The position numbers and the translations under genes are program-made. This document shows, in pieces, positions 1 through 64,000 of a DNA stretch of 64,000 nt (positions within the stretch are counted from its first letter, which is position 1; each line of letters opens with the position of its first letter). This DNA comes from Ruficoccus amylovorans. GTDB lineage: Bacteria > Verrucomicrobiota > Verrucomicrobiia > Opitutales > Cerasicoccaceae. The stretch covers positions 1 through 64,000 of the forward strand of contig NZ_JACHVB010000011.1 in assembly GCF_014230085.1 (NCBI RefSeq), in the 5' to 3' direction. A model generated the notes under the pieces. The model did not search any database. It saw nothing but the letters and a program-made list of their open reading frames with translations, and was not told the origin of the DNA.

Positions 1-52
1 TGGTCGGCCCCCACTTTTCGTACCAGAGCGATGAGACGCTGGCTGGGTAGGA

Positions 53-967
53 TTATGTTGGTTGGGTTATGGTTTGCGGGAGTGCTTGGTGCAGTGAGCC
101 CGTAGGGCGAACGGAGCCAAGCACTGCCTTGGTTTGATGCCAGAGTTTGGCAAAGGCGTCGGGGGATATAAAGCCCAAACGGCTGTGCGGATGCTGGCTG
201 TTGTATTTGCGTCGCCAGTTTTCGATGACGACGCGCGCTTCGGTCAGGGAGAGGAACCACTCCTGCTTGAGGCACTCGTCCTGCAGGCGGTTGTGGAAGC
301 TCTCCACGTGAGGGTTTTGCCAGGGCGAGCCCGGCTCGATGTAGAGGGTTTTGATGCGTTTGGATTCCAGGTAGTCCTTGGTCGCCGTAGCGATAAACTC
401 CGGCCCGTTGTCGGAACGGATGTGCTCGGGAGCACCGTGCTTGGCGATGGCTTTGTCCAAGGCCGCGACGATGTCGGCTGACTTCAGCCCGCGAGCCACC
501 GTCAGGCTGATGCACTGGCGGGTAAACTCGTCGATCAGACTGAGCACCCGCAGAGGCGCTCCATTGTCGGTGCGATCCGCCACGAAGTCCCAACTCCACA
601 CGTGCCGCGGATGCGTCGCCGCGGTCGGGATCTTGCCGGTGGACTTGCCCTGACGCCGTTGCCGGGGGCGCGGCGGCTTCACGCCCAGCCCTTCAGCCCG
701 GCGTACCTTTTGTACCAGCTTGCGGCTGACCTGCCAGCCTTCGTTGGCCAGCAGCGCTCGTACGCGACGATAACCGTAGCGCGGGTTGGTCCGGCTCACC
801 GCGATGATCGCACGCACGAGGCGAACCATCTTGTCGGTGGCGGTTTTAGCCCGGTAGCAGAAGCTCGACCAGTGCAGACGAAGATACCGACAGGCGGCCC
901 GTAACGAGCACGTTCCCGACTCGGCCACCTCGCGCACCGCTTCGCGCTTGTGCCCCGGGCTTACCAT
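53..967 (-). CDS. IS3-family transposase OrfB (DDE integrase domain)
   Basis: This 304-residue protein has the IS3 OrfB layout: an N-terminal HTH-like segment, then an rve integrase core. The catalytic triad is visible as D127 (WDFVAD), D186 (SDNGPE) and E222 (HVESFHNRLQDE), followed by the usual YNSQHPHSRLG motif. Its ATG overlaps the end of orfA, and a run of seven A (967-973, minus strand) spans the junction. That is the classical -1 slippage site for making the OrfAB transposase in this family. No internal damage is visible, so the element may still be active. Confidence 0.95.
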   Translation of the reverse strand: MVSPGHKREAVREVAESGTCSLRAACRYLRLHWSSFCYRAKTATDKMVRLVRAIIAVSRTNPRYGYRRVRALLANEGWQVSRKLVQKVRRAEGLGVKPPRPRQRRQGKSTGKIPTAATHPRHVWSWDFVADRTDNGAPLRVLSLIDEFTRQCISLTVARGLKSADIVAALDKAIAKHGAPEHIRSDNGPEFIATATKDYLESKRIKTLYIEPGSPWQNPHVESFHNRLQDECLKQEWFLSLTEARVVIENWRRKYNSQHPHSRLGFISPDAFAKLWHQTKAVLGSVRPTGSLHQALPQTITQPT

Positions 968-1227
968 TTTTTTGCGTTTACCTGCTCCAGTACTTTGATG
1001 TTCAAAAGCTGGTCGGCCACCAGTTTCTTCAGCTCGGCGTTCTCGCGCTCAAGCTCCTTCAGACGCTTCACATCGCGCAGCTCCATCTGTCCGTACTTGC
1101 TCTTCCAACGATGGAAGCTCGCTTTGCTCACATTGTGCTCGCGGCAAACATCGTCCACGCTGCGGCCTTCGTCTGCCTCGCGCAGGAGCGCCACGATTTG
1201 CTCTTCGGTGTATCTCTTTCGTTTCAT
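961..1227 (-). CDS. IS3-family transposase OrfA (helix-turn-helix)
   Basis: This 88-residue protein starts MKRKRYTEEQIVALL and carries a helix-turn-helix (DDVCREHNVSKASFHRWKSKYG), followed by a leucine-rich coiled coil (LKELERENAELKKLVADQ). This is the OrfA pattern of the IS3 family. It binds the terminal repeats and regulates transposition. It ends NAKKW at an A7 tract where -1 slippage would fuse it to OrfB, which overlaps by 7 nt. Confidence 0.93.
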   Translation of the reverse strand: MKRKRYTEEQIVALLREADEGRSVDDVCREHNVSKASFHRWKSKYGQMELRDVKRLKELERENAELKKLVADQLLNIKVLEQVNAKKW

Positions 1228-1288
1228 ACTTCTGGTCGGGTTCTACCCGCCAGGGTCTCAAACGCAATGGTACGATTCTAGGAGGTCA

Positions 1289-2236
1289 CGCCAGGGGCAG
1301 GTCGCTGCTCCAAACGTGTTTATTTGTTTTCGACTGAAAAAAGGCTACTCAGATACCTTTTTTCAGAACTGCTTCGAGCAGAATATGCACGGGAAACAGC
1401 TTGCCAAGCACATCACAAGCGGAGCACGCAGCAATGGCCTGCTGAATATCAGCAGAGGACGTTTCTTTGGCGTTGAAATCCCAACCCCTCTCCCTTCCGA
1501 ACAACAGAAAATTGCCGACTGCTTAGCTTCGTTGGACGAGTTGATCGCTGCCGAAAGCGAGCAACTCGACGCACTCAAGGCCCACAAAAAGGGCCTCATG
1601 CAGCAACTCTTTCCCCGCGAAGGCGAAACCACCCCCCGCCTGCGCTTCCCCGAATTCAAAGACACTAGCAAGTGGGCAGCGAAAGCTATCGGCAGTCTAT
1701 GTAAGACATTTAGCGGAGGCACTCCCAGCACATCGAATCCAAACTACTACGGAGGAGAGATTCCTTTTATTAGATCAGCGGAAATCGGTAAAAACCAAAC
1801 AGAGCTATTTTTAACTAACGATGGGCTCATAAATTCTGCAGCGAAACTCATAGATAGAGGAGATGTCTTGGTGGCATTGTATGGGGCCAATAGTGGGGAT
1901 GTTTCACTTGCAAAAATTAATGGAGCTATAAACCAAGCGATACTTTGTTTAAAATCAAAAGCCTGCAATGGCTACATTTACCAATACCTTAGCTTTCAGA
2001 AGGACTGGATTACCTCGACCTATCTTCAAGGTGGGCAAGGGAACCTGTCAGGCGAGATAATAAAATCCATTGAGATTCCGATTCCGTCTCTCCATGAGCA
2101 ACAACGTATCGCCAATTGCCTTTCCTCTCTTGACGATCAGATCGCCGTACAATCCGAAAAAGTGGATGCACTCAAGGAGCATAAGAAGGGACTGCTGCAA
2201 CAGCTATTTCCAATCCCGGAGGAAATTGACGCATGA
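1289..2236 (+). pseudogene. hsdS: type I restriction specificity subunit HsdS, 5' end removed by the IS
   Basis: HsdS directs the methylase and nuclease to an asymmetric bipartite site through two target-recognition domains. About 315 residues remain. They comprise the end of TRD1 (PNVFICFRL...NISRGRFFGVEIPTPLPSEQQKIADCLASLDELI), the central conserved helix with AHKKGLMQQLFP, a complete TRD2 (GGTPSTSNPNYYGGEIPFIRSAEI), and the distal repeat ending EHKKGLLQQLFP. The upstream part of the long plus-strand frame (950-1288) is antisense IS sequence and not HsdS. An in-frame ATG at 1386 could initiate a fragment. The stop overlaps the prrC start (ATGA). A half-subunit with one TRD can sometimes dimerise into a functional subunit in type IC systems, but whether that happens here is unknown. 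Confidence 0.85.
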
Positions 2237-3339
2237 GCGCAGCCACCTTCACCGGACTGGATACACTGGCGACCCACTTGCGGCAGGAGGACAAGAAATA
2301 TACCCTCCTGTATGCCTACAACGGGACGGGCAAGACGCGCCTTTCAACAGCCTTCAAGGACCTCGGGAAACAGGGAGATGAACGGGACACCCTCTATTTT
2401 AATGCCTTCACCGAGGACCTCTTCTCTTGGGACAACGATCTGGATGGCGACAGCGAGCGGGTCTTGAAAATAAACTCGGACTCCAGCTTCTTTGACGGGC
2501 TTCAAGAGGTGGAAATGGATAACCGCATCCGTCCCTTTTTGGACCGCTACGCGGACTTCGACTTCAAAATAGACACAGACGCCTGGGTCGTCCGCTTTTC
2601 CAGAGAAGTCATTGTCGGGGATACCACTGAGGTCATTGACAACATCAAGGTATCCCGTGGAGAGGAAAATATTTTCATCTGGTGCTTCTTCCTGGCCATA
2701 GTTCAACTCGTCATCGACGACGATGGCTCTGGGGCGTACAACTGGGTCAAATACATCTATATCGACGACCCGATTTCCTCTCTCGACGAGCACAACGCCA
2801 TCACTGTGGCGAGTAATCTGGCCCAACTGCTCAAGCAGTCGGACCGTAATCTCAGGACAGTCATTTCAACCCACCACACGCTGTTTTTTAACGTGCTGTG
2901 CAACGAATTGACCCGCGCCCAGAAGTACTTCCTGAGTTGCGACAGGCAAACCGGCAGTTATGTCCTTCGCGAAACAGGGAATACCCCGTTCTTTCACCAT
3001 GTCGCAGCGTTGGCCCAGCTCTACGAGGCGGAAAGGAGCGGGCAACTCTATACCCACCATTTCAACATGCTGCGCTCGATTCTGGAAAAAACGGCGAGCT
3101 TTCACGGCTACCAGAACTTTTCCGCCTGCCTAAAACGAGACGATGACGATGAAGACGGGGTCCTTCATACACGTCTCGTGAACATTCTCAGCCACAGCAA
3201 TTATTCTCTGTACGAGCCGCAGGAAATGCTGGAGGAAAATAAACGCTATTTCAGAAAAATCCTGCACGACTTCATTACCCGATACCCCTTTAATCCTGAC
3301 CTATTTCCCAGCGAAACTGAAGCGCCACAAGCATCATGA
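2233..3339 (+). CDS. prrC: PrrC-type anticodon nuclease
   Basis: This 368-residue protein closely resembles E. coli PrrC, the latent nuclease that cleaves the tRNA-Lys anticodon loop when a phage inhibits the partner type I enzyme. Visible features are a Walker A (YNGTGKT, 29-35), the PrrC-specific NAFTEDLFSWDNDL (57-70), an ABC-like SRGEEN (141-146), a Walker B with D-loop (YIYIDDPISSLDEHN, 174-188) and an H-loop (STHHTLFFNVL, 212-222). The nuclease triad of PrrC (Arg320, Glu324, His356) corresponds to R281 and E285 in MLRSILEKTASF and H321 in LSHSNYS. All three are present, with a short acidic insertion between E and H. It is coupled by ATGA overlaps to hsdS before it and hsdM after it. The oddity is an apparently intact toxin next to a broken hsdS. 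Confidence 0.9.
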   Translation: MSAATFTGLDTLATHLRQEDKKYTLLYAYNGTGKTRLSTAFKDLGKQGDERDTLYFNAFTEDLFSWDNDLDGDSERVLKINSDSSFFDGLQEVEMDNRIRPFLDRYADFDFKIDTDAWVVRFSREVIVGDTTEVIDNIKVSRGEENIFIWCFFLAIVQLVIDDDGSGAYNWVKYIYIDDPISSLDEHNAITVASNLAQLLKQSDRNLRTVISTHHTLFFNVLCNELTRAQKYFLSCDRQTGSYVLRETGNTPFFHHVAALAQLYEAERSGQLYTHHFNMLRSILEKTASFHGYQNFSACLKRDDDDEDGVLHTRLVNILSHSNYSLYEPQEMLEENKRYFRKILHDFITRYPFNPDLFPSETEAPQAS

Positions 3340-4949
3340 CCGACCAAGACCAAAGAAAACTGGGCAAAATCCTCTGGGACATAGCCGACCAACTGCGCGG
3401 GGCCATGAACGCGGACGACTTCCGCGACTATATGCTGTCCTTTCTCTTTCTGCGCTACCTCTCGGACAACTACGTGGCGGCAGCCCAAAAGGAACTGGGG
3501 ACGGACTACCCGGATAACAGCGATCAGCCCGGCACATCCCCCCTGCAAATCTGGTACGAGTGCAATCTGGATGACGCCCCTGAATTTGAGAAGCAGATGC
3601 GCCGCAAAGTCCATTACGTGATCGAGCCCCGCTATCTGTGGAGCAACATTGCCGAAATGGCCCGCACTCACGACGATGAACTGCTCAACAACCTGCAGGC
3701 GGGCTTTAGTTATATCGAGAACGAGTCCTTCCAAAGCACCTTCCAAGGATTGTTCTCCGAGATCAACTTGGCTTCGGAGAAGCTGGGCCGTGACTATCTC
3801 CAGCGCAATGCCAAGCTCTGCACCATCATCACAAAGATTGCCGAAGGGCTGATGGAGTTCTCCACCGATTCGGATACACTGGGCGATGCCTATGAATATC
3901 TGATTGGTCAGTTTGCAGCCGGTTCTGGCAAGAAAGCAGGGGAATTCTACACGCCGCAGCAGATTTCAAGAATCCTCTCTGGCATCGTTACGCTCGACAG
4001 CCAGGAGCCTTCAACCGGCCCCAAAGAGCACCTGGAGAGTGTTATGGACTTTGCATGCGGCTCTGGTTCGCTGTTGCTCAATGTACGAAACCGCATGGGA
4101 CCGCATGGCATTGGCAAAATATATGGGCAGGAGAAGAATATCACCACCTATAACCTTGCCCGTATGAACATGCTTCTCCATGGGGTGAAGGATTCTGAAT
4201 TTGAAATCTTCCACGGCGATACCCTGACAAACGACTGGGAGTTTCTGAGGGAACTTAACCCGGCCAAGAAACCCTATTTCGATGCGGTTGTCGCCAATCC
4301 TCCTTTCAGCTATCGCTGGACCCCCAATGAGGCATTAGGCGAAGACGTACGCTTCAAAAACTACGGTCTGGCCCCTAAATCCGCCGCTGATTTCGCCTTT
4401 CTCCTGCATGGCTTCCACTTCCTCAAAGAGGAAGGTGTCATGGCCATCATTCTCCCTCATGGTGTGCTCTTCCGGGGAGGTGCGGAAGCACGAATCCGCC
4501 ATAAGCTACTGACAGATGGTCACATCGACACGATTATCGGACTGCCTCCCAACCTGTTTTTTTCAACCGGTATCCCTGTCTGTATTCTTGTTCTCAAGAA
4601 GTGCAAGAAGCCCGATGACGTCCTCTTCATCAACGCCGCAGAACACTTCGAAAAAGGCAAACGCCAGAATCGTTTGGCTGAAGAGCATATCGAGAAGATC
4701 ATCGACACCTACAAGTATCGCAAGGAGGAGGAGCGCTACTCACGCCGAGTCGAGATGGATGAGATTGAGGGCCATGGCTACAATCTCAATATTTCTCGCT
4801 ACATAAGCACAGCCATTCCCGAGCCAGAGATTGATCTGAAGACGGTAAATAAGGATCTCGTGTCGTTTGATAAGAAAATTCGTGCGGCACGCGACAAGCA
4901 CAATGCTTTCCTCAAAGAACTTGGACTACCGCCGTTGCCCGGGGAATAA
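3336..4949 (+). CDS. hsdM: type I restriction-modification methyltransferase subunit HsdM
   Basis: This 537-residue N6-adenine methyltransferase subunit transfers methyl from SAM to the HsdS-selected site. It has an N-terminal helical HsdM_N domain (about 5-165), then GEFYTP (202-207), SAM motif I DFACGSGS (238-245) and catalytic motif IV NPPF (321-324). The C-terminal end, FLKELGLPPLPG, is the natural HsdM ending, so the gene is full length. It overlaps prrC by four bases. No hsdR follows; if one exists it must lie upstream of the IS, outside the window. Only 4 nt separate its stop from that of the convergent recombinase cassette. Confidence 0.95.
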   Translation: MTDQDQRKLGKILWDIADQLRGAMNADDFRDYMLSFLFLRYLSDNYVAAAQKELGTDYPDNSDQPGTSPLQIWYECNLDDAPEFEKQMRRKVHYVIEPRYLWSNIAEMARTHDDELLNNLQAGFSYIENESFQSTFQGLFSEINLASEKLGRDYLQRNAKLCTIITKIAEGLMEFSTDSDTLGDAYEYLIGQFAAGSGKKAGEFYTPQQISRILSGIVTLDSQEPSTGPKEHLESVMDFACGSGSLLLNVRNRMGPHGIGKIYGQEKNITTYNLARMNMLLHGVKDSEFEIFHGDTLTNDWEFLRELNPAKKPYFDAVVANPPFSYRWTPNEALGEDVRFKNYGLAPKSAADFAFLLHGFHFLKEEGVMAIILPHGVLFRGGAEARIRHKLLTDGHIDTIIGLPPNLFFSTGIPVCILVLKKCKKPDDVLFINAAEHFEKGKRQNRLAEEHIEKIIDTYKYRKEEERYSRRVEMDEIEGHGYNLNISRYISTAIPEPEIDLKTVNKDLVSFDKKIRAARDKHNAFLKELGLPPLPGE

Positions 4950-4953
4950 ATGA

Positions 4954-5346
4954 TCATACCGAGCAGAGTTTTCCCCAGCTCAATCTCTGCTCGTTCCAAT
5001 CCTCTTGAGCCGCGATCTGGATGACCTCTCTAGCGCTGATGGGATCGCGGCCCTTGACGGTCTTGGGAAGGAAGAGGATTTCCTCCTGGATATCCGGGGC
5101 CAAGTTGAGCAGGCCCATAATCTGAGACATGCGGGCGCGGGTGACGTGGCCGAGGCGGGCCAATTCGGCGTAGTCCTTAACTACCCCATCCCGCAGGAGG
5201 CGGTCGAAGCGGATGGCCAGTGCCATCAGCTTGGAGATACGGGGGATGCTGCCAACCTCGACCGGGGCAGGGGCCTTGCCGCGCTTCATGCGAATCCGCC
5301 CCTTGTCCGAGGTGCGGCAGTGAAAATCCAAAACCAGCGTGCTCAT
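4954..5346 (-). CDS. small HTH protein downstream of serine recombinase
   Basis: This 130-residue basic protein has a probable helix-turn-helix in its middle (DYAELARLGHVTRARMSQIMGLLNLAP), a fold reminiscent of the ParB/KorB DNA-binding helix pair. Its start overlaps the recombinase stop (ATGA), so the two are translationally coupled. Proteins of this type regularly follow large serine recombinases with DUF2924 partners. A role as directionality or regulatory factor is possible but unproven. No enzyme motif is visible. Confidence 0.75.
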   Translation of the reverse strand: MSTLVLDFHCRTSDKGRIRMKRGKAPAPVEVGSIPRISKLMALAIRFDRLLRDGVVKDYAELARLGHVTRARMSQIMGLLNLAPDIQEEILFLPKTVKGRDPISAREVIQIAAQEDWNEQRLSWGKLCSV

Positions 5347-6683
5347 GAATTACCTTCGTTCAACAGGGTTCGTATGCCTGAGGGCCGGAACTGGATGGCC
5401 AATTTCCCGGCCTCCGAATCCACCAATATCTTTTCGATGACCAATTCGACGAGCCGTGTGCGCTCGCGGGGAGCCATCTCATTCCAGCAGGGGTCGAAAC
5501 TCGCCATTGCGGCGAGCAATTCCTCCCTCTGGGCGGGCTGGTCGAAGGCATCCGTTTCCTCCAGCACAGCCTGCTGTAACTCGGAGTCTTTGCCCATCTG
5601 GCGGATGTTCTCCACCACGAAGGATTCGATTTCGCTGGCCGGAAACGATGCCCCCGCACAGGTCTCCCAGCCTTCTTTCGCCGCCTGCGTGCTGACGTAG
5701 TAGCGGTAGAGGCGGTTGCCCTTCTTGGTGAAGGTGTGGGCCATGGCGTAACCGGTCTTGGCGTCATAAAGCAGGCCCTTCAGGAGCGCCCCATGCTTGT
5801 TGCGGACATTCCCTCCCCGACTGCGCCGGTTGCGGTCCAGCAGGGACCGCACCTTGGCAAAAACGCCATCGTCGATGATCGCCGGATGCTCACCTTCGGT
5901 CAGTTCGCTTCCGGCCCGGATTTTGCCCAAGTAAAGCGGGTTGGTCAGCAGGCTGTAGAGACGGGGCTTGTTGAAGGGCTGCCCGCCCATTCTGCGGCCA
6001 CTGCCAGAAATCCAGGCCTTGGTCAGCCAGCCGTGCTGGCGGCAGGCCTGCACCACCGGGAGCACCGCTTCATGTCGAATATACAACTCGTAGATCTGGC
6101 GGACGGTCACGGCCTCATCGGTATTCAATGCCAATTTTTTATCTTTGCCGATGTCGTAGCCGAGCACCGGGTAGCCTCCGGTCCATTTGCCTTTCTTGCG
6201 GGCGGCAACAATCTTGTCGCGGGTACGCTCGGCTATAATCTCGCGCTCGAACTGGGCGAAGGACAGCAGGATGTTGAGCGTCAGCCGTCCCATCGAGTTC
6301 TTGGTATTGAACTGCTGGGTCACCGACACGAAGGAGCAATTGTGCTTTTCGAGAAGTTCTATGATACGGGCGAAGTCCAGTAGGCTACGGGAAAGACGGT
6401 CAATTTTATAGACCACGATGCAGTCCACCTCATCGTCCTCGACAGCCCGGAGCAGTTTCTGGATGCCGGGGCGGTCCATGTTGCCGCCGGTGAAGCCACC
6501 GTCGCTGAACTCGTCCGGCAAGGCCACCCAGCCCTCGTGGCGCTGGCTGGCGATGAAAGCCTCTGCAGCTTCTCGCTGGGCATCGAGCGTGTTGAACTCC
6601 TGATCCAACCCTTCGGTCACGGACTTGCGCGTGTAGATCGCGCAGCGTACCGGCTTCGCGGCAGTGGAAGATTCAGCCTTCAT
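5343..6683 (-). CDS. serine recombinase (large resolvase/integrase family)
   Basis: This 446-residue site-specific recombinase starts at ATG 6683, which has GGGAGGT just upstream; a longer open frame has no such site. The resolvase domain begins AIYTRKS with catalytic Ser21, and continues with the KIDRLSR and GRLTLNILLSFAQFEREIIAERTRDKI motifs. A recombinase domain follows (PLYLGKIRAG). The zinc ribbon region (LLKGLLYDAKTGYAMAHTFTKKG) lacks the usual cysteine pairs. The C-terminal part is helical. It overlaps DUF2924 upstream and the small HTH gene downstream. It probably integrates the prophage, although no attachment core could be identified. Confidence 0.93.
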   Translation of the reverse strand: MKAESSTAAKPVRCAIYTRKSVTEGLDQEFNTLDAQREAAEAFIASQRHEGWVALPDEFSDGGFTGGNMDRPGIQKLLRAVEDDEVDCIVVYKIDRLSRSLLDFARIIELLEKHNCSFVSVTQQFNTKNSMGRLTLNILLSFAQFEREIIAERTRDKIVAARKKGKWTGGYPVLGYDIGKDKKLALNTDEAVTVRQIYELYIRHEAVLPVVQACRQHGWLTKAWISGSGRRMGGQPFNKPRLYSLLTNPLYLGKIRAGSELTEGEHPAIIDDGVFAKVRSLLDRNRRSRGGNVRNKHGALLKGLLYDAKTGYAMAHTFTKKGNRLYRYYVSTQAAKEGWETCAGASFPASEIESFVVENIRQMGKDSELQQAVLEETDAFDQPAQREELLAAMASFDPCWNEMAPRERTRLVELVIEKILVDSEAGKLAIQFRPSGIRTLLNEGNS

Positions 6684-7176
6684 GGGTACCTCCCTTTTGG
6701 CGCAATCCGAAGAACTGGAAGCCGTTCCAACGCGTGCCGGTGATATGGGTGGCGAGTGCGGAGAGGGACTCAAAAACCTCGCCGCCACACTCGAATCCGT
6801 TGTCGAGGACCATCGCCCGGATGACCTGCCCCTTATATCTGCGTTTCAATACAGTTCCGGGCATCGGCAGGCGGGGGTCGCGGCCCGGCTGGACGGTAGC
6901 CGTAACCATGCGTTCCGTGTTCAGCGTCGTGGTCACTTGGCGCGGGGCGCGAATGCGCAAATCCGCGTCGTTGGCAATCTCTTCGGCGCGGCGGCGGGCG
7001 CGTGCCGAAAGGTCTCCCTCGGCAAGCGCCTGAATGCGCCAGGCCACCCGCTTACGCAGGAACTGCTTATTGCGGGTTCGGGCAATTTCCCCGAACACCT
7101 CCAGGTAGCGTTCCCGCAACTGGCCCACACTCATGTCCTCCAGCACGGCGATTGCGTCTCTTGTTTTTGCGTTCAT
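6673..7176 (-). CDS. DUF2924 family protein
   Basis: This 167-residue protein matches the DUF2924 pattern: an N-terminal helix pair (MSVGQLRERYLEVFGE, RTRNKQFLRKRVAWRIQALAEG) and a C-terminal basic domain (PGTVLKRRYKGQVIRAMVLDNGFECGG, then FESLSALATHITGTRWNGFQFFGL). Proteins of this family are commonly encoded beside serine recombinases in prophages, and here the gene overlaps the recombinase start by 11 nt. An accessory role in recombination is inferred from that linkage; its biochemical function is unknown. A good ribosome site (AAGGAGAAG) precedes the ATG. Confidence 0.85.
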   Translation of the reverse strand: MNAKTRDAIAVLEDMSVGQLRERYLEVFGEIARTRNKQFLRKRVAWRIQALAEGDLSARARRRAEEIANDADLRIRAPRQVTTTLNTERMVTATVQPGRDPRLPMPGTVLKRRYKGQVIRAMVLDNGFECGGEVFESLSALATHITGTRWNGFQFFGLRQKGGTHEG

Positions 7177-7208
7177 AGTTTCTTCTCCTTCAAGGGGTTA
7201 AGTGTTAA

Positions 7209-7388
7209 TCAACGGGACGCATGGACGCTCTCTTTCGGATCTATATCCAGCTTATTATGAGCAACTTGAGACAATTTTCCCTCGGCGTGGAGACGCCGGA
7301 GCGCCCCGAGGAAAAGGTCGCGGATTTCCAAAAAACGCTCCTCAGGCGTCAGTTCCGCAACATGGCCGTAGATCCGGGGTGACTTCAT
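7209..7388 (-). CDS. small protein heading the recombinase cassette
   Basis: This 59-residue protein has the sequence pattern SPRIYGHVAELTPEERFLEIRDLFLGALRRL, consistent with one amphipathic helix bundle and no known motif. ATG 7388 is chosen over ATG 7394 because a TTGACA box sits 14 nt upstream of it, matching the spacing seen at other genes of this prophage. It is first in a minus-strand cassette with DUF2924, recombinase and the small HTH gene. Function unknown. Confidence 0.65.
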   Translation of the reverse strand: MKSPRIYGHVAELTPEERFLEIRDLFLGALRRLHAEGKLSQVAHNKLDIDPKESVHASR

Positions 7389-7402
7389 ACCCATTCGGGA
7401 TC

Positions 7403-7408
7403 TGTCAA
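7403..7408 (-). promoter_or_regulatory. TTGACA box 14 nt before a start codon
   Basis: The minus strand reads TTGACA, then 14 nt, then the ATG at 7388. It belongs to the prophage-wide set of such boxes, and it ties the recombinase cassette to the same phage. It is too close to the start codon to serve as a -35 element for this gene. Confidence 0.5.
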
Positions 7409-7448
7409 CCACATGAATGGTAGTTCCGAGGAGCGCACGGCCCGGACA

Positions 7449-7485
7449 CAAAACAGGCCGAAATGCTGGGGGCATTCCGGCCTGT
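7449..7485 (-). terminator. Rho-independent terminator ending the phage late operon
   Basis: The arms ACAGGCCGAAATGC and GCATTCCGGCCTGT (7453-7466 and 7472-7485) form a stem with a single internal mismatch and a 5-nt loop. On the minus strand the stem is followed by TTTTGTG. It lies just after the holin-like gene and before the recombinase cassette, so it separates the two transcription units. Confidence 0.85.
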
Positions 7486-7507
7486 AGAGAGATGAGAACG
7501 CGATTGC

Positions 7508-7972
7508 TCAGAACAACCGGCTGCCAGTGGAGACGGCCTTCACGCCGAAGACGAAGCCAGCGACCATGCGGACCGTACTCCAGAACTCCGGTCCCTGGAC
7601 AAAGCCCTGAGCCTGCGTGACGATCTTGCCGCCGCCGAAGGTGATCAGGCCCCAGAGCATGGAGAAAGGTTCCTCGTCGCTGACGATCTGGGTGGGCATG
7701 TCCATCCAACCGGCGATGAACGGCAGCAGGAACGCCGCCACGATCACGATGATGGCCAGCGTAGCAGTGAGCCAAGGCTGAGTGCGCTTGGCGGCGTCGT
7801 TGGCGTTGGCATTGTTCAGCTCCGCATTCTTGCGGGCCTGTTCGTTGTTGGAAATCGCCACATCGCGCAACGTGGTGATGAAGCCCTGACCGAGCTTGAA
7901 GACTTCGGAAACTCCCTGAAAGAGTCCGCCTGCGACGGCGCTTGCCGCCATTTCCGTTATGACCGGGTCCAT
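7508..7972 (-). CDS. putative phage holin-like membrane protein
   Basis: This is a 154-residue protein. The ATG at 7972 has AAGGAAC upstream; a longer frame into the tail gene is spurious. A polar N-terminal half with a probable coiled coil (NNEQARKNAELNNANANDAAK) is followed by a clear membrane helix (LTATLAIIVIVAAFLLPFIAGWM) and then weaker hydrophobic stretches (SMLWGLITFGGGKI, VRMVAGFVFGVKAV). The position after the tail tip gene and before the terminator fits a holin, but membrane topology is the only direct evidence. No endolysin gene was recognised near it. Confidence 0.65.
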   Translation of the reverse strand: MDPVITEMAASAVAGGLFQGVSEVFKLGQGFITTLRDVAISNNEQARKNAELNNANANDAAKRTQPWLTATLAIIVIVAAFLLPFIAGWMDMPTQIVSDEEPFSMLWGLITFGGGKIVTQAQGFVQGPEFWSTVRMVAGFVFGVKAVSTGSRLF

Positions 7973-7991
7973 AATGTTCCTTGGGTTGAAG

Positions 7992-9968
7992 TTACTCCTC
8001 GGGCTCGCTGTCAACCGGCGGCTCCGGTTCGGGGATCTCCAGCAGCAGGACGGGGGCAATGGCAATGTCCTGTTCCTTGGCGATGGTGTAGGAGGTGGAC
8101 TTGAAGTAATGCGTGCTGCTTTGAACAAAGGCGTCCTTGCGCAGCACATGCAGGTGCTCACGTCGGATAAGGAACGCCCGCTCCCCGATTTCGTAGTCCA
8201 CGGCCAGTGTGCCGAAGCGCCCGCGCCGAAGGTTGGTCAGCGTCGCGGTGCCGTCCGCGCCCACCACGTAGCCTTCGACAGACAGGATTTCATCACCGAG
8301 AAACATGAGCACGGTGTCGGCGTCGGCCTGCTCCGGCGTTTGCGTGGCCAGCGTGGCCCGGTCAACGGCGTGGGCGTCAATCACGGCATCCACCCCATCT
8401 TCGAGCAAATCGGCCGTCAGCGTGCCGGTGACGGCGAAGAACCGCGCTTGTGAGAGGAAGGCATAGCTCAGGTCGTCGGCGGAATGAAAAACGTTGTAGC
8501 CGGTGATGAGGCTGTGCTCCCGAGCGCCCAGGTGCGCGAGGGCAACCTCCGGTTCCACTACACCCGATAACTCGGCGGGCAGGATGAACATCGCCTCGAA
8601 GGGCATGGGGTCGGCGTCGTAAGTCGGCTGCTCGGGCGGCGTGTAGGGAGCGGGCGTGACTCCGGAGACCTGGTTCGCCACGTCGAGCACGAATTGAAGC
8701 TCCAATTCGGCGTCGTCGCTGCGGCGGTGGGCAATACCTGTCACCCGGCAGTTGAGCAGGTAGTTCGCCTGCGGAAAGGGACGCAGGCGGATCGGGTCGC
8801 CGGGATTGAGCCCAATGCCCTTCGAGTAATGCACCATGACCTTGCCGCCAACTTCGGGCAGCGCGGCTCGTCGTCCCCCCTTGGCCACTTGGGAGTTGGC
8901 GACGCTTTGACGGGTGATCCAGCGCTGCTGGAACGTGACCGGCTCCTGCGTACCGTTGAGGGCATGAGCGGCGGCATCGTGGTGGATGGCGACCGATTCT
9001 TTGAACTCACGGTCCCGGTCTGTGTACACGAGGCGCGTCTCGCTGCTCACCTGGCTGAAGGCGTCGCTGTCGATTTCGGGAAAATCGGTCTGGTCAGCGG
9101 TGTCGATGATCAGCGCATTCGTAAAATCCACCTGCAGCGAGGCCGAGCCGAAGCGATACTTGCCGTTTTTTTGGTAGAGGAATCCGTCAAAATAACCGAG
9201 TATTTCTGCGAGGGATTGCGGAAGGGATTGGGCGTTGTTGATGAGGGGCGAGATGCCCATGTCGGCCTCGACGAGTTTCGCAGAGGTCTCTTCGCCACTG
9301 CCGTCGAAGTCGGACAGGTAGATGCCGAGGCCGTAGCGCGGGTGGGTGGCCAACTCGATAGCCGCGTGGATGGGACACACGTCCCCGGAAAGGTCCGGAT
9401 TGGCGTAACCGGGGATGACCGTGCGGCGCGTGACGACGAACTCGACCTGCGGGGCGCTAGTTCGGTCGCGTCCAAAGATGAGCGGATCGAAAACAACGTA
9501 GCACTGCCCCCGGTAAGCCGGATGGCCCAGTGGCTCCAGCAGCGAATCGGCCAACTGGCTGTCGCTGCCCCAGTAGAACCGGGCCTGTCCGTAATTGGGA
9601 AGCGTGATGAACGCGAACTGTCCGGCCACGGCGGTAAGGGGGCCTTCCCAGACCTTCACCGTGTCGATGTAGATGGCGTGCAACGCATCCACCGGCCCGC
9701 TGCAAATCGCCCCGGCCAGCCCCGCCTGATAGGTATAGCCCACCGTGGCAGTGGACGTGCTGTTCTTGCCGCTCTGGTAAGTGGTCGTGATAGGAATGGC
9801 CTGCGGATTGATGGCGGGCGTGATCCAAGTCAGGCTCAGGCGCACGGTGCCCGCCGCCCACGGGAGCGGACGGGCCTCTTCGTTGGTGGCGACTCGCTCG
9901 GCCTGGACATTGGTCAGGCTCTGGACCGGCGCGGGCACCGCCTGCGTGCTGCGAAAGAGGAAGCTCAT
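7992..9968 (-). CDS. phage tail tip / baseplate hub protein
   Basis: This 658-residue protein is the last large tail gene. It resembles the central tail fibre and hub proteins of lambda-like phages and gene transfer agents (phage-tail_3 type). Features include an early RLSLTWITPAINPQAIPITTTYQSGK, the FVVTRR and PIHAAIELATHPRYGLG segments, then a region with HYSKGIGLNPGDPIRLRPFP and a C-terminal domain with NLRRGRFGT. It would contact the host surface and close the tail tube. Its start overlaps the stop of the NlpC/P60 gene (ATGA). The end is acidic (EPEPPVDSEPEE). Confidence 0.85.
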   Translation of the reverse strand: MSFLFRSTQAVPAPVQSLTNVQAERVATNEEARPLPWAAGTVRLSLTWITPAINPQAIPITTTYQSGKNSTSTATVGYTYQAGLAGAICSGPVDALHAIYIDTVKVWEGPLTAVAGQFAFITLPNYGQARFYWGSDSQLADSLLEPLGHPAYRGQCYVVFDPLIFGRDRTSAPQVEFVVTRRTVIPGYANPDLSGDVCPIHAAIELATHPRYGLGIYLSDFDGSGEETSAKLVEADMGISPLINNAQSLPQSLAEILGYFDGFLYQKNGKYRFGSASLQVDFTNALIIDTADQTDFPEIDSDAFSQVSSETRLVYTDRDREFKESVAIHHDAAAHALNGTQEPVTFQQRWITRQSVANSQVAKGGRRAALPEVGGKVMVHYSKGIGLNPGDPIRLRPFPQANYLLNCRVTGIAHRRSDDAELELQFVLDVANQVSGVTPAPYTPPEQPTYDADPMPFEAMFILPAELSGVVEPEVALAHLGAREHSLITGYNVFHSADDLSYAFLSQARFFAVTGTLTADLLEDGVDAVIDAHAVDRATLATQTPEQADADTVLMFLGDEILSVEGYVVGADGTATLTNLRRGRFGTLAVDYEIGERAFLIRREHLHVLRKDAFVQSSTHYFKSTSYTIAKEQDIAIAPVLLLEIPEPEPPVDSEPEE

Positions 9969-10420
9969 CGTTCCATCAGGCGGTAAACGGCATCCTTACG
10001 CCGGGCATAGGTCGGATCGTCCAACTGGCCGAAGGTGGTTCCCAGCCCGCGTATCGAGTGGATGAATACGGGCGGGGTGACCATCATCCCGAGGTGATGC
10101 GGGGCGCGGCCCATCATAAACGTCACGAGGTCGCCGGGCATGAGCGGCTCACCATCATCCAGCCGGAGGCAATTGGGGATGCTCTCCAGGTATCCCCGCA
10201 GTTGAGAATCCTCCCGGTGCGCAGTGGCATCCAGCGTGTAGCAGGGCGGCTTCAGTTCGTGAGGGAAGCCGCAGTCGGTGGCCAGTTGATGCACGAGATG
10301 CACGCAATCGCAACCGCCCTGGCACACTCCCTGAAACGGCACGAAGGGCGTGCCGATCCAGCGCCGGGCTTCCGCTTCCAGCGCTTTCACACGTTCCGCA
10401 TTTTTAAAGAAGGGTCTCAT
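9965..10420 (-). CDS. NlpC/P60-family tail peptidase
   Basis: This 151-residue cysteine hydrolase is of the kind found in siphovirus and gene-transfer-agent tail tips, where it cuts peptidoglycan cross-links during DNA entry. The catalytic motif GGCDCVHLV gives Cys39, with His109 in HHLGM and His121 as candidates for the rest of the catalytic set; PLMPGDLVTFM is typical of the fold. ATG 10420 (MRPFFKNAERV) is preferred to the longer frame, which would run through four hairpins. No strong ribosome site is visible before it. Confidence 0.9.
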   Translation of the reverse strand: MRPFFKNAERVKALEAEARRWIGTPFVPFQGVCQGGCDCVHLVHQLATDCGFPHELKPPCYTLDATAHREDSQLRGYLESIPNCLRLDDGEPLMPGDLVTFMMGRAPHHLGMMVTPPVFIHSIRGLGTTFGQLDDPTYARRKDAVYRLMER

Positions 10421-10436
10421 GATAGTAAGGGGGGCA

Positions 10437-10510
10437 GCGGCCTTTCTGGCCGCGATGGGGCACAGCCCCATCACGATCCGAAGGATCGAGGGTCGTAGGG
10501 CTGCGCCCTA
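10437..10510. repeat. four consecutive short hairpins between tail genes
   Basis: Four near-perfect inverted repeats are packed end to end: GCGGCC..GGCCGC (10437-10453), GATGGGGC..GCCCCATC (10454-10472), CGATCC..GGATCG (10474-10488) and TAGGGC..GCCCTA (10496-10510). The last overlaps the TAG stop of the upstream gene. There is no T-run, so this is not a standard terminator. It may act as an mRNA stability or processing element between the DUF2163-like and NlpC/P60 genes. Confidence 0.75.
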
Positions 10511-11980
10511 CTTCTTGCCACCGCCGGAGGCAGTGCTGGCGAGAGGCATGGCTTTGAGGGTCGGATTTTCGTAGGGGATGAACGGGTGACCACCGTAATT
10601 GACGAAGTTGTCAAATCGCTGACGGCAGCAATCAGGAGTGCGGTCACAGCCGGGCCAAGCCGAGCAGGCATCCCCGGTTAGCGAGGTGCGCAGGGAGGCG
10701 TTGAGGTAGAGCCGATGGCGGGTCTCAGAGAGGATTTCGGCATAGCGGATGGTGCGGACCTCGACCTGCGGGGCGGTGCCGATTTCGAGATAGCCGCCCG
10801 CCAGCCAGTCGGCGGCTTTGTCCGCGAGGGCGGCAGACTCAAAGTAGATACTCCCGCCGTCCGTGTCGATGGCTTCAATGGTGCCGGTCAGCCGATAGGT
10901 GGCCGAAGGCACGCGGCAGGTGGAACCGTCGAATAACTGGTAGTTGCAACGGGTTTGGAGGAAGAAGCGCGGGACGCGCTTTTCACCGTAAGAAAGCGGA
11001 CTCACCGCCTTGGCTTTGAGCGTGTAGCCCTGCCGAGTGACGGATTCGATGATGCCCCGGAACAGGATGGCCGGGGCCTCCAGCACGAGGCCGGTGGCTT
11101 CATCGACGTGGGCGAGGCTCAAGACGACACCGGTAGGCTGGCCGATATGGATGGGCAGCCAATCCTCGAAGGGATTCCCCTCCCAGGCGAAGAGTTCGAG
11201 GTTCAGCTTGTCGGTGTCGCCCTCGGTGGAGACGGACAGGCCGCTGTGGTCGATGGGGACCGGCTGCCAGATGACGCCACTGTTGACTGGCGTGTCGTGG
11301 CTCGTCAGGTGCAGGGAGTAGATGTCGCGCACCCCATAGCGGCGGGTGATGCGGTAGAGATAGACCGGGTGGCGGGTGGCGAGCGAGTTGGGGGCGGCGT
11401 ATTCCTCGGTCAGTTCGATACCAGTGAAGCGGATGCGGGCATGGTTGTCGGCCTCGAAGTCGTATTCAATCTCGTCACTGGAAAGCCGCACCAAGAGCAG
11501 GCGCGAGACCTGCCAACAGTCCGCGTTGGCGGGCAAGGCTTCGTCGAGCATAACCTGTGAGCGCGTGGCGAAGGCGGTGGATTCGACGAGCAGGATCTTT
11601 CTAAAAACGTACTGGCCGTCCAACGAACGGAATGCGAGGTGCTTCCCTTTCAGGTGCGACCAGTCGGAGAAGGTGGATGTGTCGATGAACACGGTGGCCG
11701 ACGCACTCAGTACCGTCACATCCTCTGCGCCGGTCGCCAGCCAAAAGGCTTTGAAGCGCCCGCTTCGGGCCGCGAAGAACGCCTCCACCGCATCAAGGGC
11801 GTCAGCGTCCGGGGCCACGCTGACGATTTGCAGACGCTCCTGTGTATTGGCCTGCACCGGCATAGCAGGTTGGGCTCCAAAGCCGATGTCGGTGACTTCC
11901 GGTTCGTAGTTCAACGTCCGGCGTATCGACTCGCCCAAGTCGGCCACCAGAGGAAAGACGGGAAGGTCGAGATAGTTCAT
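10508..11980 (-). CDS. fused DUF2460-like / DUF2163 phage tail protein
   Basis: This 490-residue protein joins two parts that are usually separate genes in gene transfer agents. The N-terminal 200 residues (PVFPLVADLGESIRRTLNYEPEVTDIGFG) resemble DUF2460-type distal tail protein. The rest matches DUF2163, with FEWxGNPF-like text, FRGIIESVTRQGYTLKAKAVSP, QTRCNYQLFDGSTC, and the cysteine-rich ending CDRTPDCCRQRFDNFVNYGGHPFIP. It probably builds the tail tip hub between tape measure and peptidase. The start overlaps the preceding gene's stop by four bases. Confidence 0.82.
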   Translation of the reverse strand: MNYLDLPVFPLVADLGESIRRTLNYEPEVTDIGFGAQPAMPVQANTQERLQIVSVAPDADALDAVEAFFAARSGRFKAFWLATGAEDVTVLSASATVFIDTSTFSDWSHLKGKHLAFRSLDGQYVFRKILLVESTAFATRSQVMLDEALPANADCWQVSRLLLVRLSSDEIEYDFEADNHARIRFTGIELTEEYAAPNSLATRHPVYLYRITRRYGVRDIYSLHLTSHDTPVNSGVIWQPVPIDHSGLSVSTEGDTDKLNLELFAWEGNPFEDWLPIHIGQPTGVVLSLAHVDEATGLVLEAPAILFRGIIESVTRQGYTLKAKAVSPLSYGEKRVPRFFLQTRCNYQLFDGSTCRVPSATYRLTGTIEAIDTDGGSIYFESAALADKAADWLAGGYLEIGTAPQVEVRTIRYAEILSETRHRLYLNASLRTSLTGDACSAWPGCDRTPDCCRQRFDNFVNYGGHPFIPYENPTLKAMPLASTASGGGKK

Positions 11981-13170
11981 CGCAGGCCTAAGAGGGTAAA
12001 AATGTCGTTGAGGTAAGTCTGGGCCGTGCGTCCCGAAGGGATGCCCACTTCATAGAGGACATACTGCGTGGACAGCGCCGGGCCAAGGTCGGCGTAATTG
12101 CCCGCGCCCGTGACAGCGGAGGCCAGGTGAGCGTTGAAGGCCTCGTTGTCGTCCTCCCAACCGCTTTCGGTGGGATCGACCGAATACACCTTGCAGCGGG
12201 AAAACTCACGACGGGCGTATTCCGTTTGAAAATTGTTGTAGTCGGTGGTGAACGAACTGGTCGGCTCGTTCTCCGGGACGCGCGGTACGCGGTGGTAGCC
12301 GCTACTGGCCTCGTTGATGAAGGCGAGCGAAACGTAACGGGCGGCTTCCTCGCCGGAGACATGGTATGCCAGTCGGTCCAGCCAGCGCTCGCTTGACCAG
12401 TTCTGGACACGCACGAAGTGGTCGGCCTTTTCCTGGTCGCCTCCGTAGATCACATCTCGCAGGAGCACCTTCAGGTCATTGGCGGCGGCGGTAACGTTGG
12501 GCACGTCGGCATCCATGCTGCCAGAGGTGTCGATGAAGAACAGGAAGTAGAGGTTGGCCAAAATCGAAAGCCAGTTGCTTTCGGTGTCCGTTTCGGTGAA
12601 GACAAACTCCGCACTGATCGCTTCCAGAGGGGTCGCGCCCTTGAAGCTGATTTCAAAGGCCCGGCCACTGCCTCCGATTAATTCTGTATCCACGGATTCG
12701 ATACGGCCAAGATCGAGGGGCACGATCACCTCGCCCTCCACGCACGGGAGCGCTTCCTCCAGCGTGAGTATGGGGCCGGAGACCGAAGCGATCTTCGCGG
12801 CAGCGAAGATGTCCCCGAAGGGCCTGGCCGTCCCGACCCATTGCCCGACAGTCATGTTGGCAGAAGCACGTTCCAGCGTGACGGTATTCCCCGCCACTTG
12901 TGCGACAATCTGCTCCCTCCCCCACCGGGGCACGGCGGCTTGGGCCGACTCCTGCGCAGCCCGAATAACAGCCTCTACCGCGAAAGTCCGGGCAGCGGTA
13001 TCGGTGGTGATGGTGTAGTTGCCGCTTCGGCGCGGCTGGGTGAACCATGCGGCGCGTTCCTCCAATCCGGTCACGCCCTCGGCCACCGACGAGCGGTGCG
13101 CCTGCCGGTGTTTTAGCGCGAACGACCAGTCCGGCGCAAAGGGAACCAAGGTGTGGTTGTCGAGAAGCAT
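11977..13170 (-). CDS. phage tail protein with a von Willebrand factor A-like motif
   Basis: This 397-residue protein lies directly after the tape measure gene, the position of distal tail proteins. The N-terminal 200 residues have no family I recognise. From about 205 it reads LANLYFLFFIDTSGSMDADVPNVTAAANDLKVLL, in which DTSGS (214-218) is a metal-ion-dependent adhesion site of vWA domains; the rest of a Rossmann-like domain follows. Such a domain could bind host surface ligands in a Mg-dependent way, but that is an inference. It ends with an ATGA overlap into the DUF2163 gene. Confidence 0.78.
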   Translation of the reverse strand: MLLDNHTLVPFAPDWSFALKHRQAHRSSVAEGVTGLEERAAWFTQPRRSGNYTITTDTAARTFAVEAVIRAAQESAQAAVPRWGREQIVAQVAGNTVTLERASANMTVGQWVGTARPFGDIFAAAKIASVSGPILTLEEALPCVEGEVIVPLDLGRIESVDTELIGGSGRAFEISFKGATPLEAISAEFVFTETDTESNWLSILANLYFLFFIDTSGSMDADVPNVTAAANDLKVLLRDVIYGGDQEKADHFVRVQNWSSERWLDRLAYHVSGEEAARYVSLAFINEASSGYHRVPRVPENEPTSSFTTDYNNFQTEYARREFSRCKVYSVDPTESGWEDDNEAFNAHLASAVTGAGNYADLGPALSTQYVLYEVGIPSGRTAQTYLNDIFTLLGLR

Positions 13171-13174
13171 GGTC

Positions 13175-15403
13175 TTAGCCGGGGATGCCGAGCCTGAGTT
13201 TGTTGCGGCTCATGATGTCGAGGACGACGGCTTCGCCCTCGGAGGTTTCGAGGAAACGGCGCAGGTCGTTGCGGGTGCCGGTGACGGCGATGTTCACTTG
13301 CCCACTCGCCTGCGACTGCGTAGGTGTCGAGGTCATGCTATCTGCGAAGCCGCCCTCGGCAAAACCGGGCAGGCTCGGGAGTGTGGGACGGTTGACCCGC
13401 AACTGCCCCACGAGGTTGTCAAAGTAGGCCGGTCCCTGACGGGCAACCACGTCGGCGGGCACCACGAACTCACCCCGGTGGACGACGCCCGCCGGTTCGT
13501 ATTTACCACCCAAGCCCGTGTAGCCACCTTCAGCAAAGCCGCCGACCGAGGCCATCACAGCGGTCAGCACAGCAGCTCCGATGATGGCGGCGGACCCCCA
13601 CGAGCCGATAGAGGCGAGCATGGCGGTGGGCCCCATCGCGGTCTGCTTGACCGCCTCTTGGGCCACTGTGCTCGTCGTATCGGCCTGCTTCAAGGATTCG
13701 CCCATGACGAACATGCGCAGACGCTCGGCAATCCAGCTTGTGGCCATCTGGGTGAACGACTGGATGAGCGCCCCGCGAATCGTACCGGTGACATTGGTGA
13801 GGGCTCCCTGCCAGGTTTCCGTGCGCTCGATCAAACCCTGCATACTGCCGGACAGGCCCGATTGCAGGGCGTTGTCGATACTGTTAAAGGTGTCGGTCGC
13901 CGTGGAACCCAGCGCCTCCATCTGGCCGGAATACTCATCGGCAGGAGTCACAGCCGAGCCAATGTCCGGAGAAGACAGGTTCCCCATCGCCTCACGCTTA
14001 GCCACCTGTTCATCCATCATAACCAACAGGCGGTCCAGCGCCTGGATGTTGTTTTCCAGTTCGTTCCCTTGTACTCCGATGATGTCCCGGCTGGCTTCGA
14101 GGCTGGCGTTCAACTGTTCCTTGATGAGCGTGATCATGACCTTGATCCCCTCACGCTGTTCGTCCAGCAGCTCGTTGAACTCCCGCGCCGGTTCGACAAC
14201 GCTGTTACCCCAATCCACACGGCCAAAGCTGACGGTCCCGATCTGTGTGCCGTCCGTGAACGGCAGAGCGGCGGTGATGGCGTTGACCCGCTCGATCACG
14301 CCGTTGAGCAGATTCTCGAAGCCACCGGTAATCGTGTTGAGCACAGCGGAAAATGCGCGGCCCATCAGGTTGACCGCTTCCTGAAAGATGACTCGGGCTT
14401 CGGAGCCGATTTTGCGGAAGCCCGCCGAGATCCACGTAACCGGCGTGCTGAGGGCATCAAGCAAAAATTCCGCCGCCTTGACCCCGAAGGTCATGACGCC
14501 GTTAAGCACCACCTTCCAGCCTTCGCCGTCCTCCCCCAGCCACGAGAGCGCGTCGTCGATCATGCGCTTGGCCGCGTCTGTGCCCATCTCGAAGCCCGCT
14601 TCGATGGACAGGCCGATGAACTGCGCAAAGGTGCCGTCGCGGAAGGATTCCAGGGCCAGGTCGAGAAAACCTCCGATGCGCTGGCCCGCCGCCGTCAGGT
14701 CGATCGAGTTGAGCGCTTCCAGCGGGCCAAGCAGCTCGTCCGCCAGCATATCCCCGATCCCGGCGAAGAGTTGCCGCGACTTGTTGGGGATGCGGCCCAT
14801 GAGGGTGTCGATGCGCTCGAATTGCCGGGCGTTGCGCTCCATCACCTCCGGCATGGCTCCGAGCGAACGGGCCACATCGTCGATGTCGCCGGAGACGAAC
14901 AGACTTTGCAGTTCCGCCCCGGCCCGTCCGAAAATCCGCATCGCCGCCGCCGAGCGTTCAGCCGGGTCTTCAATGGCCCGGATGGCGTTGCCGATTTCGC
15001 TGAACTGCTCGGTCGGGCTTTTCTCTAAAAGATCCTCGTAGGACAACCCGAGCGCATCGAACGCCTTGACCGGCTCCTGCAAGCCCTCGCTCGCTTCCAC
15101 GAGGGACTTCTGCATTTTGTTGATGGCGAGCCGGGAGTTGTCGGCGCTGATGCCGTTGTCCTCGAAGGCTTGCCGAAGGATGATGAGGTCTTTGACCGCC
15201 ACCCCCGTTTGGCTGTGGAGGTGATCCATGTCCGCACCCAGCTTGATGATGTCGCGGGCACCATTGATGACCGTGCGAACCGAGAGGTAGGCGGCGGCGA
15301 AACCCGCCACGCCCTTGATCAACTTGCCAAAGCCTGCCGTGGCCTGTTCCAGCCCGGCAAGCTTGGAGCGGATATCAATCAGGACACTGACACGGGAATC
15401 CAT
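13175..15403 (-). CDS. phage tail tape measure protein
   Basis: This 742-residue protein has the size, position (after the tail chaperones) and composition of a siphovirus tape measure. It has long helical stretches, a GAADMDHLHSQ-like early region (ADMDHLHSQTGVAVKDLIILRQAFEDNG), a PSEQFSEIGNAIRAIEDPAERSAAAMRIFGRAGAEL segment typical of TP901-type tape measures, hydrophobic helices near 600-630 (MASIGSWGSAAIIGAAVLTAVMASVGG), and a glycine-rich GGYTGLGGKYEPAGVVHRGEFVVPADVV. It sets tail length and may form the DNA channel. The antisense long frame over this gene is a shadow. Confidence 0.92.
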   Translation of the reverse strand: MDSRVSVLIDIRSKLAGLEQATAGFGKLIKGVAGFAAAYLSVRTVINGARDIIKLGADMDHLHSQTGVAVKDLIILRQAFEDNGISADNSRLAINKMQKSLVEASEGLQEPVKAFDALGLSYEDLLEKSPTEQFSEIGNAIRAIEDPAERSAAAMRIFGRAGAELQSLFVSGDIDDVARSLGAMPEVMERNARQFERIDTLMGRIPNKSRQLFAGIGDMLADELLGPLEALNSIDLTAAGQRIGGFLDLALESFRDGTFAQFIGLSIEAGFEMGTDAAKRMIDDALSWLGEDGEGWKVVLNGVMTFGVKAAEFLLDALSTPVTWISAGFRKIGSEARVIFQEAVNLMGRAFSAVLNTITGGFENLLNGVIERVNAITAALPFTDGTQIGTVSFGRVDWGNSVVEPAREFNELLDEQREGIKVMITLIKEQLNASLEASRDIIGVQGNELENNIQALDRLLVMMDEQVAKREAMGNLSSPDIGSAVTPADEYSGQMEALGSTATDTFNSIDNALQSGLSGSMQGLIERTETWQGALTNVTGTIRGALIQSFTQMATSWIAERLRMFVMGESLKQADTTSTVAQEAVKQTAMGPTAMLASIGSWGSAAIIGAAVLTAVMASVGGFAEGGYTGLGGKYEPAGVVHRGEFVVPADVVARQGPAYFDNLVGQLRVNRPTLPSLPGFAEGGFADSMTSTPTQSQASGQVNIAVTGTRNDLRRFLETSEGEAVVLDIMSRNKLRLGIPG

Positions 15404-15409
15404 AAAGGT

Positions 15410-15772
15410 TTACGGCAAGGGTTGGACAGGCACGCCCGCGCCACCGTAGAGCCGGTGCAAGTCGGCGGGCTTGGTTTCCGTTCTGGCAGTGTCAATCCGG
15501 AGGGATCGTTCAAAGCGCCCGAGGGCCTGCGCGGCGGGTTTGCTCCAAATGGCGGATGCGGCCAAGGCGCGGGACTGGGTGTGCCAGCGCAGGGACTCCA
15601 TGCGCCGCTGTTGATCCTGCCTTATCAATAAGAGCAGTTCCGGCAGGGACAGCGTGGCGGCGACCTCGGCTACGCCTTTGCCGAGGATGCAGGCGCACTC
15701 GGCGCACAGCTCGCAAACGCTCAGCGTTTGATCTGATTGAGGGGCTGCGCCCCTACGGCGCGTTGCGCCTAC
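15410..15772 (-). CDS. tail assembly chaperone extension (gpT-like, reached by -1 frameshift)
   Basis: The frame encodes about 120 residues, ending ...KPADLHRLYGGAGVPVQPLP. Between the upstream stop codon and the helical core (AEVAATLSLPELLLLIRQDQQRRMESLRW) there is no ATG, GTG or TTG start, so independent initiation is unlikely. It lies in the -1 frame of the gpG-like gene. That gene ends CAG GGG TAG, where the Gly tRNA can re-pair with GGG one base back. Two hairpins follow immediately. The position just before the tape measure gene is where lambda and many siphophages make their G-T fusion. The fusion would run from 16122 to 15410. Confidence 0.72.
   Translation of the reverse strand, partial: VGATRRRGAAPQSDQTLSVCELCAECACILGKGVAEVAATLSLPELLLLIRQDQQRRMESLRWHTQSRALAASAIWSKPAAQALGRFERSLRIDTARTETKPADLHRLYGGAGVPVQPLP
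15740..15769 (-). promoter_or_regulatory. two hairpins downstream of the frameshift site
   Basis: GGCGC..GCGCC (15757-15769) begins at the last base of the UAG stop, and AGGGGC..GCCCCT (15740-15754) follows. Both are perfect short stems. Their placement right after the GGGG slip site is that of a stimulatory RNA structure for -1 frameshifting. The second resembles one of the hairpins at 10496-10510. Confidence 0.55.
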
Positions 15773-16122
15773 CCCTGAACCTGCGGGAACTGTTGAGCCA
15801 CCGCCTTGCCGCTGGCGGCGATGGGAAGCAGCGCTTCGTTGACCTGCGCCCGCCGCTCGCCCCAACGGCAGGCATTCTTGAAATTTATGCCGTGGCCCTG
15901 TTCGCAAATATCCAAGAGCGAATCCACCGTGAGCGTGTCGGCCCAGCCCTCGGGCTTGTCGCAGAGAAATTCCGCGAGACGTTCCTCCTGGTCAACCAGG
16001 CGTAGATAATCAGGAAACTCCCGAATCTTGAGAAGCCGGACGGTAACCGTTTCCTCGGTTCCGGCGTTTGTGTGCACGGCGAGGTTAATTCCCCCGCTGA
16101 TGATGGCGTTGTTCGCGTTCAT
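15769..16122 (-). CDS. phage tail assembly chaperone (gpG-like)
   Basis: This 117-residue protein starts MNANNAIISGGINLAVHTNAG. It has a small beta-rich N-terminus (ETVTVRLLKIREFPDYLRLVDQEERLAEFLCD) then helices (TVDSLLDICEQGHGINFKNACRW), the profile of tail tube assembly chaperones. These coat the tape measure during tail polymerisation. ATG 16122 is chosen because the longer frame overlaps the neighbouring gene entirely. The ending CAG GGG TAG is a candidate slip site into the -1 frame. It overlaps the upstream gene by 38 nt. Confidence 0.78.
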   Translation of the reverse strand: MNANNAIISGGINLAVHTNAGTEETVTVRLLKIREFPDYLRLVDQEERLAEFLCDKPEGWADTLTVDSLLDICEQGHGINFKNACRWGERRAQVNEALLPIAASGKAVAQQFPQVQG

Positions 16123-16369
16123 ATTGAGCTGCTTGTTCGGGGTCGTATTCATCAACCGGGTTGTCGAGGCCGAGGGCGACAATGCCCGCCTCCAGTGCTT
16201 CCTTCGTGTCAAAATCCACGATCTCGTGAACCGAGTCGGTCTGGCCGTCGGTCTCAAACGCACTGAGCACGCGCTGGCCGTCGTGGATGCAGCGCCATAC
16301 GGTTTTTCCGTCTTCGGGAGCGCTGGCACGGTTAAACGTGAGGTCGTTTTCCTGAATCGTTTCAATCAT
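16085..16369 (-). CDS. small phage protein of unknown function
   Basis: This 94-residue acidic protein (MIETIQENDLTFNRASAPEDGKTVWRCIHDG...) has a beta-strand-rich first half and a helical second half rich in E, A and Q. No motif was recognised. It sits between the LRR gene and the tail chaperone, overlapping the latter. It is probably translated with the tail operon. Confidence 0.7.
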   Translation of the reverse strand: MIETIQENDLTFNRASAPEDGKTVWRCIHDGQRVLSAFETDGQTDSVHEIVDFDTKEALEAGIVALGLDNPVDEYDPEQAAQYEREQRHHQRGN

Positions 16370-16396
16370 AATTTTTCATTGCTGGTCCAGCCGGAC

Positions 16397-17458
16397 CTAT
16401 ACGGTGATGGTCCAGCCCTTGCCGGTGAGGGTGGTTTTGGCGGCGGCGGCTTCGGTCGAACGCAGGTTATTGGCCGAGCCCGGGTTGCCGGAGTAATTGA
16501 ACTGGCCGTTGCTTGCAGTCGTGGCCCCGGCCAACTGGATAAGGGCGGCGTCAATGGCCTCGGCGGTAAGCTGGTTGTTGTGCGCCTTGACATAGCGCAG
16601 CTTGGTCAAGCCCGTTAAGTCCGGGAGCTCCGTCAAAAGGTTGTCGTTGCAAACAAAGTAGAAGAGTTCAGCCAAGCCCGTCAGGGAAGGAAGTGCTGTC
16701 AGTTGATTTTCGTTACAGTAAAAATTCTTGAGGGCGATCATCCCGGTCAGTTCCGGTAATGCCGTGAGCTGATTGCTCTGGCAGTAGAGGTAGGCCAATA
16801 CGGTGAGGTGATTGAGCGGCGGCAGCGCAGTCAGTTGGTTACTTTCGCAATTGACCTGCTGCAATTGGGACTGGGCACTGAGATCGGGCAATACCGTCAG
16901 TTGGTTTCCCGGCAAGTACAGGTCTCTTAGCGACGTAAGATTTTCAAGAGGCGGGATCTGCGTGAGATCGTTGTAGGCCAGACTCAGGCTTTGCAGGTTG
17001 AGCAATCCCTCAATGCCCGAGGCATCTTCAAGTGTCCCCTCCTCAAGGTAAAGAGATTGCAGTTTTACCAACGGGCTCAGGTCGGGGATGCGGTGAAATT
17101 TGCACCCATAGTAAAACCCCAATGACGTTATTTCGGTCAGATGTGTGATCGCCGGGAAGCGCTCCAGCGGACAACCGTAGAGGTTGATGCTGCGCAGGTA
17201 AACGAGGTCTTCCAGGTGCAACTCTCTGACACTCACCCCATCCAGGTAAAAGCCCGTCATGGCCGGGTTGCACCACATGCGCAGATGCGGGGCTCGTTCG
17301 CCTTCGGGACGGGAGGCAATGCTGTCCGTCATCTCCACCAGTCGCTGGGGCTCGCCGGTAGGCAGTGCTGTGGCAGTGCCGGTCAACGAGTCAAGTGTGC
17401 CCGGCGTACTGGCAGGCAAACCGACAGCCGGGCCGAAAAGTTCGTTCAAGTCACTCAT
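16397..17458 (-). CDS. leucine-rich-repeat protein in the tail operon
   Basis: This 353-residue protein contains about nine to ten leucine-rich repeats spanning roughly residues 80-300. The units follow the pattern LxxLxxLYCQSNQLTALPELTG, with LPxL steps of 21-23 residues. The C-terminus (FNYSGNPGSANN...AAKTTLTGKGWTITV) is the cap seen on many LRR proteins of phages and Bacteroidota. It has no signal peptide. It lies between the tail tube gene (3 nt away) and the chaperone genes, so it is probably a tail decoration or adhesion protein. It is unusual there; a moron is the alternative, though strand and spacing match the operon. Confidence 0.9.
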   Translation of the reverse strand: MSDLNELFGPAVGLPASTPGTLDSLTGTATALPTGEPQRLVEMTDSIASRPEGERAPHLRMWCNPAMTGFYLDGVSVRELHLEDLVYLRSINLYGCPLERFPAITHLTEITSLGFYYGCKFHRIPDLSPLVKLQSLYLEEGTLEDASGIEGLLNLQSLSLAYNDLTQIPPLENLTSLRDLYLPGNQLTVLPDLSAQSQLQQVNCESNQLTALPPLNHLTVLAYLYCQSNQLTALPELTGMIALKNFYCNENQLTALPSLTGLAELFYFVCNDNLLTELPDLTGLTKLRYVKAHNNQLTAEAIDAALIQLAGATTASNGQFNYSGNPGSANNLRSTEAAAAKTTLTGKGWTITV

Positions 17459-17461
17459 GGC

Positions 17462-18004
17462 TCAGGCGTCCTTTCGTAGATAAACGGTGCCCACGGGCGA
17501 GAGCACATCGACTTTCATCTCGTAGCCGAACCACTCGTCCCCCACTTCGGGCTGGTTGTTCAGGCGCACGTTGCAGAAAAAGTCCTTGTGCATCAGGCGC
17601 GGGCTCTGGGCGTGCTTGTCGTCCCACACCCGCAGGCGGGCGAAGCCGTTCAAATTCTGCGGGCGCTGAAGCGGGTTGATTTTCCGATAGTCAGGATCGG
17701 TCCCGGTCAACTCACCGGACACACCGTAAAAAAGTACCTCCACGGCCCGGTCATCGACCTCTTCCAATTGGAGCAGGTAGCCGAGACGTAGTTGTGTCGT
17801 GAATACACGGTCGAGAATCTTCACGCTCCGGTAGCTGCCGAAGTGGTCCTTCGTCTCGGCCTGATTCTGGAACGAAAAGGTTTTGACGTTGCCGAACATC
17901 GCGCTGGCGTCGTCGTAGGCGGCTTCGCTCTCGGGGACCACTGTGGCGCCGGTGATGAGCGAAAAATCGCCGCTGCCGATCAGGAGTAAATTCGGGTTGG
18001 GCAT
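17462..18004 (-). CDS. major tail tube protein
   Basis: This 180-residue protein (MPNPNLLLIGSGDFSLITGATVVPESEAAYDD...) has a beta-rich composition. Its position between the tail terminator gene and the chaperone and tape measure genes fits a siphovirus tail tube subunit. Its ending (DEWFGYEMKVDVLSPVGTVYLRKDA) is strand-like. The function call rests on synteny and size, not on a recognised motif. Three bases separate it from the tail terminator candidate. Confidence 0.72.
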   Translation of the reverse strand: MPNPNLLLIGSGDFSLITGATVVPESEAAYDDASAMFGNVKTFSFQNQAETKDHFGSYRSVKILDRVFTTQLRLGYLLQLEEVDDRAVEVLFYGVSGELTGTDPDYRKINPLQRPQNLNGFARLRVWDDKHAQSPRLMHKDFFCNVRLNNQPEVGDEWFGYEMKVDVLSPVGTVYLRKDA

Positions 18005-18007
18005 GGC

Positions 18008-18442
18008 TTAGGGCTGGATGGTTTTTACCTGGAAATTGCAGAAGTATAGGATGAGGCCGCTGTCGAGCGGTCCGGCTTCGTAGGCGGGTGTGTCAACTTG
18101 CAAGACGTGGCGCAGGCCGCGTTCGGTCGCCCAACTGGCCTGATGGAGCGCCTCCAAGACACGCTCGGCCACTTGCAGGGCGTTCTCGCCCGTCTTACTC
18201 TGAGTGGGGTTTTCCAGAACGGATACCACCACCTCGTTGTGTAGAAGCAGCCGGGGACTGTCGGCCTTGGACGCATAACCAGAAGACTGAACCAGCACGA
18301 GGCAGAGTCCCTTCTCCTTCAAGGCCGACTCCAAGCGCCGGTTATGGTCGGCAGAAATGTTGGCGATGATTTCCAGTTCGGTCAGAAAGGCATCGGTACG
18401 CAACTGCGCCGTGACGGCGGGGATGACTTCGGAGAGCTTCAT
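18008..18442 (-). CDS. putative tail terminator protein
   Basis: This 144-residue protein has the alpha/beta pattern of tail terminators of the gpU/gp37 type: MKLSEVIPAVTAQLRTDAFL, then HNEVVVSVLENPTQSKTGENALQVAERVLEALH and a final beta strand (LILYFCNFQVKTI). These proteins cap the tail tube and join it to the head. It overlaps the upstream connector-like gene by four bases. The call is by size, composition and gene order. Confidence 0.6.
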   Translation of the reverse strand: MKLSEVIPAVTAQLRTDAFLTELEIIANISADHNRRLESALKEKGLCLVLVQSSGYASKADSPRLLLHNEVVVSVLENPTQSKTGENALQVAERVLEALHQASWATERGLRHVLQVDTPAYEAGPLDSGLILYFCNFQVKTIQP

Positions 18443-19017
18443 GCGAAGATGCGGCCAACGGTCCGCTTGAGGGCTTCCTGCTGTTTGCGCCGGACGTAGG
18501 TTTTCATGTCGGCGGCCTGGGCGCGGAGCGCCTTGTCCACAAGACTACGCTGGCGGTTCTGCACCATCACTCCTTCGAGAAAACTGCTGATGCGGACGGA
18601 GGGATGGCGCTGGCCTTTGGCCGTGCGGATGAGGGCCTCACCGATCTTGCGGTTGCGCCGGGAGGTGGCGCTGTGGCGGGCGTTCTGGCCGTCGCGGTTC
18701 GCCCGCCAGGCCCGAAACAAGTAGCTCACGGACAGGTAGCGGATCGACCGTTTGCGCAGGGCGAGTTCCTGTTTCACGGAAAGGGACTTGCCGTCCGTGC
18801 CCTGACGGCGGCGAATGGCGTAGCCATGGACGGCGGCTTCCTGCTCAATCTTGTCGCGGGTCGGAGCGATGGCCTTGAACTGCCGGTACAGTTCCCACTG
18901 CACCTTCTTGGCCCGGTTCTCAATCAGCGGCCCGGCCTCGCGCTGATTATACCGCAGATACTCGCGCAAGGCCCGGTCGAACTGACGCAGGGACTGACTG
19001 GACGGCGCTTCATTCAT
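18439..19017 (-). CDS. putative head-tail connector / neck protein
   Basis: This 192-residue, very basic and helical protein (many Arg and Lys; EYLRYNQREAGPLIENRAKKVQWELYRQF) sits between the joining protein and the tail terminator, where HK97 gp10-like neck proteins occur. No motif was recognised. The ATG at 19017 has no Shine-Dalgarno sequence; a TTTTGACA box lies 13 nt upstream instead. Confidence 0.58.
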   Translation of the reverse strand: MNEAPSSQSLRQFDRALREYLRYNQREAGPLIENRAKKVQWELYRQFKAIAPTRDKIEQEAAVHGYAIRRRQGTDGKSLSVKQELALRKRSIRYLSVSYLFRAWRANRDGQNARHSATSRRNRKIGEALIRTAKGQRHPSVRISSFLEGVMVQNRQRSLVDKALRAQAADMKTYVRRKQQEALKRTVGRIFA

Positions 19018-19030
19018 GCAGCGGGCGCGG

Positions 19031-19036
19031 TGTCAA
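19031..19036 (-). promoter_or_regulatory. TTGACA box 13 nt before a start codon
   Basis: The minus strand reads TTTTGACA, then 13 nt, then ATG 19017. The spacer is C+G-rich with no ribosome site. Member of the prophage-wide set. Confidence 0.55.
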
Positions 19037-19042
19037 AACAGC

Positions 19043-19270
19043 TCACAGCTTCCCGAGGAACCGCAGCACCCCGAGCACGGCAACCACCAGCGGCGGGATG
19101 GCCGTCGTCACCCAAAAGAATTTCAGGAGCATGTCCATTTTACCTTTGAGGTCGCGGATGTCCGAACGCAGGCCGTTCTCGCCGGTCTGCCCCCAGAGCG
19201 TCACCTCCAGCACGGTCAGGCGCTTTTCGATCTCCCGCAGGCGGGTGAAGATTTCTTCGTGCTCGTTCAT
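19043..19270 (-). CDS. small membrane protein, XhlA-like
   Basis: This 75-residue protein has an N-terminal coiled coil (EEIFTRLREIEKRLTVLEVTLWG) followed by a single membrane helix (FFWVTTAIPPLVVAVLGVLRFLG), the layout of hemolysin XhlA-type phage proteins. Such proteins assist lysis or superinfection control in other phages. ATG 19270 overlaps the upstream gene's stop by four bases; the longer frame from 19288 would intrude into that gene. Confidence 0.65.
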   Translation of the reverse strand: MNEHEEIFTRLREIEKRLTVLEVTLWGQTGENGLRSDIRDLKGKMDMLLKFFWVTTAIPPLVVAVLGVLRFLGKL

Positions 19271-19584
19271 ACGTAGGACACCTCGCATTCGAAGTTTATG
19301 GTGAGATCGCCGGGCGTGCGAACGATGTGCGTCACCCGGTAACGGGTGCCCTGCCCATCCTCAAAGCCGTCTCCCGCAACGGGTAGCCCATCGGGAAACG
19401 CCGAGGCGAAGACACGAACACCCACGGTGTTATCGTCACCCGGCGTAAGGTCGAAGCCCTCCGCTTTCGGTTGGAGCGTACGGATCAAGGCTGTAAAGGA
19501 ATGGTCGTTCCAGGCCAGGGAGGTACCGGCGATTTCGAGTAATTCGGCAAAGCCTTCAGACTGGTCATACTGTTTGGGCGTCAT
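19267..19584 (-). CDS. putative head-tail joining protein
   Basis: This 105-residue protein (MTPKQYDQSEGFAELLEIAGTSLAW...GDGFEDGQGTRYRVTHIVRTPGDLTINFECEVSY) is strand-rich and of gpFII-like size. It lies at the head-to-tail junction of the operon. ATG 19584 is preferred over TTG 19590 because a TTGACA box then sits exactly 13 nt upstream. The function is by position. Confidence 0.6.
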   Translation of the reverse strand: MTPKQYDQSEGFAELLEIAGTSLAWNDHSFTALIRTLQPKAEGFDLTPGDDNTVGVRVFASAFPDGLPVAGDGFEDGQGTRYRVTHIVRTPGDLTINFECEVSYV

Positions 19585-19597
19585 CCCCAAGAAGGGG

Positions 19598-19603
19598 TGT
19601 CAA
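19598..19603 (-). promoter_or_regulatory. TTGACA box 13 nt before a start codon
   Basis: The minus strand reads TTTTGACA, then CCCCTTCTTGGGG, then ATG 19584. The spacer is itself a small palindrome and holds no ribosome site. Two plus-strand cargo genes begin beyond it. Confidence 0.55.
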
Positions 19604-19774
19604 AAGTAAGAGTATTCAAAAAACGGCCTACGCAAATTTGGCATAAGTTCTTCAAACTGACAGAGCATTGACGAGCATAGATATTCTGTCTAAGCTTTGA
19701 AATCAACTTTTGGCATCCAATTTGGTAATTGGCAGCACTAGCAAAAAAATAAATCTATAAGAATAAATAATCAC

Positions 19775-20083
19775 ATGGAAACAATAACAGATTTTATCGC
19801 ATGGCTTGATGGAGCAGAGCCAGAAGGACACGATGAAGTGTATTCTCTTTATCGGTCAGTGAAAGATTGTAAAGCATGGGGATCTTATAAAACTGTTCCT
19901 GCCAGAGGGAATGGTGATCGTTGGATTGTTACAGCTGACCATATTGATAGTTGCAATCTTCTCCTAGCCTCTGAGAGGGCTAAGGAAGCGTTTTTGCTAC
20001 ATTTGGAGAGGACATATTGCGACAATGATTTGGACATGGAAGGCTGGCATGCATTCAAGCATGCCATGTCCAAAAACGACTAA
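19775..20083 (+). CDS. plus-strand cargo gene, unknown protein (102 aa)
   Basis: This acidic protein begins METITDFIAWLDGAEPEGHDEVYSLYRSV and contains SYKTVPARGNGDRWIVTADH. No family was recognised. It runs opposite to the surrounding late genes and is visibly more A+T-rich, with an A+T-rich leader at 19591-19774. That is the usual look of a moron, an independently expressed cargo gene. It is followed after about 60 nt by a second cargo gene. Confidence 0.7.
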   Translation: METITDFIAWLDGAEPEGHDEVYSLYRSVKDCKAWGSYKTVPARGNGDRWIVTADHIDSCNLLLASERAKEAFLLHLERTYCDNDLDMEGWHAFKHAMSKND

Positions 20084-20142
20084 TAGCGGTGAGTTATTCA
20101 TCTGCATGACGAATGCCATTTAAGTGTGTTTATTGGAAAAGT

Positions 20143-20754
20143 ATGGAACGTGAAACTACCTGCCCACCACCACCAATTCTTCACAAATTCGGGAAACGTT
20201 GTTACTTAGAACCACTTCTGAAAAACGGAGTCGTTTCGTTCGCGGTAGCAACATCCTACAACGACTCTGCGCTTACCGAAGGACAACAAGACAATGAGAC
20301 CACACGGGTTTTCTCGCTAGCTCCTGGAGTTGATTTTTCCTTTCATTTTAAAGGGAGAGATGGAGACGACCTAAAGTATTACATCTGGTGCTCTAGCCTT
20401 GATTACTCGGAAGACTTGCTCACGGAGTTTGATGCCGACTCCTGCCTTATCATCACTGATCCAGGTCAGTTTGGAGATCGGCTTTTGACCGAGGTTCGCA
20501 GACAATTCCCAACAAATGAAGCGGGTATTCCCGGTTGTGACTTCTATGCGCGTGACGTTAAATATTATGACGAAAATCGCCCTCCAGTAACATCAAAACA
20601 GGAGCATTTAATTTATATGAAGAAGAATCGGTATTCGCATCAAGCGGAATTCCGTTTTGTTTTTGCAACCGACCCCAAAAGGACGCTCCCTGATCGTATT
20701 GAAATCAAAATCGGATCCATCGAAGATATTGCTGCGTTCTATGTTCCCGAATAA
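20143..20754 (+). CDS. plus-strand cargo gene, unknown protein (about 203 aa)
   Basis: The protein reads MERETTCPPPPILHKFGKRCYLEPLLKNGVVSFAVATSYND..., with a later basic YMKKNRYSHQAEFRFVFATDP. The ending in DRIEIKIGSIEDIAAFYV recalls proteins that end with a short beta-alpha unit, but I cannot name the family. ATG 20143 has GGAA a few bases upstream; ATG 20113, 10 codons earlier, is the alternative. It converges on the capsid gene and belongs with the other plus-strand cargo genes. Confidence 0.7.
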   Translation: MERETTCPPPPILHKFGKRCYLEPLLKNGVVSFAVATSYNDSALTEGQQDNETTRVFSLAPGVDFSFHFKGRDGDDLKYYIWCSSLDYSEDLLTEFDADSCLIITDPGQFGDRLLTEVRRQFPTNEAGIPGCDFYARDVKYYDENRPPVTSKQEHLIYMKKNRYSHQAEFRFVFATDPKRTLPDRIEIKIGSIEDIAAFYVPE

Positions 20755-20862
20755 GGTATGAGTCTAAATCAACTGTTGTTAGACGTAAAAGTGTGACAAG
20801 GAAGAGGCCCCACCGTCTCCGATGAGGCCCCCGAGTCATGAGCGACGGGCAGTATTCCCAAG

Positions 20863-21771
20863 TTACTCAGCCGGGCCGACAATGCGCTTGATGCCAGCGG
20901 CGATGGCGGTAACGAAGCCGTAGAGGCATTCGAAGGCGACGATTTCCTTGCCCGAGTCGTTGTCGTAGAAGCGGCGGTAGCCGAAGGTGATCCCCGTTTC
21001 GGGGTCGCTGACGGGGCCGGACTCCAGGTAGGACTCGGGCCGGAGCGGCGCGAGGTAGCGCATGGCGACCGCAAGCCCCGCCGGGTGGGCGGCGAAGCCG
21101 ACCAGTTGTTCGCCGTTGTCGGGCAGGACGATGGTGTCGTAAACATCGAAGCCGTAGATGCGGGGGATGCGGGCCTCCATGAGGGAGGGCTGACTCATCT
21201 GCATCAGGTAGCTGTGGCTGATCTTGTCGTCGCCCAAGAGCGCCGTGTAGTAGGAGTCGTCGAGGATGAGCGAACGCTCGGTGGTGGGCATCTTGGCCTG
21301 AGCGCAAGCCCCGCGAATACCCAGCACGCTGGCGGCGTTGAAAGCCTCGGCAGCGACAGCCGCAATGGCGGGAGCGCCGTAGTTGGCCAGCGTGATGACG
21401 GAGAAGATATCCTGCAGTACGTCCTGCGCGAGTTGCTTGGCCTCGGAACCGGCCAGCCGCTCCAGCTTGATGAAGCTCGACTCGGCGGCTTCCTTGTCGG
21501 TCAGGTGAAAGGAGCGCACCTTGTGCCGGTTGCAGACGACGGGGATGGTGGTGACCGTGCGGTCGGCGTTCTGCGAGTAGCTGCCCGCGAAGTCCGAGCT
21601 GACCGGCAGCGCGTTGCCCACGACGGGCACATTGACGGTCTTGCCGCGCTCCAGAAACTCCGACGAGAAGTCGGTGGAGAACGCGCGGAGGGGCTGAAGG
21701 GCGGCGCGGAAAGCTTCCAGAAACGCCTGCGAGATGCGGATGTCCTGTAAATTAGTGAGGGTGTTGGCCAT
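20863..21771 (-). CDS. major capsid protein
   Basis: This 302-residue protein reads MANTLTNLQDIRISQAFLEAFRAALQPLRAFSTDFSSEFLERGKTVNVPVVG. The opening, the strand-rich middle (GSYSQNADRTVTTIPVVCNRHKVRSFHLTDKEA) and the domain with RIYGFDVYDTIVLPDNGEQLVGFAAHPAGLAVAMRYL are the pattern of P22- and T4-unrelated capsid proteins annotated as phage coat protein. Its position after scaffold and protease supports the call. It is probably the most abundant virion protein. Confidence 0.82.
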   Translation of the reverse strand: MANTLTNLQDIRISQAFLEAFRAALQPLRAFSTDFSSEFLERGKTVNVPVVGNALPVSSDFAGSYSQNADRTVTTIPVVCNRHKVRSFHLTDKEAAESSFIKLERLAGSEAKQLAQDVLQDIFSVITLANYGAPAIAAVAAEAFNAASVLGIRGACAQAKMPTTERSLILDDSYYTALLGDDKISHSYLMQMSQPSLMEARIPRIYGFDVYDTIVLPDNGEQLVGFAAHPAGLAVAMRYLAPLRPESYLESGPVSDPETGITFGYRRFYDNDSGKEIVAFECLYGFVTAIAAGIKRIVGPAE

Positions 21772-21815
21772 GGTAAATCGGGTTGGTTAAGGGTCGGTGG
21801 TGGCATAAAGTGAAC

Positions 21816-22226
21816 TCAGTGCCCGAGGATCTTGTCCTTGTATTTGCGCCAGAAGGCGGTCTGCTCGGCGGGCGTCTTCTGCGCCTTGAGCTGCTCGGTG
21901 AGGTCGCCGGTCTCGGGGGCTCCCTGCGCGGTGACGGGCTGCGGCTCGACCCCGACACTCGCGCAAATCTCGGCGGCGCGGGCCTCGGCGGTTTTCGCCT
22001 CGGACTGCAAACGCTCGACGGTGGCCTGCGCGTCCTGATGCTGCTGACGGGCCTGCTTGAGGTCGCCCTGCAACTGCGTGACCAGCGCCGATTCCTCGGC
22101 TTGGGAGGTTTCGGCCTGCGTGAGTTGCTCGCGCAGCGTGGTGACAGTGGCGCGTTCAGCTTCGAGCTGGGTTTCCAGCTCCGCGATTCGCGCCTCGGCG
22201 GCGGTGAGTTTTTCTTCGAGGGTCAT
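21816..22226 (-). CDS. capsid scaffold-like coiled-coil protein
   Basis: This 136-residue protein is almost wholly coiled coil from residue 1 to 90 (MTLEEKLTAAEARIAELETQLEAERATVTTLREQL), then a linker and a C-terminal basic helix (TAFWRKYKDKIL). It lies between the S49 protease and capsid genes. This matches scaffolding proteins that template prohead assembly and are then digested. The ATG overlaps the protease stop. The 42-residue linker is rich in P, T and Q. Confidence 0.75.
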   Translation of the reverse strand: MTLEEKLTAAEARIAELETQLEAERATVTTLREQLTQAETSQAEESALVTQLQGDLKQARQQHQDAQATVERLQSEAKTAEARAAEICASVGVEPQPVTAQGAPETGDLTEQLKAQKTPAEQTAFWRKYKDKILGH

Positions 22227-23020
22227 GATTGCATGAGGGTTGATGTCAACTTGGCGATCAGCGCGGCACGGCTGGGGACGATGCCGGTGACGAGGTTCTG
22301 CTTCGCGGCCTCCGTCCCGTAAAAGGTCTGTCCCTCCAATGCGGAGGCCGACACGTAGCGGCGCTTGGCGCTGACCGCGTCCTTGAACATCCCGTGAATC
22401 TGGTCCACGCGCTCCTGCAAGAGCGCCCGCTGATCGTCGGTCAGGCTGGTGCCAGGGATGCCCGCCGCCTTGTAGGTGCCCGCTTTGATCAGGTCCACGA
22501 ACAGCCCTCGCTGGGCGAAGGCGTCCGAGGCGTCGAGCACTGCGAGATAAACGCCCACGGAGCCCACCGTGGCGCTCTGGGTGCAAAGGAACTCGGTGGC
22601 CTGGCTCCCGAGCCAGTAGGCGGCGGAACAGGCTTCGCTCGCGGTGAAGGCATAGGTGGGCTTCGGGAAGGCGGCGATTTGCGCGGCCAGTTCGGGTATG
22701 CCGGTCACCGTGCCGCCGGGCGAATCAATGTCCAACAGCAGCGCGTGAACATCCGGATCGGCGGCGAAAGTATCGAGTGTGGCCGACAGCTCCCCCGTGT
22801 CGGATGCCCCGAGGAGTTTTTCAATCGGCATCAGCCCCTGACCGAGAATACCGCTGATCGGGACGATCCCGATGCCGTTTTCCACCCGAGCCTGCGGCGG
22901 CTCGCCAAACAATTCCTTGATCGTATCGGAAAATCCGCCACAGCGCTCGACGAATGCTGTCAGCAGGCGCGGCTCAATCAGCAGCGGATCGTGACGGAGA
23001 ATGGCATGGGCGAAGGGCAC
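22223..23020 (-). CDS. S49 (SppA-like) prohead protease
   Basis: This 265-residue serine peptidase belongs to the ClpP/SppA fold, and phages use such proteins to clear the scaffold during maturation. It contains LLLDIDSPGGTVTGIPELAAQI, the nucleophile region SEACSAAYWLGSQA, GSVGVYLAVLD, and a candidate base Lys in IKAGTYKAAGIPGTSLT. It starts with GTG at 23020, supported by a TTGACA box 13 nt upstream. A plus-strand cargo gene begins 47 nt beyond. Its end overlaps the scaffold start. Confidence 0.88.
   Translation of the reverse strand: MPFAHAILRHDPLLIEPRLLTAFVERCGGFSDTIKELFGEPPQARVENGIGIVPISGILGQGLMPIEKLLGASDTGELSATLDTFAADPDVHALLLDIDSPGGTVTGIPELAAQIAAFPKPTYAFTASEACSAAYWLGSQATEFLCTQSATVGSVGVYLAVLDASDAFAQRGLFVDLIKAGTYKAAGIPGTSLTDDQRALLQERVDQIHGMFKDAVSAKRRYVSASALEGQTFYGTEAAKQNLVTGIVPSRAALIAKLTSTLMQS
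22244..22249 (-). promoter_or_regulatory. TTGACA box 17 nt before the scaffold start
   Basis: GTTGACA lies within the last codons of the S49 protease gene, 17 nt before ATG 22226. The spacing differs from the 13-14 nt class, so membership is less certain. Confidence 0.35.
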
Positions 23021-23033
23021 GCCATTGGTAGCT

Positions 23034-23039
23034 TGTCAA
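23034..23039 (-). promoter_or_regulatory. TTGACA box 13 nt before a GTG start
   Basis: The minus strand reads TGTTGACA, then 13 nt, then GTG 23020 of the protease gene. No Shine-Dalgarno sequence is present in the spacer. Confidence 0.55.
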
Positions 23040-23066
23040 CAGGCAAGAAGCCAAAATAATAAGCTC

Positions 23067-23537
23067 ATGGGACCATCTCTTGCCAAATACCCCCATCTTG
23101 AGTTTCGACGTGATACAATCTCGCGGCGTGCAAAACAAACAAAGGGCATCATCGGTGAGCTTCAGCTTATAGCCAAGCACACCGATGGTGAACACGCCTT
23201 GTACCGTAACGATAAAACTAGTGAATACTGGCAGCTCGCTTCTGCATGGAATTGGGGAGCTTTGTCGTATTGTTTTCTTGTCCCCGAGATATCCCTGGCT
23301 GACTGGAATTCTGAACGATATATCGACCCGGACGAATTGATAGTCTTCGTTGGAGCCGTCCAAAATTATTTCACACAAGACTCAAACCGTAAGATAAGGG
23401 GGCTGAAGGAGCATATGGAAAAGCTTCAAAAGGCTGGGTTATTCCCGAAGGAACCCACTGGGAGATGGTTCGGGCCCTACGTGCGTGAAAACGTTATCCC
23501 CGACTATAATGCTCTAGAATCGCGTTGGAATGCCTAG
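23067..23537 (+). CDS. plus-strand cargo gene, unknown protein (156 aa)
   Basis: The protein begins MGPSLAKYPHLEFRRDTISRRAKQTKG and includes GELQLIAKHTDGEHALYRND, WGALSYCFLVPEISLADWNSERYIDPDELIVFVGAVQNYF and WFGPYVRENVIPDYN. No family was recognised. Composition is A+T-rich relative to its neighbours. It is inserted between the protease and portal genes on the opposite strand, and its stop overlaps the portal stop by four bases. Confidence 0.7.
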   Translation: MGPSLAKYPHLEFRRDTISRRAKQTKGIIGELQLIAKHTDGEHALYRNDKTSEYWQLASAWNWGALSYCFLVPEISLADWNSERYIDPDELIVFVGAVQNYFTQDSNRKIRGLKEHMEKLQKAGLFPKEPTGRWFGPYVRENVIPDYNALESRWNA

Positions 23538-24952
23538 CTCCCTGATTCCTCTGATCGACTCTCTGCACTTGCCACCATCTGTGTGCCGCTGGGTTTCCAA
23601 AGCATACTCACGGGCACGCTATACTTCTCGGCGGCTTCCATGATGGCCTTGGCGTCCTGCGCCCGGCGCTCCAGTTCCTCGCGGAAGTCCATGCCCAGTT
23701 CCGAATAGTGATCCGATAGCGTTTTGAGCCCGGTCTCCACATCGGACCGGTTCTGCTGGGCCTCGCGCCCCGCATCGACCGTCACCCGGCGCGGACAGAC
23801 CCAGCCGACGCGGTTCCAGTTCTTGGCGGGAGCGAGTTCGCCCCGGTCGATGGCGTCCCCGATGACGTAGCCCCAGGTCGGACGCAGTAGCCGCTGGATA
23901 AGGATCATCTGCCGGTAGCTGAAGCGTCGGTCAGCTTTGGCCACGATCAGCCGCACACCCGCGCCGCCGATCTTACCAGCATCGAGCACGAACTCATAGG
24001 GCAGCATCCCGGCGGCGGAATCTCGCTTCAGGTGTTCCAAGAATCCAGTGAAGACGGGGCTGGGTCGATTCGATTGAAAGCTCTCCAGCGATTCGCCGGG
24101 CTGCAGAGAAACGATCTTTCCGCCCACGATCCGTTGCAGACTGACCGGATCGCTCGGGGGAGGGGCATCCTCCGAGCCGGTATCGACCGAAAAGTCTGAA
24201 AGCTCTTCCAGCCCGCCGTTCTCGCGCTTGATGATGCGGGCGATGTCGGCGTTGTCCTTCACCGCGTGCTTTTCCAGCGCGAGCATTTCCATCTCGTCGA
24301 GGATGTGGTTGATCGAATGCTGCAAGGTCGGCGGCTGGCGCACACCGCTGGCCGACTCCGGCTCGAAGATGTGCATGACCGCATGGGCCGGAATGTCGCG
24401 GGCGGTGTTGTCGTCGAGGATCAGCCGGTAGGCAACGGGAGCCCCGTAAGCATCGAGCCGGATGCCATCGGCGGTTTCGCTCGACGCGAATCCTTCCCCG
24501 ATGCGGTGCGCCTCGATCAGTTGCAGGCGCGGACGCCCGAAGCGGTCGCGCACTTTTAGGCAGAAGAATTCTCCGTCCACGTCCAACCCCCGGCAGACTA
24601 GGTGCTGGCATTCCTCGAAGCTGAAGCGCTGAGTAATCTCGGCCCGTGCCGCCCAGCGGGAAAAGTAGTCCTCGGCAGCTTTGTTCCACTCGAGGTCGTC
24701 GGTCATGGCCTGCGGCTGAATACCGTCGCCCGTGGAGTAGATCGCCATGTCCGCCACCATCTCCCGGGCAAAGCCCGAGTTCTTGTTGAGGTAGCGCGAG
24801 CGGCGCACCAACTCGCGCCGGGTGTGGCTGCTCAATTCCTTCTTGGCGTCCGTGGGCGCGGCTCCCGGCACCTGGCTGCGCCGACGAGAGGTGTTGGCGT
24901 TTTCATAAGAACTGGAACCGAAGAGGCGACCGAGACGTTCGAGGAGCTTCAC
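23534..24952 (-). CDS. phage portal protein (lambda type)
   Basis: This 472-residue protein is of the lambda gpB-like portal family, the twelve-subunit ring through which DNA is packaged. Typical features are TRRELVRRSRYLNKNSGFAREMVADMAIYSTGDGIQPQA near residue 45-85, VCRGLDVDGEFFCLKVRDRFGRPRLQLIEAHRIGEG, and GIHPEFxSASGVRQPPTL-like text (FEPESASGVRQPPTLQHSINHILDEMEML). It starts with GTG 24952 overlapping the gpW stop, with a TTGACA box 13 nt upstream. Confidence 0.93.
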   Translation of the reverse strand: MKLLERLGRLFGSSSYENANTSRRRSQVPGAAPTDAKKELSSHTRRELVRRSRYLNKNSGFAREMVADMAIYSTGDGIQPQAMTDDLEWNKAAEDYFSRWAARAEITQRFSFEECQHLVCRGLDVDGEFFCLKVRDRFGRPRLQLIEAHRIGEGFASSETADGIRLDAYGAPVAYRLILDDNTARDIPAHAVMHIFEPESASGVRQPPTLQHSINHILDEMEMLALEKHAVKDNADIARIIKRENGGLEELSDFSVDTGSEDAPPPSDPVSLQRIVGGKIVSLQPGESLESFQSNRPSPVFTGFLEHLKRDSAAGMLPYEFVLDAGKIGGAGVRLIVAKADRRFSYRQMILIQRLLRPTWGYVIGDAIDRGELAPAKNWNRVGWVCPRRVTVDAGREAQQNRSDVETGLKTLSDHYSELGMDFREELERRAQDAKAIMEAAEKYSVPVSMLWKPSGTQMVASAESRSEESGS

Positions 24953-25203
24953 AGCTCCAGATCGCTGTCAACATACGAGGCTCCAACCCGAACCGTGGGC
25001 GGATACTTCGCGGGGTCGAGCTTCTGCAGGGCACGCTGGCAGGCAGCGATTACCGCGTGGATTTCGTCGATGCGCCGCTTGGTCACGCTGGACCCGTTGT
25101 CCGCGTAGGCCGAGAGCGTCTTCTTCAGTTCCGACTTCTGGATGGCGAGGATTTCCTCGACCTCGGCGGCGGTGAAACCGATGCTGTAATCAATCTGCGG
25201 CAT
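24949..25203 (-). CDS. gpW-like head-tail joining protein
   Basis: This 84-residue protein (MPQIDYSIGFTAAEVEEILAIQKSELKKTLSAYADNGSSVTKRRIDEIHAVIAACQRAL) has the helix-turn-helix length and the position before the portal gene typical of lambda gpW. gpW-like proteins stabilise packaged DNA and form the tail attachment site. ATG 25203 is chosen, with a TTGACA box 17 nt upstream. The toxin-antitoxin pair begins on the other strand just beyond. Confidence 0.8.
   Translation of the reverse strand: MPQIDYSIGFTAAEVEEILAIQKSELKKTLSAYADNGSSVTKRRIDEIHAVIAACQRALQKLDPAKYPPTVRVGASYVDSDLEL
24966..24971 (-). promoter_or_regulatory. TTGACA box 13 nt before a GTG start
   Basis: GTTGACAGCG lies in the 3' end of the gpW gene, where it encodes Val-Asp-Ser, and is followed after 13 nt by GTG 24952 of the portal gene. 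Confidence 0.5.
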
Positions 25204-25220
25204 GACTGCCCATGGGGCGC

Positions 25221-25226
25221 TGTCAA
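25221..25226 (-). promoter_or_regulatory. TTGACA box 17 nt before the gpW start
   Basis: TGTTGACAGCG is 17 nt before ATG 25203. It has the same core as the other boxes, with longer spacing. Confidence 0.4.
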
Positions 25227-25269
25227 CAGGCGGCTTGACCTTTTGAGCCTTTTTGAGCACATTTGAGTC

Positions 25270-25503
25270 ATGAGCAAAACTGCCAGCACTTTAGTTCGGG
25301 CCAGGGTCGATGCCGCCCGCTACCGCAAGGCCGAGCGGGTCTTCGAGCGGCTGGGCATGAAAACCAGTGACGCGATCAACGTGTTTCTGGCCCAGGTCGC
25401 CCTGCGCCAAGACATGCCTTTCGCGGTCACCGCGCAGCCCGAACGCCTGATTTCCGATCAGGAACAGGTCCGCAACTGGAACGATGCCCTCGGTGAATAC
25501 TAA
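25270..25503 (+). CDS. RelB/DinJ-family antitoxin
   Basis: This 77-residue ribbon-helix-helix antitoxin reads ASTLVRARVDAARYRKAERVFERLGMKTSDAINVFLAQVALRQDMPF, the RelB/DinJ pattern of a strand then two helices. It should bind DNA and neutralise the toxin encoded next, whose gene starts 20 nt before this one ends. It is plus-strand cargo inside the minus-strand late operon. Confidence 0.92.
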   Translation: MSKTASTLVRARVDAARYRKAERVFERLGMKTSDAINVFLAQVALRQDMPFAVTAQPERLISDQEQVRNWNDALGEY

Positions 25504-25816
25504 GCCCAAGCCGGGGGAGGTCTGGTTCGCGGATCTCGGTATGATCGAGAAAGGTCGTCCGGTGCTGGTGTTGTCGTATCCCGAGCCCGATGATGCCCGT
25601 GCGCTCGTCGTGGTCGCGCCGCTGACCTCGCAGATTCGCGGCCTGCGCGGCGAGGTCGATCTGGGCCATCCCAGGTGGCTCCCCAAGCCTTCGGCGGTCA
25701 ACGTCCAAGGGCTGGCGAGCTTCGACCGGCACAAGCTGACCCGGAAATACGGGAAACTGACCACCGCGCAATATGATGAGGTCAAGGCTGCGGTTCGTGA
25801 GCTTCTTGATCTGTGA
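25484..25816 (+). CDS. MazF/PemK-family toxin
   Basis: This 110-residue endoribonuclease toxin has the MazF signatures PKPGEVWFADLGMIEKGRPVLVLS, VVVAPLTSQIRGLRGEVDLGH and LASFDRHKLTRKYGKLT. It would cleave mRNA when freed from its antitoxin. A RelB/DinJ-type antitoxin with a MazF toxin is a mixed pairing known from other genomes. Its 3' end overlaps the convergent ParB-methyltransferase gene by 35 bp, so the two transcripts are complementary there. Confidence 0.92.
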   Translation: MPSVNTKPKPGEVWFADLGMIEKGRPVLVLSYPEPDDARALVVVAPLTSQIRGLRGEVDLGHPRWLPKPSAVNVQGLASFDRHKLTRKYGKLTTAQYDEVKAAVRELLDL

Positions 25817-27107
25817 CGGATAAGAATCTTTCCGTCACGTCCTGCCCGTTGCAGAACACCCGGCGACCTTCCCCAAGGGCGAGATAACGGCTCACGATGA
25901 CATCGCAGTAGGCCGGGCTGATCTCCATGCCGAAGACCCGCCGTCCGAGTTGCTCCCCGGCGATCAACTGGCTGCCGGACCCGCTGAAGGGCTCGTAGCA
26001 GAGTTCGCCCCGGAGGGTGTGCTGGCGCATGGGAATGGCGAAGCACTCCAGCGGCTTGGGAGTGGGATGATCCGGGCGTTCGTCGTTGTTGAGCCCTTCG
26101 ATGTCCCAGACCGAGCGCAGGTATTCCTTGTCGGCGCGGGGCGGTTTCTGGCCTTTCACCCAGCCGAAGAAGCAGGGCTCGTGAGCCCACAGGTACCATG
26201 AGCGGGTGAGGATCGGGCGGTTGGGCTTGTGCCAAATGATCTGCTGGTGGACGAACGCGCCGTTCTTTTCCCAGGCCTGCTCAACCATCATCTGACGACG
26301 GCTGGCGTGCCAGCAATACCAGGCGGCATAGGGTTCGATGGCGTGCTCGACAGCAACCTTGATGAAACGGTCATAGAGGTCGTTGTTGCGCTCAAGGTCG
26401 GCCTCATCCCACGTGGGACCGTAGGTCTCCGACCAGTCGGTATTCGTCTTGGGGCGGGTGCCAGGGTGATTGGTGCCGTCGTAGCCGACGAGATACGGCG
26501 GGTCGGTGGCGAAGAGGATGGCGCGTTCGCCATTCATCAGGCGCTTGACGTGCTCGGGGTCGGTCGAGTCGCCGCAGAGCAGACGGTGGGGGCCGAGTTC
26601 ATAGAGGTCGCCGGGTTGGGTGACAGGATCGACAGGCGGCGTGGGGATAGTGTTCGTATCGTCTTCCGAGGTCTCCAAGCGGTCGAGGATGTCGTCGAGG
26701 GAATCCTCATCGAAGCCGGTCAGGTCGAGATCAATCTGGCCGTCGAGTTCCTTGAGCAGCGCCTTCAGCGCGTCGTCATCGGTTTCGGCCAGTTCCGCGA
26801 TCCGGTTGTCCGCAATCATGTCAGCCCATTCCGCCGCCTCGGACTCGTAGTCCTGATAATCCACCGGTACACGGGGCATCTTCAGCAACCGCGCCGCTGC
26901 CAGTCGCCCATGACCCTTGGTGATGAAGCCCGAGCGCTTCGAGACCACGACCGGATTACGGAACCCCTGTGACCGGATGATCTTCGCCAAGAGCGCGATC
27001 TGCGCCTCGGGGTGCTGGTTCGGATTGCGGGGATTTTCGACGAGCTTGTCGATGTCGACCAACTCGGTGTGGGCGCAGTAAATGGCAACGGCAGGCGTAT
27101 CGCTCAT
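25782..27107 (-). CDS. ParB-like domain fused to a DNA methyltransferase
   Basis: This 441-residue protein has a ParB/Srx-like nuclease domain at about 12-105 (VENPRNPNQHPEAQIALLAKII, then GHGRLAAARLL) followed by an amino-methyltransferase. Motif IV is DPPY (202-205), and motif I is EPFSGSG with LIAGEQLGRRVFGMEISP near 372-400. That order suggests a beta-class N4/N6 enzyme. Phages often carry this fusion near the terminase, where it may protect DNA or mark the packaging site. It starts at ATG 27107, with a TTGACA box 14 nt upstream. Confidence 0.93.
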   Translation of the reverse strand: MSDTPAVAIYCAHTELVDIDKLVENPRNPNQHPEAQIALLAKIIRSQGFRNPVVVSKRSGFITKGHGRLAAARLLKMPRVPVDYQDYESEAAEWADMIADNRIAELAETDDDALKALLKELDGQIDLDLTGFDEDSLDDILDRLETSEDDTNTIPTPPVDPVTQPGDLYELGPHRLLCGDSTDPEHVKRLMNGERAILFATDPPYLVGYDGTNHPGTRPKTNTDWSETYGPTWDEADLERNNDLYDRFIKVAVEHAIEPYAAWYCWHASRRQMMVEQAWEKNGAFVHQQIIWHKPNRPILTRSWYLWAHEPCFFGWVKGQKPPRADKEYLRSVWDIEGLNNDERPDHPTPKPLECFAIPMRQHTLRGELCYEPFSGSGSQLIAGEQLGRRVFGMEISPAYCDVIVSRYLALGEGRRVFCNGQDVTERFLSVTDQEAHEPQP

Positions 27108-27121
27108 GCCGTTGCTGGTGA

Positions 27122-27127
27122 TGTCAA
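27122..27127 (-). promoter_or_regulatory. TTGACA box 14 nt before a start codon
   Basis: The minus strand reads GTTGACA, then 14 nt, then ATG 27107 of the ParB-methyltransferase gene. A plus-strand cargo promoter begins about 40 nt further on. Confidence 0.5.
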
Positions 27128-27165
27128 CGTGTCCCTCGCTATTACTTCGGATTTTACCGAAGGCA

Positions 27166-27194
27166 TTACAGCTACACTCTTACCCCAATATAAT
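27166..27194 (+). promoter_or_regulatory. predicted sigma70 promoter for the ImmA-like cargo gene
   Basis: TTACAG (27166-27171), a 17-nt spacer and a perfect TATAAT (27189-27194) lie upstream of the cargo gene at 27234. A self-contained promoter of this kind fits independent expression from the prophage. Confidence 0.7.
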
Positions 27195-27233
27195 CTTTTT
27201 GATTTTTATATGACTTTTTAAGATTTTCTCGAG

Positions 27234-27680
27234 ATGCATATCATGCCCCTCTACCTGCAAGAAGCTCTTACGAACGTCTTCTGTCACATTTGCCGCCCTC
27301 CAAGCCAAATCTACTTTTGTAATAGTTATCAAGATTTCTGCGCTAAGCGGTTGGAAGCCGGTTGCAAATCACCCCACCCTGACGACGACACATATGGCAT
27401 GTGCGTTCTTTTTTATGATGAAGAAAGTGGGGAAACTGGAGTTGATATGTTTATAAGAATGGACTTGGATATCGATGGCTTTCGTAAAAGTAAGCAAAGG
27501 ATCAAGCTGGCTCAAAAAGGATTCAAAGATTCGTTATGGACTCCTGAAAGGGTCTTTGAATTCATTTTCCTTCATGAGCTAGGCCATGTAGTTCTGAAGC
27601 ACATGAAAACAACTTCTATGTCAGAAAATGAAGCTGACGCATGGGCATTGAATCAAATGAAAGAGCGTGGATGGCTTTGA
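27234..27680 (+). CDS. ImmA/IrrE-like zinc metallopeptidase (cargo gene)
   Basis: This 148-residue protein has a zincin motif HELGHVVLKH, followed by SENEADAWALNQM with the third zinc ligand, the hallmark of ImmA/IrrE peptidases. Such enzymes usually cleave a partner repressor, but no HTH gene is adjacent, so its target is unknown. The first 50 residues contain several Cys (FCHICRPPSQIYFCNSYQDFC). It runs against the late operon and has its own promoter. ATG 27243 is another possible start. Confidence 0.8.
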   Translation: MHIMPLYLQEALTNVFCHICRPPSQIYFCNSYQDFCAKRLEAGCKSPHPDDDTYGMCVLFYDEESGETGVDMFIRMDLDIDGFRKSKQRIKLAQKGFKDSLWTPERVFEFIFLHELGHVVLKHMKTTSMSENEADAWALNQMKERGWL

Positions 27681-27759
27681 TTATATCGCTAAGATAATGC
27701 TTCTGAATTGTTCCTAAAAAGGCGTCGTCCATTGATTTACACGGTTAACAAAATTAGTC

Positions 27760-28203
27760 TTAAAGCCTCAATGCCTTGAGTTGCTCTGGCGTGAGCGGGG
27801 CGGGTTGGCCGTGGCGCTGCCACGTATGCTCGCTGCGCCCGAAGCCCAACTGGACGCTGACGGAAGCCTTGGGCATTTCGATACCGTGGCGTTTGAGGAT
27901 GGCGTCGGCCTCGGGGTATTTGACCCCGGCCCGTCCAAGTGCCTTCAGAACCGCGCAGGCCGAGAAGCCAAGGATCTTCGGATAGACAGAACCGCCGCCC
28001 TTGCGTTCACGCTTGGCGGCGGGCGGTTTGCGCTGGTCCATAATGAAGGCAGCATGCGCCTTGGCAGCGTCCGCGTCAGTAAAGGTTCCGCGCATCTTGC
28101 CGGACTCGCGTAATTGCTGGCGTCCGTTTTTGCAAGGGATGATGCTGAACTCCCCGCTAACGAGCACTTCGCGTTTGTTGAGGGTCTTGGTGGTCCAGTT
28201 CAT
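27760..28203 (-). CDS. hypothetical phage protein (147 aa)
   Basis: The protein begins MNWTTKTLNKREVLVSGEFSIIPCKNGRQQLRESGKMRG and has ALKALGRAGVKYPEADAILKRHGIEMPKASVSVQLGFGR at the end, possibly a small nucleic-acid-binding helix pair. It is the first of a run of small minus-strand genes between the terminase and the ParB-methyltransferase. No family is recognised. ATG 28203 lacks a strong ribosome site. Confidence 0.65.
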   Translation of the reverse strand: MNWTTKTLNKREVLVSGEFSIIPCKNGRQQLRESGKMRGTFTDADAAKAHAAFIMDQRKPPAAKRERKGGGSVYPKILGFSACAVLKALGRAGVKYPEADAILKRHGIEMPKASVSVQLGFGRSEHTWQRHGQPAPLTPEQLKALRL

Positions 28204-28241
28204 GATATTGATACGTTGGTGATTGGTTTGTGGTGATGGTC

Positions 28242-28604
28242 TCAGGCGATGTCGTCGTCTTCGAAAAGCTCGGTGTCGAAGCCCTGCCGGGCGAGGCTCG
28301 CGAATTCCTGCGCGACCCACTTTTCGCCCGAAGCCTGCTGGATGCGGCTCTTAAACGAACCGTCGTAGAAGCTGGTGGAGTCGGCAAAGTGGCGTCCCCA
28401 GCGGCTGCGCAGGAAGTTGCGGATCGCGATGTCGGTCGGCTGCCACGGGGCGCTGCGGAAAATCTCGAACGCGTCGGCAAAGGCCTGCGCGGCTTCGGCT
28501 TCGTTCATGTGCTCGTTGTGTTGTACGACACCGTAAAAACCCCAGGAATCCTCGCTCGGGGCGGTGGTGTAGTTGGCGTTCGGGGTGGTGCTATTCTGCT
28601 TCAT
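28242..28604 (-). CDS. small phage protein, paralogue of the gene at 28710
   Basis: This 120-residue protein starts MKQNSTTPNANYTTAPSEDSWGFYG and shares FxxxAPW(Q/K)PTDIxIRxFLRS and KWVAQEFASL with its neighbour, so the two are tandem duplicates. ATG 28604 has a strong GGAGGA site. Its leader (28613-28696) is an 84-bp sequence repeated upstream of the gene at 29591. Function unknown. Confidence 0.75.
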   Translation of the reverse strand: MKQNSTTPNANYTTAPSEDSWGFYGVVQHNEHMNEAEAAQAFADAFEIFRSAPWQPTDIAIRNFLRSRWGRHFADSTSFYDGSFKSRIQQASGEKWVAQEFASLARQGFDTELFEDDDIA

Positions 28605-28612
28605 CTTGTCCT

Positions 28613-28696
28613 CCAATGGTTTGTGGTTTCTGAACGCATACACGCTCTCATACGCGAAGCTATCAAGTCTATTACTCATTCATATTTAAGTATTTG
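28613..28696 (-). repeat. 84-bp leader repeat, copy 1
   Basis: This sequence matches 29600-29683 at 75 of 84 positions. It precedes the small gene at 28604 and contains its ribosome site region. A short open frame runs through it in both copies, but the ATG is present only here (ACG in copy 2), so it may be regulatory and not coding. Confidence 0.8.
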
Positions 28697-28709
28697 TGAC
28701 TTTTTAAAA

Positions 28710-29012
28710 TCATAGCCCAATGTGATCGAATTCCTGTGCGACCCACTCTTCTTCGAGGACTTGCCGGATGCGCTCAGCCAACGTTCCCACATAGCGGTTG
28801 CTGACCGATCCCAATTCGTACCCGGCGTAGCTACGCAGGAAAGTGCGGATGATTATGTCGGTGGGTTTCCACCGGGAGGCGCGAAGGACCTCGAAAGCTG
28901 TCTGCCAAGCCTGAGTGGCGTCGAGTTTGGCGATCCGGTTCATGTAGCCGTAGAATCCGAAGTAATCTTCGGTCGGCGCGGCTGCAGGGTTGGCGTCAGG
29001 GATCTGCTCCAT
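28710..29012 (-). CDS. small phage protein, paralogue of the gene at 28242
   Basis: The protein (MEQIPDANPAAAPTEDYFGFYGYMNRIAKLD...) shares TED/SED..GFYG, FEVLRASRWKPTDIIIRTFLRS and EEWVAQEFDHI with its neighbour. ATG 29012 has GGAG 7 nt upstream and aligns with the paralogue start; an earlier ATG at 29048 is less well placed. The family is unknown, and divergence of the pair shows an old duplication. Confidence 0.72.
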   Translation of the reverse strand: MEQIPDANPAAAPTEDYFGFYGYMNRIAKLDATQAWQTAFEVLRASRWKPTDIIIRTFLRSYAGYELGSVSNRYVGTLAERIRQVLEEEWVAQEFDHIGL

Positions 29013-29076
29013 TTTATTCTCCATGTTTGGATTGTGCTCTTCGTTCATAGTCGTTCGCGGGTTGGGATGATCGTAT

Positions 29077-29355
29077 TCAGCCGTCGATACGGAAGGCGTA
29101 CCGGGCGTAGTTGTAGCCTTCGGAGTTGACGTAGAAGCAGCGCCCGCCGGTGATCACGACGAAGCATTCCAAGGGTGGGTTATCCCCGAGGAAAGCCTCC
29201 ATCGGGGAGGCGGCGTCGGTTCCGATCATCGGAAGCTTGCCGATCAGTTTGCGCTGCCATTCGGGCATTTCGCTGTGGCGGTGCCGGGGGCACTCGTCCC
29301 AAGTGGTGGGTTTGCGAGCGCAAAGCGGAGTGAAGGTGCTACGGGAATCGTTCAT
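29077..29355 (-). CDS. hypothetical phage protein (92 aa)
   Basis: The protein begins MNDSRSTFTPLCARKPTTWDECPRHRHSEMPEWQRKLIGKLPMIG and ends GGRCFYVNSEGYNYARYAFRIDG. It is small and soluble, with no recognised motif. AGGAAA lies upstream of the ATG. It sits in the small-gene block before the terminase. Confidence 0.65.
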   Translation of the reverse strand: MNDSRSTFTPLCARKPTTWDECPRHRHSEMPEWQRKLIGKLPMIGTDAASPMEAFLGDNPPLECFVVITGGRCFYVNSEGYNYARYAFRIDG

Positions 29356-29375
29356 GGCGGTGTTTCCTTTTCGGT

Positions 29376-29591
29376 TCAGAGGTTGACGCCGAGGTGATCG
29401 AGCGCTTCGAAGGCGCGGCGCAGGTTGCGGATGGCTTCCTGTTCCTGCGGGCCAAGGTGGCTGGCGCTGTCGGCCAGACTCAAAATCCCTTCGCCCGTTT
29501 TGTAGTAGGCGTCGCGGATCTGCGTCAGGGCTTCGGCGGGCAGAGCGTGGAGGGCGTCGCGGGTCATGGGGGTGTTTGCGTTCTGCTTCAT
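29376..29591 (-). CDS. hypothetical phage protein (71 aa)
   Basis: This is a mostly helical protein, MKQNANTPMTRDALHALPAEALTQIRDAYYKTGEGILSLADSA... The ATG at 29591 has GGAG nearby and sits right after the second copy of the 84-bp leader. The first codons (MKQN) match those of the gene behind the other leader copy. Its function is unknown. Confidence 0.65.
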   Translation of the reverse strand: MKQNANTPMTRDALHALPAEALTQIRDAYYKTGEGILSLADSASHLGPQEQEAIRNLRRAFEALDHLGVNL

Positions 29592-29599
29592 GTTGTTCT

Positions 29600-29683
29600 C
29601 CAATGGCTTGTGGTTTCTGAACGCATAGACGCTCTGATGCGCGAAGCCATCAAGGCTATTACTCGTTTATATTGAAGTATTTG
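29600..29683 (-). repeat. 84-bp leader repeat, copy 2
   Basis: The second copy of the sequence at 28613-28696 differs at nine positions. It overlaps the last codons of the large terminase gene, whose stop is at 29667. The same-strand, same-distance placement before two short genes suggests one duplicated expression signal. Confidence 0.8.
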
Positions 29684-31478
29684 CAGATTTATCTTCTCCC
29701 TCCACGGCGACCGCTTCGCGCCCGATAATCTTGAGCATGACGGCGGCGACCACGCTCATGGCCTCGCAGTCGAAGAGGTGGTTCGGTCGGCTGCCGATCT
29801 GCTCCCAAATCCACTTGCTGTTCTTTTTAACGCGCTGCTCGGACTCCATGTGCTGGAGGTAGTCCTCGGGGATGTCGCCGGGCACCTGCCACAGCGGAGA
29901 GCCATCGGCGGTATGCTCCCGGCGCAGGCGGGCGAGCACGTCTTTGATCTGGAGGTTCGACCAGTAATGCATCCGGCAGACGAGCCCCCGCGACACCGCG
30001 ATCCGCCGCACCGGCGAGTAGAACCGCTGGACCGAACCCTGCGGTGTTTTATGAACGAAGGTGCTGTGGGCATCACCCATCAGGGCGGTCCAACCGTGGC
30101 GGGCGCACTGGCGGTAAACCTCATAGCTGTTGTACCCGGCATCGACGAATACCAGGCTGTCGTGAACACGGAAACGCTGTTGGATCGCTTCGAGTTCCTC
30201 CCATGTGACCACGCGCTCACACCAGAGCAGGCGCGACGCTCCCTCGGCGGACCATGAACGCACCACGAGGAAGAAGTGGTCCATCTGCACGTCCACGGTG
30301 AGGAAACGCAGGGGCACCAGTGTGACGCCATCAGGGAAGGGGGCGGCGATCACTTTGCCACGCGAACCGAGCGCGGCCTCGTCTGACCAGTCCTCGCCCA
30401 AGCAGTAGGCGCTGGTAGCAATCTCCACCTTGAAATCCTCGACGAACTCCCTCCACGCCAGCGCGAGACGCTTCTGGTAAAACTGCTGAAGAAGGGAGGT
30501 GTCACCCTTGCGGGAGGCGAGCTTGGCGCGGAGGTAAAGCTCAGCCAACTTGCCCCACGACATGGACGCCAGGCTGTTCCAGTGGAAGCCGATGTTTTCC
30601 CGGGCGGCATTCGGGTTCTGGGCAACGAACTGCCCGGTGGCGTTGAGCTTGCGGCGGTGCTCGTCTGAGTCCGCAATCTCATGCTGGCAGTGCGGACAGA
30701 GCAGCACGGTGCTGGACCGGACCTTTTCAAAGTCATATTGCTCCTGCGCGTCCTTGCAGTCCTTTGACCATTCGACGTTTTCCCACAGGAAGGGCTGACG
30801 GGTACCGCACTGCGGGCAGACGAAAGTCCACTCGCGCATGTCGGTGGTTTCAAACTTGCGGTGGGTGTCGTCGTCTTCCTCGCCGCCTTGGCTGAGGAAG
30901 ATGCACTTGCCCAGCCAGCCGAACGCCGTCACACGCGCTTCGGCCTCGGCCATGTGGCCCTGCGGCCAGCGCCACGTCTCGTCACCAATCAGCCAACGGA
31001 TGGACCGACGCTGCAGGTTGGTTTTGTTGTGGGCACCCAGCACCCACAGCGTCATGCCGTTGGCGAAGTGAATCGTGGTGTTGCGACGCTTGTGGCGGTC
31101 GGCAGGAAAGAGCGCCTTCACCGGCTCGCATTCATCGAACAGCTTCTGAAGGCGTGACTCGGACTGGTCCTTGGCGTCCTCGTCGGTCTGGTCCAGCCAG
31201 AGTGTGGGGCCGGGCAGGTTGGCGATGATGTAGCAAAGGGTCAGTTCCGGCCCCGTCGTCTTCGAGGACTGGATGGACGCGAGAATCGACACCACCCGCA
31301 CCTGCGGATCGACGATTGCTTCCATCACTTCCCGCAGCCAGGGGGAATTGTCGGAGCGGAAACGTCCCGGCATGGGCGAATACGGGATGGCCGGGATGTA
31401 CTCCTCGCACCACTGCCACGGCGGACGTCGGTCCGGGGAACGCCAGGCATTGCGCCAGATACTTGAAAGAGACTCCAC
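29667..31478 (-). CDS. terminase large subunit (GpA family)
   Basis: This 603-residue DNA-packaging motor has an ATPase with SIQSSKTT (68-75) as the Walker A region and RWLIGDETWRW (161-171) as Walker B. A zinc ribbon follows (CPQCG 221-225, CPHCQ 261-265), then a nuclease domain with LTVDVQMDHFFLVV and a DAGYNSYEVYRQC segment. This is the lambda gpA-like order. GTG 31478 is preferred to TTG 31484 because a TTGACG box then lies 13 nt upstream. It cuts concatemers and drives DNA into the prohead through the portal. Confidence 0.93.
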   Translation of the reverse strand: MESLSSIWRNAWRSPDRRPPWQWCEEYIPAIPYSPMPGRFRSDNSPWLREVMEAIVDPQVRVVSILASIQSSKTTGPELTLCYIIANLPGPTLWLDQTDEDAKDQSESRLQKLFDECEPVKALFPADRHKRRNTTIHFANGMTLWVLGAHNKTNLQRRSIRWLIGDETWRWPQGHMAEAEARVTAFGWLGKCIFLSQGGEEDDDTHRKFETTDMREWTFVCPQCGTRQPFLWENVEWSKDCKDAQEQYDFEKVRSSTVLLCPHCQHEIADSDEHRRKLNATGQFVAQNPNAARENIGFHWNSLASMSWGKLAELYLRAKLASRKGDTSLLQQFYQKRLALAWREFVEDFKVEIATSAYCLGEDWSDEAALGSRGKVIAAPFPDGVTLVPLRFLTVDVQMDHFFLVVRSWSAEGASRLLWCERVVTWEELEAIQQRFRVHDSLVFVDAGYNSYEVYRQCARHGWTALMGDAHSTFVHKTPQGSVQRFYSPVRRIAVSRGLVCRMHYWSNLQIKDVLARLRREHTADGSPLWQVPGDIPEDYLQHMESEQRVKKNSKWIWEQIGSRPNHLFDCEAMSVVAAVMLKIIGREAVAVEGEDKSANTSI

Positions 31479-31491
31479 GCACAAGGCAGGG

Positions 31492-31497
31492 CGTCAA
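31492..31497 (-). promoter_or_regulatory. TTGACG box 13 nt before a GTG start
   Basis: The minus strand reads GTTGACG, then 13 nt, then GTG 31478 of the large terminase. It is the only member of the set with a G in the last position. Confidence 0.45.
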
Positions 31498-31541
31498 CGC
31501 AAGCTTGATAAGGAAACCGCGATTATATTCTATTTGAGAAG

Positions 31542-31904
31542 ATGTCCTCTTCCACCATCAATTCATACGAAGACTTGGATAAGGTTATCGCAAAAGCGTT
31601 TCCAGATGCCGACATACGTTCCCGAGCTATCGCGCTTCTCGGTAAATACGGAACAGAAGATTTTCACCGAGAAATATCCCGTGTCCGAGCCGCAATAATC
31701 AAGGTAGCTCAGGCTGACGTTGAAAAACTACAGGGATTCGTAGATATTGCCTGTAGTGACTATCGAGACCTTTTAGTGATGGCCGAGTATGAACAGCAGT
31801 CTCGAAACTATAGCTTAAAGAAAAACGATCCGCAGAAACATCAGAGGCTAGTGGAGAAAGACGAGCGTGAGTATTCCGACTGGGTCAAGAAGATGACAGA
31901 ATAG
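31542..31904 (+). CDS. plus-strand cargo gene, unknown protein (120 aa)
   Basis: The protein starts MSSSTINSYEDLDKVIAKAFPDADIRSRAIALLGKYG and ends RLVEKDEREYSDWVKKMTE. It is helical, with charged repeats, and has no recognised family. It lies between the two terminase genes on the opposite strand, ending 3 nt before the small terminase stop. GAG 5 nt before the ATG may serve as a ribosome site. Confidence 0.7.
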   Translation: MSSSTINSYEDLDKVIAKAFPDADIRSRAIALLGKYGTEDFHREISRVRAAIIKVAQADVEKLQGFVDIACSDYRDLLVMAEYEQQSRNYSLKKNDPQKHQRLVEKDEREYSDWVKKMTE

Positions 31905-31907
31905 TTG

Positions 31908-32546
31908 CTACGGCGTGCAGTTCCCACCGCTGTGCAGGGTCTCGCAGACCTCATCAATGGCGGCAGCGCACTCGCGCTGGATGGCGATGGCGTCCAACCC
32001 GGACAGGATCGGCGGCAGTTCCGACTCGAACTTCGCCCGCATCAGCGCGATGGCTTTGCCCACCTGTGTGGTCCACTCGAGACGAACCTGTTCCAACGCC
32101 ACATACTCGCCCTTCAAGATCGCGGTGCGAATCTCGCGTTGCTCAACCTCGGCCAGCAGCTTGCGAGCCTTCAAAGCCTCCTGACGATCGGTGGTGGTTT
32201 TGCCCGGATTGAGGTTGTGATCCCGGATGAACTGACGCCACTCAATGACCGAGTGTGAACTGTTGGCAGCCGGGGCAGGGGCACCCTCCAGCTTGCGCCA
32301 CGCATGAACCGTCTGGCGACTAACCCCGAGGACCGTTGCCAACTCGGTCAAATCCTTTGCCACCGTGATCGAATCGTCCGCCACGGATTCGGCTTTGGCC
32401 TGAATCAAATCGCGTTCGGTCTTCGAGAGCGGTTTGCCCTCCGTGACCTTCTTGACGATGTTGGCGTAGTCCTTGGCGAGGATGCGTTCGGCCACTTCGG
32501 GGGTAATGCCAGACGTTGCTTTGGCGGGGATGTCGGAGGTCTCCAT
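31908..32546 (-). CDS. terminase small subunit
   Basis: This 212-residue DNA-binding packaging protein has a helix-turn-helix in LTELATVLGVSRQTVHAWRKLEGAP near residue 65-90, preceded by ERDLIQAKAESVADDSITVAKD. A helical C-terminal half (EVEQREIRTAILKGEYVALEQVRLEWTTQV) follows, the Nu1-like oligomerisation region. It selects the pac or cos site and recruits the large subunit. ATG 32546 is preceded by a TTGACA box at 13 nt. A plus-strand cargo gene separates it from the large subunit. Confidence 0.85.
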   Translation of the reverse strand: METSDIPAKATSGITPEVAERILAKDYANIVKKVTEGKPLSKTERDLIQAKAESVADDSITVAKDLTELATVLGVSRQTVHAWRKLEGAPAPAANSSHSVIEWRQFIRDHNLNPGKTTTDRQEALKARKLLAEVEQREIRTAILKGEYVALEQVRLEWTTQVGKAIALMRAKFESELPPILSGLDAIAIQRECAAAIDEVCETLHSGGNCTP

Positions 32547-32559
32547 ACCGAACAGAGAC

Positions 32560-32565
32560 TGTCAA
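32560..32565 (-). promoter_or_regulatory. TTGACA box 13 nt before a start codon
   Basis: GTTGACA, then 13 nt, then ATG 32546 of the small terminase. The upstream region holds TTTACA repeats, so more than one regulator may act here. Confidence 0.55.
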
Positions 32566-32601
32566 CGGCCCCCATCTGAACCCTCTACCCAACCGAGGCC
32601 G

Positions 32602-32765
32602 CTTTACACTCCACCCGCGTAGAAGGTGTAAAGCTTTACAGGGTTTACTTTACACATCTTACACCTTTCTCGATACCGGGAAACGCGTCTGTCACCCTGC
32701 ATGCCTCATCAATAAAAGGCGGGAGGCTTTCGGGGCCTCCCGCCTTTTGCGTGAAAGTGTAAAGC
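32602..32765. repeat. repeated CTTTACA/TGTAAAG elements upstream of the terminase
   Basis: The region holds a perfect 14-bp palindrome TGTAAAGCTTTACA (32627-32640). CTTTACAC copies lie at 32602 and 32648, a TTACACC lies at 32659, and GTGTAAAG lies at 32757. They lie in the 275-nt gap between the early genes and the small terminase, where a late promoter would be expected. They look like binding sites for a regulator or replication iterons. Confidence 0.65.
32714..32748. terminator. bidirectional Rho-independent terminator
   Basis: A 14-bp perfect stem AAAAGGCGGGAGGC..GCCTCCCGCCTTTT encloses a 7-nt loop. Flanking A and T runs give a T-tract in both directions. It ends the early minus-strand operon (32822) before the terminase unit. 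Confidence 0.9.
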
Positions 32766-32821
32766 GCGAAAAAAGGGGTCTCTCTCTACTTCGCGGCGCT
32801 GCTGGCGGACCCCATCGAGCA

Positions 32822-33529
32822 TCAATCGATATGGGACCCCGCTGACCCACCCCCTGCCTCGGAGACCGCCTCATGCAGTTCCTGAACGATATCCACCACC
32901 GGTTGAAGCTCATCGATAAGATCAAGCATGTCATCGATGGACGTGTTCTCAAGATAGCCGGAGCGTTTGAGCTTTCCCCACAGCACAACGATGCGCGTCA
33001 CGTGGGGACTCATATTGTCAATGCCACGATCATTCGGCGGGACTGACATTTCCTCAACCTTGGCCACGCGTCCGAGGAGAATGGACTTGGCCAGACGGCG
33101 GGCAGACATCGGTTTTCCGTTTTGCTTGTCGCATTCCTGCAAAGCGACCTGAAGCCATTTCCGTTTTTCCTCCTCCGTTTTAAGGGGAGCAACTTTGCGG
33201 TGATGATCCCAACTCAAATTGTTAACGCGCGTTAACAATTGGACGTTCTTGGCCACACTTGCATAATGTCTGAGCACACCATAATCCAACTTGGTGATGC
33301 GCATGGCGCTCTCGTAGGCGTTACCCCACTCTCCCTTGCCCTCTCCGTAGTTGAGCCAGTCGCCAATCAAGAAGCCGATGGAACGACCGGCTTTCCCGAG
33401 TTTGGCACCCAGTTCGGACCAGGCCTGCTGGTCGAGTTCACACAGGAACTCGATGCCAACAGGACTGATGCGATACGCGGAGGATTCAGTGGTCATCTCG
33501 ATGATGGCAGTCTCGTGCTCTTCGCTCAT
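32822..33529 (-). CDS. hypothetical early phage protein
   Basis: This 235-residue protein (MSEEHETAIIEMTTESSAYRISPVGIEFLCELDQQAWSELGAKLGKAGRS) shows an alternation of helices with a possible ParB-like arrangement (NAYESAMRITKLDYGVLRHYASVAKNV, then WDHHRKVAPLKTEEEKRKWLQ, then MSARRLAKSILL), suggestive of a DNA-binding regulator. I cannot assign a family. ATG 33529 is chosen, with a TTGACA box 13 nt upstream. It overlaps the preceding HTH gene by 44 nt. Confidence 0.7.
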   Translation of the reverse strand: MSEEHETAIIEMTTESSAYRISPVGIEFLCELDQQAWSELGAKLGKAGRSIGFLIGDWLNYGEGKGEWGNAYESAMRITKLDYGVLRHYASVAKNVQLLTRVNNLSWDHHRKVAPLKTEEEKRKWLQVALQECDKQNGKPMSARRLAKSILLGRVAKVEEMSVPPNDRGIDNMSPHVTRIVVLWGKLKRSGYLENTSIDDMLDLIDELQPVVDIVQELHEAVSEAGGGSAGSHID

Positions 33530-34007
33530 AAACAGCACGCGCTGTCAACTTGCGCTGAGCCCGCGAGGGAGGAAGGCCGAGCGCATCGGAGATCGCCACA
33601 CAGCGTTTGCTGACGGTAGCACGGGTGACTCCATACTTCCGTGCGATGTCGGTCATGGAGTTCCCGCCATAGGCCACACCGGTCACCACGGCCAGGCATT
33701 CGGCGGTCAAGCGGATGTTGTCCTGCGCGAGGAGTTCACCAACGATCCGCCGGGCCACCGTGGCCATGCCGAAGTCAGTCTCAGGCCGATGGACATCCTC
33801 GTCATCAACTGAGGCAACCACAGGGGAGCCGCAGCGATCCAGCAGCGTGTCCTGATCGTGTTTGCCGGTGTGGTAAACGGGCAGGTCCGGGCCAGTGATC
33901 CCCATCTTGGCGAGCTGTCTGCGCTCCCGGAGCGAGAGCTTGGCCCATGCGTCGGCATACTCACGATCGCGCTCACGCTGGCGATCTTCGTAATCACCAC
34001 GGCTCAT
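33486..34007 (-). CDS. HTH DNA-binding early protein
   Basis: This 173-residue protein has an N-terminal charged helix (MSRGDYEDRQRERDREYADAWAKLSLRERRQLAKMG) and a C-terminal helix-turn-helix (NSMTDIARKYGVTRATVSKRCVAISDALGL), the shape of sigma-like or repressor HTHs. It overlaps the primase-helicase end by 14 nt and the next gene by 44 nt. It may regulate the phage or load a helicase; I cannot say which. Confidence 0.68.
   Translation of the reverse strand: MSRGDYEDRQRERDREYADAWAKLSLRERRQLAKMGITGPDLPVYHTGKHDQDTLLDRCGSPVVASVDDEDVHRPETDFGMATVARRIVGELLAQDNIRLTAECLAVVTGVAYGGNSMTDIARKYGVTRATVSKRCVAISDALGLPPSRAQRKLTARAVYERRARDCHHRDDH
33543..33548 (-). promoter_or_regulatory. TTGACA box 13 nt before a start codon
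   Basis: GTTGACAGCG, then a 13-nt spacer, then ATG 33529. It lies within the 3' end of the upstream HTH gene. Confidence 0.5.
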
Positions 34008-36159
34008 CGCCCACCTGCCTTTCCGGTTTTTCCCCGCTGTCAAAACCTCCCGTCGCTGTCACGGAAGGGTTAGGGTTTTGCCTGCTGTCAGAAATACCCC
34101 TACTACTCCCCCTTAAGGGGGGAGTAGAGGGTTTTGACAGCGGCTGTCGAAAGTAAGAAGGTTTTGACGACGGGTTTTGACAGCAACGAGAATTCTCGTG
34201 CTGGTACTCGCGCCAGCGACGGCGAACGGTGGAGGTGGAGATGTCGTATTTGGCAGCAAGAGCCGTCTCACGTTCACGGGTAAGACGGGTTAGCCGTTCG
34301 AATTCCACGATGGGCGCAACGGCCTTGGGACGGCCTCCAGAGGACGATTTACCGCCGACGGTGTACTTCCCTGCCGACTCTTCATCCTGCGGCTCTGCGC
34401 ATTGCTGCCAGCAGATCCCGGTCTGCCCGTGGCGCACGAAGATGGCCTCGGTCGTGTTGCCCTGCGTGTCCGTCATCCCCGCCCGGCGGCGACGTTTGCA
34501 CAACTCAAATCGAAACGTGGGCGGCTGGCCCTCAGGCGCTTTCGCCCGCATGAGCACGGCGACTTCCCGCGCCCAGTTGGTCAGGGCCGACGAGCCAAGG
34601 CCACTGTAGGCATAATCCGAGCCCGTCCAATGGCTACGGGCCTTCGAGTCGGACGGCGGCTTGCCGGTGTGGTGCATGAAGCACCAGATGATGCCGGTGC
34701 GCTCGGAGATCGGATTCAACTGTCGCCCGCAGAATTCTGAAATCACTTTCTGCTGGCTGGCATCGTCCCCGATGTAATTGAGGAGCGGGTCTCCCCAGAC
34801 GAGGTCCGGCTTGTGACGCTGAATGAGGATGTCGGCTGTCTTGGCGAAGTCCGCACCGCTGTGAATGGTGTCGCGGTAGAAGATGATATTCTCTTCCAGC
34901 AGGTGGCTGTTATCGTCCTTCAGGCCCATGCCGATACGCACGCCCTGGTACATCTCCGCGAGGTCGCCAATATCGTTCTCGGCCTGAATGATGAAACTCT
35001 TGAGCGGGCGCACGGGGCGAATGTTGAAGACGGGTAAGCCCAGCGCCCACATGACCGCGAGCTGCATGGAGAAGGATGATTTTCCGATGCCGGACTGGCC
35101 CACAATGACGAGGCTCCCACCCCGGCACAGCCAACGGTTGCCCAGCACGTTGTTGGGGTCGTTGCCGGTATCGTAGTCCCCGAGTTGGGACACCCGTAGG
35201 GGATCGGCCAATCCCAGCCCGTCGCACTCGCGTTCCCATGCCTCGAAGGACGGTGGCCCGAGGTTCACGGCAAGGAGCTTCTGAACGGCATCTCCGCGTC
35301 GTCCCCCTGGACAACGCGAAAAGCGCGAGGGATTACGGTTCTGGCTGTCGATGACGAAGCCTTCGGGCAGTGACTGCCAGAGGCGTTCGCGTCGGGCGTG
35401 GTATTCATCGCGGGTCTTCGCCTCCACCCGCACCCAGGCATGGATGCTGTGCCCGCCCGAATCGATCAACGCGGCAATGGGCAGGCCGCTGTCACGCAGA
35501 ATGCGTTCCTGTTCGCCCTTGGGAATGCGGTCACTCTCAATCAGGGTGTGCCGGTACGCCGTCACATCCTTATCCGTGCCGTTGGATTTCTGCGTGACGG
35601 GGTTGATGCGGATGTAGAGACCGTGCCGGGTGGAGAACAGGCGTTCAATGCCCCCCTTGCCCGCCGCCCGCTCCAACCACTGGTCGCGGGTGAAGACGTT
35701 GATGCCGCCGTGCTCGGGGATGGCACGGGTCTCGCCATCGGGCAAGGTTCCCGGCGCGAGCGAGAGGATATCATCGGCCTTGAAGCACGCCTTGAGGAAG
35801 GTTTCAAAGGGGGGCTTCCCGCTGTCAAAACCGTTTTGACGGCGGGTGAAGTTATGATGATCACCCGCCCGAAACGCGACTTTACCAATAGTGGAGCGCA
35901 GCCGAAAGTTGGCGGCGGCAATTTCCTCCTTACAGCTGTCGTGGAAGCAGTGGATCGTCGGGGCGTAGCCGTTCTCGGCGTCCAGATAGACCCGGCAGTC
36001 GCGTTCGCGGCTCGGCGTCGTATGTTTGTGGGCACCGGGGCACTGGCAATAACCCGAATGCTCATAGGTCCAGTCCACCGGCCCCACAACGCCCTCGGCC
36101 ACCTGCCGAAAGTCGGATGGCATCTCGGAAGTGCCCTTCGATGTGTAACGATAAGTCAT
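33994..36159 (-). CDS. phage primase-helicase (RepA-like)
   Basis: This 721-residue replication protein has an N-terminal metal-binding pattern (CxC at 38-40, H44, C71-x-H73-x2-C76). A middle region follows with DSGGHSIHAWVRVEA (233-247) and RFSRCPGGRR, typical of AEP-type primases, and then a RepA-like ATPase with GQSGIGKS (354-361). The C-terminus is low-complexity and has an HTH (RERETALAAKYDISTSTVRRRWREYQ). It is coupled by overlap to the helicase upstream. Its 3' coding part is dense in TTTTGACAGC repeats. It should unwind and prime at the phage origin. Confidence 0.85.
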   Translation of the reverse strand: MTYRYTSKGTSEMPSDFRQVAEGVVGPVDWTYEHSGYCQCPGAHKHTTPSRERDCRVYLDAENGYAPTIHCFHDSCKEEIAAANFRLRSTIGKVAFRAGDHHNFTRRQNGFDSGKPPFETFLKACFKADDILSLAPGTLPDGETRAIPEHGGINVFTRDQWLERAAGKGGIERLFSTRHGLYIRINPVTQKSNGTDKDVTAYRHTLIESDRIPKGEQERILRDSGLPIAALIDSGGHSIHAWVRVEAKTRDEYHARRERLWQSLPEGFVIDSQNRNPSRFSRCPGGRRGDAVQKLLAVNLGPPSFEAWERECDGLGLADPLRVSQLGDYDTGNDPNNVLGNRWLCRGGSLVIVGQSGIGKSSFSMQLAVMWALGLPVFNIRPVRPLKSFIIQAENDIGDLAEMYQGVRIGMGLKDDNSHLLEENIIFYRDTIHSGADFAKTADILIQRHKPDLVWGDPLLNYIGDDASQQKVISEFCGRQLNPISERTGIIWCFMHHTGKPPSDSKARSHWTGSDYAYSGLGSSALTNWAREVAVLMRAKAPEGQPPTFRFELCKRRRRAGMTDTQGNTTEAIFVRHGQTGICWQQCAEPQDEESAGKYTVGGKSSSGGRPKAVAPIVEFERLTRLTRERETALAAKYDISTSTVRRRWREYQHENSRCCQNPSSKPSYFRQPLSKPSTPPLRGSSRGISDSRQNPNPSVTATGGFDSGEKPERQVGDEPW
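34036..34184. repeat. cluster of GTTTTGACAGC repeats on both strands
   Basis: At least six copies or variants of GGTTTTGACAGC lie within 150 bp: GCTGTCAAAACC at 34036, GCTGTCACGG at 34055, GCTGTCAGAAA at 34084, GGTTTTGACAGC at 34130 and 34173, GCTGTCGAAAG at 34143 and GGTTTTGACG at 34160. They occur inside the 3' end of the primase gene in both orientations. The core is that of the TTGACA boxes. This resembles an iteron cluster or repressor-binding array. Confidence 0.7.
35821..35842. repeat. palindrome of two TTTTGAC half-sites
   Basis: The sequence GTCAAAACCGTTTTGAC is a 17-bp perfect inverted repeat with a single central base, flanked by GCT and GGC. It joins two of the same half-sites head to head, the form a dimeric repressor would bind, within the primase-helicase gene. 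Confidence 0.6.
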
Positions 36160-37667
36160 CACATCGCCTTCCGGTTAAAATGTTCATCGAGGAAAAGCTG
36201 GGCTTCCTCGAAGGTGGCCAACTCCGGTTCCGGGTAGTGAAATTTCCGCAACCAGCTCAACTGCTTGGGAGTAGCCAGGCCGTGCTCGCGCCGCATGAAC
36301 AAAAGGTCGAGGATCTTCGAGGCATGTCCCCGGCAGCTCACGCAATCGGTGTCGAACCCCGCCTTGGCTAGTGTGATCAATTGCCGGTCGCTGGGCGGCT
36401 TGCCTTCCCAAGGCAGCTCCGGCTCATAGTCGGCCAATTCCACCGCCTTGAGGCTCAGGCAGAACTCGATGGCATCGATGGTGCGGGCCTTCCGGCGAGC
36501 GGCCTTAACGAGGCGTTCCTCCAGCCGGGACTGGCGCACTTCCTCCACCTCTTCTTCGGCCTCCAGCAGATCGACTTCGCCGCCGCCCGAAAGACGTTCG
36601 CTTAATTCGGTCGTCTCCTCTTCGGAACGGGCGATGAGGCGGGCCGGGCGAATCAACGAATGATCGTCGCTCAGGAACAACGGATCGAGCAGAAGCAGGT
36701 TTTCCTTTCCCTCGGCAATGCGCGTGCCGCGCCCCACCATCTGCTGAAACAGCGACAGGCTTTTTGTGGGGCGCAGGATGAAGACGCAATCGGTCTGGGG
36801 ATGATCCCAACCGGTCGTCAGGAGGGAGGCGTTGGAGACGAGATCATATTCCCCGCGCTCATAAGCCCGCAGTCCCTCGCGGTCGTTGCCATCTACGTGG
36901 ACGGCACGCAATCCTTCCTCGCGGCAAGCTTTCACGAAAGCTTGGCTGGTGGCGATGAGGGGCAGGAAGGCCACAGTGCGACGCCCGGTAGCGTGCTCCG
37001 CAATGAGCCGAGCCGCCTGACGCAAGTGGGGCATGATCACATCGCCCAAATCGCCTTCGTTGTAATCGCCCGCCGTGGTGCGCACCTGCGACAAGTCCAC
37101 CGGCAGGGGCACACTCTTGATGACGATGCGCGAAAGCCAGCCCTCCTTGATCAGACGGGCCAGACCGATCTCGACGGAAATCTTTTCATAGAAACTGCCC
37201 AGCTGGCGACGATCGGAGCGGAACGGGGTGGCTGTCACCCCGAGCACCTTGGCCGACTCGAAGTGCAAGAGCACCTGCGCGGCCATCGCCCCGAGCGTGT
37301 TGCGGTGGGCTTCATCAACGATCACGAGGCCGAAGTAATCCCGTGGCCACTTGTCCAAGCGGCGGCAGATGCTCTGCGTTGTGGCCACCACGACCCGGTC
37401 TCCGAGGAGCGCCTTCGAGTCGGCCATTTCGATACCGGCGAATTCGCCGGCGTACCCGAAATACTTGTCGGCGTTCTGGCGGACGAGTTCTTGCGCGTCG
37501 GCAAGGAACAGACAATTGCCGTTCCAGCCGCGCATCAGGTCAGAAGCGAGGATCGTCTTGCCCGCGCCGGTGGCCGCAACCCCGAGGATGTGGTCATGCT
37601 CCCGAAAATCGCGACGCACCGCTGACAGGAACTCCTGCTGGTAAGGGCGAAGGTCAAAACGGGACAT
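36159..37667 (-). CDS. DEAD/DEAH-box helicase (superfamily 2)
   Basis: This 502-residue protein has AATGAGKT (31-38), DEAH (118-121), GVTATPFRSDRR as motif III-like, and LLTTGWDHPQTDCV with QMVGRGTR as motifs V and VI. The C-terminal part is charged and ends with a coiled-coil-like region. The ATG at 37667 is backed by AGGAGGACGAAG. It ends in a four-base overlap with the primase-helicase and begins by overlapping the SSB-tailed gene. It is likely a phage replication or repair helicase. Confidence 0.92.
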   Translation of the reverse strand: MSRFDLRPYQQEFLSAVRRDFREHDHILGVAATGAGKTILASDLMRGWNGNCLFLADAQELVRQNADKYFGYAGEFAGIEMADSKALLGDRVVVATTQSICRRLDKWPRDYFGLVIVDEAHRNTLGAMAAQVLLHFESAKVLGVTATPFRSDRRQLGSFYEKISVEIGLARLIKEGWLSRIVIKSVPLPVDLSQVRTTAGDYNEGDLGDVIMPHLRQAARLIAEHATGRRTVAFLPLIATSQAFVKACREEGLRAVHVDGNDREGLRAYERGEYDLVSNASLLTTGWDHPQTDCVFILRPTKSLSLFQQMVGRGTRIAEGKENLLLLDPLFLSDDHSLIRPARLIARSEEETTELSERLSGGGEVDLLEAEEEVEEVRQSRLEERLVKAARRKARTIDAIEFCLSLKAVELADYEPELPWEGKPPSDRQLITLAKAGFDTDCVSCRGHASKILDLLFMRREHGLATPKQLSWLRKFHYPEPELATFEEAQLFLDEHFNRKAM

Positions 37668-38091
37668 CTTCGTCCTCCTTCGGTTGTGCCTGAGCCGTAG
37701 CGGGCGGGGTTGTCTTGAGGGTGGTAGTCGGCACGTTGTCCGTGATCCACAACTCCACCTTGTTGCTCTTCTTGCCCTGGTATTCCTCGATGCGAAGCCG
37801 GGCATGGCCCTGACGTCCTTCGAGAGCGGAAGCGTTCAGTTCGACTTCCTCGCCCTCGACCACCCGGTCGCCAATGGCCTTGCGGAAGGTATCGATCTTC
37901 CAGAAACTCGATTCGGTCGCGACGAGGTAATCGTAGAGGTAGACGCCGTGTCCTTCCACCTCGAGCTTCAGCTTGATCATTTCGTCACCAGCCTTGGACA
38001 GGGTCTCCGACGCCTCGATCACAGTGACGAGGTAGTCGCCATTGGGCACGAAGCGCGGCAGGTTGTCGGCATTTTGAGAGGTGTACTTCAT
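37654..38091 (-). CDS. phage protein with SSB-like acidic C-terminus
   Basis: This 145-residue protein (MKYTSQNADNLPRFVPNGDYLVTVIEASETLSKAGDEMIKLKLEVEGHG) has a beta-strand-rich body resembling DUF669-type phage proteins. It ends KEDEDVPF, almost the same tip as the host SSB (DEDVPF), which is the peptide that recruits partner proteins. It overlaps the helicase start. I infer a single-strand-DNA-binding or recombination role, supported by the neighbouring Sak4-like ATPase. Confidence 0.75.
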   Translation of the reverse strand: MKYTSQNADNLPRFVPNGDYLVTVIEASETLSKAGDEMIKLKLEVEGHGVYLYDYLVATESSFWKIDTFRKAIGDRVVEGEEVELNASALEGRQGHARLRIEEYQGKKSNKVELWITDNVPTTTLKTTPPATAQAQPKEDEDVPF

Positions 38092-38291
38092 GACCGTGAA
38101 GAGGGGTTGGAGTTGGGGGCGGGCAGCCGGGTGGCTGAAGATTCAACCGTCTTCGCTGCTTTCCGGCATGAACCGGAACCATGAGCCTCAAATCTGGCCT
38201 GCATCAGCGCACTGGCCTCACTGAGGTCGGGATCGTAGTCGCGGAGGCGCTCGGCCCGCTGCTCATAGGCGTAAAAGTCTTCCTCCATCAT
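38088..38291 (-). CDS. small early phage protein (67 aa)
   Basis: The protein begins MMEEDFYAYEQRAERLRDYDPDLSEASALMQARFEAHGSGS and is helical, with no recognised motif. ATG 38291 has AGGAGGT five bases upstream; it overlaps the Sak4 stop and its own stop overlaps the next gene. Tight coupling suggests co-translation with both. Confidence 0.7.
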   Translation of the reverse strand: MMEEDFYAYEQRAERLRDYDPDLSEASALMQARFEAHGSGSCRKAAKTVESSATRLPAPNSNPSSRS

Positions 38292-39280
38292 GCCACACCT
38301 CCTTCGGAAACTTTCTTCGAGAGGAAGCTGATGGCCCGGGCGGCCTGTTCCATCGTGAGATCGTCCCAGCTTTCCGCGCCCTCCAACGCCTCGGCATCTA
38401 GCCACTGGAACAGCTTGGCCATTTGCTCCTGCCCGCAGCCAAGTTGCTGCCAGAGACCCTGGATGTTTTTGATCTGTTGCTGAGTGGCAGGCTTGCCGCT
38501 GGCGGGAGGGGTGGACGGGGTCGCACTGGGAGCAGGCAGTGTTCCCGTTGCAAGGAAGACATGAGCGATGGCCTCAAACTCCATCGGAAGCACATCATCG
38601 AGGCCGTGACGGTTCTTGGCATCGAAGGCCGCGCAATGGGCAGTGTAGATGCGGCGCTCCTTGCCGCCGACAGCCTTCTTTCTTCCATCGGTCTCCGTGA
38701 CCTTCGTGAAGTAGTTCACGAACAGAAGCAGGTCACACCATTCCTTAATGAGAGGGGCGCACTGCTTGGAGAGCTTCAACTCGTAGCGGTCATAGGCCCC
38801 GGCGGCGTCGGGCTGCTCAAACTTGCGGATGGTGGAATGAGCCACCATGACAAGGTGCATGCCCCGGGAGCGGAGCGCTTCTAGCGACTGGAGGAAACGC
38901 GAGAATTCCTCCGATAGATAGGTGTAGCCCTTGCCATACCCGAAATCCTCTATGCCGTCCTTATGGGATTTGCGGCAGATGTGCTCGATCAGAAGGCGCT
39001 CCAACCAGTCCACCGTGTCGATGACCAGCGTCTGGAAATGGTGATCGCTCTGGCCAAGCTGGACGATGAGGTCGAGTATGTCTTCCCAGTTCTGCGGCTG
39101 GGCAAAACGGGTAACGTTCAGGTGGATAGTGCCGCCCTCGGTGTCGAGGAAGACCGGTTCAGGGAAAGCGGCGGCGAGCGTGCTTTTGCCGATGCCTTCG
39201 GGGCCGTAGATGACGACCCGCTGAGGTTTTTCGACCTTACCGGTGATAAGCGGCAGGCCCGTTGCGGAGTTATCTTGCAT
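38288..39280 (-). CDS. Sak4-like phage RecA-type ATPase
   Basis: This 330-residue protein is of the AAA_24/Sak4 type: VVIYGPEGIGKSTLAAAFPEPVFLDTEGG gives a Walker A at 26-33, and LVIDTVD (85-91) is the Walker B. A C-terminal region has helices with ATQQQIKNIQGLWQQLG. Sak4-like proteins support homologous recombination of phage DNA with SSB-type partners. The start chosen is ATG 39280; no good ribosome site is seen. An upstream in-frame GTT continues to a TTGACA. Confidence 0.8.
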   Translation of the reverse strand: MQDNSATGLPLITGKVEKPQRVVIYGPEGIGKSTLAAAFPEPVFLDTEGGTIHLNVTRFAQPQNWEDILDLIVQLGQSDHHFQTLVIDTVDWLERLLIEHICRKSHKDGIEDFGYGKGYTYLSEEFSRFLQSLEALRSRGMHLVMVAHSTIRKFEQPDAAGAYDRYELKLSKQCAPLIKEWCDLLLFVNYFTKVTETDGRKKAVGGKERRIYTAHCAAFDAKNRHGLDDVLPMEFEAIAHVFLATGTLPAPSATPSTPPASGKPATQQQIKNIQGLWQQLGCGQEQMAKLFQWLDAEALEGAESWDDLTMEQAARAISFLSKKVSEGGVA

Positions 39281-39457
39281 GGTTACTGGCGGTTGAATGC
39301 CCGGATATGCCCGGAACCCATGGACAGAAGTTGCCCGGGGCGTAACGGGGTCGGTGTCAACCATGCCTCATCAAAATACCGACCTAGAACGGCGCGTAGC
39401 CACGGTTACATACAGGCGAAATGCCCATGCTCTCTGAACATCCCGAAGTCGGTATGC

Positions 39458-39491
39458 AAAAAAGTCCCTCCGTGAACAACGAAAGGGCTTT
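39458..39491 (-). terminator. possible terminator upstream of the Sak4 gene
   Basis: An imperfect stem pairs AAAGCCCT with AGGGACTTT around a 17-nt loop. On the minus strand it is followed by T residues, downstream of the small coiled-coil gene. One bulge lowers confidence. Confidence 0.4.
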
Positions 39492-39568
39492 CTTGGGGGC
39501 ATACGTCTATGATCGGGAATTACCGACCAGTGGTCTGCCGGACACAATGAGACACAAACAAGAAAAAC

Positions 39569-39943
39569 TTACTTGAGCTTGTCGTAGGCCCCATTAGCCA
39601 CCTTGGCGATGACCGCATAACTGATCCGCTGTTCTTTCGAGACACGGTTCATCGACTTTTCATGCAACAACCCCTTGATGTGATCACGAAGCTCCGGCGT
39701 GACCTTGGTGTGCTTACGCCGTTGGGGCAGGGCTGCTGTCTCACGCTGAAGACGAACGCCATACTTCTCGATCAACGCCTCCACCAGTGCCTTGGGCGTA
39801 TCAAACCCGCTCTGCTTGACGAGAGTGGCAAGCTTGGCCTGCGCCGCCTTCCGTTTTCTCTTTTGCTCCAACAGCTGCTGCTTCTGCTTTTGCAGTTTCT
39901 TCTTCTCCTCTTCGAGGCGTTTCAATTCGTTGTCAATGTTCAT
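39569..39943 (-). CDS. coiled-coil DNA-binding-like protein
   Basis: This 124-residue protein starts MNIDNELKRLEEEKKKLQKQKQQLLEQKRKRKAAQAKLATLVKQSG, a strong basic coiled coil. A region with TKVTPELRDHIKGLLHEKSMNRVSKEQRISYAVIAKVANGAYDK may be a small nucleic-acid-binding domain. I do not know the family. It is the right-most prophage-like gene, near the presumed boundary. No strong ribosome site is seen before the ATG. Confidence 0.65.
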   Translation of the reverse strand: MNIDNELKRLEEEKKKLQKQKQQLLEQKRKRKAAQAKLATLVKQSGFDTPKALVEALIEKYGVRLQRETAALPQRRKHTKVTPELRDHIKGLLHEKSMNRVSKEQRISYAVIAKVANGAYDKLK

Positions 39944-40052
39944 AGAAATAGAATGTATTCGTATAGGTGCTATGATAATCGCGTTATTTCATTAACACAT
40001 TATATTACTAAACAAGCTATCGACTAAGGAACTACTTTATAGATCAACATAG

Positions 40053-40075
40053 AAAAGCGGGGTTAAATGCCGCTT
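40053..40075 (-). terminator. terminator after the hydroxyacid dehydrogenase gene
   Basis: On the minus strand AAGCGG, an 8-nt loop and CCCGCTT are followed by TTT, just past the stop at 40074. It separates this operon from the prophage. Confidence 0.65.
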
Positions 40076-41081
40076 AAGCCATGACCATAGCCTTGTCTCT
40101 CAATATCTGAAACCTCAGCGGTTCTCCCGACAGATAACGCTCCAACTCATCAACCATCGTCCGCCCCAACCGATGGCACTCCATCCCTTTGCTACCCGCA
40201 ATGTGGGGTGTGAGCCAGACATTCGGAAGCGTATAAAGTGGCGACTCGGGAGGCGGCGGCTCCGGCCAGGTCACATCAAGCATAGCGTAGAGGTCGGGAC
40301 GCTTATACAGGGCCGCAATTAGTCCTGGCTGATCGACAACCGCCCCGCGCGCAGTATTGATAAAAGTAGCCCCATGCGACATGGACATGAAAAGCTCATG
40401 GGTGAGCATACCTTCCGTCTCCTTGATCCAAGGGGTATGGCAACTAACCACATCTGAACGCTGAAACACTTCCTCCAAGGAGCACATATCAACACCAAGC
40501 GCTTTCGCCTCGGCAGACTCCACAAACGGGTCGTAAGCAATAACCTGTACATCATATTGGCTCAGTCTTTCGGCTATCATGCGTCCGACGGCACCTAGCG
40601 AAATCAACCCGATAACAGACTTATACATACCCGGAAGAACTAAACTATTACTTGCCGCAAAGCGTCTCGACGTCCGGGTTTCGGATGCGAGCCTCCATGC
40701 ATGCTTCGTCGCTAGAACAATCTGAGCCACGGTAAATTCACACACCGGAATCGCATTGGCACGGTAAGCACTGCTGACTGTGATATCTCGGTCCCAGAGT
40801 AAGTCCGTTGCGAAGCCGCGGATTGACCCAGCGCCGTAGAATATAGCTTTTAGTTGGGGAAACGTCCCAAGGAACACTTCATCGACCAGCGGCATGTCCC
40901 ACCCCGAAAAGATGACCTCAACCTGCTGACATATGCCAGGGTATTTCAACCAGTTCTCCATTGTCATCACGGGTTCCAAAACCTCTGCCAGTGAGGAAAT
41001 ATCGCGACGTTCCTCCGGCCCATAAATAAGATCGTAGGCATAGGGCCGAAGCAGGTAAACGGCTTTAGGTTTTTTATTCAT
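40074..41081 (-). CDS. D-2-hydroxyacid dehydrogenase (NAD-binding)
   Basis: This 335-residue protein has the family's two-domain layout. The NAD-binding Rossmann motif is degenerate (GLISLGAVGRMIAERL in place of GxGxxG). The substrate domain has the catalytic Arg in NTARGAVVDQPGLIAAL and Glu and His in WPEPPPPESPLYTLPNVWLTPHIAG. It reduces a 2-keto acid or oxidises a hydroxyacid; the substrate is not evident. It is last in the lacZ operon, 16 nt after the transporter gene. Confidence 0.88.
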   Translation of the reverse strand: MNKKPKAVYLLRPYAYDLIYGPEERRDISSLAEVLEPVMTMENWLKYPGICQQVEVIFSGWDMPLVDEVFLGTFPQLKAIFYGAGSIRGFATDLLWDRDITVSSAYRANAIPVCEFTVAQIVLATKHAWRLASETRTSRRFAASNSLVLPGMYKSVIGLISLGAVGRMIAERLSQYDVQVIAYDPFVESAEAKALGVDMCSLEEVFQRSDVVSCHTPWIKETEGMLTHELFMSMSHGATFINTARGAVVDQPGLIAALYKRPDLYAMLDVTWPEPPPPESPLYTLPNVWLTPHIAGSKGMECHRLGRTMVDELERYLSGEPLRFQILRDKAMVMA

Positions 41082-41097
41082 GATAAAAGGGTGTGGA

Positions 41098-42486
41098 TTA
41101 TTCCGGGGCGGAGTAACTGCCGGTGCCGCCCAATTCCGTGAATCGGCGATAGACATAAAATGCGACCAGTAGCGCGGATGCCGACAGGATCAATCCGGCT
41201 GTAAATGTATACCGGTAGACATTCCCTGAGAGATCGATGATCGTTCCGACCAGAGGCCCGATTCCCACCACACTCATCGAGGTAAAAATACCGGCAGCCG
41301 AAGCAAACTGGGCAAATTTCTCATGGGGGTACAGTCTCTGGCCAAGGGACGCTGAACTTGTAAAGAAGCAGCCGGAAAGCACTCCATGCGCGACCCATGC
41401 GACCAGGAAAGACTGTTGAGTATCGGCTAGCAACGAACCCCACAACGTGGCCAGCATATACCCGAACAGTGAAACCATGGCCACACGCAACGGGTGAAAA
41501 ACATCAACCAGCCAACCGATAAAGAAAGTGATCGACAGGGAAATCCCGTACGTCAACGCCAGAGCCTTGCCGTAAAGATCCATACTGATATCTAGACTTC
41601 GCGCATAAGGAAGGGCGAAAATGTTGACCGGGTAAAAGGAAATCGTGGCCAGTGTCATCATCACAAAGATGGACAGGTAGTAGGGATTGGTGAAACACTG
41701 GCGGCAGTACAACCTGACTTCGCTCCAGAAGTTCCCAATAATCCCACAGGTGCTTTTTTCTCGGGACGGCGGAGGAGGATATTCTCCCTCTTTGACCCTG
41801 AAACAGACCAGCATGAAAGAAGTCCCGTAGAAAACACCAACGACGATCAGGATCAGAGTAAAGTGCGAAGGAGCCTTGCCCATGATCCAGTAGTTGAAAA
41901 TCATCCCGTCGATCAGGCTGATGGCACGGAACATGCCGTAGAAACGCCCCAACAACTCCTTCGGGACGACATCGTTGATCAACCCGCCAAAAACCGCCTG
42001 CCCGGCGATGGTCGCAAACTCAAAGAAAGCCCAGAAAACGCTGAAACAGGCAACCGCGACCACCCACTCTTCCTGGTCCGGGAAATGTCCATGTACCCAA
42101 GATGCGATCAAAGGAGTCACCCCGATCCCTATCATCCCCAAGGCTGCCATCGGGGTGGTTATCAACAGGAAGGGAATGCGCCGTCCCCAGCGACCACGAT
42201 GCCGGTCGGACTTCACACTTATAATTGGCCCAAGAATTAATCCGATGGCGGCGGGAAAGGAACTAACGATCAGGCCGAATACTAGATTCGGAACCTCAAG
42301 GCTACTCAAGTACCACTGCGACAATGGCCCGACAGACCGATCCCGCATTGACCACGAAAAGTCTCCCAACAACAACCAGAAGAAAAGTATAGCTAATCCG
42401 CCCGAGGTATAAACAAGGGTCCCGACAGACCAAGTTCTCGTAGTCGTGCTTTGTTGAGGAGTCGATTTATTGTAAGGCGCGAGCAT
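41098..42486 (-). CDS. MFS-type sugar transporter
   Basis: This 462-residue protein is strongly hydrophobic with about 12 membrane helices, for example LVFGLIVSSFPAAIGLILGPI and FTAGLILSASALLVAFYVY. The loop RHRGRWGRRIPFLL is the cytoplasmic loop 2-3 signature of the sugar:cation (GPH) and MFS families. Its place between lacZ and the dehydrogenase suggests uptake of a galactoside or a breakdown product. A 57-nt gap separates it from the lacZ stop. Confidence 0.85.
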   Translation of the reverse strand: MLAPYNKSTPQQSTTTRTWSVGTLVYTSGGLAILFFWLLLGDFSWSMRDRSVGPLSQWYLSSLEVPNLVFGLIVSSFPAAIGLILGPIISVKSDRHRGRWGRRIPFLLITTPMAALGMIGIGVTPLIASWVHGHFPDQEEWVVAVACFSVFWAFFEFATIAGQAVFGGLINDVVPKELLGRFYGMFRAISLIDGMIFNYWIMGKAPSHFTLILIVVGVFYGTSFMLVCFRVKEGEYPPPPSREKSTCGIIGNFWSEVRLYCRQCFTNPYYLSIFVMMTLATISFYPVNIFALPYARSLDISMDLYGKALALTYGISLSITFFIGWLVDVFHPLRVAMVSLFGYMLATLWGSLLADTQQSFLVAWVAHGVLSGCFFTSSASLGQRLYPHEKFAQFASAAGIFTSMSVVGIGPLVGTIIDLSGNVYRYTFTAGLILSASALLVAFYVYRRFTELGGTGSYSAPE

Positions 42487-42543
42487 TATGTAAGTTGTTC
42501 GTCAAAAAAGTCGGCGTGGAATATACAGCTAGGTCAGATTGGC

Positions 42544-45500
42544 TCATCCGGCGCCCGCGCCGGCAGACAGTTCAAATTCAAAGCTATAGGTCCCCGGAAT
42601 CTTGCTCCGGTATGCTTCATGCACGGGCGACCCCCAACTGGTATCTCCTCCCACTCCCATCATCCAGCCATCCACGTGAACCGTCAGCGCATCTTCCTTA
42701 TTCAAAAATGCATCATGCGTGGCGTTTTCCATATTCTCATCCGTACAGGTCCAAACGCTCACGCCCAGTAAGGGTAATGCAGCGGCCTTCAGATGGAGAA
42801 GTCGATCTTCCCCTTGCTCAGGGTACAACTCCAGCCAGCGAATACCGGTGCGATGCCCATTCTCCTGAGGGCGCACGTACGGCGTCTGCCAATTCGCCAC
42901 AGACAACTCATGGATGCCGACCCGAGCCCCGCTGAGGCGATCGCAGTAGTTTTCCTGTGGCCCCCGCCCATACCACTTCGCGTGGCTAAAGCGCGAAACC
43001 AGAGGCAGCACCAGCCCAAAACGTGGAAGCTCTGGCGTTCCTTCACCCAGGCGAAGCTCACCGAAAATCCTCAAGATACCGTCATGAGAAAGTGAATACA
43101 CGAGAGCGATCGATGCGCCAGCCAGAGCAGGGTCCTCAAACAAAAACCTCACCCTGACAGATTCTGCGCCGGCAGCCTCTCCACGCTCGAACGCATGTAC
43201 CGTCATCCGATTCGCCGCCATCTTCCAAGCCCCCATTATTTCAGGCACCTCCCACCCGATATCGCTGTCGGTGGGCACACGCCAAAAACACGGTCTGATG
43301 GGTCCACGCAGATATTCCTTCCCCTGAAGCTTGATCGACGACATTTGGCCTGTCGCGGCATCAACGAGCACTTCAGCCCCCGCCGCGCAAAGCAGAACAT
43401 CTTGCTTCACCGGTTCCCATGTGTCGAAACGCAGGAGAGCAGGTGCCCATCGTCCATCGCCACAGTACGATGGGAGATGGAGGGGGATTTGCTCCCATGC
43501 GACACAATGACCGGCAGAAGCCCACGATGCCCCCTCGCGCAAGCGAAAGACCATCGTCAAAAAATATTCGGCCATTGGATCGTCAATGACTCCTGGCGAA
43601 ATATCGAGGGTAGCCCATACACTTTCCCCGGGCAGGGCCTCCAGACCAACAAGCCCTCCGTCAGCGACCGCGTATCCATTTTTCTCAATCACCCACTCCC
43701 CGGAGAAGGTCGAAAGAGGAAGAAAGCTGTAATGATTGCGTATCTGTACCCGCCCCTGCTGAAGATCGTCTGAACTTGAACGGAAGCTGATCGACTGAAG
43801 GACTTTTTTTGCCTCCCAATAATGCGGACGCGGATGCCGCTCGGCGCTTACCAGTCCTTTACAGCAAAAACGTCCGTCGTTCGGCTGATCACCAAAATCT
43901 CCGCCGTAGGCATGAAAAAGCCTGCCCGCCTCATCCTTCTTGAGCAGCGTCTGATCGGCCCATTCCCATATGAAGCCTCCCCACAACTCGGGATGCGCAT
44001 AGAAAATATCCCAGTAATCTTTAAAATTTCCCAGCGCATTGCCATGGGCGTGCGCGTACTCATTGGCAATAAAAGGCTTCCCCGAGGGATAGATGCCATG
44101 CTGCTCCGGACTACCAAGTTCGCCGTGCTCACCTTTTCGCACAGCTTTACCCGCCAAATGATCAAGCAGCCACTCTGTCGTCGGGTAGGTTTGACTGTCG
44201 ATGTCTCCCGCGAGATTCATATCCGCATACTGGATAAGCCGCCGCTCAGGATCGAGCCGGTGCGCCTCCTCACGCATTCGAAGAAACACCTTCCCGTAAC
44301 CGGCCTCATTACCCAGCGACCACATCACGACGCAAGGCTGGCCACGGTCCCGCACGACCATCCGGCGCAATCGCTCAACCGTCATCGGCTCCCACAGCAG
44401 ATCATCTCCCGGCAGTACACATTTATGATAACTCAGCCCGTGGCTTTCGACATTGGCCTCGTCCATCACCAGCAGACCGTGCCGATTGCACAGCCCGTAC
44501 CAACGCGGGTCGTTTGGATAATGCGATCCGCGCACGAAATTGAAGTTGGCCTGCTTGATCAGGTGGATGTCCCGCTCCATGTCCGCCGCTGAGACCACAT
44601 AGCCCGCTTCCGGGTTAGACTCGTGACGGTTGACGCCCTTGACTTTGATCGGGCGCCCGTTAATCGCAAGTTGCTGTCCAAGGACTTCAATACGGCGGAA
44701 TCCCACATCCATTCGCCTTGCCTCGATCACAATTCCCGATTCTTCATCTACCAGTTCAACCAGCGCGGAATACAAGTAAGGGATCTCATGGGACCAGAGC
44801 TTGGGATTTTGCAGCGTGACTTTTTTGCTAACGCCTTCATCGGCCTTAATCTTTTCGGCAATCACTGGAGCACCCCACGGCTCATTACCTTCCTCGTCGT
44901 GCAGGCATACGCGGATGAGCAAGGCAGCCATACTCTGGCCTAACCGCCTCAGGTTAAAATGCAGGGCAATGGACGCCTCCTCATAATCATCGGCCAATGC
45001 AACTTCGAGATGAAAGTCCCAAACCGTAACCGCTGGCGTACGGTATAAAAAGACATCGCGGAATATACCGCTGAGCCTCCACATGTCCTGATCCTCCAGA
45101 TACGATCCCGCGCAATAGCTGTATACTTCAACCGCTAATAGGTTTGAGCCGACATCAGGCGTGAGTAGGTATTCAGTAATATCGAATTCCGCCGGCGAGC
45201 GTGAATCCTGACTGTAGCCAACGAGGTGTCCGTTCACCCACACGTACATGGCAGCGCTCACTCCAGCAAAATGCAGCAGTACGCGCTCACCACTACCCTC
45301 AATCCAATCGTCAGGCACTTCAAACCACCGACGATAGGAGCCGACGGGATTTCGCTGCGTGTACGCAGTATAATGAGGAGGAGGCTCGCTCATGACCCGA
45401 GGCGGGTCCGGCTGAAATGGATAGCAATGATTCGAATAGATGGGCACGCCATAGCCATGCATCTGCCAACACGCAGGTACTCTCAGACGCTGCCACGATT

Positions 45501-45798
45501 GAGCGTCAAAGTCTGGCCGGTAAAAATGCGCCGGTCTGGACGAAGGTTCTGGTGACCAGCAGAAAGACCAGGCGTCCTCGCTGTTGAGCGACTTCAGCCA
45601 AGGGGAGTGGTCATAAGTGCTCGCCCAACCCGATTCCGTATCGGGAGTTGGCCACGAGGTGTTTCGGGGAGGCAGTTTTTTGATCCCGGTTACCAGAGGA
45701 TTCTCAATCTCAGGGAGCCCCTTAAGCGAGTCATTGACCGCAGGGTGAGTCCTTGCAGAGCTTTCTGAAATACTCGAATCCCGAAGTAATGCTTTCAT
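42544..45798 (-). CDS. lacZ: beta-galactosidase, glycoside hydrolase family 2
   Basis: This 1084-residue protein has the full GH2 LacZ length and domain order: jelly roll sugar-binding domain, immunoglobulin-like domain, TIM barrel, second immunoglobulin-like domain and bgal_small. Acid/base Glu498 lies in WSLGNEAGYG, and nucleophile Glu580 in NEYAHAHGNALG; DEANVESHG is also present. It has no signal peptide, so it acts in the cytoplasm on imported beta-galactosides. It is the second gene of the operon after a 61-residue secreted-like fragment, with an ATGA overlap. Confidence 0.95.
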   Translation of the reverse strand: MKALLRDSSISESSARTHPAVNDSLKGLPEIENPLVTGIKKLPPRNTSWPTPDTESGWASTYDHSPWLKSLNSEDAWSFCWSPEPSSRPAHFYRPDFDAQSWQRLRVPACWQMHGYGVPIYSNHCYPFQPDPPRVMSEPPPHYTAYTQRNPVGSYRRWFEVPDDWIEGSGERVLLHFAGVSAAMYVWVNGHLVGYSQDSRSPAEFDITEYLLTPDVGSNLLAVEVYSYCAGSYLEDQDMWRLSGIFRDVFLYRTPAVTVWDFHLEVALADDYEEASIALHFNLRRLGQSMAALLIRVCLHDEEGNEPWGAPVIAEKIKADEGVSKKVTLQNPKLWSHEIPYLYSALVELVDEESGIVIEARRMDVGFRRIEVLGQQLAINGRPIKVKGVNRHESNPEAGYVVSAADMERDIHLIKQANFNFVRGSHYPNDPRWYGLCNRHGLLVMDEANVESHGLSYHKCVLPGDDLLWEPMTVERLRRMVVRDRGQPCVVMWSLGNEAGYGKVFLRMREEAHRLDPERRLIQYADMNLAGDIDSQTYPTTEWLLDHLAGKAVRKGEHGELGSPEQHGIYPSGKPFIANEYAHAHGNALGNFKDYWDIFYAHPELWGGFIWEWADQTLLKKDEAGRLFHAYGGDFGDQPNDGRFCCKGLVSAERHPRPHYWEAKKVLQSISFRSSSDDLQQGRVQIRNHYSFLPLSTFSGEWVIEKNGYAVADGGLVGLEALPGESVWATLDISPGVIDDPMAEYFLTMVFRLREGASWASAGHCVAWEQIPLHLPSYCGDGRWAPALLRFDTWEPVKQDVLLCAAGAEVLVDAATGQMSSIKLQGKEYLRGPIRPCFWRVPTDSDIGWEVPEIMGAWKMAANRMTVHAFERGEAAGAESVRVRFLFEDPALAGASIALVYSLSHDGILRIFGELRLGEGTPELPRFGLVLPLVSRFSHAKWYGRGPQENYCDRLSGARVGIHELSVANWQTPYVRPQENGHRTGIRWLELYPEQGEDRLLHLKAAALPLLGVSVWTCTDENMENATHDAFLNKEDALTVHVDGWMMGVGGDTSWGSPVHEAYRSKIPGTYSFEFELSAGAGAG

Positions 45799-45980
45799 TG
45801 GAGAGCAACTCCGGTTGATGCATCAAAATCCTGAAATAGAAAACTCGACCAGCCCTTTCCGTAATCGAATTCCTGCCGCAAGCATTCCACCTTTTGGCTG
45901 CATTGGGGGGTATTGGACGATGCAACGAGTATGCAAAGGCACGCTAACACGCCAAATAAACATTCAGAATGACTTTTCAT
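45795..45980 (-). CDS. short signal-peptide protein, possible gene remnant, before lacZ
   Basis: This 61-residue protein has a clear signal peptide (MKSHSECLFGVLACLCILVASSNTPQ), followed by SQKVECLRQEFDYGKGWSSFLFQDFDASTGVALQ. The mature part is far too short for a carbohydrate-active domain, so it could be the front of a truncated secreted enzyme. Its stop overlaps the lacZ ATG by four bases, giving translational coupling. A role in lacZ expression is plausible. Confidence 0.5.
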   Translation of the reverse strand: MKSHSECLFGVLACLCILVASSNTPQCSQKVECLRQEFDYGKGWSSFLFQDFDASTGVALQ

Positions 45981-46054
45981 GCTCACACGATTAATCTTAA
46001 TGGAGGTTATAACGCTACTTCGCCGGAATTTAGGGGCACTGTCGATAGACGTTA

Positions 46055-46070
46055 AATCGTACATACGAAT
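46055..46070. promoter_or_regulatory. palindromic operator upstream of the lacZ operon
   Basis: AATCGTACATACGAAT is an inverted repeat (AATCGTA-CA-TACGAAT with one mismatch). It is nearly identical to the site at 50134-50149 in front of the LacI-type regulator gene. It lies 75 nt before the first ATG of the lacZ operon, a usual operator position. Confidence 0.8.
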
Positions 46071-46170
46071 CCAAATTGATTACAGCGCTACCCTCCGTCA
46101 GAATCCTGAGATCCAATCGCAACTTTGCCTAACCATACCATACAATAAATATGGTATGATCATTAGCTAT

Positions 46171-46857
46171 TTAATTGCGATCATGAGCCAAAATACGGAA
46201 ATTTCTTATTTTTAGGTGGCTGTTAAAAGTGCGAATCCCAAACCATCCGGATTTCAAGAAATCAGGATCATAGAAATCAAAAATCACGTCCCCATCTCTA
46301 ATATAACGGACTTTTCCATCTATAGCTTCCAGGCGAATATGATAAACCTTTTCAGACATCAGAAGATACTCATCGGATCCCAAATCATGCTCTGGCAAAA
46401 GGGGTTTTTCACCATTTCCCGAGTAGCGGCGAAAACGGGTTGTTGTATTATCATTCCCACCGTACCCAACGTAGTACGTTTGCAATATATTATATGTTTT
46501 AAAATCGCCTGTCCTGCCATGATTTTCAAAGAATAAATCGTTGGGATGACGTGGGTCACTGGCCATCCAGAAACAATTTAAATCTGACAATCGGTCATAA
46601 TCACCTCCGGCGTCAATTACCTCAGCATCGTATGTAATAACAACCGGGGCGTTCAATCGGTATCGAAACCATACAGTACATCCTTCTTTATCTTTGATTT
46701 CTAAGCAGCCATCTCCTGATATGATGTCTCCGTCCCCCGCTTGCTCGATGACCCAATTATTCAATCCTCCTTCGAAGCTATCGCCCCATTTGCATTCTCC
46801 GAAACTCACAACACACGTACTCATGGCAATAAAAACCAAACTAAATAAACGTAGCAT
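46171..46857 (-). CDS. secreted DUF6250-domain protein
   Basis: This 228-residue protein has a signal peptide (MLRLFSLVFIAMSTCVVSFG), then a concanavalin-like beta-sandwich. The family text is KWGDSFEGGLNNWVIEQ, LNCFWMASDPRHPNDLFF, TYYVGYGGNDNTTTRFRRYSG and FRNFRI-like ending (HLKIRNFRILAHD). This matches the DUF6250 family of polysaccharide-associated secreted proteins. It probably binds or processes an extracellular glycan, which fits the neighbouring galactosidase operon. It runs on the same strand but is separated from it by 190 nt. Confidence 0.85.
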   Translation of the reverse strand: MLRLFSLVFIAMSTCVVSFGECKWGDSFEGGLNNWVIEQAGDGDIISGDGCLEIKDKEGCTVWFRYRLNAPVVITYDAEVIDAGGDYDRLSDLNCFWMASDPRHPNDLFFENHGRTGDFKTYNILQTYYVGYGGNDNTTTRFRRYSGNGEKPLLPEHDLGSDEYLLMSEKVYHIRLEAIDGKVRYIRDGDVIFDFYDPDFLKSGWFGIRTFNSHLKIRNFRILAHDRN

Positions 46858-47012
46858 ATTTAAAATGCATTAAAATTCACAACGGAATCACCACCAACAC
46901 CAACGAATAACATCATCCCAACCTCAAGGTCGAGATATTCCTATTAGCACCATTTGGTTGCGCACAAACAGCACGCAACCAAACGGCGTTATTACCCTAA
47001 AACCAGTATCTC

Positions 47013-47852
47013 TTACGACTTGCGTTTCACCCGTACTGCTAGAGTCAAAATCAATGCAACACTGAGAAAAATAGCCATTGCACCTGCGGGTTCGGGGATC
47101 GGTGAAACCGAAACATCGCTTAGAATAAACACCGAATCATTTGCAAACGCTTGCTGATTAAATCCAAGTAAGAACGTATCGAAATCGTAGGTAACAGGAT
47201 CGATATCGGTTCCAGAAAAACTGACGCCTGCATATGCAATTGTATACGACAACCCGTTGGATGTCCTTGTCAAAGTAAGGGAAAAATCATACGTGGAGCT
47301 TGTTGAAATTGTACCACTGGGGTAATTCACAGAATCAATGGTAGTCGCCCCAAAAAGAAGACCAGAGTAGCCGGAATCTGAACTACGCTCTTGAAAATTA
47401 ATGCTCATATCGCTCACAGCTCCAATAGGCCCTTGGGTTACAAAGCCAGAATAGTTTTTAAACAAGTTACCCGTAGACGGCCCCCATGTGGTAGCGTCCG
47501 AGGTCAATTGCTTGCCGCCGGAATTATAAAGGCCTGAGTAGAGGGTATTGCCCCATCCTCCGCCAGGGAAAGAAACACTTGGGGTCGTAAGTGAAAAGCT
47601 CAAGGTAACACTATCGCCTGTATTCTGGAGTGAGACTTCAGGAAAGTAAGCTACAACTCCTGAATATACTGTCTGGCGAGTCGGAAAATTTATCTCCAAG
47701 CTTCCAGACGATTCGCTAACTGAGCTGTCGCTTGTATCGCTCCCGGAGACCCAATACCAGCCGCCATCTAGAATCGTTGCTCCATTGGCTGCTGTTGCAA
47801 TGACAACGGATAAAACGATAACGTTCACTAATTTAATATTCATAATGCTCAT
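47013..47852 (-). CDS. PEP-CTERM secreted protein
   Basis: This 279-residue protein has a signal peptide (VIVLSVVIATAANGAT), a beta-rich body of Ser, Thr and Gly, and the sorting tail SPIPEPAGAMAIFLSVALILTLAVRVKRKS: the PEP motif, a membrane helix and a basic end. Such proteins are exported and processed by exosortase. The ligand or function is unknown. ATG 47843 (MNIKLV) is an alternative start. Confidence 0.92.
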   Translation of the reverse strand: MSIMNIKLVNVIVLSVVIATAANGATILDGGWYWVSGSDTSDSSVSESSGSLEINFPTRQTVYSGVVAYFPEVSLQNTGDSVTLSFSLTTPSVSFPGGGWGNTLYSGLYNSGGKQLTSDATTWGPSTGNLFKNYSGFVTQGPIGAVSDMSINFQERSSDSGYSGLLFGATTIDSVNYPSGTISTSSTYDFSLTLTRTSNGLSYTIAYAGVSFSGTDIDPVTYDFDTFLLGFNQQAFANDSVFILSDVSVSPIPEPAGAMAIFLSVALILTLAVRVKRKS

Positions 47853-47915
47853 AGTCTTAGGGTTTTTGTTGTTTTATATATTTTCTACCACAAATAGTTT
47901 ATCAAAAAAATACAC

Positions 47916-48641
47916 TCAATATGATGAGTAATAATTTTCATTTAATACCTCACCAGGCCTAAAAGAATCCACATGGCCATCAATAAAGACAGCATTACAT
48001 GATCCATTGTGACGGTATCTAAAATATCCATAATTTGAACTATCATCGACATCCGGATCTGCTTTGGGAGATAATATACCTTTAGGGTCTGGCGGAGGCG
48101 GATTTCTTTTCCACCTAAATGCATAAGAAGAGCTACCTGACCACTGCGGAACCTGTCCGCTGTCGGCAAAGAAAATGACATTCTGTGGACTTGTTATCGC
48201 ATTTAAAAGAGGAGGCGAAGAATCCTCAGGACCAGCCACCAAGGTATTGTTTATACAGTATGTAAACCTCAAATAGTATGTCGGTTTTTTTACATCCAGC
48301 GTCCGCTCCGGACATATAAACACCTCGCACTCTTTGGTAGATCCTTGGCTTTTATTAAAGCCGACGTATGGCATCAGTAGCCAATTCCACCCCATGGACT
48401 GGTTGTCTCCACTGCGATAAGGAAACATTTTTCCACCGTTGTCCTGCACATAAAGCAGCCCTGCGGCACCAAGTTGGCGAAGATTGCTGCTACATCCAGC
48501 CATGCGAGCATTTGATATAATCCCCGATATTGCTGGAATGGCAATTGCCGTAAGGACAACAATCACTGCGACCGCAACAATGAATTCCGTCAGAGTAAAA
48601 CCCCGCTTGCCCGTCGCAAAGTGTCTTTTGGCGGTTTTCAT
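47916..48641 (-). CDS. prepilin-like secreted protein
   Basis: This 241-residue protein has the type II prepilin leader with cleavage in RG/FTLTEFIVAVAVIVVL (G14-F15, Glu at mature position 5) and a long alpha-helical stem. Its C-terminal globular region ends with NAVFIDGHVDSF, the H-X9-DG motif common in Verrucomicrobiota and Planctomycetes. It is probably a minor pseudopilin or surface protein. The ATG at 48641 is chosen over a TTG at 48656. Confidence 0.87.
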   Translation of the reverse strand: MKTAKRHFATGKRGFTLTEFIVAVAVIVVLTAIAIPAISGIISNARMAGCSSNLRQLGAAGLLYVQDNGGKMFPYRSGDNQSMGWNWLLMPYVGFNKSQGSTKECEVFICPERTLDVKKPTYYLRFTYCINNTLVAGPEDSSPPLLNAITSPQNVIFFADSGQVPQWSGSSSYAFRWKRNPPPPDPKGILSPKADPDVDDSSNYGYFRYRHNGSCNAVFIDGHVDSFRPGEVLNENYYSSY

Positions 48642-48652
48642 TATTTTCAAAC

Positions 48653-49951
48653 TCAATTTTGACTGAATTGTTCTTCCCTCTGAGCAACAACCTTGAGGGG
48701 AGGAGGAGACATCCCCGCTAACTTATAAAGAGATTCCCGCACTCCCCGTGCGGCATGAACCGCATTCATGCCTCCCTGGCCAGGAAAATTCGAGGTACGC
48801 CAAAACAGGTCATTTGGACTAATCCGATAACCACTCAATCGCCTGTGGAATGCACCGTCGGAACTACGATATTTCTCCAACTCTCGGGAGGCTACATTGA
48901 TAACAGTTACAATCTCTTCGTCACTTAGCGGCTCACCCGTCTCCTTTACCAAGGCGGACAGCATCTCGGTTGCGTTAAAAATAAATAGTATCTGATCAGT
49001 CTCCAAGTCTCCATTGAACCACCCTAAGGCAGAAGCTCTTAACTCTTTGGCTCGTGGAATGGGTTGCTTTAGCTTATTACAAAAGGCTATAAGCTTAAAC
49101 GATCCGGAAATACGCACATTGTATGAACCGACACCAATCAAACCTGTAAGCGGATCCTGACGATCACGGACGTTTTCCAACGCCAGTTCTATTAGTGCGT
49201 CCCTAGTGGATGGCTCCAGGGTTTGGATTAAGCTTGCTTGCGAACTCAACGCATCCAGAGCCTTCCACGAGTTGTCCCAAGGTAGCTCATTCAACCATAG
49301 TTGAAAGGCCTCCCTGCTTTCGAGGAAACCTGGGATATTGGCTTGTTTGCTAGTTTTTCTGTTGGACGATTGCGAGGCTTCCTTGGCATCATCTGAGCCA
49401 TTGGAATTCAACTGATCGACCGAGTTATTCGCCTGCGGTTCCCCTTCGGTGTTCCTGCTTTTGTCACCAGGCAGAGGATAGAGCGGCTCCGCCTTAAGTA
49501 TGCGTAGCGCATGTAGAGAAAACATGAGCGCACGCCCCATAACACGGGGATTGTCTTTCATCTGAGGGTAAAATGGGTCCGAAAAGTACCCAGTCTCCGG
49601 ATCTTGCCGCACTTGAAAGAACTGAATGATTTTGGCCCTCTGCTCCTCAGTCAATACGGAGAGCTGGCCGCAATTATCTAGGAAAAATACAGCCTGAAAG
49701 GTAGACTGGATGTCTGGCTCATAGGGCTGATCTTCGGTGCCGTCTTTAAGGCTCTCAGCCTGATAGAATCCACCTGTTTCCTCGTCATAAAGATGCAGTA
49801 TCCAAGGAACCGTGTCCGCGTAAATTGCATCCAACCGGGCCATCGATCCCTTGACAGATTCGGACGCGGAAGATGCTAACGCCTTACCAGCGAGTAAACA
49901 GGCTATTACAATCAGGCTGGGAGATATTAAGCGTTTGATATGTTTTCTCAT
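48653..49951 (-). CDS. secreted helical protein of unknown function
   Basis: This 432-residue protein starts at MRKHIKRLISPSLIVIACLLAGKALA, a signal peptide. The mature part is rich in helix pairs with Tyr and Trp (YADTVPWILHLYDEETGGFYQAES, IIQFFQVRQDPETGYFSDPFYPQ, LENVRDRQDPLTGLIG), which suggests an alpha/alpha-toroid of repeats. A Gln/Asn/Ser-rich linker sits near residue 170-215. I cannot name the family. It overlaps the prepilin-like gene closely and may be co-transcribed. Confidence 0.7.
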   Translation of the reverse strand: MRKHIKRLISPSLIVIACLLAGKALASSASESVKGSMARLDAIYADTVPWILHLYDEETGGFYQAESLKDGTEDQPYEPDIQSTFQAVFFLDNCGQLSVLTEEQRAKIIQFFQVRQDPETGYFSDPFYPQMKDNPRVMGRALMFSLHALRILKAEPLYPLPGDKSRNTEGEPQANNSVDQLNSNGSDDAKEASQSSNRKTSKQANIPGFLESREAFQLWLNELPWDNSWKALDALSSQASLIQTLEPSTRDALIELALENVRDRQDPLTGLIGVGSYNVRISGSFKLIAFCNKLKQPIPRAKELRASALGWFNGDLETDQILFIFNATEMLSALVKETGEPLSDEEIVTVINVASRELEKYRSSDGAFHRRLSGYRISPNDLFWRTSNFPGQGGMNAVHAARGVRESLYKLAGMSPPPLKVVAQREEQFSQN

Positions 49952-50133
49952 TGGAGTGGGGTCGGTTGATGTATTACCGCACGGCCCTGTTGACTGCGCA
50001 TACAAGCAGTTGCAGGTCGTAGAATATCATGTATTTGCCCAAAAGGCCGGCTAGGTATATGTTCAAGCAATGGGGTTATTGGTGATTACTACGCCATTAA
50101 GCCTAGTTCTTCGCAAATTGTCGAGTGACTCAG

Positions 50134-50149
50134 AATCGTACATACGATT
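50134..50149. promoter_or_regulatory. palindromic operator of the LacI-type regulator
   Basis: AATCGTACATACGATT is a perfect inverted repeat of two 7-bp arms with a 2-nt centre. It lies 50 nt before the regulator ATG and is nearly identical to the site at 46055-46070. Autoregulation and control of the lacZ operon by the same protein are implied. Confidence 0.82.
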
Positions 50150-50198
50150 TTAATGCTTGCCTAGATCTTGGGTGTTATGGCTTATGAAGGAATCAGCC

Positions 50199-51317
50199 AT
50201 GTGTGCCTCCAAAAAAAACGTAGGTCTCAAGGACATTGCCGAAGCTACTGGCTATTCACGCATTACGGTCTCCTGCGCTCTGCGCTCCTCGCCCAAGGTC
50301 AAAGCCAGTACCGCCGCTATCATCAGAAAAAAAGCGTCCGAATTGGGTTATGTCCCCGATCCGCGTGTTTCCGCAGTGATGGCAAGCGTACGCGCAGCAA
50401 AAAAGCGCTATCAGGAGCCCCTTGCTTGGCTCAACGCCTCCCCCGAACGGTGGTATTGGCGGGACTACAAATGGTTGACCCCCTACATGGAAGGGGCTCA
50501 AAAAGAGTGTGCAGCGTTGGGATACCGGCTGGACGATTTCTGGCTGTATGAGCCTGGCATGACAGAAAAGCGGATGTCGCAGATACTGATCAATCGTGGC
50601 ATTCGCGGAGTCATTATTACGCCCGCGCCCACTATCCTGGGTGTCTCCCACCTGGCCTTCGATTGGGAACGCTTATGCGGCATCACCTTTGAGAGCGCAC
50701 TTCATTCCCCTCGCCTTCACCGTGTCGCACCCTCTTATCACTACAACCTAATGCTTGCCCTAAAAGTATTACGCCTAAATGGCTATAGGCGTATTGGCTT
50801 GTTCATGCATAATCTTGAGAACCGCCGTTCCCAAAACACCTATTTGGCAGCACTGCATTACTTTCAAAAAGACCTCCCCAAGCATGAGCAGGTACGGCCT
50901 TTAACCTTCAAAAGTATCTGGGGGCTTCCCAATGAAATTCAATTTTCCAAATGGGCTGCCGAGGAAAGTCAGAAACCAGATCAGGGAAATTTACGCGCAA
51001 AGCCATTGGGTATGCTCAGGGACTGGATAGCAAAGGAGCATCCAGACGCCATTGTCGTGCAGAACCAGAGTATAATAGAGTGGTTAATTGAACTCGGATT
51101 ATGCGTACCCAATGATATTGGTGTCGCCCACCTGGCCTTGGATGACGACTGTGCGGACTGGGCCGGAATCTGGCAGAACAAGCGGCACATTGGTGCCCAG
51201 GCAGTCCGCGAATTAATCACCATGCTTCAAACGAATCAAATCGGACCGCCTGAGATCTTCCACGAAACTTTGATCCGTGGTAATTGGCGCTATGGAAAAA
51301 CAATAAAATCGAGATAG
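50199..51317 (+). CDS. LacI-family transcriptional regulator
   Basis: This 372-residue protein has an N-terminal helix-turn-helix (VGLKDIAEATGYSRITVSCALRSSPKVKASTAAIIRKKASELGYVPDPRV), then a periplasmic-binding-like ligand domain containing RGVIITPAPT, YRRIGLFMHNLENRR and DIGVAHLALDDD. The start ATG 50199 is backed by AAGGA; MKESAM at 50184 is possible. It probably senses a sugar. The palindrome just upstream and its near copy before lacZ are probable binding sites. It runs opposite to the lacZ locus. Confidence 0.92.
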   Translation: MCASKKNVGLKDIAEATGYSRITVSCALRSSPKVKASTAAIIRKKASELGYVPDPRVSAVMASVRAAKKRYQEPLAWLNASPERWYWRDYKWLTPYMEGAQKECAALGYRLDDFWLYEPGMTEKRMSQILINRGIRGVIITPAPTILGVSHLAFDWERLCGITFESALHSPRLHRVAPSYHYNLMLALKVLRLNGYRRIGLFMHNLENRRSQNTYLAALHYFQKDLPKHEQVRPLTFKSIWGLPNEIQFSKWAAEESQKPDQGNLRAKPLGMLRDWIAKEHPDAIVVQNQSIIEWLIELGLCVPNDIGVAHLALDDDCADWAGIWQNKRHIGAQAVRELITMLQTNQIGPPEIFHETLIRGNWRYGKTIKSR

Positions 51318-51580
51318 CTTGTCACGGGGGACTCTGTAGAATAGTTGATTTCAAGCGCCTTTGGATAACGACAAAAAATGGCTTCCGAAACAGGCAGGCT
51401 CGGGGCGAGGCTGACGCCTTGTTAACTTATTTTGGGTCTCTGGCTGAGAAACGGAGAAAAACGGCCATTTTGGGGACTGTGGGCGAAAAGTGCTTAACAG
51501 GCCGGGTTCTCCGATGGCGGGGAGAGGGAGGGCGTGGCCATGCGGGCGGGTTTCGTAACCCTTTGCTGACAGCGGGATAT
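51318..51580. other. no gene: intergenic region before tRNA-Asn terminator
   Basis: About 260 nt without a supported gene. The open frames here run through the tRNA and are not credible. I see no further conserved structure. Confidence 0.6.
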
Positions 51581-51610
51581 AAAAAATCCCGAGCCAAACG
51601 TGGTCTCGGG
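51581..51610 (-). terminator. terminator after tRNA-Asn
   Basis: On the minus strand CCCGAG and CTCGGG pair around an 11-nt loop and are followed by ATTTTTT. It lies just downstream of the tRNA-Asn gene. Confidence 0.8.
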
Positions 51611-51659
51611 TCTCTGGAGTCAATCGGAAGCGGGGAGAGTTTCCGAAAGGAAAACTTGG

Positions 51660-51731
<72 letters not shown>

Positions 51732-51786
51732 ACTCTTGTATTGCGGAAGCGGCAAAAGAAACGGGAGGCACAAGGGCTTGGCAAGC

Positions 51787-51969
51787 ATGAATTTTTCATT
51801 TTTCAAAAAAACAGCGCTCCCAGAGCCTTATAGTCACGAATACCGAGAGATTCATCCCTCGGAAATAGAGCGCCTAAAGGGCGAATTGAAAGCAGTTAAG
51901 GATTCACGAAGTAAATCTCTCAACATCGGGAGCCCGCCAACCATACGTAGGATACTACAGATGGAATAA
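51787..51969 (+). CDS. possible small protein (60 aa)
   Basis: The sequence MNFSFFKKTALPEPYSHEYREIHPSEIERLKGELKAVKDSRSKSLNIGSPPTIRRILQME looks protein-like (helical, mixed charge). No family is recognised and no clear ribosome site precedes it. It may be spurious. Confidence 0.35.
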   Translation: MNFSFFKKTALPEPYSHEYREIHPSEIERLKGELKAVKDSRSKSLNIGSPPTIRRILQME

Positions 51970-52286
51970 GACCACTACCAGTCTCAACCGGGCATTATGC
52001 ACAAGGGTAGAAGCAATCGAAATCGGTGGTGAAACATCACCCTCAAACCTTCTCTCGCCATCCCCTTCCAGCGTAGTCCAGCCATCCAGGCCAGTATAAG
52101 GCCCAAGAGCTAACAGCAGCCAAAAACTTAAACGCCACAATTGACGCGAGAATTCTCCAGGCAAGCACTGCACGCGAACACAGCCCTCGCTTCGGTGAAA
52201 AAGTTTGCCTTGCTTTTCGGCGTCGAGCCCTTACCTTTTCCCGTTTTTCCACATCGCCGGCTCGGCCGGTCAACAGAAAAACGATT
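51970..52286. other. intergenic region upstream of rplY
   Basis: About 317 nt with no supported gene. Part of it probably contains the promoter of the rplY operon, but I see no confident -35/-10 pair. Short frames here are not credible. Confidence 0.5.
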
Positions 52287-52913
52287 ATGTCAGAACACAT
52301 CCTATCCGTATCCACACGCGAGGGCCAAGGCCGGGGCTTTGCCCGCCGCCTGCGCGCACAGGGCAGCATCCCTGCAGTCATCTACGGAAAAAGCGGCTCC
52401 AACAAACTAGCCGTAACCGAGAAAGACTTTTTGCTGCTCATGCGCGAGATCGGTGGCTCCGCTACCATCGTGACCCTTGAGAACGACAAGGGTGGCAAGA
52501 CCACCACCCTCATCCAGGCCGTGCAGCGCAATCCGCGCACCGACCGTTTCGAACACATCGACTTCCTCGAAGTCAGCGCCAACCAGACCATCACCGCCCA
52601 CATCCCGGTGCACACGCACGGTGAAGCCAAGGGCGTCAAGACGGGCGGCGGCTCACTTGAGATCTCCCTCCACGAAGTGGAAGTCTCCTGCCTGCCCAAG
52701 GACCTGCCCGAGCAGATCGACCTGGACGTCTCCGGCCTCGACATCGGCAACACCATCCACGTGGCGGGACTCCCCGAGATCAAGGGCGTGACCTACCAGG
52801 GCGACCCTGAAACCGTTGTGGTCATTTGCAATGCCCCGATGGCCGAGGAGGCAACCGACTCCGCCGAAGGCGAAGAAACCGCCGAAGGCGAAAAACCCGG
52901 GGAAGAGGCTTAA
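52287..52913 (+). CDS. rplY: 50S ribosomal protein L25/Ctc
   Basis: This 208-residue protein has the L25 domain with SEHILSVSTREGQGRGFARRLRAQGSIPAVIYGKSGS, followed by the Ctc C-terminal domain (VSANQTITAHIPVHTHGEAKGVKTGGG and LPKDLPEQIDLDVSGLDIGNTIHV). It binds 5S rRNA. The long form with the extra domain is the general-stress type. The tail is acidic and rich in Glu. It is followed by pth after 33 nt in the usual order. Confidence 0.95.
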   Translation: MSEHILSVSTREGQGRGFARRLRAQGSIPAVIYGKSGSNKLAVTEKDFLLLMREIGGSATIVTLENDKGGKTTTLIQAVQRNPRTDRFEHIDFLEVSANQTITAHIPVHTHGEAKGVKTGGGSLEISLHEVEVSCLPKDLPEQIDLDVSGLDIGNTIHVAGLPEIKGVTYQGDPETVVVICNAPMAEEATDSAEGEETAEGEKPGEEA

Positions 52914-52946
52914 GCCTCCCTCCCCTCTTCACGTTCTTTTACAGTC

Positions 52947-53537
52947 ATGTCTATCGCCGTTATCGTCGGCCTGGGAAACCCCGGACCGGAGTATAGCGGT
53001 ACCCGCCACAATATAGGCTTCGCGGTGGTTGACGCCCTCGCGACCGAACAGGGAGCGGCCTGGAAAAACGAAAAAAGATTCCAGGCCGAAACCGCCAAGG
53101 TCTCCCTCGCCGGCCAGTCTGTGGTGCTGATGAAGCCGTTGACCTATGTCAACGACAGTGGTCGCGCCCTCGGGGCGTGGCTGCGCTTCCACCGGCAACC
53201 GGCTTCCGCAGCTATTGTCGCCTATGACGAGATCAATCTCGAACTTGGGCGGCTCAAGCTCAGCCTCAACGGCAGCGCCGGCGGGCACAACGGCATCTCC
53301 AGCCTGCTGCGAGATGCCGGGGCGGGATTCCTCCGGTACCGCATCGGTATCGGCGGCAAGAGCCACCCGGCGATGGACTTAAAAGACTGGGTCCTGGGCA
53401 GATTCACCGAGGCGGAAAACGCCCTCATAACTGCCCGGATGCCCGACTACCTGAAAGGCCTGCATCTGCTCCTGTCACGGGGCGTCGAAACGGCCATGAA
53501 TCAACTTAACACCCGATCCCATTCCGAACCAGCATGA
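52947..53537 (+). CDS. pth: peptidyl-tRNA hydrolase
   Basis: This 196-residue enzyme recycles peptidyl-tRNA. The family motifs are present: VGLGNPGPEYSGTRHNIGF (Asn11 and the catalytic His21), MKPLTYVNDSG, and AYDEINLELGRLKL with GSAGGHNGISSL. It overlaps rpsF by four bases (ATGA). Confidence 0.96.
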   Translation: MSIAVIVGLGNPGPEYSGTRHNIGFAVVDALATEQGAAWKNEKRFQAETAKVSLAGQSVVLMKPLTYVNDSGRALGAWLRFHRQPASAAIVAYDEINLELGRLKLSLNGSAGGHNGISSLLRDAGAGFLRYRIGIGGKSHPAMDLKDWVLGRFTEAENALITARMPDYLKGLHLLLSRGVETAMNQLNTRSHSEPA

Positions 53538-53839
53538 GCGACACAGCAACCCAGAGCCAGTACCTGGCCACCGTCATCCTCGACACCCGCAACTACACCG
53601 ACGCGGTTGAAACCCTGATCGAAAAGATCAAGGACGGCTTCACCGCCATCGGCTTTGAAGTCGGCAAGGTCGAAAACCTCGGCCAGAAGGACTTCGTCCG
53701 CACTACTGACCGCCACTTTCAGGGCGGCATCTTCGTGCAGTACGCGCTGACCGGCCCGGCCGCGGCTTCGACCCAGATCCAGGAGAAGTTCCGCCTCGAC
53801 AAGCAGGTCAACCGCATCCTCGTCCAGTCCAAGGACTGA
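53534..53839 (+). CDS. rpsF: 30S ribosomal protein S6
   Basis: This 101-residue protein has the S6 beta-alpha-beta pattern (YLATVILDTRNYTDAVETLIEKIKDGFTAIGFEVGKVENLGQKDF, then HFQGGIFVQYALTGPAAASTQIQEKFRLDKQVNRILV). It binds 16S rRNA with S18. The start overlaps pth. In many bacteria rpsR and rplI follow ssb, but neither is seen here. Confidence 0.93.
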   Translation: MSDTATQSQYLATVILDTRNYTDAVETLIEKIKDGFTAIGFEVGKVENLGQKDFVRTTDRHFQGGIFVQYALTGPAAASTQIQEKFRLDKQVNRILVQSKD

Positions 53840-53905
53840 GCGGAAATCGCTCCGGCAATTTGAATGACAGTTGACCCGCCGCTGGCGGGTCTTCAGGCTC
53901 CTTTC

Positions 53906-54358
53906 ATGGCCTCATACAACAAAGTTATTCTTCTCGGTAATCTGACTCGCGACCCTGAAGTGCGCGTCACACCCGGCGGTATGTCCATCTGTAAATTTGG
54001 ACTGGCCGTGAACCGCAACTTCACCACCAAGGACGGCGAGAAGCGCGAAGAGACCACTTTCGTGGACATCGACGCCTTTGGCCGCCAGGCTGAGGTCATT
54101 GCCAAATACCTCGGCAAGGGCCGCTCGATCTTCGTGGAAGGCCGCCTGCGCCTCGACCAGTGGGACGACAAAGGCTCCGGCGAAAAGCGCAGCAAACTCG
54201 GCGTGGTGCTGGAGAATTTCCAGTTTGTCGGCGGTCGTGACGACGCCGGGGCCGGTGGTGGCAATGGCGGTGGCTATGAGCAAAGTTCCCCCCCTCCCCG
54301 CACGACTGGACGCCAATCCACCCCAGAACCTGATGTGGACGAAGACGTCCCCTTCTGA
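53906..54358 (+). CDS. ssb: single-stranded DNA-binding protein
   Basis: This 150-residue OB-fold protein starts MASYNKVILLGNLTRDPEVRVTPGGMSICKFGLAVNRN and includes EKREETTFVDIDAFGRQAEVIAKYLGKGRSIFVEGRLRLDQWDDKGSGEKRSKLGVV. A Gly/Gln-rich linker is followed by the partner-binding tip DVDEDVPF. ATG 53906 is chosen on homology; a longer frame upstream is unlikely. It is followed by a strong terminator. Confidence 0.96.
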   Translation: MASYNKVILLGNLTRDPEVRVTPGGMSICKFGLAVNRNFTTKDGEKREETTFVDIDAFGRQAEVIAKYLGKGRSIFVEGRLRLDQWDDKGSGEKRSKLGVVLENFQFVGGRDDAGAGGGNGGGYEQSSPPPRTTGRQSTPEPDVDEDVPF

Positions 54359-54383
54359 GCCGAACAATCAACAACTTTTTCAC

Positions 54384-54416
54384 AAACGGATTCGCAGCTG
54401 CGAATCCGTTTTTTTT
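54384..54416 (+). terminator. terminator after ssb
   Basis: A perfect 24-nt palindrome (54386-54409), arms ACGGATTCGCAG and CTGCGAATCCGT, is followed by a T-run on the plus strand. It ends the rplY-pth-rpsF-ssb operon. Confidence 0.92.
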
Positions 54417-54510
54417 GAGCGACACAGAATTTGGTCCAAATTTAGCCCTGTTTTTTACGAAAAAGAGCGACTTTTTCCCGAATTAGGGGTTTAAATGAGT
54501 CCATCCGACA

Positions 54511-55143
54511 ATGATCCGGCTCCATCTCTCCCGTGGCTTACTCATGGTCCGCCAGGCCTTGCTGGCGGGCGTATGCTTGTGTGCCGCCGGAATCGCTACT
54601 GCTGATGAGGCGCTCGTTGAACACTCCCCCTTCCTGCCCCCCGGCTGGGGAGAAAAAAAAGTAACGCCGCCGGCCGCTATCACCACTGCCCCCAGCTTTA
54701 TCAGCCGCCAACTGGAGTTCAAAGGGCTGATCGAGATGGACGGCGTGACGCGCTTCAGCATTTTCGACAAGAAAAACAACGTCGGGCACTGGGTTACAGT
54801 CGATGAGTCGATCAACGATTTTGAAGTTGTTCGCTACGACCCTCAAAAGCAGAGCATCCTGATTCGCTCCGGCGGCCAGACGGAGGAAATCGCCCTCGCC
54901 ACCGCGGACGACAGCCCCATGCAGATCAGCGGGGCACCCGTCTCCTCTGTCCGGGCAACCGTCAGTTCGCGCCCGGTCGTCACCCTTCCGACAACGGGGA
55001 ACAACAGCTCCGAGCGTAGTCCGGGCCCCAAAATACCACGTCGCCGCATTGTCCGCCCCGACGATGCTTCAAGTGCTGCCCAAGCGAACGACAAGCTCAC
55101 CGACACCCCGGCAAGCCCCCTTCCCTCTCCCCCGTCCTCCTAG
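54511..55143 (+). CDS. secreted protein of unknown function
   Basis: This 210-residue protein has a signal peptide (LLMVRQALLAGVCLCAAGIATADE) then a region containing HSPFLPPGWGEKKVT, FKGLIEMDGVTRFSIFDKKNNVGHWVTVDESIN and RYDPQKQSILIRSGGQTEEIAL, a type of beta-rich domain seen in secretion-system accessory proteins. The Pro/Ser-rich C-terminus is low-complexity. I cannot name it. ATG 54541 is a possible shorter start. Confidence 0.75.
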   Translation: MIRLHLSRGLLMVRQALLAGVCLCAAGIATADEALVEHSPFLPPGWGEKKVTPPAAITTAPSFISRQLEFKGLIEMDGVTRFSIFDKKNNVGHWVTVDESINDFEVVRYDPQKQSILIRSGGQTEEIALATADDSPMQISGAPVSSVRATVSSRPVVTLPTTGNNSSERSPGPKIPRRRIVRPDDASSAAQANDKLTDTPASPLPSPPSS

Positions 55144-55413
55144 GTTTTTTCTATAAGGATTGAGTCTGTACGCCCCAACCAACGCTGCAGGCAGATTGCG
55201 GGTTCAGCCGGCCCTGCCCTTTCGCTGCTAAGGCATCGCGTCAAGGGTTGGCTGCTCTTTCCGCGGCGCACCTCTAGACCGGCAAGGCTCCCCTCTGCCT
55301 GCCCACTTGACCTCTGCCATTCTCAAAATCGTCAACAGGCCGAATGCCTTCTGATCAGGCATTAGACAACACCCATCTGTAGCGACTTTCCTGCATTTTT
55401 ACGCATTCATGAC
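55144..55413. other. intergenic region before tRNA-Val
   Basis: About 270 nt with no supported gene, ending in the promoter of tRNA-Val. A short inverted repeat (GCCTTCTGATCAGGC) is visible near 55347. Confidence 0.5.
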
Positions 55414-55442
55414 TTGAATTCCGTAAGCAAACTGGCAATATC
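55414..55442 (+). promoter_or_regulatory. predicted promoter of tRNA-Val
   Basis: TTGAAT (55414-55419), 17 nt, then AATATC (55437-55442), 11 nt before the tRNA 5' end. The spacing is right for a sigma70 promoter. Confidence 0.6.
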
Positions 55443-55453
55443 CCCGTTTTTCC

Positions 55454-55527
55454 GGTCGTTTAGCTCAGTTGGTTAGAGCGCTACATTCACATTGTAGAAG
55501 TCACTGGTTCGAGTCCAGTAACGACCA
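55454..55527 (+). tRNA. tRNA-Val (anticodon CAC), integration site
   Basis: The cloverleaf is GGTCGTT..AACGACC, with CTACA/TGTAG as anticodon stem around loop TTCACAT and GTTCGAGTCC in the T-arm. The genomic CCA follows to 55530. The 3' part overlaps the end of an integrase gene on the opposite strand, so this tRNA is the target of an integrative element on its right. Confidence 0.95.
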
Positions 55528-56804
55528 CCATTTTGGGGTGTTTCATTCAGACCGGAAAATGCTGCAATTATGCGGCCTACAACCTGATTATAAATGGTTT
55601 CCGCAATCTTTACTTCCAATCCATCCGTGTTACGTTGTGACAGCAAAGGACCCGAAAAGTCAGGCTCGGGAGCGGTTTCGGGAGTGAACGACTCGCTCCC
55701 GAAAAGGTCTTTCAAGCTCTGCGGCTGGGGCAACTGCTGCACCTTCAGGTAATGCCGCTCGGTCGTGCTGTAATGCTTGTGCCGTAGTATCTGTTGAATG
55801 GTCGTCAGAGGCACACCGTTGACAGCCAGGATATACCCGAAGGTATGCCGCAAGGAGTGGAAATCCAAGTCCCCGAACTCATTTGAGTAAACCAGCCCGA
55901 CGCGCTCCTGATCCCGCTTGAACTGATCCGTACCGGGTATGATGAAGTCCAGCACCGGATCGACCGTCTCGGCTCCGTCCGGGCGCATCTCCCGCAGCTT
56001 GGTAGCAACCTTGGCCATGATCGGTACGCGCTCGGTCTTGTGGTTCTTGGAGTTCTCGGCCCGGATAATCACATGCGGGTCGAGTTTATCCAGAAAAACG
56101 TCTCCCCACCGAAGCGTGGCCAGTTCTTCCTTGCGAAGTCCGGTCCAGTGCAACAACCAGATGGCAATCCGGTAGTCGGCCCGCTTGAGCGGCGCCCCCT
56201 TCTCCATGAACAGGGTCAGCTCTTCCAGCGTCCAGACACGCCGCCGCTTCGTCTCGTGTCCTCTTGTCTCGCCTTTCTCGACATACGCCAACACGTTTTT
56301 CTCGATGTGCCCGGGGCGCTTGAGCCAGTTGAGGAAGGCCCGCAGACTGACCAGATGCTCGTTGACGCATTTCACAGACAAAGGCTTGCCGGTCTTCTCC
56401 CCGATCAAGTCCCCCGAGCGCCATTTCTCAAAACTGGCCGCAGTCACGTCCTCGACTGTTTCCCAGCCGCAAGCCTCAGCCGTCACCCGGATACGCCGCA
56501 CGGTGTCGTGCACATGCTTTTCACTGCGCCGTTTACTCGTCAGAGCCTTGGCGTAATCTTCGGTTAATTCCACCAGGTCGAGTGTGGGTGCTCCCCACAG
56601 GCCCGAAGGGATGGGCAAGCCCTCATGCCGGAGTTCGAGCACTTTGCAGTAGTCCCGCAGGTGCCTTTCCGCAATGGTCTTGTCCGTCGTTTTGAGAGCC
56701 ACCGTGCTTTTGGACTTCATCCAATTCATGCGGAATGAGCCGCTGTAGCTCTCGGCCACAACGGTCTTACCATTCACACGGCGGCGTGGCTTGAAAACCC
56801 TCAT
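55473..56804 (-). CDS. tyrosine-type site-specific integrase ending inside tRNA-Val
   Basis: This 443-residue integrase has the tyrosine recombinase core: catalytic Arg in TGLRKEELATLRW, HSLRHTFG, and LRHKHYSTTERHYL with the nucleophilic Tyr. The N-terminal half has the SAM-like core-binding domain. The last residues (GGRYWTRTSDFYNVNVAL) are encoded by the antisense strand of the tRNA gene and its CCA. So the tRNA sequence is also coding, and the attachment core probably lies here. The start overlaps the stop of the excisionase-like gene. Confidence 0.94.
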   Translation of the reverse strand: MRVFKPRRRVNGKTVVAESYSGSFRMNWMKSKSTVALKTTDKTIAERHLRDYCKVLELRHEGLPIPSGLWGAPTLDLVELTEDYAKALTSKRRSEKHVHDTVRRIRVTAEACGWETVEDVTAASFEKWRSGDLIGEKTGKPLSVKCVNEHLVSLRAFLNWLKRPGHIEKNVLAYVEKGETRGHETKRRRVWTLEELTLFMEKGAPLKRADYRIAIWLLHWTGLRKEELATLRWGDVFLDKLDPHVIIRAENSKNHKTERVPIMAKVATKLREMRPDGAETVDPVLDFIIPGTDQFKRDQERVGLVYSNEFGDLDFHSLRHTFGYILAVNGVPLTTIQQILRHKHYSTTERHYLKVQQLPQPQSLKDLFGSESFTPETAPEPDFSGPLLSQRNTDGLEVKIAETIYNQVVGRIIAAFSGLNETPQNGGRYWTRTSDFYNVNVAL

Positions 56805-56983
56805 CGCCGCCCCTTTCTAAGCCGCTCGATGTAGGCTTTCATATCCGAGAGCAGCAGACGCGCACGCCCCCGCTCACGGATGGTTCTCGGCAGGAGGCCG
56901 TCGGCAATCAGACGGTACAGACTGCGCCGGGAAATCCCCAGCATGGCAGCGGCCTCGTTTACGGTTATCGTTGTATCGTTCAT
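56801..56983 (-). CDS. excisionase-like HTH protein
   Basis: This 60-residue protein (MNDTTITVNEAAAMLGISRRSLYRLIADGLLPRTIRERGRARLLLSDMKAYIERLRKGRR) has a MerR-like winged HTH of the AlpA/Xis family. It is translationally coupled to the integrase (ATGA) and probably controls excision direction. Confidence 0.88.
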   Translation of the reverse strand: MNDTTITVNEAAAMLGISRRSLYRLIADGLLPRTIRERGRARLLLSDMKAYIERLRKGRR

Positions 56984-57026
56984 AAAACAGTTGGATGGAT
57001 GGCGGGAGGTTGAACGGTAGTGAGTG

Positions 57027-57377
57027 TTATTTGTCAGAGTCTTTCTCGGTGGCTTCGTCCTGTTCGGCGTTGACGGTTTCGATCTCTGGCATTTGTAGCT
57101 TGTGGAAGGGAATCATCTGCTTCCAACGCGTCTCAGTCTTGGGGAGCTTGGAAACCATATCGGCAAACTTGACCCCGAGACGCCAAAACGCTGCCCCGGT
57201 AAAATAATCCTTGGCCAATGGCTCGATGATGAACGCCAAGAGCGCGGAACTCGACTTGAACCCGTGCCTCTTGCGCACGCGCTCCAACTCGTCCGCTTCT
57301 TCGTCGGTCAGATAGATTGTCACCTTCCGGGTGCGCGGCCCGCGATCAGCGGGAAGTTTCGGTCCTGGCTTAACCAT
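57027..57377 (-). CDS. ribbon-helix-helix regulator
   Basis: This 116-residue protein has KVTIYLTDEEADELERVRKRHGFKSSSALLAFIIEP near residue 17-52, a ribbon-helix-helix DNA-binding motif. The C-terminal part is unrelated and acidic. ATG 57377 is chosen because the long frame upstream is Cys-rich and unlikely. Two 14-bp repeats lie just upstream of the start and are probable operators. Confidence 0.78.
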   Translation of the reverse strand: MVKPGPKLPADRGPRTRKVTIYLTDEEADELERVRKRHGFKSSSALLAFIIEPLAKDYFTGAAFWRLGVKFADMVSKLPKTETRWKQMIPFHKLQMPEIETVNAEQDEATEKDSDK

Positions 57378-57396
57378 GACCAAGACAGAAACACAA

Positions 57397-57434
57397 CTGC
57401 ACGTGTAGATCAAGAAAAATCTGCACGTGCAGAT
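57397..57434. promoter_or_regulatory. paired operator upstream of the RHH gene
   Basis: CTGCACGTGTAGAT (57397-57410) and CTGCACGTGCAGAT (57421-57434) are 14-bp repeats 24 bp apart. The second extends to a 16-bp perfect palindrome. The position just upstream of the regulator fits autoregulation. Confidence 0.72.
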
Positions 57435-57559
57435 GAGGTTTTTCAAAAAGCTTGCACCAAACCAGAATACTACAATATCACAGTGCAGGGATGACCTTGC
57501 CAATAGGCAAAGCCTAACATGTAAGCCATCCACACAACAGCCAAGCAATCACACATAAG

Positions 57560-58939
57560 ATGAAGTTTAGCATAAAAAACCTTGGAGCAATACACGATGC
57601 CGAACTGGATTTGGCCAACTTCACAGTAATATGCGGAAAGAATAATTCGGGAAAAACGTATGTAACTTATGCTATTTATGGTTTTTTAAAACTTTGGAAA
57701 AACTACATAGAATTACCGATCTCCGATATACTTGTAAAAAACATATTAGACAATGGCATCGGAGAGCTAGACCTAAACGACTACGAAAAGTCATTTAAAA
57801 TTACCCTCAACCACGCAAGCAAGTCATATACGTCTATAATACATAGGATATTAGCTTCAAAAGAAGAGTACTTTAGCTCCACTAAATTTTCAATACATTT
57901 CGATTTCCCTTCTGAGGTATACTACTCGACATATAAACAAAAAATATCTGCAAGAAAAACAAATTTACTTATTATAGAAAAAGAAGAAAACTCTAGCATT
58001 GTAAAAATAACACTTGGAGTCGAAAATGAAAAACCATCTCTTACAACAAACTTCCTAACCGAAATTCTGTCCCAAGAAATAACGTCATTATTATTTGAAT
58101 CAATTATTCCAACACCATTCATTGCAAGCGCCGAAAGAACTGGATCGGCGATTTTCACAAAAGAACTATTTTTTGCACGCAACCGAATGCTGGACCAAAT
58201 CAACGAAACTAGAGGCGACATCGACCCGTTCAAGCTCCTCAGTAAGATATACTCCGATTATGCCCTCCCCGTCAAAGAGAACGTTGAATTTACGCAAAGA
58301 TTAACAAAAATCAGGAATGAAAAAAGTTGGTTGGCAATAAATCACCCAGACATACTTAAGTTTTTTGATCAAATTGCAGGCGGAAATTATAAGGCAACGA
58401 GCGACGAAGTATTCTTTAGCCCCAAGAAAAGTGGTACGCTCAAACTCACCATGGATGAAAGCTCCAGCGCTGTCCGCTCACTTGTTGACATTGGTTTCTT
58501 TCTACGCCATCAAGCAAATAAGGGTGATATTCTCATAATCGATGAACCTGAATTAAATCTGCACCCCGAAAACCAAAGAATGATGGCTAGGTTGTGCGCA
58601 AAACTAGCCAATGTCGGCATAAAAATTTTCGTCACAACACACAGCGACTACTTTGTGAAGGAAATCAATACCCTAATAATGCTTAAAGGAACGAAAGACA
58701 AATCAGACGAGCTATGTAAACGTTATGGATACGACATAGGGGAGCTCTTAGATCATAATACATTATCTGTGTACCTTGCACATCCAGAGAAAAAATATAT
58801 CGATGGGCTAAATTCTAAAAAGATGGTTAACACGCTATCTCTGTGCGACATTGATCAAGAAGAAGGAGCCCAAGTTAAAAGTTTTGATGAAAGCATTGAG
58901 ATCATGAATACCATTCAACAAGAAATACTTTTTGGTTAA
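57560..58939 (+). CDS. AAA ATPase of an ATPase-nuclease pair (candidate defence protein)
   Basis: This 459-residue protein has an ABC/OLD-type ATPase core split by an insertion. Walker A is GKNNSGKT (26-33), a signature-like MDESSSAVRSL lies near 298-308, Walker B is IIDEPELNLHP (326-336) and the switch His is at TTHSDYF (359-365). The middle region contains a conserved-looking ASAERTGSAIF (189-199). The organisation is that of AAA_15/AAA_21 proteins that act with nuclease partners in defence. It is A+T-rich and starts 4 nt before the nuclease gene. I could not match it to a named system. Confidence 0.82.
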   Translation: MKFSIKNLGAIHDAELDLANFTVICGKNNSGKTYVTYAIYGFLKLWKNYIELPISDILVKNILDNGIGELDLNDYEKSFKITLNHASKSYTSIIHRILASKEEYFSSTKFSIHFDFPSEVYYSTYKQKISARKTNLLIIEKEENSSIVKITLGVENEKPSLTTNFLTEILSQEITSLLFESIIPTPFIASAERTGSAIFTKELFFARNRMLDQINETRGDIDPFKLLSKIYSDYALPVKENVEFTQRLTKIRNEKSWLAINHPDILKFFDQIAGGNYKATSDEVFFSPKKSGTLKLTMDESSSAVRSLVDIGFFLRHQANKGDILIIDEPELNLHPENQRMMARLCAKLANVGIKIFVTTHSDYFVKEINTLIMLKGTKDKSDELCKRYGYDIGELLDHNTLSVYLAHPEKKYIDGLNSKKMVNTLSLCDIDQEEGAQVKSFDESIEIMNTIQQEILFG

Positions 58940-58942
58940 GCA

Positions 58943-59479
58943 ATGACCGACATAGCCCACAGGAGTCTGAAAAAGCTATTCCTTGATTGCGCCTGTCGTT
59001 GTGAAAACACAACATACCTTACCGTCAAAGAATTAGACAAGAATGCCACGCTCAAAAGAATCAACATTCATGGAGTTAGTGATTCGTCATTGATCTTTAG
59101 ATTCGATTGCGCAAAGCAATTAATACCATGTCTCAATGGAGGCGATCATCAAAAAAACTGTGATGCCGTCATTGCCACAGTATACAAGGGAAGAAACATC
59201 CTTTTGTTTGTTGAACTTAAATCCAGTACGCAAAAAAACGGGCATATAAAAAAGCAGTTTAAAAGCACAGATTGCTTCATAAATTATATCAGTGAAATTC
59301 TTGATACATTCTTCTCATGTAGCATCAAGGGTTGGGAACGGCACTATGTCGCAATATGCGGACAGAAAGGCGCTCAAAAGCTACCAACAAGATACAAGCG
59401 ACAACAATCATCCCCGACCAATCCGACATATATCATCAACCCCAAGACTGATGAAAGCTTAGATCGGTTAATTGCATAG
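58943..59479 (+). CDS. PD-(D/E)XK nuclease-like partner of the ATPase
   Basis: This 178-residue protein has an apparent restriction-endonuclease core: D74 in KNCDAVIATV, E91 and K93 in LLFVELKSS, and a basic KKQF (103-106) where the Q motif of this fold sits. It lacks an HNH, TOPRIM or HEPN motif. It follows the ATPase by 3 nt, so the two are co-expressed. The N-terminus contains several cysteines (LDCACRC). I infer a nucleic-acid-cutting effector controlled by the ATPase. Confidence 0.75.
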   Translation: MTDIAHRSLKKLFLDCACRCENTTYLTVKELDKNATLKRINIHGVSDSSLIFRFDCAKQLIPCLNGGDHQKNCDAVIATVYKGRNILLFVELKSSTQKNGHIKKQFKSTDCFINYISEILDTFFSCSIKGWERHYVAICGQKGAQKLPTRYKRQQSSPTNPTYIINPKTDESLDRLIA

Positions 59480-59541
59480 GATTACCTCAGCCAAGAACTT
59501 ACTATTTTTTCTTTAGGTATCAGAGAATGATTTAAACGCCC

Positions 59542-60633
59542 CTACAGCATCAGCTCATACCGTGCAGTGCGTCCGGCGCCGACGGACTGGAAGACGCCTA
59601 GCTCGACGAGGGCTTGGAGGTCGCGGGTAGAGGTGGCTTTGGAGACTTTGGTAAGGGACATGTATTTGGCGGCGTTCATGCCCCCCTGAAATCCCTCGGG
59701 GCCGGCGTCGAGCATGCGGCGAACGACTTTAAGCTGTCGGTCGGAGAGCTGTTCGCGGACACGATCAAAGAGGCGAGTTTTGCGCAGGACGAAATCCACC
59801 CGCTCTTCGGCTTCGGTTTGGGCTGCAAGTACGGTTTGCACAAAGTAGTTTACCCACGGGGTGACGTCGTTGGATTTCTGCGCGGTTTCCAGCGCGGAGT
59901 AGTACGCGCTCTTGTTCGCTTCGATGGTACGCGAAAGACTCAGGAGCGCAGGACGGCCGAGGCCTTGCGAGAGGGCCTTTTCTGAGAGAGCGCGGCCGAT
60001 CCGCCCGTTGCCATCCTCGAAGGGGTGGACACTCTCAAAGTACAGGTGAGTCAACGCCGAGCGAACAGGAGCCTGCGGGATCGTTTTTCGGGTCTCCCGA
60101 AACCACCGGACAAAGGCTTTCATTTCCGCCGGGACTTGAGCCGAAGGCGGCGCCTCGTAGTGGACCTTTTGCTTACCGACCGCGCCGGAAACCACCTGCA
60201 TCGGCTCGGTATGCGAACGCCATTTGCCGACCCACTTTCCCGACTCGCCCCTGAAAAGCATCCGATGCCAGGCGAAGAGCGACTTCTCCGTCAACGGCTC
60301 ATCCCAGGTCTTGCGTACATCCACCATCAGTTCAGCAGCCCCTTGCGAGGCCTTGTCATGAACACCCTCAGGCGGGGTGTTGAGGCCAAGCTGATTGCGG
60401 ATCGAAGACATCACATCTTTACGACTCAGAAATTGCCCCTCGATCTCCGAAGACTTGACCGCCTCAGCGATCATCACATCCATGACGGCTTCTTTAGCCA
60501 CCGTATCGGGCAGACTTTTCAATACCCCACTGACCTGCCCCGCCTTGTCGGCAAACGCCAGCAACGCCCCCTCTACCGCTGCAAGCTCGTAGCGGAAGTT
60601 GGGCCAATCCGGTTGCTGCCAGTTGTATTGCAT
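59542..60633 (-). CDS. Fic family protein with inhibitory helix
   Basis: This 363-residue protein has an N-terminal inhibitory helix (SSEIEG at 61-66, the Sxx-xEG type), a Fic domain with HPFEDGNGR (203-211, catalytic His203), and a C-terminal winged HTH (MSLTKVSKATSTRDLQALVELGVFQSVG). It should transfer AMP or a related group to a target protein. The HTH suggests it also binds DNA, and a perfect inverted repeat lies just upstream of its start. Confidence 0.93.
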   Translation of the reverse strand: MQYNWQQPDWPNFRYELAAVEGALLAFADKAGQVSGVLKSLPDTVAKEAVMDVMIAEAVKSSEIEGQFLSRKDVMSSIRNQLGLNTPPEGVHDKASQGAAELMVDVRKTWDEPLTEKSLFAWHRMLFRGESGKWVGKWRSHTEPMQVVSGAVGKQKVHYEAPPSAQVPAEMKAFVRWFRETRKTIPQAPVRSALTHLYFESVHPFEDGNGRIGRALSEKALSQGLGRPALLSLSRTIEANKSAYYSALETAQKSNDVTPWVNYFVQTVLAAQTEAEERVDFVLRKTRLFDRVREQLSDRQLKVVRRMLDAGPEGFQGGMNAAKYMSLTKVSKATSTRDLQALVELGVFQSVGAGRTARYELML

Positions 60634-60650
60634 GAGCCGAATCTAGCACA

Positions 60651-60688
60651 TAATCGGCTCAAGTAAAGTCGATTCATTGAGCCGATTA
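60651..60688. promoter_or_regulatory. inverted repeat upstream of the Fic gene
   Basis: TAATCGGCTCAA (60651-60662) and TTGAGCCGATTA (60677-60688) are 12-bp perfect inverted repeats 14 nt apart. A third half-site (TGAGCCGA) overlaps the ATG. The HTH of the Fic protein is a natural candidate to bind it. Confidence 0.75.
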
Positions 60689-60780
60689 CCCAACTAATCG
60701 ACCAACCGGAAAATCTATCATACACAATGGGTCAGTTTCAGGGGGCCCTGCCAATACGTTTCTTCGTTGAAGCGTAATAA

Positions 60781-62829
60781 TTAACTTCCATCTCCAAAGT
60801 GCTCATCGACAGTGCCATCGTCTAGTTTGTCTCGACTAATGGAACTAAGGAGGCAAAAGAGCGCCTTCATATCTTTAATCCCTCCAAGCAGGAACCAAAT
60901 GGTAGTGAAGGCTGCGACGATTCCGGTAACGACCACATTGAACAACCACCAATTAGCCCACCAAGCATCAGTCCAATGATAAAATAACTGCCAGATGCTA
61001 ATGACAATAAATGCGAGAAAGAAGAATAATACCCACCCAAGATTAAAGCAGTAGATCAGCTTGTCGCCTAGAGTAAACTCTGAGGTGAACCCGACCGCCG
61101 CCAGTCCTGTTTTCTGAGGCTTAGCAGGCTCAGAACCATGAGGAGAAACTTCTGCGTATTTTCCACGATGAAGAATCACATCCATATCAATCTCCGGATC
61201 AGGCGACAGTAGTGAGAAGATCACGTAAGCAGCAATCGCTGATAGTGATGCGAGAAAAGCCATTTCCATGCCGTTCAACCAGAACTTCTCAGGCAACGCC
61301 ATGATCCAAGCGACCTCAGGTGAGTGCGCTTGTAGGCCTGGGACGACATTTGGCCAGAGAATATTTATAATAAAGATGCCCCCGACAGCCAAAATTGAGC
61401 CAGTGATCATCGCGGCCCAAGCGCCAGAGGTGGTTCCACGTTTCCAATAGAGTGCTCCAATCAAAACAGCACCTGCCCCTCCTGTGAAAATTGCTCCAGT
61501 CGCTTGAAAATACATGAGGATAAATTCCTTCAATGGGAAAAGCATGCTAAACACCCACGCGAACGCCGCAACTCCTACGATGGAACGACGAAGCCAACAT
61601 AAATGTAGCTCATTAGAGATTCGCCCCTCCCTCCCCGCCAACTGCCGACATGGCAACAGCACATCCTGGACAAATATACTGCCCCATGAGTGGAGATAAG
61701 TGGTGTCGGTACTTAAAGCAGCCATAATCATGACAGCCGCAAATAGGCCCATGACACCAACCGGGAGAATCTCCGACAGAGCTACGGTGGTCGTCAGTTG
61801 CTTTGCAAGTTGGGCATCACCTACACTGGCAAGTGTCTCAAGCGTCGCTGCGGTTGCCTCTCCGTAAACAGGCGCATGCATCATAACATATGCGCAGATC
61901 GCAGCCAGCGGAATCAAAAGAAAAGTTACGCTCGTCCGAAGCTGAGCCAGAATACCCGCCATTTTAGCCTCATGAGGGGTTCGTGCAGAACTATTATACC
62001 CTTGGGAACCTTGCCAAACCATAAAGTTATAGCATGAAATAAATATCAGCATCAGAAAGAAACTGACATTAAAATCAGGTAATCCACTTATATCAAATGG
62101 ATTCAGCTTAGACTCACCTGGAGGTGCCTGTGACAGCGCTTCGATGATCACAGACCACGGAAATAATATAAGCATGGTCACCAAGAGAACCAGAAATATA
62201 ATATTACTTAATTGACCTTGGACAAAATCCGTAATCATTACAGAAATTTGCCCGCCACTCAGTGTGATCAGAACGGCTAAAATTAACTCAATTGCCATCA
62301 CCACTCCGAGAGTGATGTTAAAACTAAGTCCGAGCACTTCCAGCTCTAAGACAGGAATCCCTAAAAAGTAGATTAGAAACCGAGCAGTAACTGCAGGAAA
62401 AATACCAAAATTCAAGACACCACTTACCCAACAAAGAGTCCCTGAAAAAACTCTAAAACGCCGACTGTAACGAGTCTCCATCAACTGAGCGAGAGTCAAT
62501 GAACGTGTTTCGCGGTAGCGATAGATCAACCAACCAGAAAGCGCAAGAAGCAATCCGATTGGCGCCATCATCTGCCCCCAAAATTGTGAAGCAAACCCAG
62601 CTTGATACGCATTTTCCCATTGTGCGACAATCGAAATGGCTCCGATGCCCGCAGCACCAGAAGCCACCGTCAATAAATAACGTCCGGCGCACCGGTTGGC
62701 AGACAAAAAGTCCGCGACGCTACGTGTGTAACGCCGCGAATACAGCGCCGATGCTAAGACCACGCCCAACAAAACGACGACAATGAGTACATCAATCGAA
62801 CTGAGATTTCCTAGTGCTAACAATAACAT
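60781..62829 (-). CDS. sodium:solute symporter (SSS family)
   Basis: This 682-residue membrane protein starts MLLLALGNLSSIDVLIVVVLLGVVLASALYSRRYTRSVADFL and has about 13-14 membrane helices, with the SSS-type GPGAAGIGAISIVAQWE-like segment (SGAAGIGAISIVAQWENAYQAGF) and SARTPHEAKMAGILAQLRT. It probably couples sodium to import of a sugar or acid. The downstream C-terminus is longer than in typical members and contains two more hydrophobic helices. No confident promoter was seen. Confidence 0.9.
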   Translation of the reverse strand: MLLLALGNLSSIDVLIVVVLLGVVLASALYSRRYTRSVADFLSANRCAGRYLLTVASGAAGIGAISIVAQWENAYQAGFASQFWGQMMAPIGLLLALSGWLIYRYRETRSLTLAQLMETRYSRRFRVFSGTLCWVSGVLNFGIFPAVTARFLIYFLGIPVLELEVLGLSFNITLGVVMAIELILAVLITLSGGQISVMITDFVQGQLSNIIFLVLLVTMLILFPWSVIIEALSQAPPGESKLNPFDISGLPDFNVSFFLMLIFISCYNFMVWQGSQGYNSSARTPHEAKMAGILAQLRTSVTFLLIPLAAICAYVMMHAPVYGEATAATLETLASVGDAQLAKQLTTTVALSEILPVGVMGLFAAVMIMAALSTDTTYLHSWGSIFVQDVLLPCRQLAGREGRISNELHLCWLRRSIVGVAAFAWVFSMLFPLKEFILMYFQATGAIFTGGAGAVLIGALYWKRGTTSGAWAAMITGSILAVGGIFIINILWPNVVPGLQAHSPEVAWIMALPEKFWLNGMEMAFLASLSAIAAYVIFSLLSPDPEIDMDVILHRGKYAEVSPHGSEPAKPQKTGLAAVGFTSEFTLGDKLIYCFNLGWVLFFFLAFIVISIWQLFYHWTDAWWANWWLFNVVVTGIVAAFTTIWFLLGGIKDMKALFCLLSSISRDKLDDGTVDEHFGDGS

Positions 62830-63001
62830 AGCAAAATAATTTACAGACTACTGGGCGCTCACAGTCACAATAAAATCGTTACTCCGCCAAGCTGCTTACA
62901 TTCGCGAAATGACGCATGGAAATGCTTAGATGCAGAGTAATATAATACTACAACTGGACATGCTTGATATATCGCGAGTCAAAAATTAACCCAGGGTTAA
63001 A

Positions 63002-64000
63002 TTAATTAAAATCGTCCTTCAGAACCAACTCAGCTGATTCTAGCAAAAAGTAATCTGCAACAGAATCTTTAGCCGCACCAGCATAAATGATCCAACTGCT
63101 GCTTGCTGGCAATTTAACTTCACCTACAGTTACCCAAGAGAATTCATCTTGAGAAAGCTCCGAGGAATCAATTTCTCGCTCAAGCAAAGATCCCACTTCA
63201 GGATCCCAAACACCGCACATCAAAACACTCCCAGATCCAGTTAAATCCCCAAGTTTGACTCTTAACTGCAGAACATAAGTCTCGGTTGTACGATAGTCAT
63301 CGATAGCCGAACGATCCCATTGAATCGACCAATTAGTTGACATACCTGGCTGATAAACAGCATAGCCGGAATCTGATAATGGCTCTTCAGTTAGACGGCA
63401 GGTTGCGGCTCCAACCTTAGGGAGTAATACATCCTTAATCTGAAGCTCAATGACACTAGGGGAACAATTTTCCTTACCGAACAGATTCATGCCGATTCTC
63501 CATTGAGTAAACTTTGTAGTCGTATCTGTTAAAGTTGGCTCAGCGAAACTCTTTATCTCGAATTTTTCGACATATTTCCGGAACTGATCCATGTCCTCGA
63601 GGTAAGCCTTTTTATCAGCCAAATTTGTTACACCATTCTCTAGACGTGCATACAGCAAGCAAGTTTCTTCACGCTCAACTTCTGCTAATAGAACAGGGTC
63701 ATTAATGACTGCCGCTTTAGCCTGATCGATTAAAGCAAGCGCCTCATTGATAAATGCACGATCAAGATGCAACACAGCACCTTGGTTAGGCCTGTTAGAG
63801 CGGTGAAATGACTCCCATTCTTGATGTAATAATTGATTATACTTCCAGATCGAAGGGCCAGCGGCTCCATAATAACCAAAAGTAAAATCACGTAACAAAT
63901 CATCCATTTCCAAAGTAGGGTCCCATGCCAACTTAGCCAATGCCCAATCCTTCATGGTTGCACGAGAACCACCTATACTAAGGAAGTTATCTTGGAAAAA
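63002..64000 (-). CDS. DUF4838-like secreted protein, 5' end beyond the window
   Basis: The frame is open to the right edge of the window, so the first ATG in it (63955) is not the true start. The visible 330 residues contain DNFLSIGGSRATMKDWALAKLAWDPTLEMDDLLRDFTFGYYGAAGPSIWKY, the typical end of the catalytic barrel of DUF4838 proteins linked to polysaccharide use. A beta-sandwich-like domain follows (YVLQLRVKLGDLTGSGSVLMCGVWD). It is 172 nt from the symporter gene. Confidence 0.75.
   Translation of the reverse strand, partial: FFQDNFLSIGGSRATMKDWALAKLAWDPTLEMDDLLRDFTFGYYGAAGPSIWKYNQLLHQEWESFHRSNRPNQGAVLHLDRAFINEALALIDQAKAAVINDPVLLAEVEREETCLLYARLENGVTNLADKKAYLEDMDQFRKYVEKFEIKSFAEPTLTDTTTKFTQWRIGMNLFGKENCSPSVIELQIKDVLLPKVGAATCRLTEEPLSDSGYAVYQPGMSTNWSIQWDRSAIDDYRTTETYVLQLRVKLGDLTGSGSVLMCGVWDPEVGSLLEREIDSSELSQDEFSWVTVGEVKLPASSSWIIYAGAAKDSVADYFLLESAELVLKDDFN

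Follow-up and report, generated by a model that had tools for sequence, protein, structure and literature searches.

The origin of replication of the Streptococcus thermophilus phage Sfi21 was reportedly described by Foley et al. in 1998. The GenBank record of this phage annotates an origin of replication at 34487-34784, directly after the primase gene of a module ordered Sak4, helicase, SSB and primase, and its sequence runs from TTAGTTACTTAGTTAC through an AT-rich palindrome to GTAACTAAGTAACTAA, with inverted TTAGTTAC words. The record and the available part of PMC6356513 describe it as a 302-bp noncoding element and a phage inhibitory sequence. For the SaPI satellites, the C-terminal domain of Rep is stated to recognise iterons (PMC7581432, accessible in part, citing Ubeda et al. 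2007), and the organisation of PICI origins has been called unique among known bacterial replicons in the accessible text of PMC6092414. In the PLE satellites of Vibrio cholerae, according to the sections of PMC8263062 at hand, the binding domain of the initiator and the origin have been swapped.

The locus compared here with these systems lies in the window, i.e., the whole stretch of 64,000 nucleotides that was analysed, within a prophage of a Verrucomicrobia genome which carries portal, terminase and replication-module genes (Table 1). The right edge of the prophage appears at 39943-40074, beside a D-isomer 2-hydroxyacid dehydrogenase gene. A cluster of short repeats at the 3' end of the primase-helicase open reading frame (ORF) is, in our judgement, likely to be the replication origin of this prophage, of the Sfi21/SaPI kind and bound by the C-terminal helix-turn-helix (HTH) of the primase-helicase itself. 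Read along the gene strand, the array consists of a word, a second word, an inner word, a hairpin, the inverted inner word, a partial inverted word and an inverted word.

Table 1. Coordinates of the proposed origin array and of neighbouring features in the window
Feature	Position	Strand	Remarks
Boxed gene starts (examples)	19017, 24952, 27107, 31484, 32546, 33538	-	window 18-40 kb
Large terminase	29667-31484		
Small terminase	31908-32546		
Downstream HTH gene	33486-34007	-	start ATG at 34007; conserved beside the array, not word-specific
Primase-helicase ORF	33994-36162	-	PHROG primase, AAA_25 helicase
Whole proposed origin array	34030-34190	.	ssDNA fold z = -6.1
Outer right inverted word	34036-34046	+	exact
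Partial inverted word GCTGTCAC	34055-34062	+	
Inner right inverted word GCTGTCAGAAA	34084-34094	+	its outer six bases form covarying pairs with the inner left word
Central perfect hairpin CTACTCCCCC-CTTAA-GGGGGAGTAG	34103-34127	.	
Inner left word	34131-34141	-	exact; left arm of the large inverted repeat
Weak inverted word GCTGTCGAAAG	34143-34153	+	2 mismatches; only in the window and L001 in the alignment of six copies
Word copy 2, GTCGTCAAAAC	34161-34171	-	two mismatches; copy 1 is 13 bp away; conserved across the six aligned copies
Word copy 1, GCTGTCAAAAC on the gene strand	34174-34184	-	exact
C-terminal HTH of the primase-helicase	34186-34308	-	residues 619-659; proposed word-binding domain
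17-bp palindrome GTCAAAACCGTTTTGAC	35824-35840	.	same half-site as the array; inside the coding part
DEAD/ResIII-type helicase	36159-37805	-	replication module
DUF669 / single-strand-binding-protein-like gene	37654-38091	-	
Sak4-like annealing protein	38288-39364	-	

Like the Sfi21 origin, the array follows the primase of the replication module directly on its 3' side and its short repeats are inverted about a central palindrome, but the Sfi21 centre is AT-rich while the 38 nt which separate the inner words of the window are 55% GC and form a hairpin, the primase and helicase of Sfi21 are separate genes while those of the window are fused, and the Sfi21 origin is noncoding while the array is read through by an ORF whose tail evolves as noncoding sequence. 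In comparison to SaPI and other PICI elements, as far as the accessible parts of the sources describe them, iterons lying directly 3' of the initiator-helicase gene and the presence of two iteron sets are shared, whereas PICI iterons flank an AT-rich region and these elements are phage satellites, the window element being a phage with terminase and portal genes; recognition of the iterons by the C-terminal part, as in SaPI, would agree with the covariation in the window lineage. The helicase Cch2 of SCCmec binds, through its C-terminal domain, repeats located just downstream of the cch2 gene and is comparable in this respect, but it belongs to another helicase family with AAGTG iterons, and replication in vivo was not shown in the part of PMC7581432 that was available. 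The PLE satellites are similar in that the DNA-binding domain of the initiator and the origin covary and are swapped as a module, and differ in having a RepA_N initiator with an N-terminal binding domain, semi-palindromic iterons of ~30 bp and no AEP-helicase fusion (PMC7145576 and PMC8263062, both in the parts available). In the open-access literature, no description of this array architecture was found for Verrucomicrobia phages. An AT-rich melting region was not found at the array, the lowest 40-nt window nearby having 42.5% GC, and GC skew, which the initial annotation had named as a check, showed no clear switch at 34 kb.

The word GTTTTGACAGC was found in seven copies on both strands within 34036-34184, of which three were exact (GTTTTGACAGC or GCTGTCAAAAC at 34036, 34131 and 34174, a span of 149 bp) and four carried two mismatches (34075, 34084, 34143 and 34161). 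The cluster noticed in the initial annotation is thus real and its local density is beyond chance, although the count given there of at least six copies in 150 bp holds when two mismatches are allowed and fails for exact copies. The loose word pattern was found 21 times in the whole window in comparison to 17.9 expected, showing no enrichment, and the signal is therefore local. The maximum number of TTTTGAC/GTCAAAA per 150 bp was 4 in the window in comparison to 2 in 300 first-order Markov simulations, and the exact 11-mer occurred 4 times in the gene, in comparison to which 20,000 synonymous-codon shuffles produced 0.042 copies on average and 2 at most. Two further copies of the primase are carried by contigs C14 and C45 of this genome, and genomes G001 and G003 contain others. 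Of the 13 exact word copies in the 4.5-Mb genome, ten fell within three related prophage primase loci (binomial P ~3e-26), with 4, 3 and 3 copies for C11 (the window), C14 and C45, respectively, and all six of the close homologues possess the array, so that its absence from homologous primase genes, which had been named as a refutation, was not observed. As a separate observation, one genome harbours three related primase loci (C11, C14 and C45) which share their array word. On contig C1 of G004, four primase homologues were located at 4499499, 4535219, 4570939 and 4606659 with identical match statistics and exactly 35,720-bp spacing, representing either a tandem prophage array or an assembly artefact.

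The last ~61 codons of the primase-helicase ORF evolve as non-coding DNA, the frame being merely open. In three comparisons the ratio of synonymous to nonsynonymous changed codons was 181:44, 200:50 and 205:76 in the gene body in comparison to 1:3, 4:24 and 5:25, respectively, in the tail, with Fisher P values of 0.03, 6e-12 (the comparison with L025) and 2e-9, and none of the three showed a third-position excess among the tail substitutions. The AlphaFold model, of which only the HTH region and the disordered tail were used, was of low overall quality (whole-protein mean pLDDT 50.9) with an alignment of nine sequences; the tail had a pLDDT of 23-30 without secondary structure, and residues 619-659 were modelled as a helical HTH-like unit with a pLDDT of ~67-86 over most of its length. 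The functional primase-helicase thus probably ends near residue 660, the remainder being read-through of the array, and the placement of the cluster in the primase-helicase gene by the initial annotation is correct for the open frame but not for the functional protein. In C45 and G001 the array is contained in a different small ORF, located past the primase stop, and the primase of L071 ends at the array, which is noncoding there. The small ORF found here in some relatives is absent from the window phage, and the primase frame consequently reads on through the proposed origin.

Among the relatives, for which the search listed 80 of 249, the arrangement of direct words, central hairpin and inverted words just 3' of the primase is kept while the words differ (CTGTCAAAA, GGCTCAAAA, TTGCCAAAA, CTGACAAAA, GCTGCAAAA and others), and within one phage all word copies change together. 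The word was AGTGTCAAAAC in L072 and L073, CTGTCAAAAC in L074, TTGCCAAAA in L071, GGCTCAAAA in L075 and L003 (the array of the latter being seen in part, as the contig ends inside it), TGCTCAAAA in L078, CGGGGAAA in L017, GGGGATTAGG in L011, GCTGCAAAAA in L151 and its kin, CTGACAAAA in L196, CCGGCACCAC in L153, GTATCCCG/TGTCCCG in L154, and TTTGAACCC in L161; L002 keeps only worn words. The hairpins were replaced wholesale yet remained palindromic, with seven different ones occupying one slot in 16 of the 17 relatives examined; for the remaining relative, L232, the script chose a neighbouring palindrome and the GATTCTCTAAAGAGAATC of the slot follows directly after it. The inverted arms covary, with 89.9% standard pairs and 11 double changes in comparison to 2.3 in shuffled arms; none of 500 shuffles reached as high a value and slid controls were far lower.

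The position of the layout was evaluated in 118 loci, reduced to 81 after dereplication and the requirement of at least 250 nt after the stop, by a strict detector which demanded a perfect stem of 9 or more, inverted words on its flanks and one or more additional copies. Near the primase stop it scored in 13 of the 81 loci (68.7 kb) in comparison to 5 hits in the other 709.5 kb (P ~1e-10); it detected no such layout in 68 of the 81, including most of the group with 41-46% identity, and it misses clear cases such as C14 and L151. Repeat density at the primase end reached P<=0.05 in 21 of 65 usable loci in comparison to 3.2 expected. Four phages in these position statistics, BCASJ1c, Javan273, Lugh and Sfi21, were hand-picked, Sfi21 for its known origin; subtracting by hand left 17 of 61 loci for repeat density (without the four) and 10 of 78 for the strict detector (without the three which scored). 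In Bacillus BCASJ1c, Streptococcus Javan273 and Faecalibacterium Lugh, the primase is followed by a noncoding gap of 267-341 bp which contains repeats, and Javan273 has a perfect hairpin, AATATCTCTCTTC-CA-GAAGAGAGATATT, between GGGACA and TGTCCC words. In viral contigs L051/L064, L050/L059 and L065, TGTCAAAA words were observed in inverted or tandem arrays, hairpin-centred in two cases, which are possibly further origins with similar words. A search with TGTCAAAACTGTCAAAA, which we take to be a proteobacterial motif, returned 23 stretches with no clear kin upon inspection of the local sequence, and a plasmid search gave two distant matches only.

Four closely related pairs which differ in the word (L153/L154, L071/L078, L003/L074 and L072/L074) indicate which protein may read it, since what diverges together with the array, in surrounding DNA mostly ~85-100% identical, is either the C-terminal DNA-binding region of the primase or a small neighbouring ORF. 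Word and C-terminal domain changed together in the first three pairs. For L153/L154, the primases align in blocks of ~93-100% identity up to residue ~600, 40 of the 88 C-terminal columns match, and the DNA is mostly 94-100% identical again from ~180 nt past the stop; the diverging part is a different C-terminal domain. For L071/L078, the DNA is ~83-100% identical except for the primase C-terminus (0.53-0.55) and the array, and L003/L074 showed the same pattern up to the end of the L003 contig. In L072/L074 identity falls most (0.70-0.75) in the small ORF which lies between primase and array, and less in the array itself, the word being altered only in its first bases with the HTH unchanged. 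As the HTH is unchanged in this pair and another domain is found in L153/L154, lineages may have different readers of the word.

For the lineage of the window, these sequence comparisons point to the C-terminal HTH as the reader. The helix residue following T[I/V/L] was R in nine loci with TGTC-type words (including the worn L002), K in three loci with GCTC words and N in one locus with TGCC, corresponding to [CG]TGTCAAAA, [GT]GCTCAAAA and TTGCCAAAA, respectively. In a second clade, seven loci with CTGCAAAA have N, K or T at this position and L196, with CTGACAAAA, has R; the words of L241 and L242 (both N) are TGCTGCAAA, and L201 (R, mixed words) and L199 (R, without a clear array) fit the table poorly. 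The table comprises 25 loci, with the helices of L078, L003, L241 and L242 read by eye, and the association is confounded by the relatedness of the loci. Elsewhere, a ~75-residue domain (xxMPPxxH...SEV...W.G) was noted beside the array in 39 distinct sequences, as an extension of the primase C-terminus or encoded by an ORF of its own (L010, L072, L084-L093, L123, L125, L151, L153, L154, L186, L187, L189 and L202-L243), and may be an alternative word-binding domain; it is absent from the window, the search having found the C45 copy only. We see the chances as even that phages with AEP primase-helicases use a common origin design in Verrucomicrobia, and probably in Firmicutes too, with the C-terminal DNA-binding region and the array as a specificity cassette replaced as a unit, and with a residue-to-word code whereby R, K and N in the recognition helix go together with TGTC, GCTC and TGCC before AAAA. 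The swapping in PLE, as presented in the accessible text of its sources, is the nearest precedent for such behaviour.

It is unlikely that the words are an operator array through which a phage repressor or the adjacent HTH protein (33486-34007) controls transcription. The array does lie directly upstream of an HTH gene which is conserved beside it, but the product of this gene barely changes when the word does, being nearly identical in L072 and L074; the DNA of L071 and L078 is 87-100% identical over the downstream kilobase; and in L153 and L154 the downstream gene is not the HTH gene, its first ~300 nt being 94-100% identical. Shared repressor operators should also disfavour three prophages with the same word in one genome, as observed here, and the scan of the array for promoters and terminators remained at chance level, with no sigma-70-like promoter above chance. 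A related proposal in the initial annotation, that the array serves the same regulator as boxes at start codons, found no support, while its reading of a phage origin with iterons was well supported at the level of sequence by where the array lies, how it is built, its covariation and its synteny with the origin annotated in a phage. Of 25 prophage ORFs, 8 have TTGAC[AG] within the 32 nt preceding the start (0.37 expected), as has 1 of 20 host-side ORFs; the box, TTGACA or TTGACG, is mostly 19-20 nt upstream of the start codon, and it is also present in L070, L080, L071 and L075. Boxes and array words do not change together between phages, for TTGACA is kept in L071 (2 of 16 ORFs) and L075 (1 of 12), where the array words are TTGCCAAAA and GGCTCAAAA without TTGACA, and the shared TTGACA is thus no sign of a common regulator. 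In the stretches analysed, boxes were found in none of 13 ORFs in L078 and none of 10 in L074. The TTGACA box looks like a gene-start signal of the phage in its own right.

A structural RNA or single-stranded DNA hairpin (terminator, attenuator or single-strand initiation site), for which the fold alone would matter, is quite improbable, even though the fold is very stable (z = -6.1), its arms covary and its central palindromes are swapped. The same word also occurs in direct copies outside the covarying inner arms (L072, for instance, has three GTGTCAAAA), which favours binding by a protein over a role of the fold alone; in addition, no T tract or terminator-like site was found at the array, and the Rfam scan gave only two sub-threshold matches to miRNA families (E 0.8). 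The hairpin may nevertheless act as a structural element within the origin. As the gene of the small terminase is 1.5 kb away, the array might be a packaging site (pac/cos) recognised by this protein, but such a role is very improbable: the array follows the primase, the terminase being ~1.1-3.4 kb off in BCASJ1c, Javan273, Lugh and Castelnaud, the Sfi21 stretch of 24.0-40.7 kb with the origin lists no terminase gene, and word changes go along with changes in the C-terminal domains of the primase. That the repeats arose by chance, or through codon bias in a repetitive protein tail, to which the frame open through the array would lend itself, can be practically dismissed given the synonymous shuffles, the substitution pattern and low pLDDT of the tail and the noncoding array of L071, in agreement with the initial annotation, which held that coding constraint alone does not account for both orientations and named codon usage, now found not to yield the copies, as what would refute its reading.

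The claimed 17-bp palindrome at 35824 proved exact, with outer half-sites at 35821-35831 (exact) and 35833-35843 (one mismatch), and it arose in 28 of the 20,000 synonymous-codon shuffles. It consists of two inward-facing words separated by one base, i.e., the orientation of the inner words without the hairpin. It is exact in four of the six close copies (window, C14, C45 and G001), has one half changed in L001, is lost in L002, and is absent from L003 and from more distant relatives. On the simplest reading it would be a second putative site for the same protein, lineage-specific and perhaps serving autoregulation. A search of the genome for close word pairs found none, its pattern being too strict for the one-base spacing. 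Among viral contigs, the exact palindrome was found in 17 stretches, of which two (L030 and L043) are primase relatives and the rest, without a related gene, look like chance occurrences.

Under the origin reading, the primase-helicase would bind the words through its C-terminal HTH (residues 619-659), oligomers would load head-to-head on both sides of the hairpin, the DNA would open at the hairpin, perhaps by cruciform extrusion, and the enzyme would then unwind and prime in both directions; we infer the origin activity, the binding protein and the bidirectional loading alike. Phage origins have rarely been mapped outside model systems, and a layout which is recognisable despite full sequence change may allow origin calling in uncultured phages, while the natural word-helix pairs allow a direct test of how primase-helicases recognise origins. 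The presence of a related organisation among ordinary phages also bears on the uniqueness claimed for PICIs in the available portion of PMC6092414. If the cassette proposal is true, replacement of the cassette would likely be driven by escape from elements which parasitise or cut the origin, as described for PLE.
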